Assembly: GCA_903935095.1 (NCBI GenBank)
Contig: CAIZQH010000021.1
Location: forward strand, 186,001-250,000
Source: an uncultured Flavobacteriales bacterium
Lineage (GTDB): Bacteria > Bacteroidota > Bacteroidia > Flavobacteriales_D > Crocinitomicaceae
DNA length: 64,000 nucleotides
Reading direction: 5' to 3'
A program made the translations under genes and the position numbers. Numbering within the stretch: position 1 is the first letter of the stretch; each line of letters begins with the position of its first letter. Shown in pieces: positions 1-64,000 of the stretch. The notes beneath the pieces were generated by a model. It worked only from the letters and a program-made list of their open reading frames with translations. It searched no databases and was not told where the DNA came from.

Positions 1-466
1 TAAACGAACGAATTTTAGCTGCAACCTGACCTAACAATTGCTTGTCAAATGATTCAAGTGTTACAACAGGTGCTTTTCCTTTTTCGGTCACTGTAGTTAC
101 TTTCACCTCATTCGGAACTTCCAAAATTATTGAGTGAGAGAAACCAAGTGCCAATTCTAAAATTTGACCAGTTGCATTAGCTCGGTAACCAACTCCAATG
201 ACTTCCATTTCTTTTTTCCATCCTTCAGAAACACCTGCGATCATATTATATACTAACGCACGGTATAAACCATGTTTAGAGCGATCATTTGGCGCATCAG
301 ACTGACGAGAAAATGTAATGACATTGTCCTCGATGGTAACACCTACACAAGCATCAATAGCTTGTGATAATTCACCTTTTTTCCCCTTAACCGTAATAAC
401 TGAATCTTTGAAAGTGACTTCAACGCCACTTACGATTGTTACCGGTGCTTTTCCAATTCTTGACAT
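1..466 (-). CDS. rplF: 50S ribosomal protein L6, C-terminus cut by window edge
   Basis: L6 binds 23S rRNA near the sarcin-ricin loop and the factor-binding site of the large subunit. Translation from the ATG at 466 begins MSRIGKAPVTI and continues with the L6 pattern (VKGKKGELSQ, NMIAGVSEGW, GVGYRA). About 155 of an expected 180 or so residues are present; the rest lies beyond base 1. The gene follows rpsH by 11 nt in the usual spc order. It is missing from the ORF track only because it has no stop inside the window. Confidence 0.96.
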   Translation of the reverse strand, partial: MSRIGKAPVTIVSGVEVTFKDSVITVKGKKGELSQAIDACVGVTIEDNVITFSRQSDAPNDRSKHGLYRALVYNMIAGVSEGWKKEMEVIGVGYRANATGQILELALGFSHSIILEVPNEVKVTTVTEKGKAPVVTLESFDKQLLGQVAAKIRSF

Positions 467-477
467 TTCTTAACTTT

Positions 478-876
478 TTAATAAACGTAACAAAGGACTT
501 CTCCACCTACATTCAATTTGCGTGCTTCCTTGTCAGTAATAACTCCTTTCGAAGTAGAGACAATAGCAATACCCAAACCGTTTAATACACGTGGCATATC
601 AACTGAACCACTGTATTTACGTAGTCCTGGACGTGATGCACGTTGCAATTTAGTAATGGCAGGAACACGAGTAGATTGATTGTATTTCAATGCAATTTTA
701 ATCGTTCCTTGCTTGTTATCATCTTCAAATTTGTAGTTGAGGATATAACCTTGGTCAAACAATATTTGCGCCATAGCACGTTTTACGTTTGAACCAGGAA
801 TTTCCACCATTTTCAAACCTGCAGCACTCGCATTACGGATGCGTGTGAGAAAATCTGCTATCGGATCTGTATTCAT
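478..876 (-). CDS. rpsH: 30S ribosomal protein S8
   Basis: S8 is a primary 16S rRNA-binding protein that nucleates the small-subunit platform. The 132-residue product starts [16 protein letters not shown] and ends with the conserved [13 protein letters not shown] and GGEVLCYVY segments; length is normal. It lies between rpsN and rplF as expected. In E. coli S8 represses the spc operon by binding the rplE region; I saw no clear mimic of that site here, so its regulation in this organism is unknown. Confidence 0.98.
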
Positions 877-898
877 TTCTTCTGTGTTTTTTCTTTAA

Positions 899-1213
899 TT
901 ACCAACTTCCCTTTTTAACTCCTGGGATTTTTCCGGCCAAAGCCATTTCTCTAAAAGTTACCCTTGAGATACCGAATTGACGCATATACCCTCTTGGACG
1001 ACCAGTTAATCCACAACGATTGTGCATTCTGATTTTGGAAGAGTTTGCAGGTAATTTTTGCAATTGCATCATTGCATCCCATTTAGCTGTTTGCATATCT
1101 TCAGAAACTTCTGTCGATTTCAATACTTTCGTTAATTCAGCACGTTTCTTTTCGTATCGAGCAACTAACCTTTCTCTTTTGCGCTCACGCGCTTTCATTG
1201 ATTCCTTTGCCAT
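899..1213 (-). CDS. rpsN: 30S ribosomal protein S14, zinc-free long type
   Basis: S14 is a small-subunit head protein. The 104-residue product carries the family signature [19 protein letters not shown] and ends PGVKKGSW. It has no CxxC pairs, so it is the zinc-independent (C-minus) form. It is about 15 residues longer than the 89-residue form I recall as common in Bacteroidota. The extra residues form a stretch around [11 protein letters not shown] before the conserved LQKLP motif. It sits 6 nt after rplE in the spc gene order. Confidence 0.97.
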
Positions 1214-1219
1214 TTCTTC

Positions 1220-1771
1220 TTATTTTTTAATAAATGGAAATCCAAATGCGTCTAACAATGCTTTCGCTTCTTCGTCGCTTGCTGCTGAGGTAACAAATGT
1301 AATGTCCATACCTAAAATACGGTTTACTTTGTCAATATCAATTTCTGGGAAAATGATGTGTTCTTTCACTCCTAAATTGAAGTTTCCACGACCATCAAAT
1401 CCTTTTGGATTAATTCCTCGGAAGTCACGAGTTCTCGGCAAAGCTACTGAAAGTAGACGATCTAAGAAGTCATACATTTTATCGCCACGTAGCGTAACTT
1501 TCGTACCAATTGGCATTCCTTTACGTAATTTGAAGTTGGAGATATCCTTTTTGGACAAAGTAGTAATGGCTTTCTGACCAGCTATACGAGATAGATCGGC
1601 AGCAGCGCTATCGATTAATTTCTTATCAGCTACCGCATCACCCATACCTTGGCTTAAAACGATTTTCTCTAATTTCGGAACACTCATAACGGATTTATAT
1701 CCGAAACGTTCCTGAAGCGTTTGCATAATCTCGCCTCTATACTTTTCTTTTAATCTTGGTGTGTAACTCAT
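1220..1771 (-). CDS. rplE: 50S ribosomal protein L5
   Basis: L5 binds 5S rRNA and helps form the central protuberance; it also contacts P-site tRNA. The 183-residue protein has the normal length and motifs, including [14 protein letters not shown] near residue 35 and the C-terminal [18 protein letters not shown]. Its start shares one base with the rplX stop, suggesting coupled translation. Confidence 0.98.
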
Positions 1772-2085
1772 TATTTAATCACCTCCCCTGATTTCTTTGA
1801 ATAACGAACTAATTTTCCTTTCTCGTCTTTACGACCGATGCGTGTTGCAATACCACCTACAACTACCATTAGGTTTGAGATATGAAGTGTACCTTCTTTC
1901 TCTTCAATACCACCTTGTGGATTAGCTGCACTTGGCTTGTTGTGCTTTTTAATCATGTTTACACCTGATACAGTAGCACGCATTTTCTCGCGATCAATGT
2001 TAGAGATTTTCCCCTCTTGACCTTTGGATTCACCTGAAATCACTTTCACGGTGTCACCAACTTTAATGTGTAATTTCTTCTGCAT
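1771..2085 (-). CDS. rplX: 50S ribosomal protein L24
   Basis: L24 is an assembly-initiating protein of the large subunit. The 104-residue sequence has the KOW-type N-terminus ([20 protein letters not shown]) followed by [11 protein letters not shown] and the [15 protein letters not shown] segment. Length is typical. It lies 10 nt after rplN and overlaps rplE by one base. Confidence 0.98.
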
Positions 2086-2095
2086 TTTTCAATAA

Positions 2096-2464
2096 TTATA
2101 ACACCTCAGGTGCTAGTGAAACAATTTTCATGTAGTTATTCTCTCTCAATTCACGAGCAACTGGTCCGAAAATACGTGTACCTCTCATTTCACCACCTTG
2201 GTTTAAGATCACACAAGCGTTATCATCAAAACGGATGTAAGATCCATCTTGACGACGTATTTCTTTTTTCGTGCGAACAACTACTGCTTTCGCAACGGAA
2301 CCTTTTTTCACTGCTCCGTTTGGCATAGCACTTTTTACAGTTACTACGATTTTGTCACCTACGGAAGCATAACGTCTTCTCGTTCCGCCTAAAACTCGGA
2401 TGCACAATACTTCTTTGGCTCCTGAATTGTCTGCAACTGATAGTCTGGATTCTGTTTGTATCAT
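2096..2464 (-). CDS. rplN: 50S ribosomal protein L14
   Basis: L14 sits at the subunit interface and contributes to bridge B8. The 122-residue protein has the signature [20 protein letters not shown] at the N-terminus and the [12 protein letters not shown] motif in the middle. Length is exactly that of the family. It follows rpsQ by 8 nt. Confidence 0.98.
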
Positions 2465-2472
2465 CTCTCCGG

Positions 2473-2739
2473 TTATTTAGCTCTTTCAACAATTTCTACT
2501 AATCTCCAGTTCTTTGATTTACTCAAAGGACGTGTTTCCATGATTTTCACCACGTCACCAATGTGGCAATCGTTTGTTTCGTCATGTGCTACGAATTTAG
2601 TGGTCATTTTCACGAATTTCCCGTACTTCGGGTGCTTCACTTTACGTTCCACAGCAACTACGATAGATTTCTCCATTTTGTTACTTGTAACGACACCAAT
2701 TCTTTCTTTTCTTAAATTTCGATTCTCTTCCATGTTCAT
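2473..2739 (-). CDS. rpsQ: 30S ribosomal protein S17
   Basis: S17 is a primary 16S rRNA-binding protein with an OB fold. The 88-residue product shows [16 protein letters not shown] and [22 protein letters not shown], the usual OB-strand motifs. It lies between rpmC and rplN with short spacers, in canonical order. Confidence 0.98.
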
Positions 2740-2754
2740 TTTTTTAGTTCAAGC

Positions 2755-2949
2755 CTAAGCTTGATTTGAACGTTTTGTTAATTCTGTACTCAATCTTGCA
2801 ACCGTTTTACGCATTGCAGTAATGCGTAATGGATTTTCAATTGGCGTCATTCTGTGAGTCAATTTCAAATTAGACAATTGTCCTTTGACATCAATTAGAC
2901 GATTTTTTAAATCCTCGTTCGATAGTTTATTGATTTCTTCTTGTTTCAT
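2755..2949 (-). CDS. rpmC: 50S ribosomal protein L29
   Basis: L29 lies near the exit of the peptide tunnel, close to L23, where trigger factor docks. The 64-residue protein has the two-helix pattern, with KLSNEDLKNRL at the N-terminus and the TAMRKTVARLSTEL motif at the C-terminus. It follows rplP by 9 nt. Confidence 0.97.
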   Translation of the reverse strand: MKQEEINKLSNEDLKNRLIDVKGQLSNLKLTHRMTPIENPLRITAMRKTVARLSTELTKRSNQA

Positions 2950-2958
2950 GTTTCAATC

Positions 2959-3384
2959 TTAAATTGGTAAAACATAATCGTTTCGAACAATGAATTTGCA
3001 CTTCACAGGTAACTTCTGTGCAGCTAAACGCATAGCTTCTTTAGCGATTTCGTAAGACACTCCGTCTGCTTCAAACATGATGCAACCCGGTTTAATCACT
3101 GCAACCCAGTGACTAGGAGCTCCCTTACCTTTACCCATACGTACTTCTGCTGGCTTAGAGGTCACCGGCTTGTCTGGGAATATTCGAATCCAAACTTTTC
3201 CTTCACGCTTCATGTATCGTGTAACGGCGATACGGGAAGCTTCAATTTGACGTGAAGTAATCCATCCTGGTTCCAAAGCCTTTAATCCGAAAGAACCAAA
3301 CGCAATTGTCGAACCTCTGTGCGCCAATCCACGATTTCTTCCTTTCTGTACTCTTCTAAATTTTGTTCTTTTAGGCTGTAACAT
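2959..3384 (-). CDS. rplP: 50S ribosomal protein L16
   Basis: L16 helps position the acceptor arm of A-site tRNA. The 141-residue protein begins [19 protein letters not shown] and has the family motif [23 protein letters not shown]. The conserved loop Arg that is hydroxylated in some bacteria lies in this basic region, but I saw no hydroxylase gene in the window. It lies 25 nt downstream of rpsC. Confidence 0.98.
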
Positions 3385-3409
3385 TTCCTGCTAATTTAAC
3401 TGTCTCTAA

Positions 3410-4141
3410 TTATTTTTTCTTTCTCTTGAACGATGCAGGTTTGCGATCGCCGTTATTGTTGTTGTTATTATTTCCACCACCAGTTGCTACACCGATGTTT
3501 GGAGATAAGTCACGCTTACCATAAACTTCACCACGGCAAATCCAAACTTTAATACCCAAACGACCGTAAGTCGTATGTGCTTCAGCTAATGCATAGTCGA
3601 TGTCAGCTCTAAACGTATGAAGAGGTGTTCTACCATCTTTATACATTTCAGAACGTGCCATCTCTGCACCATTTAAACGTCCAGAAATTTTAATCTTAAT
3701 TCCTTCTGCACCCATTCTCATGGTTCCTGCGATCGCCATTTTAATAGCGCGACGGAATGAGATACGTGCTTCAAGTTGACGAGCAACTCCATCCGCCACT
3801 AAACGAGCATCCAATTCTGGACGTTTCACCTCGAAAATGTTGATTTGAATTTCTTTTTTCGTCAATTTTTTTAACTCTTCTTTTAGTTTGTCAACCTCTT
3901 GACCACCTTTTCCAATGATTACTCCTGGACGAGCGGTGTTGATGGTAACCGTTACTAACTTCAAGGTGCGTTCGATGATGATTTTAGCAATACTTGCTTT
4001 CGCCAATCGTGCGCTCAAATATTTACGGATTTGGTCGTCTTCTACAATTTTATCTTTGTAGTCCTTTCCTCCATACCAATTTGACTCCCATCCAGTGATG
4101 TAACCTAGTCTATTTCCAATTGGATTTGTCTTTTGTCCCAT
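3410..4141 (-). CDS. rpsC: 30S ribosomal protein S3
   Basis: S3 forms part of the mRNA entry tunnel and helicase centre. The 243-residue protein starts [14 protein letters not shown] and has the KH-type RNA-binding motif ([17 protein letters not shown]) near residue 75, then the C-terminal [14 protein letters not shown] domain. The C-terminal tail is unusual: GGG is followed by seven consecutive Asn residues, then a basic [13 protein letters not shown] end. The Asn run is encoded by an AAY triplet repeat, listed separately. Confidence 0.98.
3452..3472 (-). repeat. AAY triplet repeat encoding seven Asn in S3
   Basis: On the coding strand the codons read AAT AAT AAC AAC AAC AAT AAC, a 21-nt imperfect trinucleotide microsatellite. 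It lies in the disordered C-terminal tail of S3, where length changes in multiples of three would be tolerated. Confidence 0.9.
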
Positions 4142-4150
4142 TTCTTAAAC

Positions 4151-4546
4151 TTATTTAGTACCGTCAACTACGATCGTAACGTGGTTCGATCTTTTTCTAA
4201 TTCTGTGTGCTCTTCCTTGGGGTGCTGGTTGAATTCTTTTCAACATCGTACCTCCACCAACTTCAACTCGGCTAACAACTAACTTTTCTTGACCAATGTC
4301 AGAACCTTCGTTTTTTGTTTCCCAGTTAGCAATTGCAGAACGCAATAACTTTCCTAGGCTTGTCGAAGCAACTTTTCCATTGAACTGCAAAATGTTCAAT
4401 GCTTTATTTACTTCAACTCCGCGAATTAAATCAGCAACTAATCTCATCTTACGAGGAGAGATTCCCGAATTATTCAAATGCGCAATCGCAATTGATTTCT
4501 TGTTTTCTTTAAGCTGTTCAGCTCTTAAGCGTTTTCTGGCTCCCAT
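4151..4546 (-). CDS. rplV: 50S ribosomal protein L22
   Basis: L22 lines the peptide exit tunnel with a long beta hairpin. The 131-residue protein shows the core [15 protein letters not shown] near residue 30 and the hairpin region [26 protein letters not shown], where macrolide-resistance changes occur in other bacteria; nothing abnormal is seen. The N-terminal 20 residues are a basic extension rich in Lys and Arg. Confidence 0.97.
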
Positions 4547-4560
4547 GACTGCTTTAAATC

Positions 4561-4839
4561 TTAACGTTTCTTATCTTTTTTATTACCACCATGCCCGCGG
4601 AAATTACGGGTAGGGGAGAACTCTCCTAATTTGTGACCAACCATATTTTCAGTAGCATATACCGGAATAAATTTGTTTCCGTTGTGAACTGCGAAGGTTA
4701 ATCCAACAAATTCAGGTGTAATTGTAGACGCTCGAGACCAAGTTTTAATTACAGCCTTGCTGCTTGCAGCTTGAGCATCGTCAACTCTTTTCATTAATTT
4801 ATAATGAACGAATGGCGGTTTCTTTAATGAACGACTCAT
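4561..4839 (-). CDS. rpsS: 30S ribosomal protein S19
   Basis: S19 is a small-subunit head protein that forms inter-subunit bridges with S13. The 92-residue protein begins [18 protein letters not shown] and contains the signature [18 protein letters not shown]. It follows rplB with a 3-nt gap, consistent with co-translation. Confidence 0.98.
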
Positions 4840-4842
4840 ATC

Positions 4843-5667
4843 CTATTTTTTTCTTCTTTCTACAATAAACTTATCAGAATACTTGCTTTTGGATCTTGTT
4901 TTAAATCCTTTAGCAGGCATACCATTTCTTGATCTAGGGTGTCCTCCAGAATTTCTTCCTTCACCACCACCCATCGGGTGATCAACAGGGTTCATAACCA
5001 CACCACGAACACGTGGACGGCGACCTAACCATCTTGAACGACCAGCTTTTCCAGATACAACTAAGTTGTGTTCAGAATTTGAAACAGAACCAATAGTCGC
5101 TAAACAAGTAGTTAAAATCATTCGCGTTTCACCTGAAGGCATTTTGATGATAGCATATTTACCATCTCTTGCGTTCAATTGCGCGTATGTTCCAGCTCCT
5201 CTTGCGATGATTCCTCCAGCTCCTGGTTTCAATTCGATGTTGTGTATCACAGTTCCTAATGGAACATCAGATAAATACATCGCATGACCAACATTTGGTG
5301 TAGCGCTTTTACCGGCTAAAACTTGATCTCCTACTTTCAATCCAGTTGGAGCGATAATGTATCGTTTCTCTCCATCTGCATAAAACAAAAGTGCAATATT
5401 TGCCGTTCTGTTTGGATCGTATTCAATCGTTTTTACCGTTGCAGGAATGTCAAACTTGTTACGTTTGAAATCAATGATCCGATATTTTTGTTTATGACCA
5501 CCACCTAAGTAGCGCATTGTCATGCGACCGTCGTTATTACGACCACCGCTTTTCTTCATACTGGAAACCAAGCTTTTTTCAGGTGAAGAAGCTGTAATTT
5601 CAGCGAACTCCATAGCCACTTTATGACGTTGACCTGGTGTTGTTGGTTTGAATTTTTTAAGACTCAT
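4843..5667 (-). CDS. rplB: 50S ribosomal protein L2
   Basis: L2 is essential for subunit association and lies near the peptidyl-transferase centre. The 274-residue protein has the normal length and motifs, including [19 protein letters not shown], the central [14 protein letters not shown] and the C-terminal [13 protein letters not shown] loop with its conserved His. Confidence 0.98.
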
Positions 5668-5676
5668 GGTTGAACA

Positions 5677-5973
5677 TTAATAATTGTTAAATAAATCAAT
5701 GGTTTCACCATCTGCTACGGTTACGACAGCCTTTTTCCATTGTTTGCTTTTCTGTTCAACAATGCCTTTATTGGTGTACTTCACAGAGGATTTACCACCA
5801 CCATAATTTAATGTATGAACATCTGTGACATGTACTCCATACACCTTCTCGATGGCGTTTTTAATCTCAATTTTATTAGCCGTACGAGTCACCTCAAAAG
5901 TAAAGCGATTCAAACGCTCACTTTGTAAAGTTGCTTTCTCAGTAATGATCGGCTTTCTAATAATTGTATGCAT
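5677..5973 (-). CDS. rplW: 50S ribosomal protein L23
   Basis: L23 sits at the tunnel exit and is the docking site for trigger factor and SRP. The 98-residue protein shows IIRKPIITEKATLQSERLNRFTFEV and the motif NKIEIKNAIEKVYGVHV. Trigger factor itself is encoded at 36.8 kb. Confidence 0.97.
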   Translation of the reverse strand: MHTIIRKPIITEKATLQSERLNRFTFEVTRTANKIEIKNAIEKVYGVHVTDVHTLNYGGGKSSVKYTNKGIVEQKSKQWKKAVVTVADGETIDLFNNY

Positions 5974-5978
5974 AACGT

Positions 5979-6602
5979 TTAGTTAAGAATAGTTTGAATT
6001 TTATCTATTGAGCTTGCTGCCAAAACAACTTTCCCAGCATTCAATACATCGAATGTATTAAATGAGTCTGCTGTTACGACTTTCACTCTTCCAAGGTTAC
6101 GTGCCGCTAAGTATACGTTGTCTGTTTTCTCTCCAAGAATCAACAATACTTTTTGGTTTTCAAGTTTCAATGACGTTAATAAAGTTTTGAAGTCTTTTGT
6201 TTTTGCATTCAAATTCAAATCTTCAATAATCATTAATCCATCATTCTTCGCTTTAAACGAGAAAGCTGATTTACGTGCAAGACGTTTCAATTTCACGTTT
6301 AATTTAAAGTGGTAATTTCTTGGGCGAGGTCCGAAGATACGTCCACCCCCAACACGTGTACCAGATTTAGCGCTACCCGCACGAGCACCACCTGTGCCTT
6401 TTTGCTTTTTCAACTTTCTAGTTGATCCAGCAATCTCGGCACGTTCTTTTGATTTGTGCGTTCCTTGACGACGATTCGCCAAGTGTTGTTTTACATCCAA
6501 GTAAATGGCGTGGTTGTTTGGTTCGATTCCAAAAACCTCCTCTGAAAGTGTTACTGACTTCGCAGTAGCTACTCCTTTTGAATCGTATATTTTCAGTTTC
6601 AT
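5979..6602 (-). CDS. rplD: 50S ribosomal protein L4
   Basis: L4 extends a loop into the peptide exit tunnel. The 207-residue protein has the tunnel-loop sequence KLKKQKGTGGARAGS (residues about 65-80) and the C-terminal Rossmann-like part. In E. coli L4 represses its own S10 operon; here the S10 genes are continuous with str, and no separate S10 leader is visible. Its ATG overlaps the rplC stop by one base. Confidence 0.97.
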   Translation of the reverse strand: MKLKIYDSKGVATAKSVTLSEEVFGIEPNNHAIYLDVKQHLANRRQGTHKSKERAEIAGSTRKLKKQKGTGGARAGSAKSGTRVGGGRIFGPRPRNYHFKLNVKLKRLARKSAFSFKAKNDGLMIIEDLNLNAKTKDFKTLLTSLKLENQKVLLILGEKTDNVYLAARNLGRVKVVTADSFNTFDVLNAGKVVLAASSIDKIQTILN

Positions 6603-7216
6603 TACTTGTTAATTGTTACAGTTGAACCTTTTGCACCTGGAATCGACCCTTTAATGATCACTAGATTCTTTTCTGCAATTACCTTTAACACTTGAAGGTT
6701 TGAAGCCAATCTTCTCTTGTTTCCCATTTGTCCAGCCATTCGCATACCTTTAAATACACGAGCTGGATAAGAGCAAGCTCCAATTGAACCTGGTGCACGA
6801 AGTCTGTTATGCTGACCGTGAGTCGCTTGACCAACCCCAGCAAATCCATGCCTTCTAACTACCCCTTGGAATCCTTTTCCTTTAGAGGTTCCAATAACAT
6901 CAACAAATTCTCCTTCTTCGAAAATGTCGACTAAAACAGTATCTCCTAATGTTGCTTGATCGAATCCTTTGAATTCAACCAACTTCGCTTTTGGAGAAGT
7001 GTTCGCTTTTTTGAAATGGCCTTTCAATGCATTCGGAGTATTCTTTTCTTTCTTCTCTCCGAACCCTAACTGAACTGCTTCGTAACCATCTCTGTCTTGT
7101 GTTTTTATTTGGGTCACAACACAAGGACCAGCTTCAATAACCGTGCATGGTAAAGATTTACCCTCGGCACTATAGATGCTAGTCATCCCGATTTTACGTC
7201 CAATAATTCCTGGCAT
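6602..7216 (-). CDS. rplC: 50S ribosomal protein L3
   Basis: L3 reaches from the surface to the peptidyl-transferase centre. The 204-residue protein begins [15 protein letters not shown] and has the signature [15 protein letters not shown]. The Gln that PrmB methylates in E. coli corresponds to the region [16 protein letters not shown]. It follows rpsJ by 17 nt. Confidence 0.98.
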
Positions 7217-7233
7217 ATACTAGTTGTTAAAAA

Positions 7234-7539
7234 TTACACTTTAATTTCTACGTCGACTCCACTTGGAAGTTCCAACTTCATCAACGCATCTACTGTTTTC
7301 GATGAACTACTATAAATGTCCATCAATCTTTTGTACGCACACAACTCAAATTGCTCACGCGCTTTTTTGTTAACGTGTGGTGAACGCAATACAGTATAGA
7401 TTCTTTTGTGTGTTGGAAGTGGAATTGGTCCGCTTACTACAGCACCTGTAGATTTAACTGTTTTTACGATTTTCTCCGCTGATTTATCAAGGAGGTTGTG
7501 ATCGTACGATTTTAATTTTATTCTAATTTTTTGGCTCAT
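7234..7539 (-). CDS. rpsJ: 30S ribosomal protein S10
   Basis: S10 (also NusE) is a head protein and a component of transcription antitermination complexes. The 101-residue product shows [19 protein letters not shown] and the [26 protein letters not shown] motif. It follows fusA by 12 nt with no tuf gene in between. Confidence 0.98.
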
Positions 7540-7551
7540 CTGATTTTTCTT

Positions 7552-9657
7552 TTAAGCTGTGACTTTACCATTTGCTTTTGCTACTACATCCTCAGCAACG
7601 TTTTTAGGAGCCTCTGAGTAATGCGAGAATTCCATAGAAGAACTAGCACGTCCGGATGTAATGGTACGTAACTGAGTTACATATCCAAACATTTCAGATA
7701 GAGGAACATCTGCTTTCAATACTTTCGCACCGTTACGATCATCCATTCCACGCATCATTCCACGTCTTCTGTTCAAGTCACCTACAACGTCTCCCATATT
7801 TTCTTCTGGAGTAACCACTTCTAATTTCATGATTGGCTCTAATAGAATCGGGCTACATCCTTTCAATGCTCCTCTGTACGCCATTCGGGCACAAAGTTCA
7901 AAGGATAAAGAATCTGAATCGACTGCGTGGTAAGAACCATCCAGCAATTCAACTTTCATCGCTTCAATAGGGTATCCGGCAAGAACTCCATTTTTCATGG
8001 AATCTTTAAATCCTTTCTCAACAGATGGAATAAATTCACGAGGAATGTTACCACCTTTGATGCTGTTTATAAATTCAAGACCTGTTTTCTCTGCGTTATC
8101 TTGAGCAGAAATTTTCACCAAGATATCAGCAAATTTACCACGTCCACCTGATTGTTTTTTGTAAACTTCTCTGTGGTTCGTTTCGCCTGTGATGGCTTCA
8201 CGGTAGGTAACTTGAGGTGCTCCTTGATTTACTTCTACTTTAAACTCTCTTTTCAAACGGTCGATGATAATCTCTAAGTGAAGCTCACCCATTCCTGAGA
8301 TAATCGTTTGACCTGATTCCTCATCTGTGTTAACACGGAATGTTGGATCTTCTTCAGAAAGTTTTGATAAACCGATCGATAATCGGTCAGTATCTGCTTG
8401 TGTTTTAGGTTCAATTGCCAATCCGATAACTGGATCAGGGAACACCATAGACTCAAGAACGATTGGTGCATTTTCAGCACACAAGGTATCCCCAGTTTTG
8501 ATGTCTTTAAATCCAACAACCGCACCGATATCTCCTGCACCTAATTCACTAATTTGATTCTGTTTGTTAGCGTGCATTTGGAAAATACGAGAAATACGCT
8601 CTTTGTTGTCTGAACGTGTGTTCAAAACGTAAGAACCAGCTACTAATTTACCTGAGTAAGCACGAACAAAACACAAACGACCAACAAATGGGTCTGTTGC
8701 AATTTTAAAAGCTAAACCAGCGAAAGGCTCATCATAAGATGGCTTACGCAATTCTTCTTTCTCCGTTTTTGGATTGATTCCGATTACACCTTCGATGTCC
8801 ATTGGTGAAGGAAGGATTTCCATTACCATGTCCAACATTGCTTGAACTCCTTTGTTTTTGAATGAAGAACCACACATCATTGGCACAACTTTCCCGGAGA
8901 TTGTTGCTTCGCGTAATGCATTCAAAATTTCACGTTCTGTTAATGAATTTTCATCTTCAAAGAATTTCTCCATTAAAGATTCGTCAAATTCAGCAACTGC
9001 TTCTAATAATTCGCTACGTAATTGGCGAGCTTCATCGATAATGTCAGCAGGAATTTCAATCTCTTGGAATGTCATTCCAAAATCTTCTTCATTCCAAGTG
9101 ATGCCTTTAAAGTTAATTAAGTCAACAACTCCTTTGAAGTTGTCTTCTTCACCAATGTTAATTTGTAAAGGAAGTGCATGACTACCTAACATGGTTTTTA
9201 CTTGGCGACAAACATTTAAGAAATCAGCACCTTGACGGTCCATTTTGTTCACGAATCCAATACGTGGCACATTATAGTTATTTGCCAATCTCCAATTTGT
9301 TTCAGATTGAGGCTCAACACCATCAACAGCTGAAAACAAGAAAACCAATCCATCTAGAACACGTAAAGAACGATTAACTTCAACTGTAAAGTCAACGTGT
9401 CCTGGTGTATCAATAATGTTTACGTGATAATCTTGACCTCGGTATTTCCAATCTAGTGTTGTAGCAGCAGAAGTAATGGTGATACCACGTTCTTGTTCTT
9501 GCTCCATCCAGTCCATTGTAGCAGCTCCATCATGAACTTCTCCAATTTTATGACTAACACCACCGTAAAATAAGATACGCTCAGTAGTGGTCGTTTTTCC
9601 TGCGTCGATGTGAGCAGCAATCCCGATGTTTCTAGTATATTTTAAATCTCTAGCCAT
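7552..9657 (-). CDS. fusA: elongation factor G
   Basis: EF-G is the GTPase that drives tRNA-mRNA translocation and, with RRF, ribosome recycling. The 701-residue protein has G1 [15 protein letters not shown] at about residue 15, the switch/G2 [13 protein letters not shown]3 DTPGHVDF and G4 NKMDR, followed by domains II-V. The C-terminus includes [20 protein letters not shown]. All G motifs are intact, so this is the translocating form. It lies 12 nt upstream of rpsJ and 3 nt downstream of rpsG. ORFs in other frames of this gene are shadows. Confidence 0.98.
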
Positions 9658-9660
9658 GCC

Positions 9661-10131
9661 TTAGAATCTGAAATGTGAAAATGCTTTATTCGCTTCTGCC
9701 ATTCTCATTGTATCTTCTTTTTTCTTGAAAGCAGCGCCTTCTTCTTTCGAAGCAGCAATAATTTCAGAAGCTAATCTTTGTGACATTGTTTTTTCATTTC
9801 GTTTACGAGCGTAACCAATTAACCATTTCATAGCTAACGATGCTTTACGTTCTTCACGAACAGGGGTAGGGATTTGGAAAGTAGCTCCACCTACGCGGCG
9901 ACTTCTAACCTCAACAGCTGGAGTAACATTTTCTAATGCTTTTCTCCAAACGTCTAATCCTTCTGTTTCTTCTATTTTTTTATCTACGATTTCAATGGCA
10001 TCGTAAAATAAACGGAATGCTAAACTTTTCTTACCATCTAGCATTAAATTGTTGACAAATTTTGTGACTACCTGATCGTTGAATTTCGGATCTGGTAGAA
10101 TCGCAATTTTTTTGGCTTTTCTTCTTCTCAT
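9661..10131 (-). CDS. rpsG: 30S ribosomal protein S7
   Basis: S7 nucleates the 30S head and contacts E-site tRNA. The 156-residue protein shows [25 protein letters not shown] and the central [24 protein letters not shown]. In E. coli S7 is the translational repressor of the str operon; the rpsL-rpsG gap here is only 16 nt, too short for the E. coli-style site. That makes the leader hairpin upstream of rpsL worth examining. Confidence 0.98.
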
Positions 10132-10147
10132 TTTGTAAAGCTTTTAA

Positions 10148-10525
10148 TTATTTCTGCTTAGGACGTTTAGTACCATATTTGGATCTTCTTTGGCTACGAC
10201 CTTGAACTCCAGCCGTATCCTCTGCACCACGAACAATGTGGTAACGTACCCCTGGAAGGTCTTTAACCCTTCCTCCTCGCACAAGTACTAATGAGTGTTC
10301 TTGAAGATTGTGACCTTCGCCACCAATGTAAGCGTTGACTTCTTTTCCGTTCGTTAAGCGAACACGCGCCACTTTACGCATAGCCGAGTTTGGCTTTTTA
10401 GGTGTAGTCGTGTAAACACGAACACACACACCTTTACGTTGTGGACATGAATCAAGCGCAGCAGACTTACTTTTCTTCACCACCGCAGTTCTTCCTTTGC
10501 GAACTAACTGTTGAATAGTTGGCAT
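10148..10525 (-). CDS. rpsL: 30S ribosomal protein S12
   Basis: S12 controls decoding accuracy. The ORF track begins at 10582, but the family N-terminus is [12 protein letters not shown], so the start is the ATG at 10525, giving 125 residues. The earlier start would run through the promoter's transcript start and leader hairpin. The two Lys positions linked to streptomycin resistance are unaltered (TTPKKPNSA and [10 protein letters not shown]). First gene of the long str-S10-spc transcription unit. Confidence 0.98.
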
Positions 10526-10554
10526 AAAATACTCTTGTTTTAAAATAAATAATA

Positions 10555-10578
10555 ACCCCCAAACGTACTTTGAGGGGT
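10555..10578 (-). promoter_or_regulatory. hairpin at the 5' end of the str operon leader
   Basis: Read on the minus strand, the RNA begins near GCACCCC and can fold ACCCC-(U)-CAAA / UUUG-GGGGU around a short GUACG loop: nine base pairs with one bulged U. It begins within a few bases of the predicted transcript start and lies about 30 nt before the rpsL ATG. It could be an mRNA-stabilising 5' hairpin or a ribosomal-protein autoregulatory site; the sequence does not decide. Confidence 0.6.
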
Positions 10579-10579
10579 G

Positions 10580-10610
10580 CAAAGATACCTATTTATTTTT
10601 AAATTCCAAG
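10580..10610 (-). promoter_or_regulatory. Bacteroidota-type promoter of the str-S10-spc operon
   Basis: On the minus strand a TTGG (-33 region, 10606-10609) is followed after 18 nt by TATCTTTG (10587-10580), a perfect TAnnTTTG -7 element. It lies 54 nt before the rpsL ATG. Confidence 0.8.
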
Positions 10611-10650
10611 AGCTTATTTAAAAAAGATGAAGTTTTTTAACAAATAAATG

Positions 10651-10664
10651 TGTGTTAAAACACA
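10651..10664. repeat. short inverted repeat upstream of the str promoter
   Basis: TGTGTTAAAACACA has six-base arms (TGTGTT/AACACA) around AA. It sits about 40 bp upstream of the -33 region, in an AT-rich stretch. No T-tract follows it, so a terminator role is unlikely; an operator role is possible. Confidence 0.4.
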
Positions 10665-10705
10665 TCTACGAGGTAACTTGTTCTGTCCAATCGATTTAGT
10701 AGAAA

Positions 10706-10732
10706 TAAAAAAAAGCATCCGAAGATGCTTTT
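10706..10732 (-). terminator. intrinsic terminator after pdhB
   Basis: AAAAGCATC and GATGCTTTT form a perfect nine-base stem around CGAA. On the minus strand it is followed by a run of eight or more T, 20-odd bases after the pdhB stop. Confidence 0.85.
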
Positions 10733-10753
10733 GAACTCGTTTCAATCGAAATT

Positions 10754-11731
10754 TTAGCGGTATAACGTTGCCTTTACTGCTTTGATTAAACGATCTACAT
10801 TAGGTAACGCTTCCTCAATTAATGTTGGTGAGAATGCAAATGGTGTATCCGTTTGCGTCACACGTTGAACAGGTGCATCTAGGTAATCAAACGCATAGCG
10901 TTGTAAATGATAAGCAATTTCAGATGAAATAGACGCTAAGGGCCAAGATTCTTCCAACACAACACAACGATTCGTTTTCTTAATCGATTCTACAATGGTG
11001 CCATAATCTAATGGTCGAATCGTTCGTAAGTCAATGATTTCAACGTGAATGTTATCCTTCGCTAAAATCTCAGCTGCTTCTTCAGCTACTTTAATTATTT
11101 TACCAAAAGTAACGATTGTTACGTCTGTACCTTTGCGCACAACGTTCGCCACTCCAATTGGAATAATGTATTCTCCTTCAGGAACTTCTCCTTTGTCTCC
11201 GTACATTTTTTCTGACTCCAAGAAAACAACCGGATCGTTATCCCTGATGGCTGCTTTTAAAAGTCCTTTTGCATCTGCAGGATTTGAAGGCGTAAGCACT
11301 TTTAGTCCTGGTACGTGTGCATAAAATGCCTCAAAACTTTGAGAGTGCGTTGCAGCTAATTGTCCTGCCGTTCCGTTTCCACCGCGGAAAACGATTGGAC
11401 AAGAATATTGTCCACCAGACATTTGCAACATCTTCGCTGCAGAGTTAATGATTTGATCCGCTGCAAGAATGGCGAAGTTCCAGGTCATAAATTCGACAAT
11501 AGGACGAAGTCCATTCATGGAAGCTCCAACTGCGATACCTGTATAACCTAATTCAGCAATTGGTGTGTCTATTACTCTTTTTGGACCGAATTCATCCAAC
11601 ATGCCTTGAGAAACCTTGTAAGCGCCATTATATTCTGCAACTTCTTCTCCGAGTAAAAATACGCGTTCGTCACGACGCATTTCTTCAGACATTGCTTCTC
11701 TAATTGCTTCTCTAAATTGTAATGTTTTCAT
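10754..11731 (-). CDS. pdhB: pyruvate dehydrogenase E1 component, beta subunit
   Basis: This is the beta chain of the alpha2beta2 E1 that decarboxylates pyruvate with thiamine diphosphate and passes the acetyl group to lipoyl-E2. The 325-residue protein has the transketolase pyrimidine-binding domain (FLLGEEVAEYNGAYKVS, DTPIAELGYTGIAVGAS) and the C-terminal transketolase domain (DVTIVTFGKIIKVAEEAA, EIIDLRTIRPLDYGTI). It matches PdhB better than the branched-chain paralogue in the IDTPIAE and MTWNFA region. No pdhA or E2 gene is adjacent, and it appears monocistronic with its own promoter and terminator. Confidence 0.93.
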   Translation of the reverse strand: MKTLQFREAIREAMSEEMRRDERVFLLGEEVAEYNGAYKVSQGMLDEFGPKRVIDTPIAELGYTGIAVGASMNGLRPIVEFMTWNFAILAADQIINSAAKMLQMSGGQYSCPIVFRGGNGTAGQLAATHSQSFEAFYAHVPGLKVLTPSNPADAKGLLKAAIRDNDPVVFLESEKMYGDKGEVPEGEYIIPIGVANVVRKGTDVTIVTFGKIIKVAEEAAEILAKDNIHVEIIDLRTIRPLDYGTIVESIKKTNRCVVLEESWPLASISSEIAYHLQRYAFDYLDAPVQRVTQTDTPFAFSPTLIEEALPNVDRLIKAVKATLYR

Positions 11732-11751
11732 AGTTCAAAAATTTCGAATGG

Positions 11752-11759
11752 CAAAAGTA
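11752..11759 (-). promoter_or_regulatory. -7 element upstream of pdhB
   Basis: TACTTTTG on the minus strand fits TAnnTTTG and ends 20 nt before the pdhB ATG. No good TTTG is visible at the -33 distance, so the call rests on one element. Confidence 0.5.
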
Positions 11760-11786
11760 TAAAAACCAGCGAATTCGGACGTTATT

Positions 11787-13019
11787 TTAAGCCACTTTTA
11801 ATGTGGCAATTTTAGATTTTGAGAATTTTTCCTCTGCGTAATTGATATTCACATCCAGCGTTTTAACAGCGGAGGAGGGTATATCAAACATCGCATCGGT
11901 TAGGATCGCTTCACAAATTGACCTAAGTCCACGTGCGCCAAGTTGAAATTCATTTGCTTTTTTCACCATAAAGTCCAACACTTCATTATCGATACTCAAT
12001 TTAACGCCATCCAATTCGAATAGGCGTTTGTATTGTTTGATGAGTGCATTTTTAGGCTCTGTAAGGATGCGTTTTAAATCGGCATCAGACAAGGGCTCCA
12101 AGTAGGTTAATACTGGAAAACGACCAATTAATTCCGGAATTAATCCAAAAGAACGGATATCACTTGGTGTGATGTATTTTAACAATGAATCCTTTTCAAT
12201 GGTTTGTTCGGCATCTGAAGAGAATCCAATTGTTTGACGATTCACACGGCTTGCAATTAATTTTTCAATTCCATCAAATGCACCGCCACAAATAAATAAA
12301 ATGTTCTTTGTGTCGATTTGTATCATTTTTTGTTCAGGGTGCTTTCTTCCTCCTTGAGGTGGTACGTTGACCGTTGCTCCTTCAAGTAACTTGAGTAGCG
12401 CTTGTTGAACGCCTTCACCAGAAACATCTCTGGTAATGGATGGGTTATCGTTTTTACGTGCGATTTTATCTATCTCATCAATAAAAACAATCCCCATTTG
12501 AGCGCTTTCCACATTGTAGTCAGCTGCTTGAAGAAGGCGAGAAAGGATGCTTTCCACATCTTCTCCAACATATCCTGCTTCCGTTAAAACGGTTGCGTCT
12601 GCAATGCAAAATGGTACATTTAGTAGTTTCGCAATGGACTTCGCCAGTAAGGTCTTACCGGTTCCCGTTCTACCCACCAAGATGACATTGGATTTTTCAA
12701 TTTCCACCTCATCTGCCGTTGATTTGTATCCTAGGCGTTTAAAATGATTGTATACGGCAACCGAAAGGAATTTTTTCGCTTCATTTTGTCCAATAACGTA
12801 TTGGTCCAAATGAGATTTTATTTCTTGTGGTTTTAACAGGTTCACTTTTACCAACTCCAATTGCTCTTCTTTTACTTTGTCGGTAAGTTCTTCTTGAACA
12901 ATTTTATTTGCTTGTGAAGCACAATTGTCACAGATGTGACCCGAAATACCTGCGATTAGGATTCCAACAGCAGCTCTTTCAGAGCCACAAAACGAACAAA
13001 CAGCTTCTTTTTTACCCAT
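11787..13019 (-). CDS. clpX: ATP-dependent Clp protease ATP-binding subunit ClpX
   Basis: ClpX is the AAA+ unfoldase that feeds tagged substrates into ClpP. The 410-residue protein has the N-terminal C4 zinc domain with Cys at 8, 11, 30 and 33 (CSFC and CDNC), then Walker A GRTGTGKT near residue 120, Walker [10 protein letters not shown], and sensor motifs in [10 protein letters not shown]. The ClpP-docking IGF-type loop appears as [10 protein letters not shown]. It follows clpP by 2 nt, so unfoldase and protease are made from one message. Confidence 0.97.
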
Positions 13020-13021
13020 GT

Positions 13022-13687
13022 TTATTTCGGATTACGAAGCAAAACTTCATCCACCATACCATATGCTTTCGCTTCATCAGAGGTCATCCAATAATCACGG
13101 TCTGAATCTGCCCATACTTTTTCGTAGTCTTGTTTAGAATGACGTGCAATGATATCATAAAGTTCTTTTTTCAACTTTTGAATTTCTCTAGCTGTAATTT
13201 CGATGTCAGATGCTTGACCTTGAGCGCCACCTAATGGTTGGTGAATCATCACACGTGAATGTTTTAATGCACTTCTTTTTCCTTCAGCCCCTGCGCAAAG
13301 TAATACCGCTCCCATAGACGCTGCCATTCCTGTACATATTGTAGCTACATCCGGACGAATGTATTGCATCGTGTCATAAATTCCTAGTCCGGCATAAACC
13401 GATCCACCTGGTGAATTTAAGTAGATTTGAATATCTTTTTTTGCATCAACTGATTCTAAGAATAACAACTGTGCATTTATAATATTTGCAACTTGATCAT
13501 TTATTCCTGTCCCCAAGAAAATGATTCTGTCCATCATTAAACGGGAAAATACGTCCATTTGGGTCATGTTCATTGGACGTTCTTCGATGATATATGGTGT
13601 TAAAGAAGACTCAATGTAATGGTCGACTACCATACTGTTTAGACCAATATGTTTTGTTGCGTATTTGCGGAATTCGTTGCTATCCAT
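13022..13687 (-). CDS. clpP: ATP-dependent Clp protease proteolytic subunit
   Basis: ClpP forms the tetradecameric serine protease chamber. The 221-residue protein shows the catalytic Ser in [11 protein letters not shown], His in [12 protein letters not shown], and Asp in the DSDRDYWM region. The N-terminal 25 or so residues before the [12 protein letters not shown] core are longer than the mature enzyme and may include a processed propeptide. It is the first gene of clpP-clpX. Confidence 0.97.
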
Positions 13688-13706
13688 TTTTTTAAAATTT
13701 AGATGA

Positions 13707-13714
13707 CAAAGTTA
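13707..13714 (-). promoter_or_regulatory. -7 element of clpP-clpX
   Basis: TAACTTTG on the minus strand matches TAnnTTTG exactly and ends 19 nt before the clpP ATG. The -33 region is weak. Confidence 0.55.
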
Positions 13715-13750
13715 CGTAAATTCATGAAGAACGAATAGAAATGTGGAGCA

Positions 13751-13778
13751 AAAAAAAATCCCGATTTCTCGGGATTTT
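13751..13778 (-). terminator. intrinsic terminator after the TPR/OmpA-like lipoprotein gene
   Basis: AAAATCCCGA and TCGGGATTTT make a perfect ten-base stem with a TTTC loop. On the minus strand the 3' arm runs into eight T. It lies 20 nt beyond the stop at 13798. Confidence 0.9.
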
Positions 13779-13797
13779 AAATCAATACGTAAACAGA

Positions 13798-15525
13798 TTA
13801 TTTTACGAGGTTTGTAAACGTTGTCTCTGTTGAAATTTTTAAGAATTCTCTATCTTTTCCTGCCTTATCTTTCAATGCAGCATTTTTAGAAATAGCTACT
13901 TTCAAATGTGAAACCACTGCATCAACTCCTTCATTTGAACGAGCTGCAGCAATCGCTTTCAAATAAGCTGTTTCAGCTGTCTCCGTTAATCCGGACAAAG
14001 TTTTCTTTGCAGCATCCGTTTTACCAGCTAATAATTGAGCTAAGGCTTTATTGTAGCTATTCTCGGAAAAGTTTCCATCAGCAGCAGAATATTTACCATC
14101 CATAATGTTCAAAATACCAAGGTTATTGTTAACTGCAGTTTTTTGAGTTGCATCACCTTTTGAATCAAAAGCTGTTTTAGCTTGTGAAATTAATTTCTTA
14201 GCATTTGAACGATTACCTTCCAAAATGACACTAGCAGCTAAGTTGTTTTTAGAAATACCATTATCTTTCAATGAGCTTGCTTTCTCGAACGCTGATTTTG
14301 CTTCTGTTATTCTATTCAATTGAAAACTTGATGCCCCTAAGTTGGTATGTGTACGGTAGTCTGTACCAAAATTGGTCGCTGCCACACCATAAATTCTTGC
14401 TTTCTCCTTTAAATCATTGGTTAATTTATTTGCGGTGAATAATAGTTCTTCCACAGAAAGGGAGTTTGGATTATTGCTTGCCGCTGCTTTTAATTCATCA
14501 TCTGTTAAACCAAATTCTGTGTATTTCACAACAATCATTGCACGACGAATTTTCGGGAATACATCTTTTTCTAATTCGCTGTAGGATTTACCAAGATTAA
14601 TCATTTCTTTTTCACGTTGCTCTAAGTCTTTCGTCATCTCCAATATACGAACGAATAAGTTTTTATCTGCTTCTGCAATCGTTGTTGATGCTGCAAGTTG
14701 TGTTTTGAATCCTTCAAAATCCTCACCGAACTTGTTCAGTTTGTACATGTTTGTATCTGTGTAAGCGGTTAATTTTGCTTTATTCATCACGGCAATAATC
14801 GCAGTTCTTGTGGATGTTGTACGATCGTAAGAAAGGTTGTCATTTTTGGACACCTCTCCATCTGGAGATGCGTAACCATTTATTTCGATGGCGTTGATTT
14901 TAATTTTCGGATTTGATTGAGCTGCTTGAATCCAAGCTACTAAAGCGGTCATATCTGCATCTTTCAATTCAGTAGCACGCACATCGGACTTTCCTTTTTC
15001 GAAGTTTACCGTTGCATCAGAAGACTTTTCAAACTGACGAATCAATGCATCTTCTTCGTAAAGCACTTTGAATGTATTGTTTACCAAGTATGGGGTAATG
15101 ATCGTTGCGTCAGCAATTTTTGTTTCTGGTAAGGCATCTTTCTCTTTGGTTTGCTTGTAAATTTTTCCGGTAATCACTAAATCAGCAGCTTCCATTTCAG
15201 GTAAATAAGGAATCGTTTGTTCAAACGTTGCTGTTCCTCCATTTTTGAAATTAATCGTTGTTCCGTTTTCCGTTACTTTCTCTCCGTTCACGAACCAGGT
15301 ACCAATAGCATAGGATCCTAATTTTGGTGTGATTTCTGCTTTCGCTTTTTTCTTAATTCCTTTTGCAGGAACATTCACTGTGATCGCAATTTTGACACTG
15401 TCAGCATGCATTTCAAGTGGATTCGGATTTACGGAATACGTAACGTCCTTCACTAGATCACAAGACGCTAAAAACATCATTCCCGAACCTAAATAGAACA
15501 AATTGCTCAAACGAAATAATTTCAT
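13798..15525 (-). CDS. TPR/OmpA-like outer-membrane lipoprotein
   Basis: The ORF starts at 15561, but a -7 element at 15546-15553 lies inside that extension. The ATG at 15525 gives a proper lipoprotein signal: MKLFRLSNLF, a hydrophobic core, then lipobox LASC. The mature part (about 555 residues) has a beta-rich N-terminal region, a segment near residues 205-300 resembling an OmpA C-terminal peptidoglycan-binding domain (INGYASPDGE followed by NLSYDRTTSTR), and a C-terminal part from about residue 380 built of short helical repeats like TPRs. An outer-membrane scaffold linking periplasmic partners to peptidoglycan is a reasonable inference. The exact family and partners are unknown. It appears monocistronic. 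Confidence 0.75.
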   Translation of the reverse strand: MKLFRLSNLFYLGSGMMFLASCDLVKDVTYSVNPNPLEMHADSVKIAITVNVPAKGIKKKAKAEITPKLGSYAIGTWFVNGEKVTENGTTINFKNGGTATFEQTIPYLPEMEAADLVITGKIYKQTKEKDALPETKIADATIITPYLVNNTFKVLYEEDALIRQFEKSSDATVNFEKGKSDVRATELKDADMTALVAWIQAAQSNPKIKINAIEINGYASPDGEVSKNDNLSYDRTTSTRTAIIAVMNKAKLTAYTDTNMYKLNKFGEDFEGFKTQLAASTTIAEADKNLFVRILEMTKDLEQREKEMINLGKSYSELEKDVFPKIRRAMIVVKYTEFGLTDDELKAAASNNPNSLSVEELLFTANKLTNDLKEKARIYGVAATNFGTDYRTHTNLGASSFQLNRITEAKSAFEKASSLKDNGISKNNLAASVILEGNRSNAKKLISQAKTAFDSKGDATQKTAVNNNLGILNIMDGKYSAADGNFSENSYNKALAQLLAGKTDAAKKTLSGLTETAETAYLKAIAAARSNEGVDAVVSHLKVAISKNAALKDKAGKDREFLKISTETTFTNLVK

Positions 15526-15545
15526 AACTGGTTTTTTATTTTTTA

Positions 15546-15553
15546 CAAATGTA
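15546..15553 (-). promoter_or_regulatory. -7 element of the TPR/OmpA-like lipoprotein gene
   Basis: TACATTTG on the minus strand is a perfect TAnnTTTG, ending 20 nt before the chosen ATG at 15525. It also argues against the upstream ORF start. Confidence 0.55.
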
Positions 15554-15585
15554 TAAAACATTTCATAACATAAAAAATTATCACT

Positions 15586-16035
15586 TTAGCTATTCAAGAA
15601 TTGCCAAAAAGGATCATTTTCCTTTACAATTTCTGTTAGCGGTATCATTACAAAGTCACGGATTTTAACATGTGGGTGTGGAATCGTTAAAATTTCCGTC
15701 TGAATGGAATCAACATTGTAGAAAATGATATCTAAATCAATACAACGATCTTCATAGCCATCGACAGTTTTTACTCGACCCATTTCTCGTTCAATTTCTT
15801 TTAATTTTTCAAGTAGTTCAAATGGAGATAGAATCGTGTAACAAGTAATGCACGCATTCATAAAGAGATTTTCAGAATCGTAGCCCCACGCTTTGGATTC
15901 ATGAAAAGAGGAGACAAATTCAATTTTCCCAACCGTTTTTTCGATTTTTTGAATGGCTTGGTTAAGGTGTTGAATTTTATTCCCTAGGTTCGATCCTAAG
16001 GAAATTAAGGTCCGGTTTAACGTTCTTTTTTCCAT
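15586..16035 (-). CDS. folK: 2-amino-4-hydroxy-6-hydroxymethyldihydropteridine pyrophosphokinase
   Basis: FolK transfers pyrophosphate from ATP to 6-hydroxymethyl-dihydropterin in folate synthesis. The 149-residue protein has the family motifs: LISLGSNLGNK at the start, and the metal- and substrate-binding DRCIDLDIIFY and IPHPHVKIRDFVMIPL segments. It starts 19 nt inside the end of gldD. The preceding pathway enzyme FolB is encoded separately at 45.1 kb. Confidence 0.95.
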   Translation of the reverse strand: MEKRTLNRTLISLGSNLGNKIQHLNQAIQKIEKTVGKIEFVSSFHESKAWGYDSENLFMNACITCYTILSPFELLEKLKEIEREMGRVKTVDGYEDRCIDLDIIFYNVDSIQTEILTIPHPHVKIRDFVMIPLTEIVKENDPFWQFLNS

Positions 16036-16607
16036 TCGAAATGTTGCACTAACTCCAATAAGTCTGTCTTCAAGTACTCAAGAGATGGACGTAGTGAATC
16101 GTAATTTGGACGACAGTTCAAAAGTACTTCACCCCGAACAAAATGGGTGCTGGAATCGGTGAGGTAAAATTGAAAATTCGTAGCAACATTTCCTTTCAAT
16201 TCGAAAAATGTCCCAAAAACTCTTTTTTTAGGTTGAATGATTTGCTCAAAATTTATTTTATCTGCTTTGATTTTGTGCTCATCTACCTTATCGTTGGCAA
16301 AATTGATGATTTCCGCTAAGGAGTCCTTACTCGGTAATTTTAAGTAATACATAAACAATTTTCCGTTCAATGGTCCCAGATCAATTTCTTGCACGCAATA
16401 ATTAGATTGAGGTTGTTCCGTGGCAGAAGGAAAATAGAGATTGGATAGTTTCATCGAATATGGACAATCGCTTTTGAAATCACGGTAGCTATGTTCAGGT
16501 AAATTCATCCGTAAGTAGGTCGAAGGTTTCGGAACAGGTTGGTCATCAGAACAGGAGGATAAAACAAAAATGACCAAAAGAACCTGTACAATCAATCGTA
16601 GATTCAT
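16017..16607 (-). CDS. gldD: gliding motility lipoprotein GldD
   Basis: GldD is a lipoprotein required for flavobacterial gliding and, as known in F. johnsoniae, for T9SS-dependent functions. The 196-residue protein has a lipoprotein signal ending LSSC, then STYLRMNLPEHSYRDF and DCPYSMKLS, the hallmark N-terminal GldD motifs, and RGEVLLNCRPNYDSLRPS near the C-terminus. The ssb-gldE-gldD order is the classical gld locus. Its start overlaps the gldE stop by 4 nt and its end overlaps folK. Confidence 0.9.
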   Translation of the reverse strand: MNLRLIVQVLLVIFVLSSCSDDQPVPKPSTYLRMNLPEHSYRDFKSDCPYSMKLSNLYFPSATEQPQSNYCVQEIDLGPLNGKLFMYYLKLPSKDSLAEIINFANDKVDEHKIKADKINFEQIIQPKKRVFGTFFELKGNVATNFQFYLTDSSTHFVRGEVLLNCRPNYDSLRPSLEYLKTDLLELVQHFEWKKER

Positions 16608-17932
16608 GGAAGTTTGATTTTAATGATTTTCATTCTTTTTTTATCGGATGACTCGACAATAAACTTGACTTTGTCGATGAAAATAAATTCATTGTTTTTC
16701 AAGATCCTTCCCGCTTGTTCGAGCACGAGTCCACCAATTGTCTCTGCTTCTCCTTTTACTTCCTCAAAAGCATCTTGATAGGTTTCACCAATGACCTTGT
16801 AAAAGTCATTTAAGGATGTCCTTCCTTCGAAAATAATGGTGTGTTCGTCTAATTTCGTGTAGGCAATCTCGTGGTCATCGAATTCATCCGTAATGTCTCC
16901 TACGATTTCTTCTAAAATATCTTCCAAGGTGACAATGCCACTTGCCCCACCGTACTCATCTACGACAATGGCCATGTGCATCCGCATGCTTCTAAATTCT
17001 TGAAGTAAATCATTGATTTTTTTATTTTCTGGAATAAAGAAGGGTTTACGAATTACCGTTTTCCAGTCAAAGTCTACTCCTTTGTTTAAGTGGGGCAGTA
17101 GGTCTTTGATGTAAAGGATTCCTACAATATTGTCGGGCGATTCTTCAAAAATTGGCATGCGTGAATATCCGGCTTCTAACACCGTTTGCATGACTTCTTC
17201 AAAACTTGACTCGGCATCAATGGCTTCTACCTCAACTCGGGGAGACATAATTTGACTTGCCTCTGTTTTTCCGAATTTGACAATCCCTTCTAAAATCTTA
17301 TGGTCCTCCCCGGAATCTGAATCTTCCCTTGTTAATGCAAGAGCTTGCTCCAATTCGTCTTGGTTTACTTTAACGGAAGATTTGTTGCGTTTTTGAATGA
17401 AGTTAGTGCCCTTGACTAGCGCAAGTTTTAGCCACGAAACTGGTGGAATTGAGCCAAGTAAATAGAGTGGGTAGGACATCCACCGCACCACACTCATGGT
17501 ATTTCGTGCCGCAAAGATCTTGGGAACAACTTCACCTAACAACAAAATGAGAAAAGTAATTCCGACAACTTCTAGTAGAAAGCGTTTCAATTCACTACCT
17601 TCTTCTGGTGGATAAACGTCGTTTAAAATAAATGTAGAGAGGATGACAATCCCTACATTCACAAAGTTATTGGTGATTAAAATCGTCGCTAATAATTCCT
17701 TCGGTTTTCCAAGCAAACTTAAAATCAATTTGGAACGTGTGCTATTTTCTTTTTTTAGGTCTTCGTTGTCGGAAGGACGAAGGGAAAAATAGGCGCTTTC
17801 AGATCCTGACATGAGTGCAGAAACGAAGAGCAAAAGTGCGATACAGATAAGATAGATCACCGTTGTGGAATCAAATCCACTCGGTAAGGATTTGGTTAAA
17901 CTGATAAAACTGGGAGGCTCGATTAGGCTCAT
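16604..17932 (-). CDS. gldE: gliding motility-associated protein GldE (CNNM/CBS family)
   Basis: GldE is an inner-membrane protein whose overexpression can compensate for some gldD defects in F. johnsoniae. The 442-residue protein contains an N-terminal CNNM-type transmembrane domain (four hydrophobic segments in residues 25-190, with SGSESAYFSL), a CBS pair near residues 220-340 (IMSPRVEVEAI, PIFEESPDNIVGILYIKDL, AIVVDEYGGASGIVTLEDILEEI), and a C-terminal CorC/HlyC domain. CNNM relatives are implicated in Mg2+ or Co2+ transport, so ion transport is possible. It is 2 nt after ssb and overlaps gldD. Confidence 0.9.
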   Translation of the reverse strand: MSLIEPPSFISLTKSLPSGFDSTTVIYLICIALLLFVSALMSGSESAYFSLRPSDNEDLKKENSTRSKLILSLLGKPKELLATILITNNFVNVGIVILSTFILNDVYPPEEGSELKRFLLEVVGITFLILLLGEVVPKIFAARNTMSVVRWMSYPLYLLGSIPPVSWLKLALVKGTNFIQKRNKSSVKVNQDELEQALALTREDSDSGEDHKILEGIVKFGKTEASQIMSPRVEVEAIDAESSFEEVMQTVLEAGYSRMPIFEESPDNIVGILYIKDLLPHLNKGVDFDWKTVIRKPFFIPENKKINDLLQEFRSMRMHMAIVVDEYGGASGIVTLEDILEEIVGDITDEFDDHEIAYTKLDEHTIIFEGRTSLNDFYKVIGETYQDAFEEVKGEAETIGGLVLEQAGRILKNNEFIFIDKVKFIVESSDKKRMKIIKIKLP

Positions 17933-17934
17933 GG

Positions 17935-18378
17935 TTAAAAAGGTAAAGAATCTTCAATGTTGTTTTCTAAACCGCTTATTGGTGAAGGATTAGCGGGCTT
18001 TCCTTCTTGGGAATATGGTGCATTGTTTCGTTCGGCTTGGTCATTCCTGGTAAGAATCGTTAAGTCATCACCCACAACCTCCGTAGCATAACGGGAATTC
18101 CCTTCCTTGTCCTGCCATGAGCGTTTTTTCAATTTTCCTTCAATGTAAACCTTCGTCCCTTTCCGGATATATTTCTCTGCAATTTCAGCTAATCCACGCC
18201 ACAAAACGATGTCGTGCCAGTCCGTAATTTCTTTGCGTTCACCTGTTTGTTTATCGTTATAAATTTCTGATGTAGCAAGGGGAAAGGAAGCAACCACAGA
18301 GCCGTTTTCCAAACGACGCACTTCGGGATCTTTTCCTAGATTTCCAATTAAAATGACCTTATTGACACTTCCATTCAT
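17935..18378 (-). CDS. ssb: single-stranded DNA-binding protein
   Basis: SSB coats single-stranded DNA in replication and repair. The OB-fold sequence runs from [19 protein letters not shown] through [20 protein letters not shown] to [13 protein letters not shown]. The tail is short and ends EDSLPF, the acidic partner-binding tip. The ORF track begins at a GTG at 18384; the ATG at 18378 (MNGSVNKV) is preferred because the GTG lies within a -7 element. Product length is then 147 residues. Its linkage to gldE-gldD is conserved in flavobacteria. Confidence 0.95.
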
Positions 18379-18383
18379 GATCA

Positions 18384-18391
18384 CAAATCTA
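18384..18391 (-). promoter_or_regulatory. -7 element just before the ssb start
   Basis: TAGATTTG on the minus strand matches TAnnTTTG and leaves only 5 nt to the ssb ATG at 18378, implying a leaderless or near-leaderless message. The -33 match is poor, so confidence is limited. Confidence 0.4.
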
Positions 18392-18414
18392 AAGATTTAT
18401 AGTATCAATAATAC

Positions 18415-20733
18415 TTATTTTTTTTTAAATGAGCGTTTTTTAGCTGGTTTTGCCGCGTCCGTTTTAGAAATCTCTATGCATTCTTCCAAACTTAACTTTT
18501 CTGCTTCCGTTCCTTTCGGTAGTTTAAAATTGTCTTTCCCGATTTTCAAATATGGGCCATAACGCCCGTTGAGCAATTGAACATCTGGATTTTCATCGAA
18601 ACTTTTAATCAAACGGTTTGCTTCAACTTGAAGTTTTTCAAGGTAGATTTCTAGTGATCGTTCGTAAGTAATAGTCATCGGATCTTCTCCTTTCGGAATC
18701 GAGGCGAAAATCTTCCCAACTTGAACATATGGACCGAAGCGTCCGTTGTTCACTTTCATATCTTGTTCTTCGTATTGTCCGACCACTCTTGGTAATTGGA
18801 ACAATTTTAATGCGTCCTCCAAGGAAATATTTCCAATGGATTGATTCGGTTGTAAGGATGCAAAAAGGGCTTTTTCACCATCTACTTTTTCATCACCAAC
18901 TTGCACCATTGGTCCAAATTTACCAATGCGCACAATGATTTTTCTTCCTGTTTCTGGATGAACACCCAATTCCCGCTCTCCTGTTGCACGTTCACTGTGT
19001 TCAAGTGTATTTTCCACAACGGTGTGAAACGGTTTGTAAAAGTTCTCCATCATGTCCGTCCATTCCAATCTTCCTTGAGCAATTTCATCGAATTCCGCCT
19101 CTACTTTCGCTGTAAATTGGTAATCCATGATTTGATCGAAATGTTCTTTCAGGTAATCCGTTACCACGATGCCGATATCCGTAGGGAAAAGTTTATTTCG
19201 ATCTTTCCCTGTCGTTTCAGACTTCTCTTCTTTCGAAATTTCTCCCTTCGCCAGGCTAAGTAGACAGTAGTTTCTGATTTCTCCTTCGCGTTCTTGTTTC
19301 TCCACATAGGTGCGCTTTTGAATAGTAGAAATAGTTGGTGCGTAGGTAGATGGACGTCCAATTCCTAACTCTTCTAATTTTTTCACCAAAGAAGCTTCTA
19401 CGTAGCGAGAAGGTGGACGAGTAAATCGTTCAACGGCAGTACAAATGGATAAATCTAAAGACTCGTTCACGGCTACTTTCGGCAATAATCCTTCCGATTC
19501 TTCGTCTTGGTCATCATCAATACTTGACTCCATATAAACTTTCAAGAATCCATCGAAAACTATGACTTCACCTTTTGCTGTAAAGTAATCACTCGTTGGT
19601 AGTCCACCAATTTTAACGGTGGTACGTTCAAGTTTGGCATGTGCCATTTGACTGGCAATAGATCTTTTCCAAATCAATTCGTATAGTCTCGTTTCGTCAC
19701 GCTCGGAATCAATGCTTGTTTTTCCAAAATCAGTTGGACGAATCGCTTCATGCGCTTCTTGTGCACCAGAGCTTTTCGTCGTGTATTTTGTCGGTTTGGA
19801 ATAATCTTTCCCGTAAAATTCTTCGATGGCTGCTTTCGCTCCGTTCACAGCTGTTTCGGAAAGATTCACGGAGTCCGTTCTCATGTAGGTGATGTGTCCA
19901 GATTCGTACAAGCGCTGAGCAACACTCATCGTTTTAGTAACTGAAAATCCTAGTTTTAAACTGGCTTCCTGCTGCAATGTAGATGTAGTAAAAGGTGCGG
20001 AAGGGGATTTAGCACTCGGTTTTTGTTGCACATCTTCTACGAAAAAGGATGTTTTCTTACACAATTCTAAAAATTCTTGCGCTTCTTTTTCTTGGTTCAA
20101 ATGACGGTTCAATTCTGCTTTTAACACACCATTGTTCGCTCCGAAATTTCCATTTACACGAAAGAATGGGTTGATGTTGAATGCTTCGATTTCTCTTTCT
20201 CGATCAACGATTAGTCGAACAGCAACGGATTGTACGCGACCTGCAGATAAACTTGGACGAACTTTTTTCCAAAGTACTGGAGAAAGCTCAAATCCAACTA
20301 TGCGATCCAAAACGCGACGTGCTTGTTGTGCATCCACTAATTCCTTATTGATTTTACGAGGATGTTCAATGGCTTTTAATACCGCTGTTTTTGTAATTTC
20401 ATTGAAGGTAATTCGGTGCGTATCTTTTTTCGCTAAGTCTAATGTTTCAAATAAATGCCATGAAATAGCCTCTCCTTCGCGGTCTTCATCGGTCGCTAGC
20501 CATACAATCTCCGCTGCTTTTGCTAACTTTTTTAGTTCAGCTACCACTTGTTTCTTGTCGGCACTGACTTCATAAAGCGGATTAAAATGGTTGTCTATTT
20601 CAATAGCTAAACCCTTCTTTGTCAGGTCTCTTACGTGACCAAAACTTGACTTCACAATGAAGTCTTTACCGAGATATGATTCAATGGTCTTTGCCTTTGC
20701 AGGGGACTCAACGATAACGAGATTTTTAGCCAT
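18415..20733 (-). CDS. topA: DNA topoisomerase I
   Basis: TopA relaxes negative supercoils by single-strand passage. The ORF begins at 20775, but the family start is MAKNLVIVESPAKAKTI, at the ATG at 20733 (772 residues). The Toprim domain is at the N-terminus with DEDREGEA, the active-site Tyr is in ITYMRTDSVNLS near residue 300, and the FTTSTLQQEA motif precedes it. The C-terminus carries short glycine-rich repeats (GRFGPYVQVG, NGRYGPYLKIG) and a basic tail rather than E. coli-type zinc ribbons. Divergent from miaB. Confidence 0.96.
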   Translation of the reverse strand: MAKNLVIVESPAKAKTIESYLGKDFIVKSSFGHVRDLTKKGLAIEIDNHFNPLYEVSADKKQVVAELKKLAKAAEIVWLATDEDREGEAISWHLFETLDLAKKDTHRITFNEITKTAVLKAIEHPRKINKELVDAQQARRVLDRIVGFELSPVLWKKVRPSLSAGRVQSVAVRLIVDREREIEAFNINPFFRVNGNFGANNGVLKAELNRHLNQEKEAQEFLELCKKTSFFVEDVQQKPSAKSPSAPFTTSTLQQEASLKLGFSVTKTMSVAQRLYESGHITYMRTDSVNLSETAVNGAKAAIEEFYGKDYSKPTKYTTKSSGAQEAHEAIRPTDFGKTSIDSERDETRLYELIWKRSIASQMAHAKLERTTVKIGGLPTSDYFTAKGEVIVFDGFLKVYMESSIDDDQDEESEGLLPKVAVNESLDLSICTAVERFTRPPSRYVEASLVKKLEELGIGRPSTYAPTISTIQKRTYVEKQEREGEIRNYCLLSLAKGEISKEEKSETTGKDRNKLFPTDIGIVVTDYLKEHFDQIMDYQFTAKVEAEFDEIAQGRLEWTDMMENFYKPFHTVVENTLEHSERATGERELGVHPETGRKIIVRIGKFGPMVQVGDEKVDGEKALFASLQPNQSIGNISLEDALKLFQLPRVVGQYEEQDMKVNNGRFGPYVQVGKIFASIPKGEDPMTITYERSLEIYLEKLQVEANRLIKSFDENPDVQLLNGRYGPYLKIGKDNFKLPKGTEAEKLSLEECIEISKTDAAKPAKKRSFKKK

Positions 20734-20750
20734 AAGGAGAATTTTGGTGA

Positions 20751-20758
20751 CAAATGTA
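20751..20758 (-). promoter_or_regulatory. -7 element of topA
   Basis: TACATTTG on the minus strand fits TAnnTTTG and ends 17 nt before the topA ATG. It supports the start at 20733, since the ORF-track start at 20775 lies upstream of it. Confidence 0.5.
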
Positions 20759-20880
20759 TATGGAAAACTCGGCAAAACACACGTTGTTTACCGCAAATTT
20801 TTTCTTTACTTTTCCTTTAACCTATGGTTAAGAAAAATTTACGTAGAAAAAAAACGTATCAAAGGAATTTAGTATGTCAA

Positions 20881-20912
20881 TTTGTCATGCGGTTTAATTT
20901 GTCGTAAATTTG
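20881..20912 (+). promoter_or_regulatory. Bacteroidota-type promoter of miaB
   Basis: TTTG at 20881-20884, then 20 nt, then TAAATTTG at 20905-20912: both elements match the Bacteroidota consensus. The box ends 22 nt before the miaB ATG. It probably drives the downstream operon toward secG. Confidence 0.8.
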
Positions 20913-20934
20913 CATTCCTATTAATGAAGAACAA

Positions 20935-22368
20935 ATGGAATTTGAAAATAAAGTGATGGACGAATCGATTCAAGGATCAGCTATCGAATTACAAAATCAA
21001 GGTGGAGAAGGAAAGAGAAAACTGTACCTAGAAAGTTATGGTTGTCAAATGAATTTTTCTGATAGTGAGGTTGTTGCATCGATCTTAGCTCAAGATGGAT
21101 ATGAAACAACCCGCAACATGGACGAAGCAGATGTGATTTTATTGAATACATGCTCCATTCGCGAAAATGCGGAACAACGTGTGCGCAATCGCTTGACTGA
21201 ATTTAAAATCAAAAAAGAAAATAATCCTGAACTTGTGGTTGGAATCCTCGGTTGCATGGCCGAGCGATTAAAGAAAAACTTACTGGAAGAGGAAAAATTA
21301 GTAGACCTCGTAGCTGGACCCGATGCATACCGCGATTTACCGAATTTAATTGAAGAAGTGGGAACTGGACAGAAAGCGGTGAACGTATTATTATCTCGAG
21401 ATGAAACATACGCGGACATTTCTCCTGTTCGATTGGATCAAGGTGGAATCGCTGCTTTTGTCACCATTATGCGTGGTTGCGACAACATGTGTTCTTTCTG
21501 TGTGGTGCCTTTTACACGTGGTAGGGAACGCTCCCGTGATCCATATACGATTGTAGAGGAATGTAAAGATCTGTACGCTCGTGGATACCGAGAAGTAACC
21601 TTACTTGGACAAAATGTGGATTCGTATCGTTGGAACATAAGCTCCAAAGGCGAAGTGAAAAATTCACAAGAACCAACTACGAACTTTGCACAATTGATGG
21701 AAATGGTAGCCTTGGTATCTCCTGACCTGCGTGTCCGCTTTAGCACCTCGCATCCAAAAGATATGACGGACGATGTCCTTGAAATCATGGCGAAATACGA
21801 AAATATTTGTCCCTACATTCACTTGCCCGTGCAATCTGGAAATACAGATGTACTTTACCGAATGAACCGCGGATACTCACGAGAATGGTACATGGAACGC
21901 ATTGAATCCATCAAACGCATGATCCCGAATTGTGCCATTTCAACCGATGTCATTACAGGATTCTGTGGTGAAACGGAAGCAGAACATCGAGAAACATTGT
22001 CCTTAATGGATCTAGTGGAATATGACTTTGCCTACATGTTTAAATATTCGGAACGTCCTAAAACCTTAGCTGAAAGAAGATTTGAAGACGATATTCCAGA
22101 AGATGTGAAAGGACGTCGTTTGAATGAAATTATTGAAAAACAATTAGCTCATTCCTTAAAATCTAATCAAAAACAAATCGGAACCATTCAGAAGGTGCTC
22201 ATCGAAGGATTTTCTAAGCGTTCAGAAGAACATTTGTGTGGAAGAACAGGAAGAAATTCAATGGTTGTTTTTCCAAAAGGAACGTATCAAAAAGCTCAAT
22301 ACGTCATGGTTAGAATCGACAGTTGTACCTCGGCAACGCTCATGGGAGAAGTCGTTTCAGCATGCTAA
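20935..22368 (+). CDS. miaB: tRNA-2-methylthio-N6-dimethylallyladenosine synthase
   Basis: MiaB is a radical-SAM methylthiotransferase that converts i6A37 to ms2i6A37 in tRNAs. The 477-residue protein has the N-terminal UPF0004 domain with its three cluster Cys ([34 protein letters not shown]), the radical-SAM CxxxCxxC in [21 protein letters not shown], and a C-terminal TRAM domain. CVVPFTRG marks MiaB rather than RimO or MtaB. It heads a run of same-strand genes; the next gene begins 11 nt later. Confidence 0.96.
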
Positions 22369-22379
22369 ATTAAGATAAG

Positions 22380-23624
22380 ATGAATATTCAACAAGTTAAA
22401 CAGCGCTTTGGTATCATTGGGAATTCTCCGATGTTGAACCGTGCTTTAGAAGTGGCAATGCAAGTTGCTCCTACGGACATTTCCGTGCTTGTTACGGGAG
22501 AAAGTGGAACGGGAAAAGAAATTATTCCTCAAGTCATACACCAATTAAGTTCACGCAAACATGGGGAGTACATCGCTGTGAATTGTGGTGCGATTCCCGA
22601 GGGCACTATTGACTCAGAATTGTTTGGACACGAAAAAGGATCGTTTACAGGAGCTAGTGGAAGCCGACAAGGATATTTCGAGGTAGCGAATGGAGGAACG
22701 ATTTTCTTAGATGAAGTTGCGGAATTACCCATGCAAACTCAAGTTCGTTTGTTACGCGTTTTGGAAACAGGAGAATTTATCCGTGTAGGTTCTTCAAAAG
22801 TGATTAAAACCAATGTGCGCGTAGTAGCTGCTACCAATGAAAACATGCAGCAAGCCATACATTCCGGAAAGTTTCGCGAGGATTTGTTTTATCGTTTGAG
22901 TACCGTTCCCATTCAATTACCGGCATTGAAAAATAGGCAAGAGGACGTGCATTTGTTGTTTCGCAAATTCGCCAATGACTTTGCTGAAAAGTACCGAATG
23001 CCCGCAATAAAATTATCCGACGATGCAGTTATCCTTCTTCAAAATTATCCTTGGCCTGGAAATATTCGACAATTGAAAAATTTAGTGGAACAATTATCTG
23101 TGATTGAAACAGCACGTGATATTGATGAGCTTATGCTCGCTTCCTACCTTCAACCAATTTCGGAAAAGTCGAGTTTTTTAGTCAAAAACGATCAAACCCA
23201 AGAATCCATTTCCGAACGAGAGTTGATGTATAAGTTTCTTTTCGATATGAAAAAAGACTTAACTGAATTAAAAAAATTGGTTTTGGAGGTCATTAATAAT
23301 GGTCAATCAGTTAACCTCAATCAAGATCAGACAGCATTGGTCAATCGAATTTATCAAGATGTCTATGAAGATGCTCCCGTTGCCACAAGAATGCTTCCTG
23401 CAGGCTCTACGAATGAAACGCATGCAAATTATCCAATTATTCCAGAAACATTTGAAATACACGAAGAAATTGAAGAATCCTTATCTTTGGAAGATCGTGA
23501 AAAGGAATTGATTCATAAAGCCTTAGAAAAGCACCGTGGTAAACGCAAGTATGCCGCTCTTGAATTAGGTATTTCTGAACGAACACTTTATCGAAAAATA
23601 AAAGAATACCAACTTGGAGAATAA
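22380..23624 (+). CDS. sigma-54-type AAA+ transcriptional activator without receiver domain
   Basis: The 414-residue protein starts almost directly with the sigma-54 activator AAA+ domain: Walker [10 protein letters not shown] at about residue 40, Walker [12 protein letters not shown], and the arginine finger region [14 protein letters not shown]. The sigma-54 contact loop reads GSFTGA, a variant of GAFTGA. The C-terminus ends in a Fis-type HTH ([20 protein letters not shown]). There is no N-terminal receiver or PAS domain, so regulation must be by another route such as level or partner binding. Its place between miaB and lptE is, from memory, conserved in flavobacteria. Target genes are unknown. 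Confidence 0.9.
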
Positions 23625-24134
23625 ATGAAATATGTTCTATTCATTTTAGTGGCAATTGGATTAAGCGCTTGTTGGCCGAGTAGTTTTTCCTTCAGAGATA
23701 CAGGTGGGATGCCTGAGGAATGGAAAACCTTTACCCTTAAAACCTTAACACTTGAAGCGGCAACTTGTCCCTTGAGCTTTTCAGCGGTATTGACAGAGAA
23801 ATTGAAGGATGGTGTCCAAAATAACACACCTCTCTTATTAAACACAACCTTTGGAAAAGGGGAAGTGAACATGGAGGGAAAAATCACACAATATTCGGTG
23901 ACGCCTTTAGCGGTGCAAGGAAATAATAATGCTTCTCAAAACCGCTTAACGATGACACTAGTGATGACCATCAATATCACGAAGCCCAAAGAAGAACAAT
24001 GGACCATGACGAGTTCACGTTTCGCAGATTTTAGTTCGGGTACCAATCTTTCTGAAATTGAAACTAAATTATTCGAAGATATTTCCGCCCAAATGGTGCA
24101 GGACCTCATTAACAAACTTCTAAGCAATTGGTGA
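23625..24134 (+). CDS. lptE: LPS assembly lipoprotein LptE-like
   Basis: LptE plugs the LptD barrel that inserts LPS in the outer membrane. The 169-residue protein has a lipoprotein signal with lipobox LSAC, then the family pattern of a short SFRDTG start, a KTLTLEAA strand and a central LLNTTFGKGEVNMEGKITQYSVTP segment. The Bacteroidota version is divergent from E. coli LptE, so the assignment rests on these patterns and on the locus. It begins immediately after the activator gene stop. Confidence 0.8.
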   Translation: MKYVLFILVAIGLSACWPSSFSFRDTGGMPEEWKTFTLKTLTLEAATCPLSFSAVLTEKLKDGVQNNTPLLLNTTFGKGEVNMEGKITQYSVTPLAVQGNNNASQNRLTMTLVMTINITKPKEEQWTMTSSRFADFSSGTNLSEIETKLFEDISAQMVQDLINKLLSNW

Positions 24135-25117
24135 TGTTAAGCAGCGAATCGATTCATCAACAAATGCGGAACATGTCTAGCTGTTCGACACGTCAATTAA
24201 GCGAGTTGAAGGAGCTCATGGATTTATATCCATATGCTTCAAGTTTGGTCACCTTGTATCTCAAGTCCTTGGCAAATGACCAAGATTTGCGTTTGAGTTC
24301 CCAATTAGAAAAATACGCGTTTCAAATTCCAAATCGCACATTACTTTATGATTTATTGGTGACACAAACGACCGCAACAACGCAGGAGATTCATTCACGC
24401 GAAGCCTTAAATCAAGAAGTGCTTGTTGAAGAAGAAGCGAATGCAACTGAAACGCCGATTATTCAAATGACGTTAGATTCTGTGTCGAATGTTATTGCTC
24501 CAAGTTTCACTGAAGAAATAGCGGAATTAGAGACCTTGATTGCTCCAGTAGCTTCCGTCGAGATTCGGGAAGAAGGGGATGAGGAAAGTCCGTTAAATAT
24601 ACCACATCAGCCTGTTGAAACAAGGGAATTGGATGAGGTGGACACCATGATTCAATCAGCGGTTATATCCTCTTCCTATTTACAATTGGCGTATCCGGGA
24701 GCAGCAGAGCAAGTAGCAGCGGAAGAAGAATTAAGGTCTATTGAAGAGGAAGCTGTCATTACTTCTCAGTCTTCGGAAAACGTGAAATCTGTTGAACCAA
24801 AGTCCTTTACTGATTGGTTGAAAATGGGTGAGATTTTGAATGGCAGTGTGGAGGATCCTCTTCCAGAAGAGAAAAAGCCAAGTTTCTATCATTTCGAAAA
24901 ACCAAAGAAAGAATTCTTTTCCCCAGCAAAGAAAGCAAAGGAAAGTGTGGATGAAAATAAGATGCCCGTGAGTGAAACCTTAGCACAAGTATTTGCTTTG
25001 CAAGGAAATATTAATAAGGCAATTCACGTTTATGAGCAATTAATTTTGATTTTTCCAGAAAAAAAGAGTTTCTTTGCAACCCAAATTAGAAATTTAAAGA
25101 GAAAACTTAATTCTTAA
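24134..25117 (+). CDS. conserved flavobacterial protein with TPR-like C-terminus
   Basis: The ORF track gives a TTG at 24128, but the ATG at 24134 overlaps the lptE stop as TGATG, a typical coupled start, giving 327 residues. The N-terminal part is helical (CSTRQLSELKELMDLYPYASS). The middle is long, acidic and low-complexity. The last 50 residues (MPVSETLAQVFALQGNINKAIHVYEQLI) look like a TPR hairpin. There is no signal peptide, so it is probably cytoplasmic. Its function is not known to me. Confidence 0.8.
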   Translation: MLSSESIHQQMRNMSSCSTRQLSELKELMDLYPYASSLVTLYLKSLANDQDLRLSSQLEKYAFQIPNRTLLYDLLVTQTTATTQEIHSREALNQEVLVEEEANATETPIIQMTLDSVSNVIAPSFTEEIAELETLIAPVASVEIREEGDEESPLNIPHQPVETRELDEVDTMIQSAVISSSYLQLAYPGAAEQVAAEEELRSIEEEAVITSQSSENVKSVEPKSFTDWLKMGEILNGSVEDPLPEEKKPSFYHFEKPKKEFFSPAKKAKESVDENKMPVSETLAQVFALQGNINKAIHVYEQLILIFPEKKSFFATQIRNLKRKLNS

Positions 25118-25119
25118 TC

Positions 25120-25431
25120 ATGGATTTATTATTGTCTATCATTATCATCGCAGCAAGCATCTTGCTGATTTTAGTTGTTTACGTTCAGAATCCTAAAGGT
25201 GGAGGCTTGAGTTCAGATTTTGGATCTCCTTCTCAATTGGGTGGTGTTCAAAAAACAAATGAGTTAATCGACAAAATGACTTGGGGATTGGCAGCAACGA
25301 TTGTTGTAGTGAGTTTAGTCATTACTATTCGTCAACCGAAAGCAGCTAAGCCAGTTGCTCCTCAACAAACTCAACAAGGACAAGGACAAGGACAAGGACA
25401 GGGTCAAGCACCCGCTCAAGGAAATAAATAA
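25120..25431 (+). CDS. secG: preprotein translocase subunit SecG
   Basis: SecG is the small accessory membrane subunit of SecYEG. The 103-residue protein has two hydrophobic segments (residues about 1-22 and 50-68) flanking the family motif QNPKGGGLSSDFGSPSQLGG. The C-terminal tail is a Gln/Gly repeat (QGQGQGQGQ) encoded by a hexanucleotide repeat. It is 2 nt after the TPR-like gene and precedes a terminator, so it probably ends the miaB operon. Confidence 0.95.
   Translation: MDLLLSIIIIAASILLILVVYVQNPKGGGLSSDFGSPSQLGGVQKTNELIDKMTWGLAATIVVVSLVITIRQPKAAKPVAPQQTQQGQGQGQGQGQAPAQGNK
25375..25398 (+). repeat. CAAGGA hexanucleotide repeat in secG
   Basis: Four exact tandem CAAGGA units followed by a degenerate CAGGGT unit encode the Gln-Gly tail. 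Slippage would change the tail length by two residues without breaking the frame. Confidence 0.9.
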
Positions 25432-25450
25432 GCTTCGGTTCCGACCGCAT

Positions 25451-25486
25451 AAATGTCAGTATGTCACGCATGCTGACATTTTTTTT
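25451..25486 (+). terminator. intrinsic terminator after secG
   Basis: AAATGTCAGTATG and CATGCTGACATTT pair over 13 positions with one G-U pair around a TCACG loop, followed by an uninterrupted T tract. It separates secG from groES. Confidence 0.9.
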
Positions 25487-25506
25487 GTCCAAAAGCGAAA
25501 AAATGT

Positions 25507-25523
25507 CCACTTTAACTTAGTGG
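25507..25523. promoter_or_regulatory. short inverted repeat upstream of groES
   Basis: CCACT-N7-AGTGG lies about 40 bp before the groES ATG. It is not CIRCE in sequence or spacing. It could be part of a heat-shock control region; evidence is only the symmetry and position. Confidence 0.3.
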
Positions 25524-25564
25524 CATAATATTGGTAAAATCTTCATCAAATTAAACTAAAAATA

Positions 25565-25840
25565 ATGTCAGTAAATTTTAAACCTTTGGCAGACAGAGTT
25601 CTAGTAGAACCTGCGCCAGCAGAGCAAAAAACAGCAAGTGGAATCATCATTCCAGACACAGCAAAAGAAAAACCATTGCGTGGTATTGTTGTAGCAGCTG
25701 GATCCGGAAAAAAAGATGAGCCAATGTCCGTAAACGTGGGCGATTCAATTTTGTACGGTCAGTATGCTGGAACAGAAATTAAAATTGATGGAAAGAACTT
25801 CCTCATCATGAGAGAGTCTGATATTTATGGAATTTTTTAA
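25565..25840 (+). CDS. groES: co-chaperonin GroES
   Basis: GroES caps the GroEL ring. The 91-residue protein has the N-terminal strand [20 protein letters not shown], which leads into the mobile-loop region, and the C-terminal [26 protein letters not shown]. It is 23 nt upstream of groEL, and the two form a separate unit because a terminator precedes groES. Confidence 0.97.
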
Positions 25841-25857
25841 TTAAACATTCAAATTAA

Positions 25858-27501
<1,644 letters not shown>

Positions 27502-27509
27502 GATTTATA

Positions 27510-27528
27510 AGAGCCCTCGGGCTCTTTC
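27510..27528 (+). terminator. first terminator after groEL
   Basis: AGAGCC-CTCG-GGCTCT followed by TTT lies 9 nt after the groEL stop. The T tract is short, so it may act with the stronger hairpin 50 nt downstream. Confidence 0.65.
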
Positions 27529-27578
27529 CCGTTTCCTTCTTCCCGATTCATTCGGATAGTTGGAGACGACTCTATATG

Positions 27579-27603
27579 GCCGCTCGCAAGAGCGGCTTTT
27601 TTT
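27579..27603 (+). terminator. second, strong terminator after groEL
   Basis: GCCGCTC-GCAA-GAGCGGC followed by seven T: a seven-base GC-rich stem with a GNRA tetraloop. It lies inside the N-terminal extension of the ORF-track entry at 27576 and shows that the extension is not real. Confidence 0.93.
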
Positions 27604-27653
27604 ATGCCTACAATTTGAAGCTTGTTGCTTATCTTTACCCTTCAATCATAGGT

Positions 27654-28364
27654 ATGTGTTACGCGAATTCATCGACTTCAGTCAACATTGATTTAGCTAA
27701 GCGTTATAACAAGGTGGTCCCAGAACATATAACAGAGATACCTACTTTTTATGCTTCGGGTTTTGATCACCCCAACTGGCGTATAGTTACGAATGATCTG
27801 CAAATCCAACGGATGAATTGGGGGCTAGTGCCCTTTTGGTTTAAAGGAGAAAATCGCTTGGATGTATCCAATAAAACACTCAATGCCCGTATCGAAACGT
27901 TGGAGGAACGTAGCTCGTTCAGGCATTTATGGAACCGTCAACATTGCCTGGTTCCTTCCACTGGATTTTTTGACTGGCAACACCAAGGAAAGAATCGAAT
28001 TCCATACATAATTCGTTGCAAAGAACAAGAACTCTTTTCGCTTGCAGGAATGTACGATACTTGGATGAATCCACAAACGCAAGCACTGGAGCATACCTTT
28101 ACGATCGTGACCTGCGAGGCAAACGAATTGATGGCAGAAATTCACAACGTGAAAAAACGTATGCCTTTGATCTTAATACCTGAATTAGAAAGCGATTGGT
28201 TGAGTGGCAGCTTTCAATGGGACCTTTCCAAACGCATTTCTTCCGATAAACTCGAGGCACATACCATCAATAAACGATTAATCCTCTCTCCTCAAGCAAA
28301 TAGTGCGGAAATACACAAAGAATTTATGGATGATAGTCAACGCCAAACAAATCTATTTGACTAA
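27654..28364 (+). CDS. SRAP domain protein (HMCES/YedK family)
   Basis: SRAP proteins form a covalent thiazolidine link to abasic sites in single-stranded DNA through Cys2. The start must therefore be the ATG at 27654, giving MCYANSS with Cys next to Met; the track's upstream start crosses a terminator. The 236-residue protein has further SRAP motifs: NKTLNARIETL (active-site Asn), HCLVPSTGFFDW, and EIHNVKKRMPLIL (active-site His). Where the family normally has Glu in GxYEW, this one has Asp (GFFDW). Likely role: protecting abasic sites at replication forks. Confidence 0.85.
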   Translation: MCYANSSTSVNIDLAKRYNKVVPEHITEIPTFYASGFDHPNWRIVTNDLQIQRMNWGLVPFWFKGENRLDVSNKTLNARIETLEERSSFRHLWNRQHCLVPSTGFFDWQHQGKNRIPYIIRCKEQELFSLAGMYDTWMNPQTQALEHTFTIVTCEANELMAEIHNVKKRMPLILIPELESDWLSGSFQWDLSKRISSDKLEAHTINKRLILSPQANSAEIHKEFMDDSQRQTNLFD

Positions 28365-28394
28365 TTTTGGCATTACATTTGATCTCCACCGCAC

Positions 28395-29069
28395 GTGAAA
28401 AAAATTACACTCCTTTTCGTCTTGTTTTTAGCTCTCGTTTCGTGCATTGAAATCTCGGATGACTTAACCATGCACAACGATGGTTCAGGTACACTTCGTT
28501 ACAAAGTAAATTTGTCCGCAAGTAAGGTAAAAGTGAATTCCATTCTTGCCTTAGATAGCCTTGATGGAAAAAAAGTACCAAGCCTTCAAGAAATTAGCGC
28601 AAAGGTGGGTGAGTTTGCGAAAATACTCGATGCACAACCTGGAATTTCAAATGTCTTGATCGAAGAAAACTACACAGACTTTATCTTGAAATTTTCCTGT
28701 GATTTCACGAGCATTATGTCCCTTCAAGCTGGATTAGCCAATGCGATTGAAGCAGTTTCAAAAGATAAACTAGGTCCTGAAGCGGATGAAATTTGGATAA
28801 CTTGGGACGGCAACAAATTAAAACGTTCCATTCCCGCTTTTGCTCGCGCCAAAGTAAAAGGATACAAATCGAATGACATCGAATTATTGAAGCAAGGAAC
28901 ATATACCACCATTACGCGTTTTGATCGTCCGATTGAACGCTGCGAAAATGCACTTGGAACATTGAGTAAAAATAAGCAAGCGGTGATGATCAAAGCCAGC
29001 GCTTTTAGCATCAAAGAAAACCAAGATTTACTCGAAAATACAATCTATTTAATCTCGACGAAAAACTAA
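28395..29069 (+). CDS. small lipoprotein of unknown function
   Basis: The 224-residue protein starts at a GTG (GTGAAAAAAATTAC) and has a clear lipoprotein signal (MKKITLLFVLFLALVSC, lipobox LVSC). The mature part begins IEISDDLTMHNDGSGTLRY, an alternating beta pattern, and contains no Cys pairs or catalytic motif I recognise. Possible -7 elements (TAATTTTG, TACATTTG) lie 14-30 nt upstream. It precedes two further unknown exported genes, and the three may work together. Function unknown. Confidence 0.8.
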   Translation: MKKITLLFVLFLALVSCIEISDDLTMHNDGSGTLRYKVNLSASKVKVNSILALDSLDGKKVPSLQEISAKVGEFAKILDAQPGISNVLIEENYTDFILKFSCDFTSIMSLQAGLANAIEAVSKDKLGPEADEIWITWDGNKLKRSIPAFARAKVKGYKSNDIELLKQGTYTTITRFDRPIERCENALGTLSKNKQAVMIKASAFSIKENQDLLENTIYLISTKN

Positions 29070-29115
29070 CGAGATTATGATTAAATTCGCTTCATATTTC
29101 ATTTGAAAATTGCCT

Positions 29116-30969
29116 GTGAAAAACGCACTAATTTACACCTTATCATTGTTTTCAAGCACCATGTTGCTTGGACAAAAATCAGAACGCTTTATCCCAAAAG
29201 ATGCAGTGACCGTTTTTAGCATCAATAACATCAATTTATTGCAGAAAATCTCTATGGATGATTTGGTGCAATATGAATTCATGGAAGAAGTGCATCAAGA
29301 GTTATTCGATGGTTCAACTTCTGGTAAAACCTTGAAAGATGCAGGTATGGACTTCGATCAACGCTTGAATTTATTCTACGGAAAGTCTAACCAAAATGAA
29401 ATATCTGGTTTTACCTTCGGTGTTAAAAATCAGAATCAATTGTTTGAGGTCTTTGATGATTTTCAGAAGCTGGATATGAATTATCCGGGAGTTGAATTTT
29501 ACGGGTCCTTTTTCAATAACCTCATCATCAAAGGAAATACGGCCATTTTAATTCGCATCGAACCGACCATGTCTTACATCGATCAGATGACGGATTCCTT
29601 GTGGTACGCTCGAGGAAACGAAATGCCCTATGAGTTGTTTGATGAAATTCAAATCGACGAAGAAGAGATTCTAAACGAACAGGAGTTCACCAATGATCAA
29701 CCGGTAGAAGAAGCTGCTTATCCAGATGCGACAGAAAATCCAAACATTAAAAACTACTATGAATTAAGAGACAGCGTACAGACGATCCTTCAAGAAAGAG
29801 AATTGGAACGCTTGATGAAGGAATTATTTGAAGACGGGGTGAATTTATATTCACAAGATGCACGATTTGCCGGACAAATGACCCATGAAGCAATTGGAAC
29901 GTTCTATTTGGATAATTCAAGGAATTTTGAGAAATCTCAGGGACTTTGGTATTTTCAAACCGTTCTCCCATCCTTGTATCAGGACATTCAAGAATTGTAT
30001 ACAGGAAATGTGATTTTAGGTGATTTAATCCTAAAGGATAATATCGTTGAGTTTCAAGTAGAAGCAAATTACGGAAAGGAACTCGGTTCGATTTACAAAG
30101 AAATGAACGACTCAAAATTCGATAAAAATGTATTAAAGTACATTCCTCAATCCAGTACTGGCTATTTCACCTACAATGTCAATTTGCGTCAAGCGTATGA
30201 ACAAGCTTACAAGGTCATCATGCCCGTATTGAGTGATGAAAAGAATGCACAGATTTCCATGAACGTGCTTACCATAGAATTGCTCAATGAATTCATTAAC
30301 AAAGATGCTTTATTCGGCACCTACAAAGGAAGCATGTTTGGGACATTCAATGGAATCAAGAAAATTAAAACCAAGAAAATCGAATTCTACTACGATGAGG
30401 AGACCTTCGAATATGGTGAACGCGAAGCTGAAGCGGAAGAGGATATGCCGATTTTTACTGTTGGATTCTCTATTGATCGTTCTGATATTCCAGAGAAAGT
30501 GATGAAGCACATGAGTCGTTTGACCTCGAAATTTAAAAATTGTGGGGATTATTGGAAATTTGAAAATGCCATTTTAGATGCTGCTCCCATGTATTTTATC
30601 AACCGTAATGGATTGTTTATTTTAACCAGTGACGAGGATTTAGCAGTGAATCATTCCAATGGATATGGATCAGAATCCTTAACTAGAAAGGAACGAAAAG
30701 CTGCTAAGAAAAGTGGTTTCATGTATGGACACATTGATATTCAAGAAACCTTAAATCGTTTTCCAGTTGGCGTTCTCAATCCTAGACAAGAGGAGATTGT
30801 TAATTCGTTGAAAGGTAAATCAGGACAATTTGAGTTAAATTCAAGCAAAACAACAAGCGAGCAGACGAAATTTAATTTACAATATTCATTTGAAGGTGAT
30901 GAAACAACGGGTAAACACCTGTTGGATTTAATCAACTCCATTTACGTCGTGACAACTTTCAACCCTTAA
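29116..30969 (+). CDS. secreted protein of unknown function, DUF4836-like pattern
   Basis: The track starts at a TTG at 29110; the GTG at 29116 (KNALIYTLSLFSSTMLLGQ) gives a clean Sec signal peptide and 617 residues. The mature protein begins SERFIPKDAVTVFSINNINLLQK, resembling the opening of DUF4836 proteins, in which a PxDA strand is followed by a long helical/beta region. An acidic linker lies near residues 175-215. It ends 2 nt before the next gene, which has a related plan. No catalytic motif is visible. The family name is a tentative recollection. Confidence 0.7.
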   Translation: MKNALIYTLSLFSSTMLLGQKSERFIPKDAVTVFSINNINLLQKISMDDLVQYEFMEEVHQELFDGSTSGKTLKDAGMDFDQRLNLFYGKSNQNEISGFTFGVKNQNQLFEVFDDFQKLDMNYPGVEFYGSFFNNLIIKGNTAILIRIEPTMSYIDQMTDSLWYARGNEMPYELFDEIQIDEEEILNEQEFTNDQPVEEAAYPDATENPNIKNYYELRDSVQTILQERELERLMKELFEDGVNLYSQDARFAGQMTHEAIGTFYLDNSRNFEKSQGLWYFQTVLPSLYQDIQELYTGNVILGDLILKDNIVEFQVEANYGKELGSIYKEMNDSKFDKNVLKYIPQSSTGYFTYNVNLRQAYEQAYKVIMPVLSDEKNAQISMNVLTIELLNEFINKDALFGTYKGSMFGTFNGIKKIKTKKIEFYYDEETFEYGEREAEAEEDMPIFTVGFSIDRSDIPEKVMKHMSRLTSKFKNCGDYWKFENAILDAAPMYFINRNGLFILTSDEDLAVNHSNGYGSESLTRKERKAAKKSGFMYGHIDIQETLNRFPVGVLNPRQEEIVNSLKGKSGQFELNSSKTTSEQTKFNLQYSFEGDETTGKHLLDLINSIYVVTTFNP

Positions 30970-30971
30970 AC

Positions 30972-32300
30972 GTGTTTCGTAAAATAAGTACTTTACTTTT
31001 ACTTGCCGGTGCACTTGGATTGGTGCTGTTTTTGAAAAACATTCTTTTTCAAAAACCAATTCCACCTAGATTAATTGACCGACTTCCAACTGCAGATTTC
31101 ATCGCAACAGCAAACATCCTTGAATTAGCAAAGGAAACGAATGGCATGTTGCAGTACAATAAAATCTCTGCACGCGATTTCACTACCTATGAGTTCTTGC
31201 TAGGTCAAGGAAAAATGTATGGTATTGATCTCCAGCAAAACGTGTATCTTTTCGGAAACGAAGATGGCAACTGGGGTGCAATGGCCCGCTTGAGTGACAG
31301 TTCCAAAATCATGGGAGGCATTGAGCGTCTGAAAAAGTTTGTGGATATTTCTGATTCCACTTTTAATGACCAGAAATACTATTATAATTTAGAAGATAAG
31401 TCCTACCTGCATTATGGCGATGGCTACGTGTTTTTCTACAAAGGAAACGACTTTAAAACGGTTCTGGAACAAGTGATTAATGCTCGTCACTTGGGTGTGC
31501 ACAAAGATTGGAAACGTTTTTTAGCCCAGAAACAATTCAAGAATGAACATTTGGTGATTTATTCAAATTGGCCGAAATTGAAGTCACTTGGAATAGAAAC
31601 TGCGATGTTTGCACATGATAGTGATTCCTCTAGCTTCAAATTAAAAAGCTACTTAAAGAAAACCAAACCACTCTATTTCAAACAAAAAGAAAATGCTTTG
31701 AGTTATGCATCTTCATTCGGAACTCAGAGAATGATCGATGTCCATTTGGATATCGAGGAATTAAAAAAGAATAAGGAAGATTCCATGTATGTACAATTTT
31801 CTAAAATTGGAAAGCGTTTCGGTTTTCCAATCGCTGAATTCATTCAAGCGTGGACAGGAGACCTCTGTTTTATCGAAGGTGGGATGCAAAAGGTAAAGGA
31901 ACAGTACATTGAAACCGTGCTAGATGAGGATTTTAATGAACAAGAAATTTCTCGTGAAAAGGAAATCTTGATCCCAGCTTATTCCGCCATGATTTCCATG
32001 AATGAATATGGACAAAGATTCTTGAATAAACTCATGAAAAAAGGCATTCTTAGGAAAGAAGGAGAAGAATTTCGTTTCTTATTCTCTCCCTTGCTGAAAC
32101 TAAAAAAGAACGGGTCAATTTATCAATTTTATTCGGGTCCGTCGGCGCCAAAATTGTTGACGAGCACGAACAATCATGTTACATGGACAAATAAAGGGAC
32201 CAAGTACTTCTTTAGCATCGATTCCTTAACACGATATGAAGTTTTTGGGAGTTTACAGATACCAGTTCGTAGAATCTTTAGGCGAAATAAGTTGATTTAA
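30972..32300 (+). CDS. membrane-anchored protein of unknown function, related in plan to upstream gene
   Basis: The 442-residue protein starts at GTG 2 nt after the previous stop. Residues 5-25 form a transmembrane or uncleaved signal segment with no lipobox. The following LIDRLPTADFIATANILELAKE parallels the IPKDAVTVFSINNINLLQK opening of the upstream protein, and GIDLQQNVYLFGNEDGNWG parallels its DFDQRLNLFYGK segment. This suggests distant paralogy. Its stop overlaps the dusB stop by 4 nt. Function unknown. Confidence 0.7.
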   Translation: MFRKISTLLLLAGALGLVLFLKNILFQKPIPPRLIDRLPTADFIATANILELAKETNGMLQYNKISARDFTTYEFLLGQGKMYGIDLQQNVYLFGNEDGNWGAMARLSDSSKIMGGIERLKKFVDISDSTFNDQKYYYNLEDKSYLHYGDGYVFFYKGNDFKTVLEQVINARHLGVHKDWKRFLAQKQFKNEHLVIYSNWPKLKSLGIETAMFAHDSDSSSFKLKSYLKKTKPLYFKQKENALSYASSFGTQRMIDVHLDIEELKKNKEDSMYVQFSKIGKRFGFPIAEFIQAWTGDLCFIEGGMQKVKEQYIETVLDEDFNEQEISREKEILIPAYSAMISMNEYGQRFLNKLMKKGILRKEGEEFRFLFSPLLKLKKNGSIYQFYSGPSAPKLLTSTNNHVTWTNKGTKYFFSIDSLTRYEVFGSLQIPVRRIFRRNKLI

Positions 32301-33304
32301 AGTTCATTCGCATGAGCGAATTGAAACTCGTCTGCATGTTGTTCGATGTAACGCAGAATTTCCATGATTTCATCCACATTGAAACTAGAGACCAGTTTTG
32401 TTCGGTATTCCTTGAAATGTGAAATTCCCTTGAAATAATTCGTATAATGACGTTTCATTTCATTGATGCCCAATTGCATGCCTTTCCACTGAATGCTCAT
32501 TTCCAAGTGATCTCTGCACGCTTGAACACGGTCTTGAATGCTTGGGGATTCCAAATGAGTTCCCGTCGCCATGAAATGTTTGATTTCATTGAATACCCAA
32601 GGATACCCAATGCTGGCACGACCAATCATTACCCCATCAACGCCATATCGATTTTTGTATTCAAGCGCTTTTTCGGGTGAATTAATGTCGCCATTTCCAA
32701 ATACAGGAATACGCATTCGTGAATTATTTTTCACTTCCCCAATTAAGGTCCAGTCTGCATCTCCTTTGTACATTTGCTTGCGTGTACGTCCGTGAATAGA
32801 AATCGCTTCAATTCCGATGTCCTGCAATCTTTCTGCGGTTTCCACCACAAATTTTGTATCATCATCCCAGCCTAAGCGCGTTTTTACCGTAACAGGAAGT
32901 TTCGTTGCTTTCACAATCGCTTCGGTCATGCGCACCATTTTCGGGATGTCTTGTAAGAGTCCGGCACCAGCACCCTTACAGGCCACTTTCTTCACTGGAC
33001 AACCATAGTTAATGTCCAATAAATCAGGATTTACTTGATCAATGATTTCAGCACATTGAATCATGCTTTCGATATCCGAACCAAAGATTTGAATCCCGAT
33101 TGGACGTTCGTATTCAAAAATATCTAATTTTTGAACGCTTTTAGCCGCATCTCGTATAAGTCCTTCCGAAGAAATAAATTCCGTATACATTAAATCAGCA
33201 CCGTGTTTTTTACACAAGGCACGAAACGGCGGATCACTCACATCCTCCATTGGAGCAAGTAGCAACGGGAAATCCCCTAATTCAATATCGCGAATTTTAA
33301 CCAT
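32297..33304 (-). CDS. dusB: tRNA-dihydrouridine synthase B
   Basis: Dus enzymes reduce specific tRNA uridines to dihydrouridine with FMN and NADPH. The 335-residue protein is a TIM barrel starting FPLLLAPMEDVSDPPFRALC, with the catalytic Cys in DINYGCPVKKV, the FMN-binding KTRLGWDD and HGRTRKQMYKG motifs, and VFGNGDI. The C-terminal helical domain follows. It best fits the DusB subgroup. It shares one base with the manC stop and ends convergent on the upstream unknown gene. Confidence 0.92.
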   Translation of the reverse strand: MVKIRDIELGDFPLLLAPMEDVSDPPFRALCKKHGADLMYTEFISSEGLIRDAAKSVQKLDIFEYERPIGIQIFGSDIESMIQCAEIIDQVNPDLLDINYGCPVKKVACKGAGAGLLQDIPKMVRMTEAIVKATKLPVTVKTRLGWDDDTKFVVETAERLQDIGIEAISIHGRTRKQMYKGDADWTLIGEVKNNSRMRIPVFGNGDINSPEKALEYKNRYGVDGVMIGRASIGYPWVFNEIKHFMATGTHLESPSIQDRVQACRDHLEMSIQWKGMQLGINEMKRHYTNYFKGISHFKEYRTKLVSSFNVDEIMEILRYIEQHADEFQFAHANEL

Positions 33305-34395
33305 TACTTTTGAAAATATTCAGGACGATTGGTTTCAAGTACTTTGAGGTAGTTTTTAAGTTGTTGCTCGTTGGAAGATTTCAGAATCATCAGCATATGC
33401 TCCGATTCAACAACGATGTAATCGTTTAATCCATCTAACAATACCAATTTGTCTTTCGGTACATTTACCAAACAATTACTTGAATCAAAGGCAAAAACAT
33501 TATCGCCAATGATGGAATTTTCTTCGTTATCCTTCGGAAGGTGTTCTGTTAAACTTCCCCACGTGCCAAGGTCACTCCAGTCGAAATCAGAAAGCACGAC
33601 AGAAACATTTTTTGCATGTTCCATCACTGCAAAATCAATGGAAATATCTTCACATTGATCAAACGCTTGATATAAGAAGTCCGTTTCTTTTGTTGTTCCA
33701 TAAGCAGATGTATCCGACATGAAAATCTCATACAGCATTGGTTGGAATTGGTGCAAGGCATCCAGGATGACGTCCGCACGCCAAATAAAAATTCCCGCGT
33801 TCCAATAAAAATTCTTTGCGTCCAAAAATTGCTGTGCCGTTTCAATATTTGGTTTCTCGCGAAATTGAATCACTTTGGTCGCTTGTCCTTTCTGCACTCC
33901 GCTGCTTAAGTCAAATTCGATGTAGCCATAACCAGTATCGGGGCGACTAGGCTCGATTCCAAGGGTAACCAAGTGTTTGTTATCATTAGCAACCGAAATG
34001 GCTGTTGTAATAATTTCTTGAAACCGCGTTTCGTTCACGATGAGGTGATCGGAGGGAGAGATAATCAAGGTTGCTTCTGGATTACTTGCATAAATTTTAG
34101 CAGCTGCATAAGCGATGCAAGGCGCTGTGTTTTTACGCATCGGTTCGCACAAGATTTGCTCAAAGCTTAATTCAGGAAGTTGTTCCTTAACTAGTTCACG
34201 GTAAGAGGTGTTTGTCAGTATGTAAATGTGTTCTGTTGGTACAGATTTCTGCATGCGTTCGAAGGTTAAGCGAAGCAAAGACTTTCCAATACCAAGTACA
34301 TCGAGGAATTGTTTTGGTTTTTGAGGTGTGGACATTGGCCAAAAACGGCTACCAACTCCTCCTGCCATAATTAATCCGTAATTATTTGTGCTCAT
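33304..34395 (-). CDS. manC: mannose-1-phosphate guanylyltransferase
   Basis: This enzyme makes GDP-mannose from mannose-1-phosphate and GTP for polysaccharide and LPS synthesis. The track's first codon is TTG; the ATG at 34395 gives MSTNNYGLIMAGGVGSRFWP, the nucleotidyltransferase glycine-rich loop with TPQKPKQF. Later motifs are IISPSDHLI, GYGYIEF, FREKP and FYWNAGIFIW. The 363-residue length shows the single-domain form without the C-terminal mannose-6-phosphate isomerase of bifunctional enzymes. It overlaps the SprT-like gene by 14 nt. Confidence 0.92.
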   Translation of the reverse strand: MSTNNYGLIMAGGVGSRFWPMSTPQKPKQFLDVLGIGKSLLRLTFERMQKSVPTEHIYILTNTSYRELVKEQLPELSFEQILCEPMRKNTAPCIAYAAAKIYASNPEATLIISPSDHLIVNETRFQEIITTAISVANDNKHLVTLGIEPSRPDTGYGYIEFDLSSGVQKGQATKVIQFREKPNIETAQQFLDAKNFYWNAGIFIWRADVILDALHQFQPMLYEIFMSDTSAYGTTKETDFLYQAFDQCEDISIDFAVMEHAKNVSVVLSDFDWSDLGTWGSLTEHLPKDNEENSIIGDNVFAFDSSNCLVNVPKDKLVLLDGLNDYIVVESEHMLMILKSSNEQQLKNYLKVLETNRPEYFQK

Positions 34396-35014
34396 ATTTT
34401 TCAATTAGTTCAACGGTTGCCAATGCATGCACTAAATAAGGTTTCCCCGTTTTTAATTCGGTACAAAGATAGCGACTTCTGCGTAGTAAGCCTTTCTCGA
34501 ATGCTTTTCCATGTAAATGAAACATGCTTTTGTGTGGAATTTCTTCCAAGGTTGTTCCAGGTGACTTGTCGTAAAGTTTCAATGTGCGACTCAATTGGAT
34601 GTCTGTACATGAAGACGCTTTTGTATTAGTGAAGTTCTTCCAAAGAGCTTTTTCCACATCTATTGGCAGTTTTTTGCTCACCAAAATAGGTTCCATTAAG
34701 CGTCGATAAGCTTGCTTCCATTCGATCCCGTGCGCCTGAATACGCATTCCATAGTCTCGAAAAGCCTCCAAATGAGCAAGTTCATGAATTGCAGTTACTA
34801 GAAATGAGAATTTATTCAAATCACCATTAACCGTAATCGTTGGTTTTTCTTCACCTGATTTCACTCGGAAGTCCCCAAGTTTGGTGCTTCTTCCCGGCAC
34901 AATTTTAAACTTTACTTTCGCTGAAAGGATTAAATCGGTCAAGTATTCCGTAAACGCCTCTGGAGCGAAACGATGAAGCGTTTCAATAAATTGTTCTCGT
35001 TTAGAATTAGACAC
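34382..35014 (-). CDS. SprT-like zinc metallopeptidase domain protein
   Basis: The product has the HExxH zinc motif as HELAHLEAF near residue 85 of the chosen frame, preceded by ITVNGDLNKFSFLVTAI and followed by AHGIEWKQAYRRLM, which may carry the third ligand. This is the SprT-like pattern. The track starts at TTG 35032, but a perfect -7 element (TAACTTTG) overlaps that region, so the GTG at 35014 (MSNSKREQF) is preferred, giving 210 residues. Relatives include the DNA-protein-crosslink protease Spartan, but the bacterial role is not established. It overlaps manC. Confidence 0.82.
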   Translation of the reverse strand: MSNSKREQFIETLHRFAPEAFTEYLTDLILSAKVKFKIVPGRSTKLGDFRVKSGEEKPTITVNGDLNKFSFLVTAIHELAHLEAFRDYGMRIQAHGIEWKQAYRRLMEPILVSKKLPIDVEKALWKNFTNTKASSCTDIQLSRTLKLYDKSPGTTLEEIPHKSMFHLHGKAFEKGLLRRSRYLCTELKTGKPYLVHALATVELIEKYEHK

Positions 35015-35017
35015 GAA

Positions 35018-35025
35018 CAAAGTTA
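35018..35025 (-). promoter_or_regulatory. -7 element just before the SprT-like gene
   Basis: TAACTTTG on the minus strand is a perfect TAnnTTTG with only 3 nt to the candidate GTG at 35014. A TTTG occurs 15 nt upstream, which is short of the usual 19. Confidence 0.4.
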
Positions 35026-35086
35026 AAAACAAAATGAACGCAAAATCACCTCACATCCGCATAGAAAATATCCTTAACTTAGCTTC

Positions 35087-35830
35087 GTGAAATATTTGCA
35101 AAATATAGGGAAGTACACATTGATGTTGACCATGGTTTTTACTAAGCCTAAGAAATGGAAAATATTTTTTACGCGCTTAGTGAATGAGCTAGACAATATC
35201 GGTATTAGTTCTCTGCCAATTGTTGGATTGATGTCCACCTTTATTGGAGGAGTAATCGCCTTGCAAACCGCTTCTAGCATGTCTAACCCACTTTTGCCTA
35301 AATATACCGTAGGATACATCACGCAATCAAGTACGATTTTAGAATTTTCACCAACAATTATTTCCTTGATTCTTGCTGGGAAGGTAGGTTCGAATGTCGC
35401 TTCTGAAATTGGCACCATGCGTGTGACTGAACAAATAGACGCCTTAGAAATAATGGGAGTGAATTCCTTGAATCACTTGGTGTTACCGAAAATCATTGCC
35501 GCAATTTTATTTTTTCCAGTGCTCATCATTTTTTCCATGACCTTAAGTATGATGGGTGGATGGATGGCCTTGATGATTACTAATTTAACCACAACCGAAA
35601 CGTATGTGTTAGGTTTGCGCGCATTTTTTAATCCGTTTCACATTACCTATGCCTTAACAAAAACAGTAGTATTTGGATTTTTAATTGTTTCTGTTTCTTC
35701 TTTCTACGGATATTATGTGAAAGGAGGTTCGATCAATGTGGGGCAAGCTTCGACTCAAGCTGTTGTTAGTAGCAGCATTGCTATTTTAGTGGCGAACTTA
35801 ATTCTTACACAATTATTGTTGTTGTCATGA
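35087..35830 (+). CDS. mlaE: MlaE-family lipid ABC transporter permease
   Basis: MlaE is the permease of MCE-type phospholipid transporters that keep the outer membrane asymmetric. The 247-residue protein has five to six hydrophobic segments and the family motifs GLMSTFIGGVIALQTA, ILAGKVGSNVASEIGTMRVTEQIDALEIMG and GFLIVSVSSFYGYYVKGG. It starts at GTG, just 4 nt after a -7-like TAACTTAG. The stop overlaps the ATPase start as ATGA. No MCE (MlaD) substrate-binding gene follows, so it must be encoded elsewhere if the system is complete. Confidence 0.92.
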   Translation: MKYLQNIGKYTLMLTMVFTKPKKWKIFFTRLVNELDNIGISSLPIVGLMSTFIGGVIALQTASSMSNPLLPKYTVGYITQSSTILEFSPTIISLILAGKVGSNVASEIGTMRVTEQIDALEIMGVNSLNHLVLPKIIAAILFFPVLIIFSMTLSMMGGWMALMITNLTTTETYVLGLRAFFNPFHITYALTKTVVFGFLIVSVSSFYGYYVKGGSINVGQASTQAVVSSSIAILVANLILTQLLLLS

Positions 35831-36594
35831 TTGAGGTAAGAAATGTCAATAAATCTTTCAATGGACAACAAGTTTTGTTCGACATCAACCATCAATTTGA
35901 AACGGGTAAAGTTAATTTGATCATTGGTCAATCCGGTCAAGGGAAATCCGTTTTAGCAAAATGCATTGTTGGTTTATATGAAGTAGATGAAGGACAAATC
36001 ATTTTTGATGGACGGAATTTTACGGATATGGAGCGATTTGAACGCAGTCAAATTCGTGAAGAAATCGGAATGTTGTTTCAAGGTGTGGCATTGTTTGATT
36101 CCCTAAGTGTTGAAGAAAACGTTATGTTTCCATTGACCATGTTTACTAAGATGACCAAAGGAGAAATGCAAAAGCGTGTCGACTTTTGCTTAGATCGCGT
36201 TAATTTAGCAGGACGCAACAAATTACTCCCGGCGGAGTGCAGTGGTGGAATGCAAAAACGTATTGGAATTGCGCGTGCTATTTCCATGAATCCAAAGTAC
36301 TTATTCTGCGACGAACCAAATTCTGGATTGGATCCAAGAACATCTATTGTTATCGATGGACTCATCAAAGACATTACCGCTGAATTCAACATGACCACCG
36401 TTGTGATTACGCATGACATGAATAGTGTGATAGAAATCGGTCAAAACATCTTATTCATCTATCAAGGAAAGAAATGGTGGAGCGGGAATAAAGATTCCAT
36501 TATCACCACAGATAATCCCGAGATACTCAATTTCGTTTATGCATCCGAATTCATGAAGGAAATTAGATCCGCTATGCAGGAAAAAAGAACATAA
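35827..36594 (+). CDS. mlaF: MlaF-family ABC transporter ATP-binding protein
   Basis: This is the ATPase partner of MlaE. The 255-residue protein has Walker A GQSGQGKS near residue 35, the signature CSGGMQKRIGIARA near residue 138, Walker B YLFCDEPNSGLDP and the switch His in VVITHDMNS. The signature begins CSGG rather than LSGG. The ATGA overlap with mlaE implies translational coupling. Confidence 0.93.
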   Translation: MIEVRNVNKSFNGQQVLFDINHQFETGKVNLIIGQSGQGKSVLAKCIVGLYEVDEGQIIFDGRNFTDMERFERSQIREEIGMLFQGVALFDSLSVEENVMFPLTMFTKMTKGEMQKRVDFCLDRVNLAGRNKLLPAECSGGMQKRIGIARAISMNPKYLFCDEPNSGLDPRTSIVIDGLIKDITAEFNMTTVVITHDMNSVIEIGQNILFIYQGKKWWSGNKDSIITTDNPEILNFVYASEFMKEIRSAMQEKRT

Positions 36595-36630
36595 TTTTTA
36601 CCTGAAACTTTCTTTTTAAAAAATTAGCTT

Positions 36631-36638
36631 TATCTTTG
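36631..36638 (+). promoter_or_regulatory. -7 element of the tRNA-Leu transcript
   Basis: TATCTTTG, followed by CAACCC, is a perfect TAnnTTTG about 62 nt upstream of the mature tRNA. The -33 region is only a partial match (CTTTC about 18 nt upstream). Confidence 0.65.
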
Positions 36639-36700
36639 CAACCCAATACAAATGAAATGTTGTAGGGCACGGAAATACGATTCCGATGTTTTGATTGATT

Positions 36701-36782
36701 GCGGATGTGGTGAAATTGGTAGACACGCCAGACTTAGGATCTGGTGCCGAGAGGTATGCGGGTTCGAGTCCCTCCATCCGCA
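36701..36782 (+). tRNA. tRNA-Leu (anticodon UAG)
   Basis: All arms fold: acceptor GCGGATG with CATCCGC, anticodon stem CCAGA/TCTGG around CTTAGGA (anticodon TAG at 36735-36737), a long class II variable arm TGCCGAGAGGTATGC, and T-arm GGGTTCGAGTCCC. The discriminator is A, as usual for tRNA-Leu. No CCA is encoded. A roughly 60-nt 5' leader containing a small CGGAA/TTCCG hairpin would be removed by RNase P. Confidence 0.97.
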
Positions 36783-36784
36783 CG

Positions 36785-36818
36785 AAAGGTCTCGTTGATT
36801 AACGAGGCCTTTTTTTTT
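36785..36818 (+). terminator. intrinsic terminator after tRNA-Leu
   Basis: AAAGGTCTCGTT and AACGAGGCCTTT pair around GATT with one G-U pair, followed by T9. It lies between the tRNA and tig, with only 28 nt from the end of the T tract to the tig ATG. Confidence 0.9.
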
Positions 36819-36846
36819 AACGTAAATTGAAAAAAAACACAATAAA

Positions 36847-38199
36847 ATGAACATTACTCGTCAAGAAATAGACGCACAGAATGCTGTACTGAAAGTGAAC
36901 ATTATTCCATCAGATTATGAAGGAAAAGTGAAAGCTTCATTGGAGAAATATAGAAAAACAGCAAAAATCCCTGGTTTTCGTCCCGGAAACATTCCAATGG
37001 CACTCATTCAAAAGCAAGTTGGAAGATCTGTTTTAGCAGAAGAGTTAAATAAATTGACAAACGACGCTTTATACAGATATATACTAGATGAGAAATTAGA
37101 CATTCTTGGAAACCCAATCCCAAAAGCGGATGAAGGAATGACTGGAAGTTTTGAAAAACCGGAAAACTTCGAATTTTCTTTCGAAATCGGTTATAGTCCT
37201 TCCTTTCAATTACCCATCAACGAAAAATCGAAGTTTGATTATGCTACCGTTAAAATCGATAAAGAATTAATCAATAAACAAGTAGATGACTTACGTCGAC
37301 GCTATGGTAAATTGGTTTCCTCTGATACTATTGGTGATAAGGACATGGTTATGGGTAAATTCGAGGAAAAAGATGCAGATGGATCTGTGAAAACAGATGG
37401 TATCAGTCATTCCTCCACTATATCCATGGAGTTTCTTGAAAACAATGCTGGAATCAAGGCCTTAAAAGGAAAAAAAGTAAACGAAATCGTTGACTTAGAT
37501 CCGAAACTCGTTTCTAAAGACGACAAAGATTGCGCTGCACTTTTAGGAATAACAGAAGAGCAAATCACCGGACTAAGCTCCAACTTTCAATTTACAATTT
37601 CAGATGTGAAACGCATGGAAATGGCTGACTTAAACGAAGATTTATATACAAAGCTATTCGCAGAGGAAGTGAAAACGGAAGAAGAACTTCATGCGCGCAT
37701 TTCCTTGGACTTAACCCGCATGTTTGCGGAAGATACTGACCGTATTTTCACGAGAAATGTTTACAATCATTTGGTGAACGAAACAAAAATGATTTTTCCG
37801 GAAACCTTCTTGAAAAGATGGATTCTAGTATCGTCTGAAAAGCCAGTAACGGAAGATGAAATTGCATCTGAATTTGATGCATACTTGAAAACCTTGAAAT
37901 GGCAATTAATTCAAACAAGAATCTTTAAAGACAACAACATCCAATTGACGAATCAAGAGGTTATGGATTACACAAAAGGATTATTGGTGGGAAATTATGC
38001 ACAATACGGTTTGCCAGCACCGGATGATCAAGAATTGGCCGAAACGGCGGCTCGTTTGTTGCAAAATAAAGAACAAGCAAACGGAATCTACGATCGATTG
38101 GCAGAACAAAAACTGACAGAATTCTTTAAATCAGCCGTGAATTTGGTGAAAAAAGAAGTGAAATACGATGACTTCATTAAATTGGCTTCTGCGCAATAA
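36847..38199 (+). CDS. tig: trigger factor
   Basis: Trigger factor binds ribosomal L23 and shields nascent chains. The 450-residue protein has the N-terminal ribosome-binding domain with the signature KIPGFRPGNIPM near residue 40, equivalent to GFRxGKxP. The C-terminal chaperone domain is helical and recognisable. The middle, where the FKBP-type prolyl isomerase domain should lie, is poorly conserved by eye, so isomerase activity is doubtful. No good promoter is visible in the short gap after the tRNA terminator, so partial readthrough from the tRNA promoter is possible. Confidence 0.92.
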   Translation: MNITRQEIDAQNAVLKVNIIPSDYEGKVKASLEKYRKTAKIPGFRPGNIPMALIQKQVGRSVLAEELNKLTNDALYRYILDEKLDILGNPIPKADEGMTGSFEKPENFEFSFEIGYSPSFQLPINEKSKFDYATVKIDKELINKQVDDLRRRYGKLVSSDTIGDKDMVMGKFEEKDADGSVKTDGISHSSTISMEFLENNAGIKALKGKKVNEIVDLDPKLVSKDDKDCAALLGITEEQITGLSSNFQFTISDVKRMEMADLNEDLYTKLFAEEVKTEEELHARISLDLTRMFAEDTDRIFTRNVYNHLVNETKMIFPETFLKRWILVSSEKPVTEDEIASEFDAYLKTLKWQLIQTRIFKDNNIQLTNQEVMDYTKGLLVGNYAQYGLPAPDDQELAETAARLLQNKEQANGIYDRLAEQKLTEFFKSAVNLVKKEVKYDDFIKLASAQ

Positions 38200-38220
38200 A
38201 TGAACATCAAATCAAATTGG

Positions 38221-38258
38221 AAATAAAAAAGGGTTGCATAGTCAACCCTTTTTTATTT
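38221..38258. terminator. bidirectional terminator between tig and oxyR
   Basis: AAATAAAAAAGGGTTG and CAACCCTTTTTTATTT form a perfect 16-base inverted repeat around CATAGT, with T tracts on both strands. It serves both convergent genes, and its right arm contains the oxyR stop codon. Confidence 0.93.
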
Positions 38259-39176
38259 CCAATCGAGGACTTGCAATTGTTTGAGTTTCGCAGCTTGTCC
38301 ATAAGCAAATTGAATACTTCTTACGAGTTCTTCAATTCCTTGCATTTTTGCGGTGCGGTTGGAGCATAATGCGATGATTTCTCGCGCAGGAGAAACGGTA
38401 AGTTCAAGAATGGACTTTAAACCTGATTGTTGTTCTTTCGATAAGGGAAAATTACTAGGGATCAAGGTGTAACCGCCATGACGATCCACCATTTCAATAA
38501 TTAATGGAAGGTTCCCTCCTTCGTAGTTCCATTCGTTTTCGTCCGCTGGTTTTTTTAATTGACAGAAATGCACCATTTGTGTGCGTAGGCAATTCCCTTG
38601 ATTTAACAACCAAGGATGCATTTCCTGAAGTGCTGACATACTGATTGAATTTTCCGAGACGCTCGGCGCATAAATGCAAATTTCTTCTTGATACAAAGGT
38701 ATCGTTCGGAGTCTCGCATCTACATGTGGACCCGCGATGATGCCAACATCGAGTCCCTTGCGCTCCATGGCACCCAAGACATCCACTGTTTTCAATTCAT
38801 GAATCGTCAGTTTTAAGGTATTCAATGTACTTCGCCATTCCCCAAAAAGCTGTGGGATCAAATAACTCGCAACTGTTGGAATAATCCCAACACGAATTTC
38901 TTCTTTGACGTTTCCCTTGATTTGATCGGATAAACGCTTGATTTTTTCGTTTTCACTCAATAATTCTCGAAGAATAGGCAGTAATTTTTCTCCAGATGGT
39001 GTTAGACTGAGGGGATTCGACTCACGATCGAAAATCAAATAGCCAAGTTGCTCCTCTGCTTTTTTAATTTGCATGGAAAGCGTCGGTTGCGTGACAAAAC
39101 AACGTTCGCTTGCTCGTTGAAATTGCTGTTCTTCACTCAGAACAACGATGTAATGCATTTGTTGAAGAGATATCAT
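38253..39176 (-). CDS. oxyR: hydrogen-peroxide-sensing LysR regulator OxyR
   Basis: OxyR activates antioxidant genes when an intramolecular disulfide forms. The track starts at 39215, but family alignment supports the ATG at 39176 (MISLQQMHYIVVL), giving 307 residues. The N-terminal winged HTH reads FQRASERCFVTQPTLSMQI. The sensing cysteines are present as NCLRTQMVHFC, Cys196 and Cys205, with the same nine-residue spacing as E. coli Cys199/Cys208. The gene diverges from a peroxiredoxin-thioredoxin operon, its probable target. Confidence 0.93.
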   Translation of the reverse strand: MISLQQMHYIVVLSEEQQFQRASERCFVTQPTLSMQIKKAEEQLGYLIFDRESNPLSLTPSGEKLLPILRELLSENEKIKRLSDQIKGNVKEEIRVGIIPTVASYLIPQLFGEWRSTLNTLKLTIHELKTVDVLGAMERKGLDVGIIAGPHVDARLRTIPLYQEEICIYAPSVSENSISMSALQEMHPWLLNQGNCLRTQMVHFCQLKKPADENEWNYEGGNLPLIIEMVDRHGGYTLIPSNFPLSKEQQSGLKSILELTVSPAREIIALCSNRTAKMQGIEELVRSIQFAYGQAAKLKQLQVLDWK

Positions 39177-39325
39177 ATAAATTAAATCTATGTAAATATA
39201 AAAAGTATTGAACAATTAAATGATATTGACGTGCGTAACTTTGTGCAATAAAAAAAAGCAAAAGAAAATGTGAAAGCAAGTATGTTTTTGCAGGCGGATG
39301 TAACAGCGATCAAACCTTTTAGCTT

Positions 39326-39333
39326 TAACTTTG
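39326..39333 (+). promoter_or_regulatory. -7 element of the peroxiredoxin operon
   Basis: TAACTTTG matches TAnnTTTG and ends 33 nt before the ATG at 39367. A second identical TAACTTTG lies at 39236-39243, so there may be two start sites. Neither has a good -33 TTTG, as expected of a promoter that needs an activator such as OxyR. Confidence 0.5.
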
Positions 39334-39366
39334 TAGTATCATTAGTAACTAATTAAATAAATTTAT

Positions 39367-39987
39367 ATGTCAACATTTGTAGGAAAGAAATTTCCAGACG
39401 TAACTGTCAAAGCAATCGATGAAATGGGTGATGCATTTCAAATCAATGTCCTTCAACAAGCGATCGACAACAAGAAGAAAGTTCTTTTATTTTGGTACCC
39501 AAAAGATTTTACGTTTGTTTGTCCTACTGAGATTCATGCGTTTCAAGAAGCAGCAGCTGAATTTGCGAAAAGAAATACCATCGTAATCGGTGCTTCATGT
39601 GACACTGCTGAAGTTCATTTTGCTTGGTTGAGCACTGCAAAAGATAATGGTGGAATCGAAGGAGTGAAATTCCCAATTATTGCAGATTCTACGCGAAATT
39701 TAGCGATGGAATTAGGAATCTTGGATTACGACATGTTCGACGAAGATTCAGTTGGTGATAACGTACCTTACCGTGCAACATATTTGCTTGACGAAACTGG
39801 AATGGTATTTCATGAGTCCATCAATCACTTCCCTGTTGGACGTAACGTTCATGAGTTCATTCGATTAATCGATGCATTTACACACGTACAACAACATGGC
39901 GAAGTTTGTCCAGCAAACTGGGAAGAAGGAAAAGACGCGATGAATGCTACGCGTAACGGAGTTGCAGATTACTTAAGCAAACACTAA
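39367..39987 (+). CDS. typical 2-Cys peroxiredoxin (AhpC/Prx1 type)
   Basis: This enzyme reduces H2O2 and organic hydroperoxides. The 206-residue protein has the peroxidatic Cys52 in FVCPTE and the resolving Cys181 in EVCPANW, as in typical 2-Cys peroxiredoxins. There is no ahpF next to it; the following thioredoxin-like protein is the likely reductant. The gene diverges from oxyR across a 190-bp region, the usual arrangement for an OxyR target. Confidence 0.94.
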   Translation: MSTFVGKKFPDVTVKAIDEMGDAFQINVLQQAIDNKKKVLLFWYPKDFTFVCPTEIHAFQEAAAEFAKRNTIVIGASCDTAEVHFAWLSTAKDNGGIEGVKFPIIADSTRNLAMELGILDYDMFDEDSVGDNVPYRATYLLDETGMVFHESINHFPVGRNVHEFIRLIDAFTHVQQHGEVCPANWEEGKDAMNATRNGVADYLSKH

Positions 39988-39993
39988 CTACTA

Positions 39994-40308
39994 ATGTTTA
40001 CGGAATTAACGGAAGATCATTTGGATCAACTTTTGGCGAAAAACCCAAAAGTAATGGTCCAATATGGCGCTACATGGTGTGGGAATTGCAAAATTACCAA
40101 ACCAAAATTCAAACGCATGGCGGAGGAAAATGAAGACATTGAGTTTTACTACGTCGATGCAGAGAAACTTCCAAATGCTCGTCAATTTGCGAATGTAAGT
40201 AACCTACCGACTTTTGCAGGATTCGTAAATGGATCTTTGGTAAAAGAAGCACAAGGAAATAAAATAGAAACCATTCAAGAAGTATTACATGCGGTTACCA
40301 GTCATTAA
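39994..40308 (+). CDS. thioredoxin-like protein with CGNC active site
   Basis: The 104-residue protein has a thioredoxin fold with the redox centre WCGNC (Cys29, Cys32) instead of WCGPC, and the cis-Pro in SNLPTFAGF. It starts 6 nt after the peroxiredoxin and probably recycles it. The changed dipeptide between the cysteines would alter redox potential. Its end overlaps the next gene by 20 nt. Confidence 0.92.
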   Translation: MFTELTEDHLDQLLAKNPKVMVQYGATWCGNCKITKPKFKRMAEENEDIEFYYVDAEKLPNARQFANVSNLPTFAGFVNGSLVKEAQGNKIETIQEVLHAVTSH

Positions 40309-40543
40309 ACACATCGTTGAATTCATTGAAAACAATGATGAAGACTATGTCATTGAAACCATGGAGACACTCGAAAACTTAATCGAGGCTCCAGGAATCA
40401 AGGACGAAGAATTGGATGTGATCGGCGAATTATTGTCGAATTATTCTGGTGCATTAGAAGTGCATAAAGACATACAGTCAGGTACAGCGAAAAGAGAAGC
40501 ATTAAATGCTTTCATGAAACGGGTCACCGGCTCGATTGACTAA
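40289..40543 (+). CDS. small DUF6952-like protein
   Basis: The 84-residue product (MRLPVIKHIVEFIENNDEDYVIETMETLE) is acidic and apparently all helical, without a signal peptide or cysteines. I recall close relatives in many flavobacteria in the same position after peroxiredoxin and thioredoxin (DUF6952). The 20-nt overlap with the thioredoxin gene and the terminator just downstream tie it to the peroxide module. Its biochemical role is unknown. Confidence 0.85.
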   Translation: MRLPVIKHIVEFIENNDEDYVIETMETLENLIEAPGIKDEELDVIGELLSNYSGALEVHKDIQSGTAKREALNAFMKRVTGSID

Positions 40544-40563
40544 GCTTGAATGAAACACTTTTT

Positions 40564-40593
40564 AAAGCCAACGAATTCCGTTGGCTTTTTTTT
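40564..40593 (+). terminator. terminator of the peroxiredoxin operon
   Basis: AAAGCCAACG and CGTTGGCTTT form a perfect ten-base stem around AATTC, followed by a T tract. It separates the redox module from prfA. Confidence 0.92.
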
Positions 40594-40621
40594 GTTTCAA
40601 ATGAACGAAAGTCCTCAATAC

Positions 40622-40652
40622 TTTGCTTTCGCAGATGTTCTTCTTATCTTTG
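40622..40652 (+). promoter_or_regulatory. consensus promoter abutting the prfA start
   Basis: TTTG at 40622-40625, exactly 19 nt, then TATCTTTG at 40645-40652: a textbook Bacteroidota promoter. Only 4 nt separate the box from the prfA ATG, so the message would be leaderless or nearly so. Confidence 0.75.
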
Positions 40653-40656
40653 CTAC

Positions 40657-41736
40657 ATGTCAGATTTATTATCGAAGTTAGAAGCGATTCATTACCGATT
40701 TGTGGAAGTTGGAACCATGATTACAGATCCGGATATCATTTCGGATATGGAACGTTATGTGAAACTCAATAAAGAATACAGAGATTTAGAGTCCTTGGAC
40801 CTAATGTACAAGGATTACAAAAATGTACTCGAAAACCTAACTAGTTCAAAATCTTTATTGGACGCGGAAACGGATCCTGAAATGCGCGAAATGGCCAAGA
40901 TGGAAATCGATGAGTTAGAAAACAAACGTCCAGTAATGGAAGAGGAAATCAAAATGTTGCTGATTCCCAAAGATCCAGAGGATGATAAAAACGCCATTCT
41001 AGAACTTCGCGCCGGAACGGGTGGGGATGAGGCCTGTATTTTTGTAGAGGATATTTTCCGGATGTATACCATGTATTTTAAGGAAATGGGTTGGCAATAT
41101 GAAGTCATCAACTCTTCTGAAGGAACCGTAAAGGGATACAAAGAGATTTCCATTGATGTAGCTGGAGCTGGAATCTATGGGATGCTGAAGTTTGAATCCG
41201 GTGTTCACCGTGTTCAGCGCGTTCCCGAAACTGAATCGCAAGGACGCGTGCATACATCGGCCATAACTGTTGCGGTTTTGCCAGAAGCGGAAGAAGTGGA
41301 TTTCAACTTGGACATGAACGATGTACGCAAGGATACATTCCGTGCCTCTGGAGCAGGTGGACAACACATCAACAAAACAGAGTCCGCGATTCGTTTAACT
41401 CACCTTCCAACTTTGACGGTTGTTGAATGTCAAGATGGACGTTCACAACATAAAAACCTTGAAAAAGCGATATCGGTATTACGTTCTCGTTTGTATCAAG
41501 CAGAATTAGATCGCGTACACAATGAGCGTGCTGCTCAACGAAAAACGTTGGTGTCAACAGGAGATCGCTCCGCTAAAATCAGAACGTATAATTATCCTCA
41601 AGGAAGAATTACGGATCACCGCATCAATAAAACGATGTACAACCTAAGTTCATTCATGAATGGTGACGTTCAAGAGATGATTGACGCATTAAAGATGGCA
41701 GAAAATGCGGAAAAATTGAAAGGACAAGCATTATGA
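40657..41736 (+). CDS. prfA: peptide chain release factor 1
   Basis: RF1 terminates translation at UAA and UAG. The track begins at 40546, but that extension crosses the upstream terminator; the family start is the ATG at 40657 ([15 protein letters not shown]), giving 359 residues. The GGQ motif that triggers peptidyl-tRNA hydrolysis is in [13 protein letters not shown], and the stop-codon-reading tripeptide region reads RVPETESQG (PET in place of E. coli PAT). Its stop overlaps the pyrF start as ATGA. Confidence 0.96.
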
Positions 41737-42548
41737 CAAAGCAAGAATTAATTCAGCAAATTCGGTTAAAGGAGTCCTTTCTGTGTGTAGGACTAGATCC
41801 TGACATGAGTAAAATTCCAGCACATCTTTTGGAAATGGACGACCCAATTTTTGAGTTCAATAAGGCAATCATTGACGCAACACATCCACATGCGGTTGCG
41901 TTTAAACCAAATACAGCGTTCTTCGAATGTCATGGGTCTAAAGGCTGGGATTCTTTGGAGAAAACGATTAACTACATCCCTAAAGAATGCTTGATTATTG
42001 CCGATGCTAAACGTGGCGACATAGGAAATACGTCTACTTATTATGCCAAAACATTCTTTGAAACATTGAAGGCAGATGCAGTGACCGTTGCTCCATACAT
42101 GGGGTCAGATAGCGTATTGCCTTTTACTAAATTTGATGGGAAATGGGTTGTTTTACTCGCATTGACATCCAATGAAGGTGCAAAAGATTTTCAATTGCAG
42201 TCAGGTGAAGACGGTTTATTGTTTGAAAACGTATTACGAACGTCGATGAAATGGGCAAGTTCAGAAAAAATGATGTTTGTAGTGGGTGCTACGAGAGCGG
42301 AGGACATTGCTGAGGTTCGTAGAATAGCACCAGATTATTTCTTTTTAGTTCCTGGCGTAGGTGCACAAGGTGGAAGTTTGGAGGATGTGGTGAAATATGG
42401 TGCGAACGCAGAATGCGGTTTATTGGTGAATTCTTCGCGCGGAATCATTTATGCTTCGTCCGGATTGGATTTTGCACTTGCTGCAAAAAAAGAAGCGCTG
42501 AAGATACAAAACCAAATGGCTCTGCATGTTCAGCGCTTGAACTTTTAG
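41733..42548 (+). CDS. pyrF: orotidine 5'-phosphate decarboxylase (type 2)
   Basis: PyrF converts OMP to UMP, the last step of de novo pyrimidine synthesis. The 271-residue protein has [14 protein letters not shown] at the N-terminus, the catalytic [11 protein letters not shown] motif and the phosphate-binding [10 protein letters not shown] and [11 protein letters not shown]. The length and DAKRGDIG fit the longer type 2 family. It overlaps prfA by 4 nt. Confidence 0.95.
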
Positions 42549-42556
42549 TTAGCGGA

Positions 42557-42697
42557 TTATTTCGACGCTAAATCTGAATTTTCTGTTTGTTGAATACTCC
42601 CGTACGCATCGCAGCTAGCTGTGCGTCCAGCTCCACAAGAAGCTAAAACAACGGATACTAGCGCTACACAGATTAATAAAGTTAATTTCGTTTTCAT
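42557..42697 (-). CDS. 46-residue lipoprotein, not in the ORF track
   Basis: Translation of the minus strand from the ATG at 42697 gives MKTKLTLLICVALVSVVLASC followed by GAGRTASCDAYGSIQQTENSDLASK and a TAA stop. The signal is typical: Lys at the start, a hydrophobic core and the lipobox LASC|G. The mature peptide is only about 26 residues with a second Cys in ASCDAYG. I recall similar small CDAYG-containing lipoproteins in other flavobacteria. It is convergent with pyrF and divergent from the Omp85-type gene. A TAACTTTA upstream (42745-42752) is one base off the -7 consensus. Confidence 0.75.
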   Translation of the reverse strand: MKTKLTLLICVALVSVVLASCGAGRTASCDAYGSIQQTENSDLASK

Positions 42698-42806
42698 TGC
42701 TGTTTGTTTTGTTGTTTGTGCATTCTCTAACGGGTCACATATTTTAAAGTTACAATTTTTTTAAAAAAGAAGAGTTATATCTTCAAGAGTTTCGATATTT
42801 ATCCCT

Positions 42807-44492
42807 GTGAAAAAACAAATAATTTCTTTGTGTTTCCTCGTGTTTATGCCCTTTTTATTTCTAGGACAAAAAAAAATCGTTTTTTATCAAAAATCGCTGA
42901 TTTCCTTTCCTACTTCTGTATCGAAATTGTTAGAAGTACAAGCTTCAAGTCAAGTGGATAAAACGGTTCAATTGATTCGAAGTCAATGCATGGAGAAGGG
43001 ATTTTTTCTTTGTGATTTTCAATGGAAATCAAGTTCACCGGAATGTGATTCCGTATTGGTTGACTTAGGCACTCAGTATGCAGGCTTGATGTTAAAAATG
43101 GATGAGCCTACCAAGAAAATCCTTTCGAGGATTTTTCCAACGGAACGAATTCTTCAGAAAGAAACACAACGCTTAAGTCCGATTTCTTATGTTCGGTTCA
43201 TGAATCAAATACTGGAAGCATTTTTAAATCAAGGCTATCCTTTTTGCCGTGTTTTTTTGGAAAAAGTGGAGTTAAACAAACAAGACATTATTGCGCAACT
43301 TGTATTGGATCTTCGGTCCCATTATGTTTGGAGTATAATTCATATAAAGAATGACTTGTCCATCTCATTAAACACCCTACAAAGTATCATCGGTATTCAA
43401 TTACTTGATGAATACAATGAATCCGTATTTAACTCCATTGATAAGCGTGTTTCGCAGACAGGAATATTTACCTTAAAGAAAAAATGCGAGGTGTTATTTA
43501 CGGATAAGGGCGCCGAGTTGTTTGTGTATTTAGAGCGCGTTAAAGCGAGTTCAGCACAAGGAATTGTTGGGTTTCAGCCCAATGCAGTGACTAATGATTT
43601 GACATTTACCGGTGATCTCCAATTGAAATTAATCAATTCTGTGAAACACAATGAATCCTTTCAATTTGCATGGAAAAGCATGCAAGCGAAAACACAAGCC
43701 ATACAAAGTAGTTTAATGGTTCCCTACTTATTTAGATCTCCTTTTGGATTGATAGGTGATTTTCAATTGTATAAACGCGACTCAAGTTTTCTGGAGGTAA
43801 AATCAACATTGGGCATTCAGTATCAATTTCAAAATGGCTGGCAATTAAGAGCGAACTACTATTTCGTCAATTCCTCCGTCATCTCCGCAACAAATGCAAA
43901 TCCCATTTTCTCCAAGCTTGCTAGTTTCAAAACCAATAGTTATGGTCTTGTTCTTTACCGAAGAAAATTAGATTATATTCCTAATCCAAGAGAAGGTTTT
44001 TCCGTTTTTTTAGAGGGACAATTAGGTGAACGTAAATTGGGGCAAAGCGCGGGATCGATATGGAGAACACAGGCAACATTGGAATATTTTTATCCGATTG
44101 CTCGACGTATGACTTTTCGAAGTCACGTGCAATTCGATTCGTATCAAGCTCCAACGATTTATCAAAATGAACTGTATCGCTTTGGCGGAACCAATTCCTT
44201 TAGGGGATTTAACGAGGAGAGCATCTTCGCCACCACAAAAGCTATCTTTACCCTTGAATACCGATTTTTATTAGATAAAAATTCTGCGGTTTTCGCTTTT
44301 TACAATCAAGCTTTTTATGAAAACACAAGCCTTCAATATTTGAACGATCGTCCTTATGGATTTGGATTTGGTATTTCCACCGGAACAAATTTGGGAATCT
44401 TCCGATTGGCGTATGCACTTGGGTCTGAATTTAATAATCCCTTGCAATTGAATGCGGGAAAAATACACATTGGATACATTTCTTATTTTTAA
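42807..44492 (+). CDS. Omp85-type outer-membrane barrel protein (TamA/BamA-like)
   Basis: The 561-residue protein starts at GTG and has a signal peptide ending near FLFLGQ. A POTRA-like region lies around residues 110-250. The C-terminal half, from about residue 260, is a beta barrel with the Omp85 loop-6 motif RFGGTNSFRGFNEESI, and a final strand ending HIGYISYF with a terminal aromatic residue. It is much smaller than BamA, which has five POTRAs, and closer to TamA or a flavobacterial Omp85 paralogue. It precedes rdgB by 3 nt, probably only for co-expression. Client proteins are unknown. Confidence 0.82.
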   Translation: MKKQIISLCFLVFMPFLFLGQKKIVFYQKSLISFPTSVSKLLEVQASSQVDKTVQLIRSQCMEKGFFLCDFQWKSSSPECDSVLVDLGTQYAGLMLKMDEPTKKILSRIFPTERILQKETQRLSPISYVRFMNQILEAFLNQGYPFCRVFLEKVELNKQDIIAQLVLDLRSHYVWSIIHIKNDLSISLNTLQSIIGIQLLDEYNESVFNSIDKRVSQTGIFTLKKKCEVLFTDKGAELFVYLERVKASSAQGIVGFQPNAVTNDLTFTGDLQLKLINSVKHNESFQFAWKSMQAKTQAIQSSLMVPYLFRSPFGLIGDFQLYKRDSSFLEVKSTLGIQYQFQNGWQLRANYYFVNSSVISATNANPIFSKLASFKTNSYGLVLYRRKLDYIPNPREGFSVFLEGQLGERKLGQSAGSIWRTQATLEYFYPIARRMTFRSHVQFDSYQAPTIYQNELYRFGGTNSFRGFNEESIFATTKAIFTLEYRFLLDKNSAVFAFYNQAFYENTSLQYLNDRPYGFGFGISTGTNLGIFRLAYALGSEFNNPLQLNAGKIHIGYISYF

Positions 44493-44495
44493 CAG

Positions 44496-45080
44496 ATGAA
44501 ACTCATTTTTGCCAGCCACAACGCACACAAAGCAACAGAAATACAAAGTGTTCTTCCTGCGTGGATAGAAATCAACACCTTGTCAGATTTACACTATTTA
44601 GACGAAATTCCTGAAAATGAGGCGACGATTGAGGGGAATTCTCAATTTAAAGCACGATTTGTCCATGAGAAATTTGAACAAAATTGCTTTGCTGATGACA
44701 CCGGTTTGGAGATTTTTGCCTTAAATGGACGTCCAGGTGTGCATTCTGCTCGTTATGCAGGCGAACAGAGAGATGCGGACGATAACATGAATAAAGTGTT
44801 GATGGAATTAGAAAGTAGTTCGAATCGTTCGGCACAGTTCAAAACAGTCATTACCTTATATTGGGAAGGTGCAGAACATCAATTTGAAGGTATTGTGCGA
44901 GGCCAGATTGCCACCGTTAAAACGGGATCAGAAGGATTCGGTTATGATCCAATTTTCATTCCAGAAGGAGAATCACGAAGTTTTGCAGAAATGTCCTTGA
45001 GTGAAAAAAATCAATTCAGTCACCGCGCTAGAGCGATCGAAAAACTTGTATCGTTTTTCAATACATTTCCAAGTCACTAA
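44496..45080 (+). CDS. rdgB: XTP/dITP pyrophosphatase (RdgB/HAM1 family)
   Basis: This house-cleaning enzyme hydrolyses dITP, XTP and ITP to monophosphates. The 194-residue protein has the family motifs: FASHNAHKATEIQ (substrate-binding SHNxxK), ADDTGLEIFALNGRPGVHSARYAG and the C-terminal GFGYDPIFIPEG followed by SHRARA. It lies 3 nt after the Omp85-type gene, and its last 23 bases overlap the end of the convergent folB. Confidence 0.95.
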   Translation: MKLIFASHNAHKATEIQSVLPAWIEINTLSDLHYLDEIPENEATIEGNSQFKARFVHEKFEQNCFADDTGLEIFALNGRPGVHSARYAGEQRDADDNMNKVLMELESSSNRSAQFKTVITLYWEGAEHQFEGIVRGQIATVKTGSEGFGYDPIFIPEGESRSFAEMSLSEKNQFSHRARAIEKLVSFFNTFPSH

Positions 45081-45423
45081 TAATAATGGCTACATTTTTA
45101 ACATCGCCATTAATGGGCGGAGTTAATTTGGTGATCTTCACACGTAATTGGTGAATTTCTTTCAATTCTTTTCGAATGCGCAGATTGATGCGTTCACCAA
45201 CGTGTTCGATCAATTTGGAACGAATCGCCATTTCCTCTTTGACAATTTGATTGATGGCAACGTAGTCTACGGTTTGATCTAGTTCATCTGTTTCCGCAGC
45301 TGTTTGAAAATCGGTCAATAAAGCAATGTCAACTATGTAATGTCCACCAATGTGTGCTTCTTCTGGAAGACAACCATGATGCGCATACAATTGAATTCCA
45401 TTAACTTCAATGACTTGCTTCAT
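45058..45423 (-). CDS. folB: dihydroneopterin aldolase
   Basis: FolB converts dihydroneopterin to 6-hydroxymethyl-dihydropterin in folate synthesis. The 121-residue protein shows the family pattern IEVNGIQLYAHHGCLPEEAHIGGHYIVDI, a middle Tyr in TVDYVAINQIV, and the C-terminal Lys/Pro motif VKITKLTPPI. Its start overlaps the end of gltX by 17 nt. The product is the substrate of FolK, encoded at 15.6 kb. Confidence 0.93.
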   Translation of the reverse strand: MKQVIEVNGIQLYAHHGCLPEEAHIGGHYIVDIALLTDFQTAAETDELDQTVDYVAINQIVKEEMAIRSKLIEHVGERINLRIRKELKEIHQLRVKITKLTPPINGDVKNVAIIISDLEMY

Positions 45424-46942
45424 CTCGTATGTGTTGAATGCGTGTTAATCCTGTTTCCAGTCGGGCCAAGACTTCTTCTTTTCCTAGGAATGCGGAGATA
45501 TCAAACATGCCTGGTCCAGCGCCTACTCCTGTCAAACAAAGTCGGTAAGGCAACAATACAGCTCCAATTCCAACTTGTTTTGCTTCTAGAAAAGATTTAA
45601 AAGATTTTTCAATTTCTTCCGCATTGAATGTTGAAATATCAACAACGATGGCACTCCATTCTTGGATGTAACTTGTTGTTTCATCTTTCCATTTTTTCAA
45701 AATCGTTTCTTTATCAAATTCTGTTGGATAATTGAATAAATAAGCTCCTTCTGTCAAGATATCTTGAGCAAATGTCGCACGTTCTTTCATCAACCCACAA
45801 ATTTGTGCCAATCGATCCAGTGGCATATCGACTCCATCGATGGAATGTAGTTGAGCAGCGATGGTTTCATTACTTAAAGACCTTAAATAGTGTTGCTGGA
45901 ACCATTTTGTTTTTTCCGCATCGAATTTCGCTCCTGCTTTTGAAACGCGTTCAAGGGAAAATGCTTCACATAATTCTTCAAGAGTGAAAATTTCTTGCGT
46001 CGTACCTGGATTCCAACCAAGTAAGGCTAACATGTTGATGAATGCTTCTGGTAAATATCCTTTTTCTCGGTATCCTGAATACAATTCACCTTCGGCAGTA
46101 GTCCAATTTGTTGGGAACACTGGGAATCCAAGACGGTCTCCATCTCGTTTGGAAAGTTTTCCGTTTCCATCTGGACGCAGTAATAAAGGTAAGTGTGCAA
46201 ACGCTGGACAGTCCCAGCCGAATGCTTCGTACAACATCACATGAAGTGGGGCAGAAGGCAACCATTCTTCTCCACGGATTACGTGGCTAATTTCCATGGT
46301 ATGATCATCTACGATGTTTGCCAAGTGATAAGTTGGCATTCCGTCGCTTTTGAACAACACTTTATCATCTAAATTATTGGTGTTGACAACTACCCAACCA
46401 CGAATTAAATCGTGAAAACGAATGTCTCTATTGCGCGGCATCTTCATACGAATGACATATGGATGTCCTTCCGCTAAAAGCTTATCCACCTCCGTTTGTG
46501 GCAAGGTTAAGGAGTTTTTCAAGGAAGTACGCGTAACACTGTTGTATTGCCAATTCGGCATTCCCATTGTCTTCGCTTGTTCACGCATATTTTCTAATTC
46601 TTCTGCGGTATCAAAGGCGTAATATGCTTTATCTTCAGAGACTAAAGTTTCGGCGTATGGACGATACATTTCTTTGCGCTCGGATTGAACGTATGGTCCA
46701 AAATCACCGCCTAAACCTGGACCTTCTGTTGGCATGATGCCGCACCAGTTGAGCGCGTCCATGATGTATTCTTGTGCTCCAGGAACAAAGCGTGTTTGAT
46801 CAGTATCTTCTATACGAATTAAGAATGTCCCATTGTGTTTTTTAGCAAAAAGATAATTATACAAGGCAGTTCGAACTCCACCCATATGAAGCGGGCCTGT
46901 GGGAGAAGGAGCGAAACGTACGCGAACGGCTTTTTCTGACAT
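45407..46942 (-). CDS. gltX: glutamyl-tRNA synthetase
   Basis: GltX charges tRNA-Glu. The 511-residue protein has the class I HIGH motif in APSPTGPLHMGGVRTALYNYL, the KMSKS equivalent KLSKRDGDRLG near residue 245, and the helical anticodon-binding C-terminus. Length is normal. The start at 46942 is supported by the -7 element 15 nt upstream. It is co-transcribed with folB. Confidence 0.96.
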   Translation of the reverse strand: MSEKAVRVRFAPSPTGPLHMGGVRTALYNYLFAKKHNGTFLIRIEDTDQTRFVPGAQEYIMDALNWCGIMPTEGPGLGGDFGPYVQSERKEMYRPYAETLVSEDKAYYAFDTAEELENMREQAKTMGMPNWQYNSVTRTSLKNSLTLPQTEVDKLLAEGHPYVIRMKMPRNRDIRFHDLIRGWVVVNTNNLDDKVLFKSDGMPTYHLANIVDDHTMEISHVIRGEEWLPSAPLHVMLYEAFGWDCPAFAHLPLLLRPDGNGKLSKRDGDRLGFPVFPTNWTTAEGELYSGYREKGYLPEAFINMLALLGWNPGTTQEIFTLEELCEAFSLERVSKAGAKFDAEKTKWFQQHYLRSLSNETIAAQLHSIDGVDMPLDRLAQICGLMKERATFAQDILTEGAYLFNYPTEFDKETILKKWKDETTSYIQEWSAIVVDISTFNAEEIEKSFKSFLEAKQVGIGAVLLPYRLCLTGVGAGPGMFDISAFLGKEEVLARLETGLTRIQHIRDEASH

Positions 46943-46957
46943 AGTTTAATTTTTGTG

Positions 46958-46965
46958 CAAAGATA
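46958..46965 (-). promoter_or_regulatory. -7 element of gltX-folB
   Basis: TATCTTTG (followed by CAC) on the minus strand is a perfect TAnnTTTG ending 15 nt before the gltX ATG. A clear -33 TTTG is not seen. Confidence 0.6.
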
Positions 46966-47078
46966 CATCAAATTACGCCGTTTTCCCGACATTTTCCCGT
47001 GTAGAAATCAGTTCAATCGTTGATAATGGTCATGTTTTTACGCGAGAAACATACGGAACTTTGTAAAAAAGAAAAGAC

Positions 47079-47462
47079 ATGACAACAAAAGAAAACATCT
47101 TCGATCAGCATTTGGAAAATCAAGATTGGTTGAAAAGATTGGATTTTTATAAGGAAGAAATCGTTATTCTAAAAGAGCGTTTGGAAGAAGTAACAGGTAA
47201 AAATAATGCGCCTGAATTTCTGAAGGATGTGGAGCATTATCAAAATCAATTCATTATTCAACGAAACAGCATCGACGAATTAGCTCATTCGATAAAGGTA
47301 AATGAAAGTGGATTAGTGAAGGAAGTGCATGCGAATCCAGTAGCTGTTGACCACCGTAAAGTGGAAAATCACGAGTCTGAATCGAATTTCATTGCTTATT
47401 TTGAAAAGAACTTTGCAGGTTTAAGAGCGGACTACAACAAGTTCTTGTCCAAGTGGATGTAA
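47079..47462 (+). CDS. small coiled-coil protein of unknown function
   Basis: The 127-residue protein has no signal peptide and is predominantly helical, with heptad-like stretches in KEEIVILKERLEEV and HYQNQFIIQRNSIDELAHSIK. It is probably cytoplasmic. A GAACTTTG one base off the -7 consensus lies about 15 nt upstream. Its stop directly abuts the stop of the convergent DUF4249 gene. I do not recognise a family. Confidence 0.7.
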   Translation: MTTKENIFDQHLENQDWLKRLDFYKEEIVILKERLEEVTGKNNAPEFLKDVEHYQNQFIIQRNSIDELAHSIKVNESGLVKEVHANPVAVDHRKVENHESESNFIAYFEKNFAGLRADYNKFLSKWM

Positions 47463-48395
47463 TTATTCCACGCAATACAGTGTATCATAACACGGAGAGA
47501 ATCCGGCCCAGACACCAAGAAGTCCTGGAATGTTTGTTGGTACATTCACCGGTGTCGAAAATGGACTAGAAGCGGAATTAAGTTGTGCGTATTTTTTGTC
47601 GTAGAAGGAATAAACTTTTTGATCCATTTTTGAAAATTTTACGACGACAGAATCACCTAAGCGGAAATAGCGTTTATATGCTTTTAGGTGCGTGGTGTCC
47701 TTGCGCTTTAATGGATTTTCGTAGTAAAATTCGATCGTTTGACCATCAAAGAATTGATCAGAGAAGAACCCGCCAAAGCCTCGTTTGTAAATATCGTCGA
47801 TTGGCGCACCGTTAAAGATATTCAAGCGTTTGACCTCCCATTTATACCCATCAAATTGTTGGGCGGGATCACTCAATTTTGCCCATGAATAACCGTATTG
47901 AGACGTTCCTGGTTCGGATTTCCAGTAAATGGTATCTAACGTCGTCGTAGCTGGCAAGTAGGTTGTTCCTTGGTAGGTTTTACCTTGGTGACTAATATGC
48001 AAGGTATAGGATTGAGTCGCTTCAGCAATTAGGTCGTTTGAACTATATACTTTTATCGGGAGAAGTAAGACTTCGTTCCAATCCAAGCGCAGCATTTCCG
48101 CTACCTTCTTCTGACTGTCAATTGGCAAATCTGGAATGGAATAAAGTGTTAGTGAAAAAGTGTCATTTCCATGAATAACTGAAAGATTCGCATCGTAAAC
48201 AAATCGTGCAATGTATGCTGCCAAATCACTTTGCTCATAAATATTCGCACTTTGTGATAGTAAAACGATGGGATGTCCGCCTGTCTCGATAATTCCATCA
48301 ACTACTAACTGATTTTGGTATCCTGGAATATCAATTTTCACCTCCTTGGTGCAGGAAAACAATGCAATCAATAGGACCATCCACCAGCTTTTCAT
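47463..48395 (-). CDS. DUF4249-type lipoprotein
   Basis: The 310-residue protein has a lipoprotein signal with lipobox LFSC and the DUF4249 opening, CTKEVKIDIPGYQNQLVVDGIIETGGHPIVLL, in which a short strand is followed by a VVxG motif. DUF4249 proteins commonly accompany TonB-dependent receptors in Bacteroidota and are thought to be surface or periplasmic lipoproteins. Here it is the last gene of the six-gene nucleic-acid operon, 17 nt after the metallophosphatase and four genes away from the receptor. Confidence 0.85.
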   Translation of the reverse strand: MKSWWMVLLIALFSCTKEVKIDIPGYQNQLVVDGIIETGGHPIVLLSQSANIYEQSDLAAYIARFVYDANLSVIHGNDTFSLTLYSIPDLPIDSQKKVAEMLRLDWNEVLLLPIKVYSSNDLIAEATQSYTLHISHQGKTYQGTTYLPATTTLDTIYWKSEPGTSQYGYSWAKLSDPAQQFDGYKWEVKRLNIFNGAPIDDIYKRGFGGFFSDQFFDGQTIEFYYENPLKRKDTTHLKAYKRYFRLGDSVVVKFSKMDQKVYSFYDKKYAQLNSASSPFSTPVNVPTNIPGLLGVWAGFSPCYDTLYCVE

Positions 48396-48412
48396 GAAGT
48401 GAAGTTAGGGAA

Positions 48413-49315
48413 TTATTCAATGGCATGTTTCCAACAAGCAACTTTACTCGCACTGACCTCAATTTTGCCCAAAAACAATCCGGCAAATCCAACTTGATGC
48501 ACTAGCGTGTCTTTATCTTGTTTATTTCGGTGTACGGAGGGCGCATCCATGAAAGTATGCGTATGTCCCCCGAGGATGAGGTCGATGTATTCGTTTTCCG
48601 CTGCAAGTCGAACGTCTGAAGGTTTCGTTGCGTCTGGATAACTGTAGCCTAAATGTGAAAGACAAATGATGAAATCACATCCTTTTTCATGCAATTCCTT
48701 GGCTGTGCGATTGGCAGTTTCAATGGGATCTAAATAAACAGTAGCACCGTAATTGTCAGCGGAAACTAGTCCGTCTAGTTGAAGCCCAATGCCAAATACA
48801 CCGATTTTTAATCCTGCCTTGTGAAAGATTTTAGATACTTGTGTTTGATCCTTTAATACGGTATTCGAAAAGTCGTAATTCGCACAAAGAAATGGAAAAT
48901 CCGCAAATTTCTTTGCTTGAAGGAATCCATCGAGTCCAATGTCAAAATCGTGATTCCCCATAGTAGCCGCATCATAATTCATGGCACTCATGAGTTTCAT
49001 TTCTAATTCTCCATGAAATAGGTTGAAGTAAGGTGTTCCTTGGAAAATATCTCCAGAATCCAACAACAGTACATGTTCTTCTTGCGAGCGAATGTCGTCG
49101 ATGAGTTTTGCTCGACGCGCAACACCGCCTTTATTTGGATACTTAGGATGATTGGCTGGAAATGGGTCTATTTGTGAATGGGTGTCATTCGTATGTAAAA
49201 TGACCAATTTCTTTTCTTTGAGTACCTGAAGTTGTTTTGTCCATTGAAAGGAATTCAACAAAAGCATGGAACCAGAGCCCAAAATACTTGCTTTAAGAAA
49301 GGACCTACGTTTCAT
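48413..49315 (-). CDS. 5'-nucleotidase/2',3'-cyclic phosphodiesterase, metallophosphatase half
   Basis: The 300-residue protein is the N-terminal metallophosphatase domain of the UshA-type 5'-nucleotidase family. It has the di-metal motifs ILHTNDTHSQIDP, LLDSGDIFQGTP, MGNHDFDIG, CLSHLGYS and LGGHTHTF. The N-terminus, MKRRSFLKASILGSG, has a twin-arginine pattern (KRRSFLK), suggesting Tat export of the folded, metal-loaded enzyme. The substrate-specificity half is encoded by the neighbouring gene, whose stop abuts this start. Confidence 0.92.
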   Translation of the reverse strand: MKRRSFLKASILGSGSMLLLNSFQWTKQLQVLKEKKLVILHTNDTHSQIDPFPANHPKYPNKGGVARRAKLIDDIRSQEEHVLLLDSGDIFQGTPYFNLFHGELEMKLMSAMNYDAATMGNHDFDIGLDGFLQAKKFADFPFLCANYDFSNTVLKDQTQVSKIFHKAGLKIGVFGIGLQLDGLVSADNYGATVYLDPIETANRTAKELHEKGCDFIICLSHLGYSYPDATKPSDVRLAAENEYIDLILGGHTHTFMDAPSVHRNKQDKDTLVHQVGFAGLFLGKIEVSASKVACWKHAIE

Positions 49316-50011
49316 TTATTGAATGCGTTTTTCGGATGAAACAATCAAATTTTTCTGAGTTTTTGCTTCTTCAATAAACACGTCGCGAAGCAAGGTTTTT
49401 TTATCGAATCGTTCAACGGCATCTTGAAAAAAATCCATGCGGTCTCCACCATTGGCAAGGTAATCTGTGGTAATGACCCAAACAAATTTGGTGTTTTCTG
49501 TTACATTATTTACGATTAACTTCCCCTGAATCATCGTTGCATTGGCAATAGGTTCTCCACCGCTTTGTTGCAAGTAAGATTGAATTTTATCTAACGAGGC
49601 AAGAGGCAAACGTAACCAGACCACGCTATTTTCAAAAGGCATGATGCGGAAAATATCTCCCAATGTCACGGGTCCTTTTCCAATGGAGGAACGGAGTCCG
49701 CCGGTATTTAATAAACAAAAAATGGGTTCAGAAAGTTTAACTGTTCTCGTTTGATTAACAAACAAGGCGTCGCTTGCCCAATTTCCTAAAATGCTGGATG
49801 GTCTTCCAACTTCCATTGACACACTAGATTCGGCAAGAACTTGGTTCATGGTATTTTCCATGGAATCTTTATACGGTGAAATAAATTGACTGACTTCCTG
49901 TTTTTCAGCCGAGTCATAGTTTAGGGAAACCTTGGATGCAGTTGTCGTTAAATGAGAAGAGCAAGCCAAAAGGCTTGCTCCAATCAAAAATAATAGTAAA
50001 TGTCGGAGCAT
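49316..50011 (-). CDS. 5'-nucleotidase C-terminal (substrate-binding) half, lipoprotein
   Basis: The 231-residue protein matches the 5_nucleotid_C domain: GNWASDALF, LLNTGGLRSSIGKGPVTLGDIFRIMPFENSVV and the ligand-stacking TTDYLANGGDRMDFF. It has its own Sec lipoprotein signal with lipobox LLAC, so it is anchored to a membrane. It lies directly after the endonuclease gene (one-base overlap) and directly before the metallophosphatase half. The two must associate to form a full 5'-nucleotidase. Separate signals show this is not a frameshift. Confidence 0.9.
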   Translation of the reverse strand: MLRHLLLFLIGASLLACSSHLTTTASKVSLNYDSAEKQEVSQFISPYKDSMENTMNQVLAESSVSMEVGRPSSILGNWASDALFVNQTRTVKLSEPIFCLLNTGGLRSSIGKGPVTLGDIFRIMPFENSVVWLRLPLASLDKIQSYLQQSGGEPIANATMIQGKLIVNNVTENTKFVWVITTDYLANGGDRMDFFQDAVERFDKKTLLRDVFIEEAKTQKNLIVSSEKRIQ

Positions 50012-52278
50012 TATTCAATAATAAATTCACGTTGAACTTGACCGAATGCCGTTCCAACTTGAAGAATGTACATTCCAGATTTAAACTCGGATGTCCCTAA
50101 TTCTAATACAGGAACTTGAACATTAGAAGAAGATTTAATCACTCTTCCTTGCATATCTGTGATGGTATATTCAACGATTTCCAAACCATTTACTTGTGCA
50201 AATAGTTTGTCTGAAGTAGGTACTGGGAATACAGAGAAGTTCGCTGCTAATTTTTCATCGATTCCGACATTACATGATAGATAGCTCATATTAGCGAAAT
50301 TTACGTGACAAGCAAAATTCACAGAGTCTACATATGGATTTCTGTTTGCTTGCTTGCTGAAAATAAATTCGTTACGAGCAATTTCATAATTATCAGGAAG
50401 GTCATTGTAATGCCATGTTTTCAAAGACTCTTGGCTTTGATTTGGGGGTAATTGCCAGTTATTTCCTGCTTGACCATTGTAACATGTCGCCATATAGAAA
50501 ATGGAACGTGCAGCATTTCCTTTTTGCGCAGCACGTGGTTCATAAACCAACTGATTTGCGCTGTAACCCACGTTTCCTTCTAAGTATGTAAATACTACAT
50601 CACCATCGATGTCCATTAAAGGCAAATTACTTCTTGGTGTATTGGCTTGCTGTAAATTCGTAGGCCAAAGGTTGTGTTGATCATTATATTCTGGTTTTTC
50701 AGATGGTGTATCGGCTGGGAAGGTTGGCATCCAAGAATGACAATATGAGTGCTCACGAGAATATCCTTGTGCTGTCCAGTCAAATGGCTCGTCAAACACT
50801 TTACGTTCACCTGAATACACACATGTCACAAAAGATTGTCCGTTCGTTGTATCGCGGATTTCAAATTGATTCATGACGGTTGTTTTGTAATTGAAGTACG
50901 AAACTACAGTGTGTGGATTAATCAAGGCACTTAAATCACTTAAGAACGTTGTTGAACCTGAACTAATTCCTGAGTAATAGTTTCCAATTTGTTCACCTTG
51001 GCTTGTTATGTTTCCGATTGCTGGACTTGTCGTTTGGTAATTCTCGAATCCAGTTGAACCATTGTATGCAAAAACAGCAAAATGATAGTTTTGATTGGCA
51101 ATGATTCCACGTGGAGTGAATCCTGTTCCACTTCCGATGTACGCAACACGTGCATCACCAACGACATCTCCTCTTTTGTAACTAGTTCCATCAGTAGGTA
51201 TTCCTGTTACGGCAGCACCATTTTTCCAAAGTACGATGTAATTTTCTGCATTTGTTCCAGCTGTGTATTGTCCACCAATGGTGTATGCTTTTACAAGTGG
51301 AAACGTTAAGTTTGTCGGATTCGTAGTTGGCTCAGTTGCCAAATTATTTGTCCCAATTGCGTATAAGTTGATGATGTATGGATTCTCATCACTATCATCG
51401 TTCGCTATGGAAATCGTTGCAGTGCGCGTTCCTGTTCCTGTAGGAGCAAACGATAATGTGTAGGTATTACTTCCAAGTGCAGCAACAGTTCCTGTTGTTA
51501 AATCAATAGAGAATTCTGCAGCGTTTGCACCTGTAAAACTTACACCAGAAAGTGTTAAACTGGAAACTCCTGTATTTTCGATGGTAAGGGATGTAGCTGC
51601 AGTCGTTCCAACCACATAGGTGCCGTTATTCAATACGGTGTTGCCGTTTACTTTTACACTGATTTCTCTTGCAGGAGCAACGTAAGGGAAAATGTCTAAT
51701 AAATTTCTTGGGATGATTTGGTAATTCGCATTGAATTGTCCTAATTCACCAACGATGGAAATAGGTCCAGTTGGAATGGCTGTTCCGTCGATGTTTGTTG
51801 AACCATTCACACGAACATCAAAGGTGCTTGTTCCATTTGAGACTTGAACGGTACTATTTCCTGTGGCAAAGTTTCCTGTTTGCACAAACGTTACATTGTC
51901 GAAGCGTACTAATTGACTTTCTAATACTTCTGTTCCACTTGAAAAAGGAATGGTTTGAGGCTGGGGTAAGACACCAGGACCATGGTTAACAACGCTAGTA
52001 GTTGGAGACAATTCCAATAAACCACTGAACTCGAGTAATACGCCTGTGGCTGTAATGGAATCTCCTCTTTGAACAGAAGAAACAATATTGCCATAACAAG
52101 CGATACCAGCGGTACCATCTTGGATGTAACGAATGTTTCCAAGTTCACTGCCATTGGTAGCAACACCTGTAACGGTTACGGTTTGTCCTATTCCCAAATT
52201 TCTTGCTTCAGAAATGGTTTGAGCTTTCGCGCTTAAGATAGCGAAGAAGGCAAGTGCACTAAGTATTCCTTTTTTCAT
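50011..52278 (-). CDS. secreted endonuclease I with T9SS sorting domain
   Basis: The 755-residue protein is multidomain: signal peptide (ending AKAQ), an OB-like domain at about 20-195 (GIGQTVTVTGVATNG, YIQDGTAGIACYG), a choice-of-anchor-D type domain (ISVKVNGNTVLNNGTY) at about 205-310, a fibronectin-III-like stretch to about 430, and an endonuclease I domain at about 435-670. Its active-site motifs are SREHSYCHSWMP and YNDQHNLWPTNL. A T9SS type A sorting domain follows (FSVFPVPTSDKLF, ending in a VQREFIIE strand). It probably degrades extracellular DNA or RNA at the cell surface. Confidence 0.9.
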   Translation of the reverse strand: MKKGILSALAFFAILSAKAQTISEARNLGIGQTVTVTGVATNGSELGNIRYIQDGTAGIACYGNIVSSVQRGDSITATGVLLEFSGLLELSPTTSVVNHGPGVLPQPQTIPFSSGTEVLESQLVRFDNVTFVQTGNFATGNSTVQVSNGTSTFDVRVNGSTNIDGTAIPTGPISIVGELGQFNANYQIIPRNLLDIFPYVAPAREISVKVNGNTVLNNGTYVVGTTAATSLTIENTGVSSLTLSGVSFTGANAAEFSIDLTTGTVAALGSNTYTLSFAPTGTGTRTATISIANDDSDENPYIINLYAIGTNNLATEPTTNPTNLTFPLVKAYTIGGQYTAGTNAENYIVLWKNGAAVTGIPTDGTSYKRGDVVGDARVAYIGSGTGFTPRGIIANQNYHFAVFAYNGSTGFENYQTTSPAIGNITSQGEQIGNYYSGISSGSTTFLSDLSALINPHTVVSYFNYKTTVMNQFEIRDTTNGQSFVTCVYSGERKVFDEPFDWTAQGYSREHSYCHSWMPTFPADTPSEKPEYNDQHNLWPTNLQQANTPRSNLPLMDIDGDVVFTYLEGNVGYSANQLVYEPRAAQKGNAARSIFYMATCYNGQAGNNWQLPPNQSQESLKTWHYNDLPDNYEIARNEFIFSKQANRNPYVDSVNFACHVNFANMSYLSCNVGIDEKLAANFSVFPVPTSDKLFAQVNGLEIVEYTITDMQGRVIKSSSNVQVPVLELGTSEFKSGMYILQVGTAFGQVQREFIIE

Positions 52279-52280
52279 AA

Positions 52281-55028
52281 TTAAAATTGAATTGCGAGTG
52301 AAAAATTAAAGCGAAATCCACCACCAAACATCACGCTTGCAGATTGAGCATCGAAATTTTGGTATGGGTCATTTCGGTTATTAGTAGCATCTGAAATAAA
52401 AATGGTGTTTAATGCGTTTGTAATTGTTGCGGTTGTTAATAAAGAGAATGTTTTGAATGGGAATTTATATCCTGCAAAAACATTCAGTAAGGTATATGAT
52501 GGCATTATCCAAGAATCTCTTCCCCCATCATCACCTTTGAGGGTAAATGGATCAAAATTGGCATAATAGCGATCAAAATATTGAAGTTGCAACTTAATGT
52601 ATCCATTTTTAATGGGTTCATAGCGCAAAGAGGCGGCCATTGCTGTTTGTGCTGCGTCCCCAACATGTACACCTTTTGCATCAAATGTGAACTCCAATGA
52701 ATCGTATTGTGGGATAATCACTGTTTTGGAAGAATTCCAATACCATTGTCCAACAGATACCATGATGTCCCCTGAAAGTTTCTTGGAAAACTTAAATGCT
52801 GCATCAAATTCACCACCGAGGTGAACAGCATCGAGTCCATTGATGTTCACGCGGATTGACTCGGTTGGGTCATTTGGATCTGGAACAGGAACGCCATATG
52901 GGAAAGGTTTATTTTTCCAATTTGTCGCATAAGCATTGATATTGAATCCAAATTTCTCTTTGGCATAATTATAACCACCTTCCGCAGAAAGGATCTTTTC
53001 ATTCACGATTTCACCGAAGAAACTATTGGAATTGTTATCAATGACATTCGAAAATTGTGGAGTACGATTTAGGAATCCAACATTAACATAAGCTGTTGCA
53101 TTTTTTTGAACTTGGTAGCTCAATCCAGATTTAAATGTAAAACCAGGAAGGAATTTCCAGTCTGTTGCGTAATACTTTAGTTCTTTGTTGCTTGCATCAT
53201 ACGTTACGCCGTTGTAGGTAATGGTATCCAGAGCACCAATTCTCAAAATCGTATCACCTAAATCGAGAACTCGTTTTTGGAAACGATCAACTCCTTTATA
53301 GCCGTTCAATATCCCAGAAACATTGACAAAATAGGACAATTTTTTTCCGGTATATTCCATTTGTCCAAAAGCACCTGACCACTGTACAATTCCATCGCGA
53401 TCTGCGTTAAATGCATTTTTGGCAATTTTATCACCAACGCGTTGCATCGGATCTGCATCATTGTTATCTGCGTTACTTACAAAATAGTCACCACCTAATA
53501 AATTAGTAATTACTTGGTAGTGTGAGCCTTGATAATAACGAAAATCAATACCTCCAGAAAACTCTAATTTTTTAGAGTAGGTAAAATTAAATTGACTTAA
53601 GTATCCGGCCCAGAAGTGGTTGTTGATACTTGCCATCAAGATTTGACTCGATTTTATTTCGGTTGGATGGTAGTTTTGATCGGTATTAGGTGTTCCAAAT
53701 AATGAATTCACTTGATTTTCTTTGATGACCAAGTCCCAATTAATCAATCCAGAAGAATCTCTTAGCAAGGCACTAGAATTAAAAATACTTGTTCCACCAC
53801 CACGACCAATAGAAACGTAGGCAATGTTAGAAATGGATAATTTGTCATTTACTGTCCAAAAGTCTTTTAAGGTAAACTGAGGTTTAGAATAGAAGTTAAG
53901 TCTTTCGTTTAGGATTTGTTTTTTTCCGTTACTTGTTGTTTGATATCCCCAATGTTGGTTGAATCGAATGCCCATATTCGAGAAAATCATATTTGTATCG
54001 ATTGGTGCGCCTAGATCTCTTGCTGTACTTTCATCGAAGTATTGAATGGCTTGAGTAAAAGAACGCTGACCATGTTCTTGAGGTGCTGCAAATGCCGAAA
54101 ATGTCATTAAATGTTTGTCCACTTTCTTCGAAACTTTTAGGTACCCAAATTTTCCTTGACTTGGGGTTCCGTATACCCAGCCATCCGCTTGTTTATAGGA
54201 TGCAGAAAATGTTAATCCCCATCCGGATTTCGTCATTCCTGTATTATAGGATAGGGTAGAGCGCAATAAGTTTCCTGTTCCGTATTCTTGGCGAAATGAC
54301 CCACCGGGTTTGTTAGAAACTCCTTGGGTAATAATGTTTATTGTTCCTCCAATAGATGGCATGGCAATTTTTGTAGCTCCGAGTCCACGTTGAACTTGCA
54401 TTTGAGAGGTAATGGCATCTAGTCCAAACCAATTGGACCAATAAACCGCACCATTTTCCATGTCATTAACAGGAACACCATCGATCATCACTCCAACGTT
54501 ACGCTGATCGAATCCACGCACATTAATTCGCGCATCCCCATCACCACCACCTTGCTGCGTAGCATAGACTCCAGGAGTTCCATTCAGCAACATCGGTAAG
54601 TCGCGAGAACCTAATTCTTCGGTAATTTTCTGTAAGGGAATTTTTGTTACTGCTACAGGAACATTTTGAGAACCTGCTAAATTTCCAATGACTTTGATTT
54701 CGCGGTATTCTTGACTAGCTCCAATGAAAAAATTGACCGTCATTAAAGGTTTAGAAACTTGAATTTCTTGAACCATTGAGTCAAATCCCATCATTTTAAA
54801 GGTAATGGAATAATCTCCGTACGTCACATCAGTCATTTCGTAAATCCCTTGTGAGTTGGACATGGCTCTTTTCATCACCACACCTTTATTGTTGTAAAGG
54901 GTGATTTTTGCTCCACTTAATAGTTGGTTCGTCGCATTTTCACTGACTTCACCAGTGATTTTGCCACTAGTTTGACCGAAACTCAGTTCAGCACAAAAAA
55001 CGAGAAATAAAAATAAAAGGGATTTCAT
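52281..55028 (-). CDS. TonB-dependent receptor with carboxypeptidase-like N-terminal domain
   Basis: The 915-residue outer-membrane protein has a signal peptide ending near LSFGQ, a carboxypeptidase-regulatory-like domain at residues about 20-105 (GEVSENATNQLLSGAKITL), a plug (LLNGTPGVYATQQGGG, RGFDQRNVGVMIDGVPVND), and a 22-strand-type barrel ending GGGFRFNFSLAIQF. It lies between the T9SS lamin-tail protein and the T9SS endonuclease, 2 nt from the latter. Import of nucleic-acid breakdown products is inferred from this context only; the ligand is not evident from the sequence. Confidence 0.92.
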   Translation of the reverse strand: MKSLLFLFLVFCAELSFGQTSGKITGEVSENATNQLLSGAKITLYNNKGVVMKRAMSNSQGIYEMTDVTYGDYSITFKMMGFDSMVQEIQVSKPLMTVNFFIGASQEYREIKVIGNLAGSQNVPVAVTKIPLQKITEELGSRDLPMLLNGTPGVYATQQGGGDGDARINVRGFDQRNVGVMIDGVPVNDMENGAVYWSNWFGLDAITSQMQVQRGLGATKIAMPSIGGTINIITQGVSNKPGGSFRQEYGTGNLLRSTLSYNTGMTKSGWGLTFSASYKQADGWVYGTPSQGKFGYLKVSKKVDKHLMTFSAFAAPQEHGQRSFTQAIQYFDESTARDLGAPIDTNMIFSNMGIRFNQHWGYQTTSNGKKQILNERLNFYSKPQFTLKDFWTVNDKLSISNIAYVSIGRGGGTSIFNSSALLRDSSGLINWDLVIKENQVNSLFGTPNTDQNYHPTEIKSSQILMASINNHFWAGYLSQFNFTYSKKLEFSGGIDFRYYQGSHYQVITNLLGGDYFVSNADNNDADPMQRVGDKIAKNAFNADRDGIVQWSGAFGQMEYTGKKLSYFVNVSGILNGYKGVDRFQKRVLDLGDTILRIGALDTITYNGVTYDASNKELKYYATDWKFLPGFTFKSGLSYQVQKNATAYVNVGFLNRTPQFSNVIDNNSNSFFGEIVNEKILSAEGGYNYAKEKFGFNINAYATNWKNKPFPYGVPVPDPNDPTESIRVNINGLDAVHLGGEFDAAFKFSKKLSGDIMVSVGQWYWNSSKTVIIPQYDSLEFTFDAKGVHVGDAAQTAMAASLRYEPIKNGYIKLQLQYFDRYYANFDPFTLKGDDGGRDSWIMPSYTLLNVFAGYKFPFKTFSLLTTATITNALNTIFISDATNNRNDPYQNFDAQSASVMFGGGFRFNFSLAIQF

Positions 55029-55059
55029 TTGCCTTAAGTTGATAGTGAATCCTACCCGC

Positions 55060-56118
55060 TTATCTCAAAATAATTTTGCGAATGATCTGTTGACCACTTA
55101 CGTCAGTCAATCGGATCACATATACACCGGTAAAATCACTTAAATCTAAAGAAATCAAGGTTTTACTCGTGGAAATTGATTGTGTAAAAACTTGTTGACC
55201 TAATGAATTTAAGACCTGCACTTTACGGATATTTCCTTTGTTGCGAATATTTACTAATCCAGAACTCGGATTCGGGAACACACTTAAAGCGATTTCTTCT
55301 TGTTCAGAAACTGCCGCAGGATTACATGCACAATCATGCACACCTAATGATCCCCAATTCCCATCTAAAATAGGATTGCCACTTGTACCAAATAAAGTAT
55401 CTCCATTTGCATCTAAGCGAACAATAACAGGTGGAATCGTGTCAAACTCTAACATCGGGTTAAAGAATGACTGATTAGTAATAACACCTTTTTTAATTGT
55501 TGACTTGCGAATCATCGAGTGATCTTTTGTTACTAAGACACCTATTCCAGTACTGTATGGGAATCCGGTAGACCATGCTCCGTCATTTCCTATGGTGGAT
55601 CCAGTTTCATTCGCAGGATTTTGTCCGATTAACCCAAAAATATCTACAATGGCAAAACCAGTTACATTCGCTGCATTTATTAGGGTAGTTGCGTTTGAAG
55701 GCAAAGTACCTTTAGCCAACATTACAGCATCGTTCCCATTCCAATAAAATGAGTTTGAAGTGTTATAAATTGGACAATAAAATCCATCTGCTCGTGCTTG
55801 CAAAGAATCCCAAATAGGAGCTTCTTGTCCCGTTCCATTTGGATCTTGTTTGTCAAGAACAGCCACATATACGTCGTGTGCGGCGATGGTTCCTGACAAT
55901 TGAATTGAATTTGCAACAGTTGCCGTAGTTGAACCATTTGAATAACGAGAAACAAAGTAACCACTCAGGTTGATCGGATTAGAAGTTGGATTGTAAATCT
56001 CTAAGGCTTTGTTGTTTGACCATCCTTCTACATATTCAGAAATGAATAATTCAGAACAATCTTGAGCAGTTGCATTCAGTGTCAAAACACTAACGATAAA
56101 CAGTAAAATTTTTTTCAT
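55060..56118 (-). CDS. lamin-tail-domain protein with T9SS sorting domain
   Basis: The 352-residue protein has a signal peptide ending NATAQ, then a lamin-tail domain: DCSELFISEYVEGWSNNKALEIYNPTSNPINLSGYFV, the characteristic E-N-K-xLE-IYN pattern. A T9SS type A sorting domain ends it (SVFPNPSSGLVNI, SGQQIIRKIILR). Lamin-tail domains in bacteria are often joined to extracellular nucleases, so a DNA-binding or adhesion role fits the operon. First gene of the six-gene unit, 31 nt upstream of the receptor. Confidence 0.9.
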   Translation of the reverse strand: MKKILLFIVSVLTLNATAQDCSELFISEYVEGWSNNKALEIYNPTSNPINLSGYFVSRYSNGSTTATVANSIQLSGTIAAHDVYVAVLDKQDPNGTGQEAPIWDSLQARADGFYCPIYNTSNSFYWNGNDAVMLAKGTLPSNATTLINAANVTGFAIVDIFGLIGQNPANETGSTIGNDGAWSTGFPYSTGIGVLVTKDHSMIRKSTIKKGVITNQSFFNPMLEFDTIPPVIVRLDANGDTLFGTSGNPILDGNWGSLGVHDCACNPAAVSEQEEIALSVFPNPSSGLVNIRNKGNIRKVQVLNSLGQQVFTQSISTSKTLISLDLSDFTGVYVIRLTDVSGQQIIRKIILR

Positions 56119-56183
56119 AATCCCAAAAAAACAAGCTACATGACTCTTTTAGTTTTACGTTAAGTCACGAAGTCATTATTCTT

Positions 56184-56193
56184 ACCACGTGGT
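56184..56193. promoter_or_regulatory. perfect palindrome in the leader of the nucleic-acid operon
   Basis: ACCACGTGGT is a ten-base perfect palindrome lying between the candidate -7 element (56236-56243) and the first gene. Nearby, at 56162-56175, AAGTCA occurs twice as a direct repeat separated by CG. Either could be an operator; evidence is symmetry and position only. Confidence 0.35.
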
Positions 56194-56235
56194 TTCAGCA
56201 TAGTTGCTTCAAGGAGGACGCGTGTTAAGTTGCAA

Positions 56236-56243
56236 CAAATTTA
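56236..56243 (-). promoter_or_regulatory. candidate -7 element of the nucleic-acid operon
   Basis: TAAATTTG on the minus strand is a perfect TAnnTTTG. A TTTG lies 16 nt upstream, shorter than the usual 19-20. The implied leader is about 110 nt, longer than at the other genes here, and contains the palindrome at 56184. Confidence 0.4.
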
Positions 56244-56314
56244 GGTGTTTTTTTGAAAACAAATAAAATTTAAGGTTAAACTTTCATGAATTCATTGTTA
56301 GCTAAGCTCATCAG

Positions 56315-56345
56315 TTGCATTATCCGAGTACAATACCTAAATTCG
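56315..56345 (+). promoter_or_regulatory. candidate promoter of the DPP IV-type peptidase
   Basis: TTG at 56315-56317, then 20 nt, then TAAATTCG at 56338-56345 (one mismatch to TAnnTTTG). The box ends 18 nt before the ATG at 56364. Confidence 0.4.
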
Positions 56346-56363
56346 GGCTTCAAATATTTGAAT

Positions 56364-58523
56364 ATGAAAAATAGTCTTCTCTTTGTTTTTACTTTAGTTT
56401 ACTCCCTTGTTTTCGCCCAAGACCTTACCGTTGAGCGTATTTGGAAAAATTATGAATTTAGTCCAAAGCGTATAAATGGTTTCAAATCCATGAACGATGG
56501 TGAACATTACACCAATGTAAAAGACGGAAATTCCATTTACAAATTCAGTTTGAATGATGTGAATGACAAAGGAGTAGCAGTTCTTGATGGTTCGAAACTT
56601 TTAGTGGATGGAAAAAAACTGGAATTTGATGATTATGAGTTTAATTCGGATGAGACAAAAATCCTTTTATTGACAAATGTTGAGTCCATTTACCGACGCA
56701 GTTTTCAAGCCGTTTATTATCTATTTAATTTGGAAACACAAAAATTAACTCCCCTAGATTCTGAACATACTCCACAAACCTTGGCTGAATATTCTCCGGA
56801 CGGAACAAAAGTTTCCTACATTCATGGTAATGATCTTTTTGTGAAAACGATTGCGAATGGAAAAGTAGAGAAGTTAACTCAGGATGGCAAACGTAATAAA
56901 GTGATTAATGGAACAACGGATTGGGTATATGAGGAAGAGTTTTCAATTACCAAAGCATATGGTTGGTCGCCTGACAGTAAATACATTGCTTACCTGCGTT
57001 TTGATGAAAAAGCTGTTCCAGAATATAGCATGGATACGTATGGTGGTTTGTATCCAGAAGCATATACTTTTAAATACCCAAAAGCAGGGGAAGTGAATAG
57101 TGTGGTAACCGCACATTGTATTTCGGTGGACAGTAAAAAAGTACAACAGATTGATTTGGGATCTTATGAGTACATCCCCAGATTGAATTGGTCTTCTGCC
57201 TCCAATCAATTGATTGTTCAAACCATGAATCGTCACCAAAGTGAATTAAACTATTGGTTAGTGGATGTCGTGAAAGGTAAAGTTTCGGGCAAAATCTTCT
57301 TTACCGAGAAATCAACAACTTATATTGACATCGATGACAATTTATTGATATTGAAAGATGGGAAATCCATTCTTCGTACAAGTGAAGAAAGTGGATACCG
57401 TCATATTTATCAATTGAATTTTGATGGAAGTGTGAAACAAATCACAAGTGGACCTTGGGATGTGATTGATTTTCTTGGGTTTGATGAAACGTCCAAGCAA
57501 ATTTATTTTAGTTCTGCTGAAAAAGGAGCCATTCATAAATCCATTTACTCAGTGGAAACAAGTGGTGCCAATAAACGTGATTTAACAGCGCCTATTGGAT
57601 ACAATGAAGCGGAATTCCTAAATGGGATGCATTATTTTATTCATACCTATTCCAATGCCAATCAAGCTCCTGTTTATCAGCTTTGTAAAAGTGACGGATC
57701 AGTTGTTCGAGTAATGGAGTCCAATCAGGCCTTCACGGATAAAATGAAAAAAGAGCGCTTATCGTCCAAACAATTTATCGAAGTAAATGCGAATGGCGTA
57801 AAGTTAAATGCTTCTGTGATATTACCGGTTGGATTCGATCCAGCAAAAAAATATCCGATGTATGTCAACGTGTACGGTGGGCCCGGACATAACGAAGTGT
57901 TAGATGCGTGGGATGGAAATGATTATTTCTTTCATCAATTGTTAGCCCAAAAAGGATACATCATTTTCCAAGTGGATCCGAGAGGAACGATGTATCAAGG
58001 AGTGGAATTCAAGAAAAGCACCTATTTGCAATTGGGAAAATTGGAAATCGAGGACGTGATGAATGCCGTAAAAGAATACGCGAAAAATTCGTTCGTAGAT
58101 GCAAGTCGCGTTGGAATTATGGGTTGGAGTTACGGTGGATTCATGGCATCCTTAGGAATCACGAAAGGCGCGGAGGTATTTAAAATGGCGATTGCGGTTG
58201 CTCCTGTTACAAATTGGAGGTATTATGACAATATATACACGGAGCGTTTCATGCGCACTCCTCAGGAAAACGCAGATGGCTACGACCGAAATTCGCCTAT
58301 TAATTTTGTAGATAACATGAAAGGTAAATATTTGTTAATTCATGGATCAGCGGATGATAATGTTCACTTTCAAAATACCATGGACATGACAAGTGCCTTG
58401 GTCAAAGCGAATAAGCAATTTGATTTATTTGTGTATCCGGATAAAAACCACGGAATATATGGTGGGAATACACGTAATCATTTATTTCAATTAATGTTGA
58501 CGTTTATTGAGTCAAACTTATAA
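56364..58523 (+). CDS. S9 family peptidase, dipeptidyl-peptidase IV type
   Basis: DPP IV-type enzymes remove N-terminal dipeptides, often Xaa-Pro, in the periplasm or at the surface. The ATG at 56364 (MKNSLLFVFTLVYSLVFAQ) gives a clean signal peptide; the track's upstream start does not. The 719-residue protein has an N-terminal eight-bladed propeller with the substrate-amine-binding acidic pair in DWVYEEEFS, and a C-terminal alpha/beta-hydrolase. Catalytic residues are Ser589 (GWSYGG), Asp664 or 665 (SADDNVH) and His696 (KNHGI). It is divergent from the nucleic-acid operon and monocistronic. Confidence 0.92.
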   Translation: MKNSLLFVFTLVYSLVFAQDLTVERIWKNYEFSPKRINGFKSMNDGEHYTNVKDGNSIYKFSLNDVNDKGVAVLDGSKLLVDGKKLEFDDYEFNSDETKILLLTNVESIYRRSFQAVYYLFNLETQKLTPLDSEHTPQTLAEYSPDGTKVSYIHGNDLFVKTIANGKVEKLTQDGKRNKVINGTTDWVYEEEFSITKAYGWSPDSKYIAYLRFDEKAVPEYSMDTYGGLYPEAYTFKYPKAGEVNSVVTAHCISVDSKKVQQIDLGSYEYIPRLNWSSASNQLIVQTMNRHQSELNYWLVDVVKGKVSGKIFFTEKSTTYIDIDDNLLILKDGKSILRTSEESGYRHIYQLNFDGSVKQITSGPWDVIDFLGFDETSKQIYFSSAEKGAIHKSIYSVETSGANKRDLTAPIGYNEAEFLNGMHYFIHTYSNANQAPVYQLCKSDGSVVRVMESNQAFTDKMKKERLSSKQFIEVNANGVKLNASVILPVGFDPAKKYPMYVNVYGGPGHNEVLDAWDGNDYFFHQLLAQKGYIIFQVDPRGTMYQGVEFKKSTYLQLGKLEIEDVMNAVKEYAKNSFVDASRVGIMGWSYGGFMASLGITKGAEVFKMAIAVAPVTNWRYYDNIYTERFMRTPQENADGYDRNSPINFVDNMKGKYLLIHGSADDNVHFQNTMDMTSALVKANKQFDLFVYPDKNHGIYGGNTRNHLFQLMLTFIESNL

Positions 58524-58640
58524 AAACGGAGCGATTTCAATAACAAATTACTATTATTTAATTACAGACAAACGCAATTAGCCCTTTCTTTTGTAATTTA
58601 GAGCAAAACTTTTAAACCAAACAAATATTTCGTAATAAAA

Positions 58641-59927
58641 ATGAGTGAAATAGCCAAATTAGAACTTGACGGAAAAGTATACGAACTTCCAGTCATTACA
58701 GGTACTGAAAACGAAAAAGCGATTGATATTTCCAAGTTAAGAGACTTAACAGGATACGTCACCTTGGATACAGGATACAAAAACACCGGAGCAACAAAAA
58801 GTGCCATCACTTTCTTGGATGGCGAAAAGGGAATTCTACATTACAGAGGATATTCAATTGAGCAATTAGCGGAGAAAGCTTCGTTCATTGAAGTTGCATA
58901 TCTTCTCATTTATGGGGATCTTCCAACAAAAATTGAATTAGATCAATTCGAAGATAGCATCAAGAAGCATACATTGGTTCATGAGGATATGAAACAATTC
59001 TTTGAAGCATATCCATCGAAAGCCCATCCAATGGGTGTCCTTTCATCGATGATTGCATCATTGGCAACGTTCTATCCAGAATCGTTGGATCCAAACAGAA
59101 GCAAGGAAGCGAAAAATTTAACGATTCATCGTTTGATCGCGAAATTGCCAACATTAGCAGCTTGGGCATATAAGAATTCTATTCGTCATCCATTCATGTA
59201 CCCGAAAAATAAATTCGACTACTGCGAGAATTTTATGTACATGATGTTTGCGATGCCAACAGAAGATTACAAAGTGGATCCAGTTGTGGTAAGTGCATTA
59301 AACACCTTGCTGATTCTTCACGCTGATCACGAACAAAACTGTTCAACGTCAACTGTTCGTATCGTTGGTTCTTCTCAAGCGAATTTATATTCAACGGTTT
59401 CAGCGGGAATCTCTGCTCTTTGGGGCCCACTACATGGTGGTGCGAATCAAGAAGTAATCGAAATGTTGGAGCAAATCCACAACGATGGTGGAAATGTTGA
59501 CAAATGGGTATTGAAAGCGAAAGATAAAGAAGATCCCTTCCGTTTAATGGGCTTCGGTCACCGCGTATACAAGAACTTCGACCCACGTGCAAACATCATC
59601 AAAAAAGCATGTGATGAAGTATTAAATAAATTGGGTGTGAACGATCCATTATTGGAAATCGCGAAAAAATTAGAGAAAGTTGCCTTGGAGGACGAATACT
59701 TTAAAGCAAGAAACTTGTATCCAAATGTAGATTTCTATTCAGGAATCATTTACAAAGCATTAGGAATTCCTTCTGAAATGTTCACCGTGATGTTCGCTTT
59801 AGGACGTCTTCCAGGATGGGTTGCTCAATGGAAAGAAATGACAGAGAACAAAGAACCAATCGGTCGTCCACGTCAGATTTACATCGGTGAAACGGACAGA
59901 CAGTATGTTGAGATCTCGAAACGATAA
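58641..59927 (+). CDS. gltA: citrate synthase
   Basis: GltA condenses acetyl-CoA and oxaloacetate at the entry of the TCA cycle. The 428-residue protein is the type II (NADH-sensitive family) length. It shows an N-terminal beta domain ending LHYRGYSIEQLAEK, the HADHEQNCSTSTVR motif, the active-site region GPLHGGANQEVIEML, GFGHRVYKNFDPRA, and the C-terminal FALGRLPGWVAQWKEM. Acetyl-CoA from PDH (pdhB at 10.8 kb) feeds it. A strong terminator follows. Confidence 0.96.
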   Translation: MSEIAKLELDGKVYELPVITGTENEKAIDISKLRDLTGYVTLDTGYKNTGATKSAITFLDGEKGILHYRGYSIEQLAEKASFIEVAYLLIYGDLPTKIELDQFEDSIKKHTLVHEDMKQFFEAYPSKAHPMGVLSSMIASLATFYPESLDPNRSKEAKNLTIHRLIAKLPTLAAWAYKNSIRHPFMYPKNKFDYCENFMYMMFAMPTEDYKVDPVVVSALNTLLILHADHEQNCSTSTVRIVGSSQANLYSTVSAGISALWGPLHGGANQEVIEMLEQIHNDGGNVDKWVLKAKDKEDPFRLMGFGHRVYKNFDPRANIIKKACDEVLNKLGVNDPLLEIAKKLEKVALEDEYFKARNLYPNVDFYSGIIYKALGIPSEMFTVMFALGRLPGWVAQWKEMTENKEPIGRPRQIYIGETDRQYVEISKR

Positions 59928-59930
59928 AAG

Positions 59931-59964
59931 AAAAAGCCCTGACAGAATCGCCGGGGCTTTTTTT
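59931..59964 (+). terminator. terminator after gltA
   Basis: AAAAAGCCC(TG) and (CC)GGGGCTTTTT pair over nine to eleven positions, one of them a G-U pair, around a roughly ten-base loop, followed by a T tract. On the other strand a T run is also present, so it may serve the convergent methyltransferase gene too. Confidence 0.88.
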
Positions 59965-59975
59965 ATGGGTTAATT

Positions 59976-61184
59976 TCAGGGTTCCTCTTGAGGTTCTCCT
60001 TGCTCATCAAACGGAAAATGTGTTCGCTTAGAGCCAGCATACGTTTCAAACATGCGGAAACTACATTCCAAGTCACCGTTGAATACTTTGTGTTTCACAC
60101 TTGGACGCAGTCCAATGGATTTTAATCCTTCCTCACTCGACGTAATCACCCACGCTTGTGAGTTCGTCATCGTGTGCTTCAACCAATTACCGATGTTTTC
60201 ATAAAGTTCGTGTGTATTTGCTGCTAAACGTTCTCCGTAAGGTGGATTGGTTAAAATGAAAATCTCCTCGTCTTCCTCTTTGGTGATTTCATCAAAGGAA
60301 CACACTTTCGTTTCAATGAAGCGTCCAAAACTCATGGAACGCAAATTGCGGCGTGTTTTCAAAATCATCTCATCCGATAAATCCGAGCCCATGATTCGAC
60401 AGGGAAGTGAGCGGACATTTCTTAGCGCATTGTCGTAGATGTCGTTCCAAACAGTCTCCTCGTAATTCTTTAAATTCTTGAACGCGTAATGCTGACGTTC
60501 GATGTTTGAAGGAATTCCCGATGCTAGTAATGCTGCTTCCATTAAAAGTGTTCCAGAACCGCAGAATGGATCAAGGAAAGTTGTTTTACGGTCCCATTTC
60601 GATAGTCGAATCAAGCTTGCCGCAACAACTTCATTGATTGGTGCATCTCCGACTGCTTCACGGTATCCGCGTTGGAAAAGAGGGATTCCACTTGTGTTCA
60701 GTGATATCGTCACTTCATTTTCTTTGATGTATAGGTCAAATAGAACTTGTGGACGTTTTAATTCAACATCCGGACGATCATCGAATTCATTGCGGAATGA
60801 GTCCACAATGGCATCTTTCACCACCAAGTAGGGATATTGTGTGTTGTTAAACAAGGTCGAAAAAACCGCACCCTTTACCGCAAAGGTTTTGGATCCGTCG
60901 AAAATTTCTGTCCACTTGATTTTCATGGCTTTACGGTACAAGTCTTCCTCTGATTTAATATAGAACTTGTCCAGTTCGACAAGAATCGAAATAGCACATC
61001 GTGCATATAGATTTAAATAGTACACATCTCTCCATGTTCCTTTGATCCGGACAGCTCGATTGAGTTGCTCCGCTTTCGGGTAACCAAGTTCTTCTAATTC
61101 CTCAACTAATGTTTGTTCAAATCCAAACAAACATTTTAATGTAATTGTTAACTCTTCATTATTTCCCGTGCTCTTCTTTTCCAT
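59976..61184 (-). CDS. RlmL-type 23S rRNA (guanine-N2) methyltransferase
   Basis: The protein has an N-terminal THUMP-containing half (TITLKCLFGFEQTLVEELEELGYPKAEQ), the RlmL/TrmN linker (SGIPLFQRGYREAVGDAPI), and a Rossmann methyltransferase half with SAM motif FLDPFCGSGTLLMEAALLASG and catalytic NPPYGERL. This fits COG0116, which methylates G2445 in E. coli 23S rRNA. The track starts at a TTG (61214); the ATG at 61184 (MEKKST) is preferred, giving 402 residues. E. coli RlmL has a second methyltransferase (RlmK) fused, absent here. Substrate position is inferred from the family. Confidence 0.85.
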   Translation of the reverse strand: MEKKSTGNNEELTITLKCLFGFEQTLVEELEELGYPKAEQLNRAVRIKGTWRDVYYLNLYARCAISILVELDKFYIKSEEDLYRKAMKIKWTEIFDGSKTFAVKGAVFSTLFNNTQYPYLVVKDAIVDSFRNEFDDRPDVELKRPQVLFDLYIKENEVTISLNTSGIPLFQRGYREAVGDAPINEVVAASLIRLSKWDRKTTFLDPFCGSGTLLMEAALLASGIPSNIERQHYAFKNLKNYEETVWNDIYDNALRNVRSLPCRIMGSDLSDEMILKTRRNLRSMSFGRFIETKVCSFDEITKEEDEEIFILTNPPYGERLAANTHELYENIGNWLKHTMTNSQAWVITSSEEGLKSIGLRPSVKHKVFNGDLECSFRMFETYAGSKRTHFPFDEQGEPQEEP

Positions 61185-61201
61185 TTTCTCGTGATAAGGT
61201 C

Positions 61202-61209
61202 TAACTTTG
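61202..61209 (+). promoter_or_regulatory. -7 element of the patatin/barrel gene
   Basis: TAACTTTG matches TAnnTTTG and ends 16 nt before the TTG start at 61226. It overlaps the upstream extension of the divergent methyltransferase ORF, which supports the later start for that gene. Confidence 0.55.
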
Positions 61210-61225
61210 TACAAAAGAACGAATT

Positions 61226-63514
61226 TTGCGAAGTTTCTTAACTCTTATTTCATTACTTTTTTTCATACTGCCCTTAGAATGTGCCGCGCAGCAGAAAATC
61301 GGCGTGGTTCTTAGTGGAGGTGGAGCGACTGGAGTTGCGCATGTTGGGGTGTTGAAAGCACTCGAGGAACGCAAGATACCTATTGATTTTATTATTGGAA
61401 CTTCTGCGGGTGCACTTGTTGCAAGTATGTATTCAAGCGGGTATTCGCCGAAGGAAATCGAAGCATATGTCTTGAGTGAGCCCTTTCAATTAATGGTAAA
61501 AGGCGAATTAGAATCAGAGAAGAAATTTTTCTTCTTCGATGAATCCAACACAAGCAGCATGTTTAATATTCCTTTTTCCAAGGATAGTATTCTGCAAAAG
61601 TCTATTCCGATGTCATTTGTCAATCCACGCTACTTCGATTTTGAAATGCTACGTATTTTGGGTCGAACAAGCGCTTCTGTTGGAAATGATTTCAATCGAC
61701 TCTTTATCCCCTTTCGCTGTGTTGCTTCAGACGTAGTCCGAAAAGAAAGTGTGGTTTTTTCCAATGGTAATTTGAATGAAGCGGTCCGCGCATCGATGAC
61801 TTTCCCTTTGTATTTAAATCCAATACGTATTAATGGAGTCCTTTATTTTGATGGTGGATTATATGATAATTTTCCTCTGAATGCCATGTACGAGCAATTT
61901 GATGCAGACTTTATCATCGGTAGTAATGTGACGAAGAATGATATTAAAGCGAATGAAAATGATTTCTTTGGGATGATTTCAAGCATGATGACAACACCTA
62001 CAAATTATGCATTACCATGCCAAGAAGGAATGATCATTGAGCCAAAAACAGAAGTGGGCACTTTTGACTTTAAAGATGTGCAACAGGCCATTGAGGATGG
62101 ATACCGTGCAACTCTGTTAAAATTAGACTCCCTCGAACGGTTTATCACTGCTCACGAACATCCTGATTCGCTTGCCATGAGAAGGGCTGCCTTCCGAGGT
62201 AAAATAATGCCTATTCGTGTTTCATCGGTTGTAACCGAGCCAATAAAAAAGAATGAGTTCAAATACGCGAACAAATTTATTTTACCTACAAGGAGTCATC
62301 GAATTTTAGATGAGCCGGAATTTATGAAACGGTACTTTCGTTTGGCTTCGACTCCTCAGATCGATTTTCTCTATCCGAATTTCGAATTGAAACCGAACGG
62401 AACTTTTCAATTAAAGTTAAAAGTGAAAAAGTCAAAGGAATTTCGTGCAGATTTTGGTGGACTCATTTCATCCCGAGCGGTGAATACCGGATACTTCAAT
62501 TTGAGTTACCGAAGCATTGGTAAGGTGGCACACAAAATCAATGCAGAGTCGTATTTTGGTAAGTTTTATGGTTCCCTTCGTGCCAACTACGAGATTGTAT
62601 TCCCTTCCACTTATCCTATTTCCATTAATGGTTATTTTACCTTAAATCGTTGGGATTACTTTCGGAGTTTTGCTACGTTTTTCGAGGATGTGAAACCTTC
62701 TTTTCTTGTTCAAAACGAGGTATATGGAGGGATAAAAATGAAATTGCCTTTAGGGAATAATGCACGGTGGACCATGGACGCGCGTTATTTTAGCTTGGAG
62801 GACGATTATTACCAATCGAGTCAATTTACCAACAAGGACACCGCTGACTACACCCGGTTTTATGGAACATCGCTTTCCCTGGAATACACGAAAAATAGTT
62901 TAAACAAAAAACAGTTTGCCACAGAAGGACATTTTTTTCAACTAAAGGCGCGTTATGTTAATGGATATGAGCGTACCGTTCCCGGGACTACTTCCATCTT
63001 GAAGGATACGGTGAAAAGAGGACATCAATGGTTGAGTTTACAAGCAGAATTTCAATCTTATTTTTTCAAAAACGGACCATTTCACATTGGTTTTCACGGA
63101 AAGACCGTGATAAATAGCCAATCCTTATTCGCAAATTATACGGCAAGTTTACTTTCCATGCCTGCTTTCAATTTAATTCCGGATATGGAAACCTTCTTTT
63201 TGCCCGACTATCGCGCTACACAATATGTTGGACTGGGAACCAATGTTATTTTGGAAATCATGAAAAAACTAGATTATCGTTTGGATGTTTATTATTTTCA
63301 GCCAATTGTTCAATTACAGCAAAATCCAGATGGCACCATAATATATGGAAAACCTCTTCAAGATCGTTCCATGGTGGCTTCAAGTTCATTGCTCTATGAT
63401 ACACCTATAGGCCCAGTTAGAGCTACCTTGAATTATTTTTCCAAACAGGAAAAACCTTGGTTCTTTCAAGTTAGTTTTGGATACGTGCTCTTTAACGAAC
63501 GAGCCTTTCGCTAA
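61226..63514 (+). CDS. patatin-like phospholipase with outer-membrane beta barrel
   Basis: The 762-residue protein starts at TTG, followed by a signal peptide ending ECAAQ. The patatin domain (about 24-330) has the oxyanion loop LSGGGATGVAHVG, catalytic Ser60 in GTSAGA and Asp209 in DGGLYDN, forming a Ser-Asp dyad. From about residue 370 onward there is a POTRA-like link and a 16-strand-type barrel, ending FGYVLFNERAFR. This is the architecture of PlpD-like (type Vd) surface phospholipases, with the catalytic domain probably displayed or secreted through the barrel. No signs of transfer. Confidence 0.9.
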   Translation: MRSFLTLISLLFFILPLECAAQQKIGVVLSGGGATGVAHVGVLKALEERKIPIDFIIGTSAGALVASMYSSGYSPKEIEAYVLSEPFQLMVKGELESEKKFFFFDESNTSSMFNIPFSKDSILQKSIPMSFVNPRYFDFEMLRILGRTSASVGNDFNRLFIPFRCVASDVVRKESVVFSNGNLNEAVRASMTFPLYLNPIRINGVLYFDGGLYDNFPLNAMYEQFDADFIIGSNVTKNDIKANENDFFGMISSMMTTPTNYALPCQEGMIIEPKTEVGTFDFKDVQQAIEDGYRATLLKLDSLERFITAHEHPDSLAMRRAAFRGKIMPIRVSSVVTEPIKKNEFKYANKFILPTRSHRILDEPEFMKRYFRLASTPQIDFLYPNFELKPNGTFQLKLKVKKSKEFRADFGGLISSRAVNTGYFNLSYRSIGKVAHKINAESYFGKFYGSLRANYEIVFPSTYPISINGYFTLNRWDYFRSFATFFEDVKPSFLVQNEVYGGIKMKLPLGNNARWTMDARYFSLEDDYYQSSQFTNKDTADYTRFYGTSLSLEYTKNSLNKKQFATEGHFFQLKARYVNGYERTVPGTTSILKDTVKRGHQWLSLQAEFQSYFFKNGPFHIGFHGKTVINSQSLFANYTASLLSMPAFNLIPDMETFFLPDYRATQYVGLGTNVILEIMKKLDYRLDVYYFQPIVQLQQNPDGTIIYGKPLQDRSMVASSSLLYDTPIGPVRATLNYFSKQEKPWFFQVSFGYVLFNERAFR

Positions 63515-63530
63515 AGAGCACGTTTGTTTT
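63484..63530 (+). terminator. terminator overlapping the end of the patatin/barrel gene
   Basis: CGTGCTCTTTA and TAAAGAGCACG form a perfect 11-base stem around a 17-nt loop, followed by TTTGTTTTT. The 5' arm encodes part of the last residues, and the 3' arm contains the TAA stop, so coding and terminator share sequence. Confidence 0.85.
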
Positions 63531-64000
63531 TAAATGAGGCCTCTGGATCGTAGGAATTCATCTAAACTTTCAATGTCTCCATACAACACTTCTCTCGCTT
63601 TACTTCCTTGGAACGAACCGATGATGCCCATTCCTTCTAGTTGATCAACGATTCGTCCGGCACGGTTGTAGCCAAGTTTTAATTTACGTTGTAATAAACT
63701 CGCAGAACCTTGTTGATTGATGACCACAATGCGCGCTGAGTCAACAAACATTGGATCAATTTCATTCATGTCGATGTCCCCACCTAAGTCACTGCCCTCT
63801 GGTGTGTATTCAGGAAGTATGAGTGCTTCTGGGTATGCACGCTGGTCACCAATGAAGCTACAAATTTCTTCCACTTCTGGTGTGTCTACAAATCCACATT
63901 GTAAACGTTTGATGTCTGATCCTGTTGAAATCAACATATCTCCGCGTCCAATTAATTGATCTGCGCCTGATGCATCGAGAATGGTTCGAGAATCAATCTT
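63530..64000 (-). CDS. ftsK: DNA translocase FtsK, C-terminal end (5' end beyond window)
   Basis: FtsK is the hexameric septal DNA pump. The visible 156 residues are in frame to base 64000 and begin KIDSRTILDASGADQLIGRGDML, the conserved end of the motor domain. They end with the gamma winged-helix domain (GSASLLQRKLKLGYNRAGRIVDQLEGMGIIG), which in other bacteria recognises KOPS. The rest of the motor and the membrane part lie past the window edge. The ORF-track start at 63937 is an internal Met. Confidence 0.95.
   Translation of the reverse strand, partial: KIDSRTILDASGADQLIGRGDMLISTGSDIKRLQCGFVDTPEVEEICSFIGDQRAYPEALILPEYTPEGSDLGGDIDMNEIDPMFVDSARIVVINQQGSASLLQRKLKLGYNRAGRIVDQLEGMGIIGSFQGSKAREVLYGDIESLDEFLRSRGLI

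Follow-up and report, generated by a model that had tools for sequence, protein, structure and literature searches.

The window, by which we mean the whole 64,000-nucleotide stretch of DNA analysed here, is part of a 2.48-Mb genome in 29 contigs. We place this genome in or near Crocinitomicaceae, as the named records that match best are MAGs of Crocinitomicaceae or Flavobacteriales, most of them apparently of freshwater origin, as judged partly from isolate names. On its minus strand lie six open reading frames separated by gaps of 31, 2, -1, 0 and 17 nt; these coordinates exactly reproduce those of a first-pass annotation, and Pfam backs the family that it had assigned to each of the six proteins above its cut-off. 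Together with two elements upstream of the first gene, the locus reads as follows in the order of transcription:

56236..56243, minus strand: predicted promoter -7 box (TAAATTTG), at a fixed spacing to the leader RNA
56178..56230, minus strand: structured leader RNA (covariation, covariance-model match)
55060..56118, minus strand: LTD protein, 352 aa, with a signal peptide, a lamin-tail domain (LTD) and a T9SS type A tail (Pfam, structure model)
52281..55028, minus strand: TonB-dependent receptor (TBDT), 915 aa, of the LTD-linked clade (Plug and CarboxypepD_reg, structure model, tree)
50011..52278, minus strand: secreted nuclease, 755 aa, with DUF5689, an Ig-like domain, endonuclease I (EndoI; residues 447-652) and a T9SS tail
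49316..50011, minus strand: C-terminal half of a 5'-nucleotidase, predicted lipoprotein, 231 aa (PF02872, match to 2z1a)
48413..49315, minus strand: metallophosphatase, the catalytic half, 300 aa, with the Tat-type signal MKRRSFLK (PF00149, match to 2z1a)
47463..48395, minus strand: DUF4249 lipoprotein, a genus-level passenger (PF14054, 79 bits)

The first-pass annotation took the six genes for one unit. This holds for the first five, which keep the same order and strand (LTD, receptor, EndoI, C-terminal half, metallophosphatase) in 37 of 40 loci fetched from the family; as for the three exceptions, L061 and L064 are without the nucleotidase pair and L065 breaks off inside the EndoI gene. A culturable relative, Brumimicrobium oceani (L105), is among the carriers of the operon. 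In the fetched loci, the median spacing at the two junctions flanking the gene for the C-terminal half is -1 nt. DUF4249 does not belong: it was found in seven of the ten loci from the window's genus, but the 30 remaining family loci are without it, which rules out one conserved unit of six genes and makes it a genus-level passenger outside the core. The window's genome has a single Endonuclease_1 and a single 5_nucleotid_C, both in this operon. Of the 120 family genomes sampled, 76 have a receptor homologue (E <= 1e-30). By coordinates only, an EndoI gene lies directly downstream of the receptor gene in 67 of 73 receptor genomes of the family, the remaining six being at contig ends, and the C-terminal half is linked to the receptor in 63 of the 73. 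EndoI genes without the receptor, mostly encoding shorter proteins, and split nucleotidase genes without the operon also occur in the family; thus, neither enzyme is exclusive to the operon.

How far does the linkage reach? One genome each of 85,462 species was scanned, and the 80 closest receptor loci were taken, ranked on receptor similarity and not on neighbours. The LTD gene is directly upstream of the receptor gene in all 76 of these loci whose flank is long enough, and gene 3 encodes a secreted nuclease in all 68 testable ones. A transporter tied genetically to a nuclease in this manner and, here, a nucleotidase in the same operon are features of a nucleic-acid utilisation locus. Among 23 distant loci, which include Saprospiraceae and marine Flavobacteriales and have receptors about 41-46% identical, the three genes recur in 23, 23 and 22, whereas any other of the 61 window ORFs recurs in at most one. 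Since the core recurs and the other window ORFs do not, the linkage is not leftover synteny. In a tree of 169 tips, every LTD-linked receptor falls into one clade of 90 (support 0.998). An apparent LTD-receptor fusion in L128 was discarded on account of a signal peptide inside the junction, so the stop was probably lost in assembly. Judged from gene neighbourhoods, linkage of LTD, receptor and nuclease is obligate within the subfamily, and the conserved core comprises three genes, for a putative binder, a transporter and a nuclease, that stay together across distant bacteria.

The first-pass annotation had proposed a coherent module for digestion and uptake of nucleic acids and release of phosphate. 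The three-gene core largely supports this idea, but the boundaries shift, with the nucleotidase as a family-level part and DUF4249 as a passenger. The annotation held that the idea would fail if relatives of the receptor were mostly without nuclease and nucleotidase: the nuclease accompanies the receptor throughout the testable loci of the subfamily, and the nucleotidase is mostly linked in the family but was found in none of the distant loci. The co-occurrence of the six families in order that it had suggested looking for extends to five families within the family and to only the three core genes in distant loci. Its observation is therefore confirmed and its interpretation partly supported.

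The nuclease carries Endonuclease_1 (Pfam, 77.7 bits) in addition to DUF5689 and Por_Secre_tail, and matches Vibrio endonuclease I (1oup). Its active site is intact: SREH is present in 39 of 40 orthologues, and DxH[NH]L and N..RSN in all 40. In 14 of the 80 closest loci, as well as in the more distant locus L182, two PLDc_2 domains replace Endonuclease_1. The front of PLD-type gene 3 is still of the DUF5689 type, and most of these proteins end in a T9SS tail that can be recognised. None of the 12 sequences checked has lost either HKD motif, and sequence comparison places the PLD form closest to Nuc (1byr), NucT and proteins of the Zucchini type (mitochondrial cardiolipin hydrolase). Parsimony on the receptor tree calls for at least six exchanges between EndoI and PLD; several of the branches are weakly supported, and therefore "more than once" is safer than an exact count. 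The presence of two unrelated nuclease folds in one slot suggests nucleic acid as the conserved substrate. This swap of folds is the strongest argument offered by the sequences, and it points to nucleic-acid cleavage as the conserved function.

The two nucleotidase genes divide what is elsewhere a single protein. The metallophosphatase half (PF00149, 67.7 bits) matches residues 30-287 of the 5'-nucleotidase 2z1a and the lipoprotein half (PF02872, 50.4 bits) matches residues 321-411; as they tile one enzyme, together they would make up one of the UshA type. Both domains and the catalytic motifs of that type are present, but on two adjacent genes instead of a single polypeptide. All five metal-site motifs are found in 38 of 38 metallophosphatase orthologues and NxGGxR in 35. 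A twin-arginine motif, RRx[FL], lies near the start in 36 of the 38, and TatC is present in the window's genome; signal and translocase together indicate that the catalytic half is probably exported by Tat. The N-terminus of the other half ends in LxAC in all listed orthologues (25 of 38 by a stricter lipobox pattern), consistent with anchoring as a lipoprotein. The nucleotidase, linked in the family and not found in distant loci, is thus a lineage-specific addition. It follows that phosphate release is not the ancestral purpose of the core, or that other enzymes perform it in the distant carriers; for the module as found here, phosphate release is plausible.

The LTD protein matches Pfam LTD (55.8 bits) and Por_Secre_tail (42.4 bits). 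Among the matches of its structure model (pLDDT 87.5) are Ig domains of lamin A/C as well as T9SS tails, one of them from NucA. Por_Secre_tail in both the LTD protein and the nuclease, along with SprA in the genome, is what is expected of T9SS type A substrates, and both proteins are predicted to reside on the cell surface, where the LTD protein may serve as the partner of the receptor. LTD proteins encoded elsewhere in the window's genome mostly carry CotH kinase domains, not nucleases. The receptor has Plug and CarboxypepD_reg by Pfam; a SusC-type or PF00593 barrel was matched in none of the six proteins, nor was the SusD family, which sets the locus apart from SusCD loci. The receptor model (pLDDT 83) is an ordinary TBDT with a single barrel, and the folds closest to it are those of siderophore- and PQQ-type receptors. 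Positive charge on the loops, considered as a sign of nucleic-acid binding, was not seen as a net charge on the long receptor loops, and the models of the LTD protein and receptor point to no substrate. Nucleic-acid fragments are proposed as the imported substrate from the company that the receptor keeps.

More distant receptors of the wider family were sampled across the phylum (80 loci). They have no LTD and mostly no nuclease: an LTD neighbour appears only in L182, with PLD-type gene 3, and EndoI is encoded two genes downstream in three loci. A PF01663 phosphodiesterase/nucleotide pyrophosphatase is nearby in 23 of the 80 and directly downstream in 16, and a polyphosphate kinase is near the receptor in one locus (L240, same genus). 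On these raw counts, phosphoester chemistry would fit as a theme of the wider family.

Outside the coordinates of the first-pass annotation, aligning the regions upstream of LTD first revealed a conserved element, which apparently represents a new structured RNA in the leader of the operon. The 53-nt RNA consists of an 11-bp outer stem, a conserved internal loop (CUCCUUGA / GAAAC), a short inner stem and a variable loop. Ten of 21 genus genomes each contain a single match to a pattern of loop and inner stem, and all matches with known neighbours are upstream of LTD. The outer stem, absent from the search pattern, was found by extending 29 sequences outwards. In these sequences, nine of its 11 pairs show changes on both sides, and covariation is 0.527, compared with 0.167 +/- 0.019 when shuffled and at most 0.174 when slid; with 86 copies it is 0.807 against 0.201, in an alignment fitted to the model. 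The covariance model gives the operon's leader RNA 61.4 bits. It matches in 68 of the 120 family genomes, and five genomes from a second family of the order give weak matches.

The leader RNA precedes the LTD operon in many family genomes, and it is also found elsewhere. The window's genome has one further copy (G000:C13:42639-42700), upstream of a gene for a 627-aa SprB/CHU_C protein. Of the 36 proteins read downstream of non-operon copies, 33 have a T9SS tail (32 CHU_C, one Por_Secre_tail) and 24 have SprB repeats; many start ...QQLIINEVSQGTG.EYVE..., LTD-like by eye, and the LTD model matches only two of the 36. A TAnnTTTG box lies 2-8 nt upstream in 77 of the 86 copies. The Bacteroidota -7 box, of which this is the consensus, is positioned at -12 to -5 (PMC9723704); given this position and the fixed spacing, the RNA would begin at or next to +1, and the start site would be at its base. 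Downstream, the distance to the start codon is mostly 15-21 nt at other genes and 40-160 nt, and variable, at the operon; occlusion of the start codon is therefore not conserved. No model match was found at the operon in genus members L034, L036, L041, L078 and L088, so the RNA is not essential to the module. No Rfam 15 family, Flavo-1 included, matches the leader RNA position at E up to 10, which removes a known riboswitch from consideration. A DNA operator was rejected because the gap between the conserved boxes varies widely and the outer stem covaries, and a small upstream peptide was rejected because reading frames in the leader are not conserved by eye.

The RNA may control expression, but in what capacity? 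The chances seem to us evenly divided on whether it is, instead of a riboswitch, a 5'-terminal stabiliser or protein-binding hairpin of highly expressed surface-protein mRNAs. Its beginning at the predicted +1, the diversity of T9SS cargo genes downstream (33 of 36) and the different spacings to the start codon, which leave occlusion without conservation, all accord with such a hairpin, whereas stability alone would not require so specific a sequence as the invariant internal loop that separates the two stems.

Taken together, the protein families, catalytic motifs, export signals, core linkage, nuclease swap, split enzyme and leader RNA lead us to regard the locus as probably a PUL-like locus for scavenging nucleic acids, a reading drawn from sequence. 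An outline of the process, in which the order of the steps is our proposal, would be as follows: T9SS would place the LTD protein and the DUF5689-endonuclease I on the cell surface, where the nuclease would cut DNA or RNA. The LTD protein would bind or present the substrate for the receptor, in analogy to SusD, and the TonB-dependent receptor would bring short fragments into the periplasm. There the split 5'-nucleotidase would strip phosphate to yield nucleosides and Pi. A stronger version, which we judge somewhat less likely than not, makes the triad a dedicated TonB importer of nucleic-acid fragments with a SusD-like LTD protein, and the operon a member of a set of surface genes led by a new class of signal-sensing 5' RNA. 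Several observations count against the scavenging reading: the receptor is ordinary in fold and lacks net positive charge on its loops, the nucleotidase is missing from the distant carriers of the core, most other LTD proteins of the genome have CotH kinase domains, and the leader RNA also precedes SprB/CHU_C genes that have no obvious role with nucleic acids.

The receptor might import something else, such as a metal complex or another phosphoester, and share the operon for co-regulation, while nuclease and nucleotidase still feed on nucleic acids. Its resemblance to siderophore- and PQQ-type receptors, its loops and the want of a SusD partner would suit this; within the clade, however, it never occurs without LTD and nuclease, and the receptor is retained where one nuclease fold has replaced the other; we judge such a ligand rather unlikely. 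Clearance of biofilm or extracellular DNA, or defence against DNA traps, is a task of secreted nucleases elsewhere, as with ExeM and biofilm formation (PMC6085458), but as the purpose of the module in place of nutrition it appears improbable, for it leaves unexplained both the obligate outer-membrane receptor and the nucleotidase in the same operon in the family. DNA uptake for natural transformation could also make use of the parts combined here: a nuclease at the surface, a channel in the outer membrane and a surface protein that may bind DNA. A TBDT pore, however, passes small ligands or short oligomers and not long DNA, the product would be consumed by the periplasmic 5'-nucleotidase, and the operon contains no competence gene, all of which makes transformation very improbable. 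That the gene order reflects descent alone with no functional link is hardly credible: a divergent peptidase gene and a citrate synthase gene do adjoin the operon in 25 and 24 of 29 non-genus family loci, but the distant loci lose these neighbours and keep the three core genes, which excludes pure synteny, and the nuclease fold has been exchanged in place.

Parts of the scavenging scheme have precedents, though not proof for this operon, in Flavobacterium johnsoniae. When phosphate is depleted, this species induces EndA1 and EndA2, proteins that contain both LTD and EndoI (PMC8115612), and EndA2 (Fjoh_4723) is NucA, which was trapped in the T9SS translocon as a substrate (PMC10994853). TBDT-centred organic-phosphorus loci (PUS) and the combination of LTD and EndoI in a T9SS-secreted protein are shared (PMC8115612, PMC10994853). 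In F. johnsoniae, however, EndA1 and EndA2 are listed as orphans without a TBDT, with LTD fused to the nuclease (PMC8115612), and PUS have PusCD pairs or other lipoproteins, whereas here a separate LTD gene accompanies the TBDT without SusD. Putative loci for DNA degradation, described in Ca. Izemoplasmatales (Wasmund et al., 2021, PMC8289736), likewise co-locate an LTD-bearing extracellular nuclease, nucleotidases and transport, for nutrition on extracellular DNA; these organisms have no outer membrane, TonB is not mentioned in that paper, and the nuclease has another architecture, in contrast to export by T9SS here. SusCD loci follow a comparable logic, with an enzyme at the surface, import that depends on TonB and an enzyme in the periplasm; the operon differs from them in having neither SusD nor a SusC-type/PF00593 match and in nucleases replacing glycosidases. 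The nucleotidase has both domains and the metal-site and substrate motifs of UshA / 5'-nucleotidase (2z1a, 1ush), but these are encoded in reversed order on two genes, whose products are a lipoprotein and a protein with a twin-arginine signal. Shewanella ExeM and EndA also offer parallels, LTD with an extracellular nuclease and, in EndA, a nuclease needed for DNA as a phosphorus source; unlike the operon, they are single gammaproteobacterial proteins that have neither T9SS nor a receptor in their unit. The LTD of ExeM is largely dispensable for DNA degradation (PMC6085458), which counts against the scavenging reading. The leader RNA, finally, is a small structured element like Flavo-1 RNA and other flavobacterial structured 5' regions (PMC9723704), but is not matched by the Flavo-1 family.

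Much of the turnover of extracellular DNA, a large pool of phosphorus, nitrogen and carbon, is attributed to Bacteroidota (PMC8289736). In our literature search we found no paper on the outer-membrane import step for extracellular DNA, and, for Bacteroidota, nothing on oligonucleotides being taken up in a TonB-dependent manner or on a locus for using nucleic acids. The LTD-receptor-nuclease triad with its exchangeable nuclease is a concrete candidate for this step, and its presence in a genome may serve to flag organisms that scavenge nucleic acids. As a candidate regulatory element, the leader RNA would connect the operon with further genes for T9SS cargo; should it prove to sense a ligand, it would define a new class of riboswitch.

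The third gene of the operon, encoding endonuclease I, varies in its N-terminal part. In nine loci of the family (L047, L051, L061 and L066-L071), the DUF5689 domain that usually forms the front of the endonuclease I protein is replaced by a different N-terminal part, and thus the front of this gene is exchanged, as is its catalytic domain elsewhere. Several relatives, including L072, L077 and L088, come from metagenome-assembled genomes whose records bear the title Chryseobacterium gleum or Chitinophaga pinensis; their receptors place them with Crocinitomicaceae, and these titles look mislabelled.

Beside the operon lies the following gene:

window 56286-58523, plus strand: S9/DPP-IV-type peptidase gene, divergent from the operon

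Most loci of the family retain this neighbour; the 23 distant loci, whose receptors are about 41-46% identical, do not. Going by its signal peptide, as judged by eye, the peptidase gene probably starts some 75 nt further downstream than listed.

The structured leader RNA at the 5′ end of the operon mRNA is found again in the same genome: a covariance model search revealed a second copy (G000:C13:42639-42700, minus strand; locus L309), immediately 5′ of a gene for a 627-aa secreted protein with an SprB repeat and a CHU_C tail. Weak matches to the leader-RNA model also occur in a second family of the same order (f52), in genomes G433, G443, G484, G504 and G515. Three other lamin-tail domain proteins encoded by the genome of the window (L261, L263 and L266) carry CotH kinase domains, weak in L266, instead of nuclease domains.

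In the wider receptor family, a PF01663 phosphodiesterase/nucleotide pyrophosphatase neighbours the receptor at L183, L190, L193 and 20 more loci of the phylum sample (80 loci of more distant receptors), which suggests phosphoester uptake as a broader theme. A polyphosphate kinase gene adjoins a paralogous receptor in a genome of the same genus as the window (L240; G022:C8:40000-59000). At L195, L242 and L252, another receptor is followed by a gene for a secreted protein or lipoprotein of 350-550 aa and then by endonuclease I, an arrangement that is perhaps an independent version of the receptor-nuclease idea.
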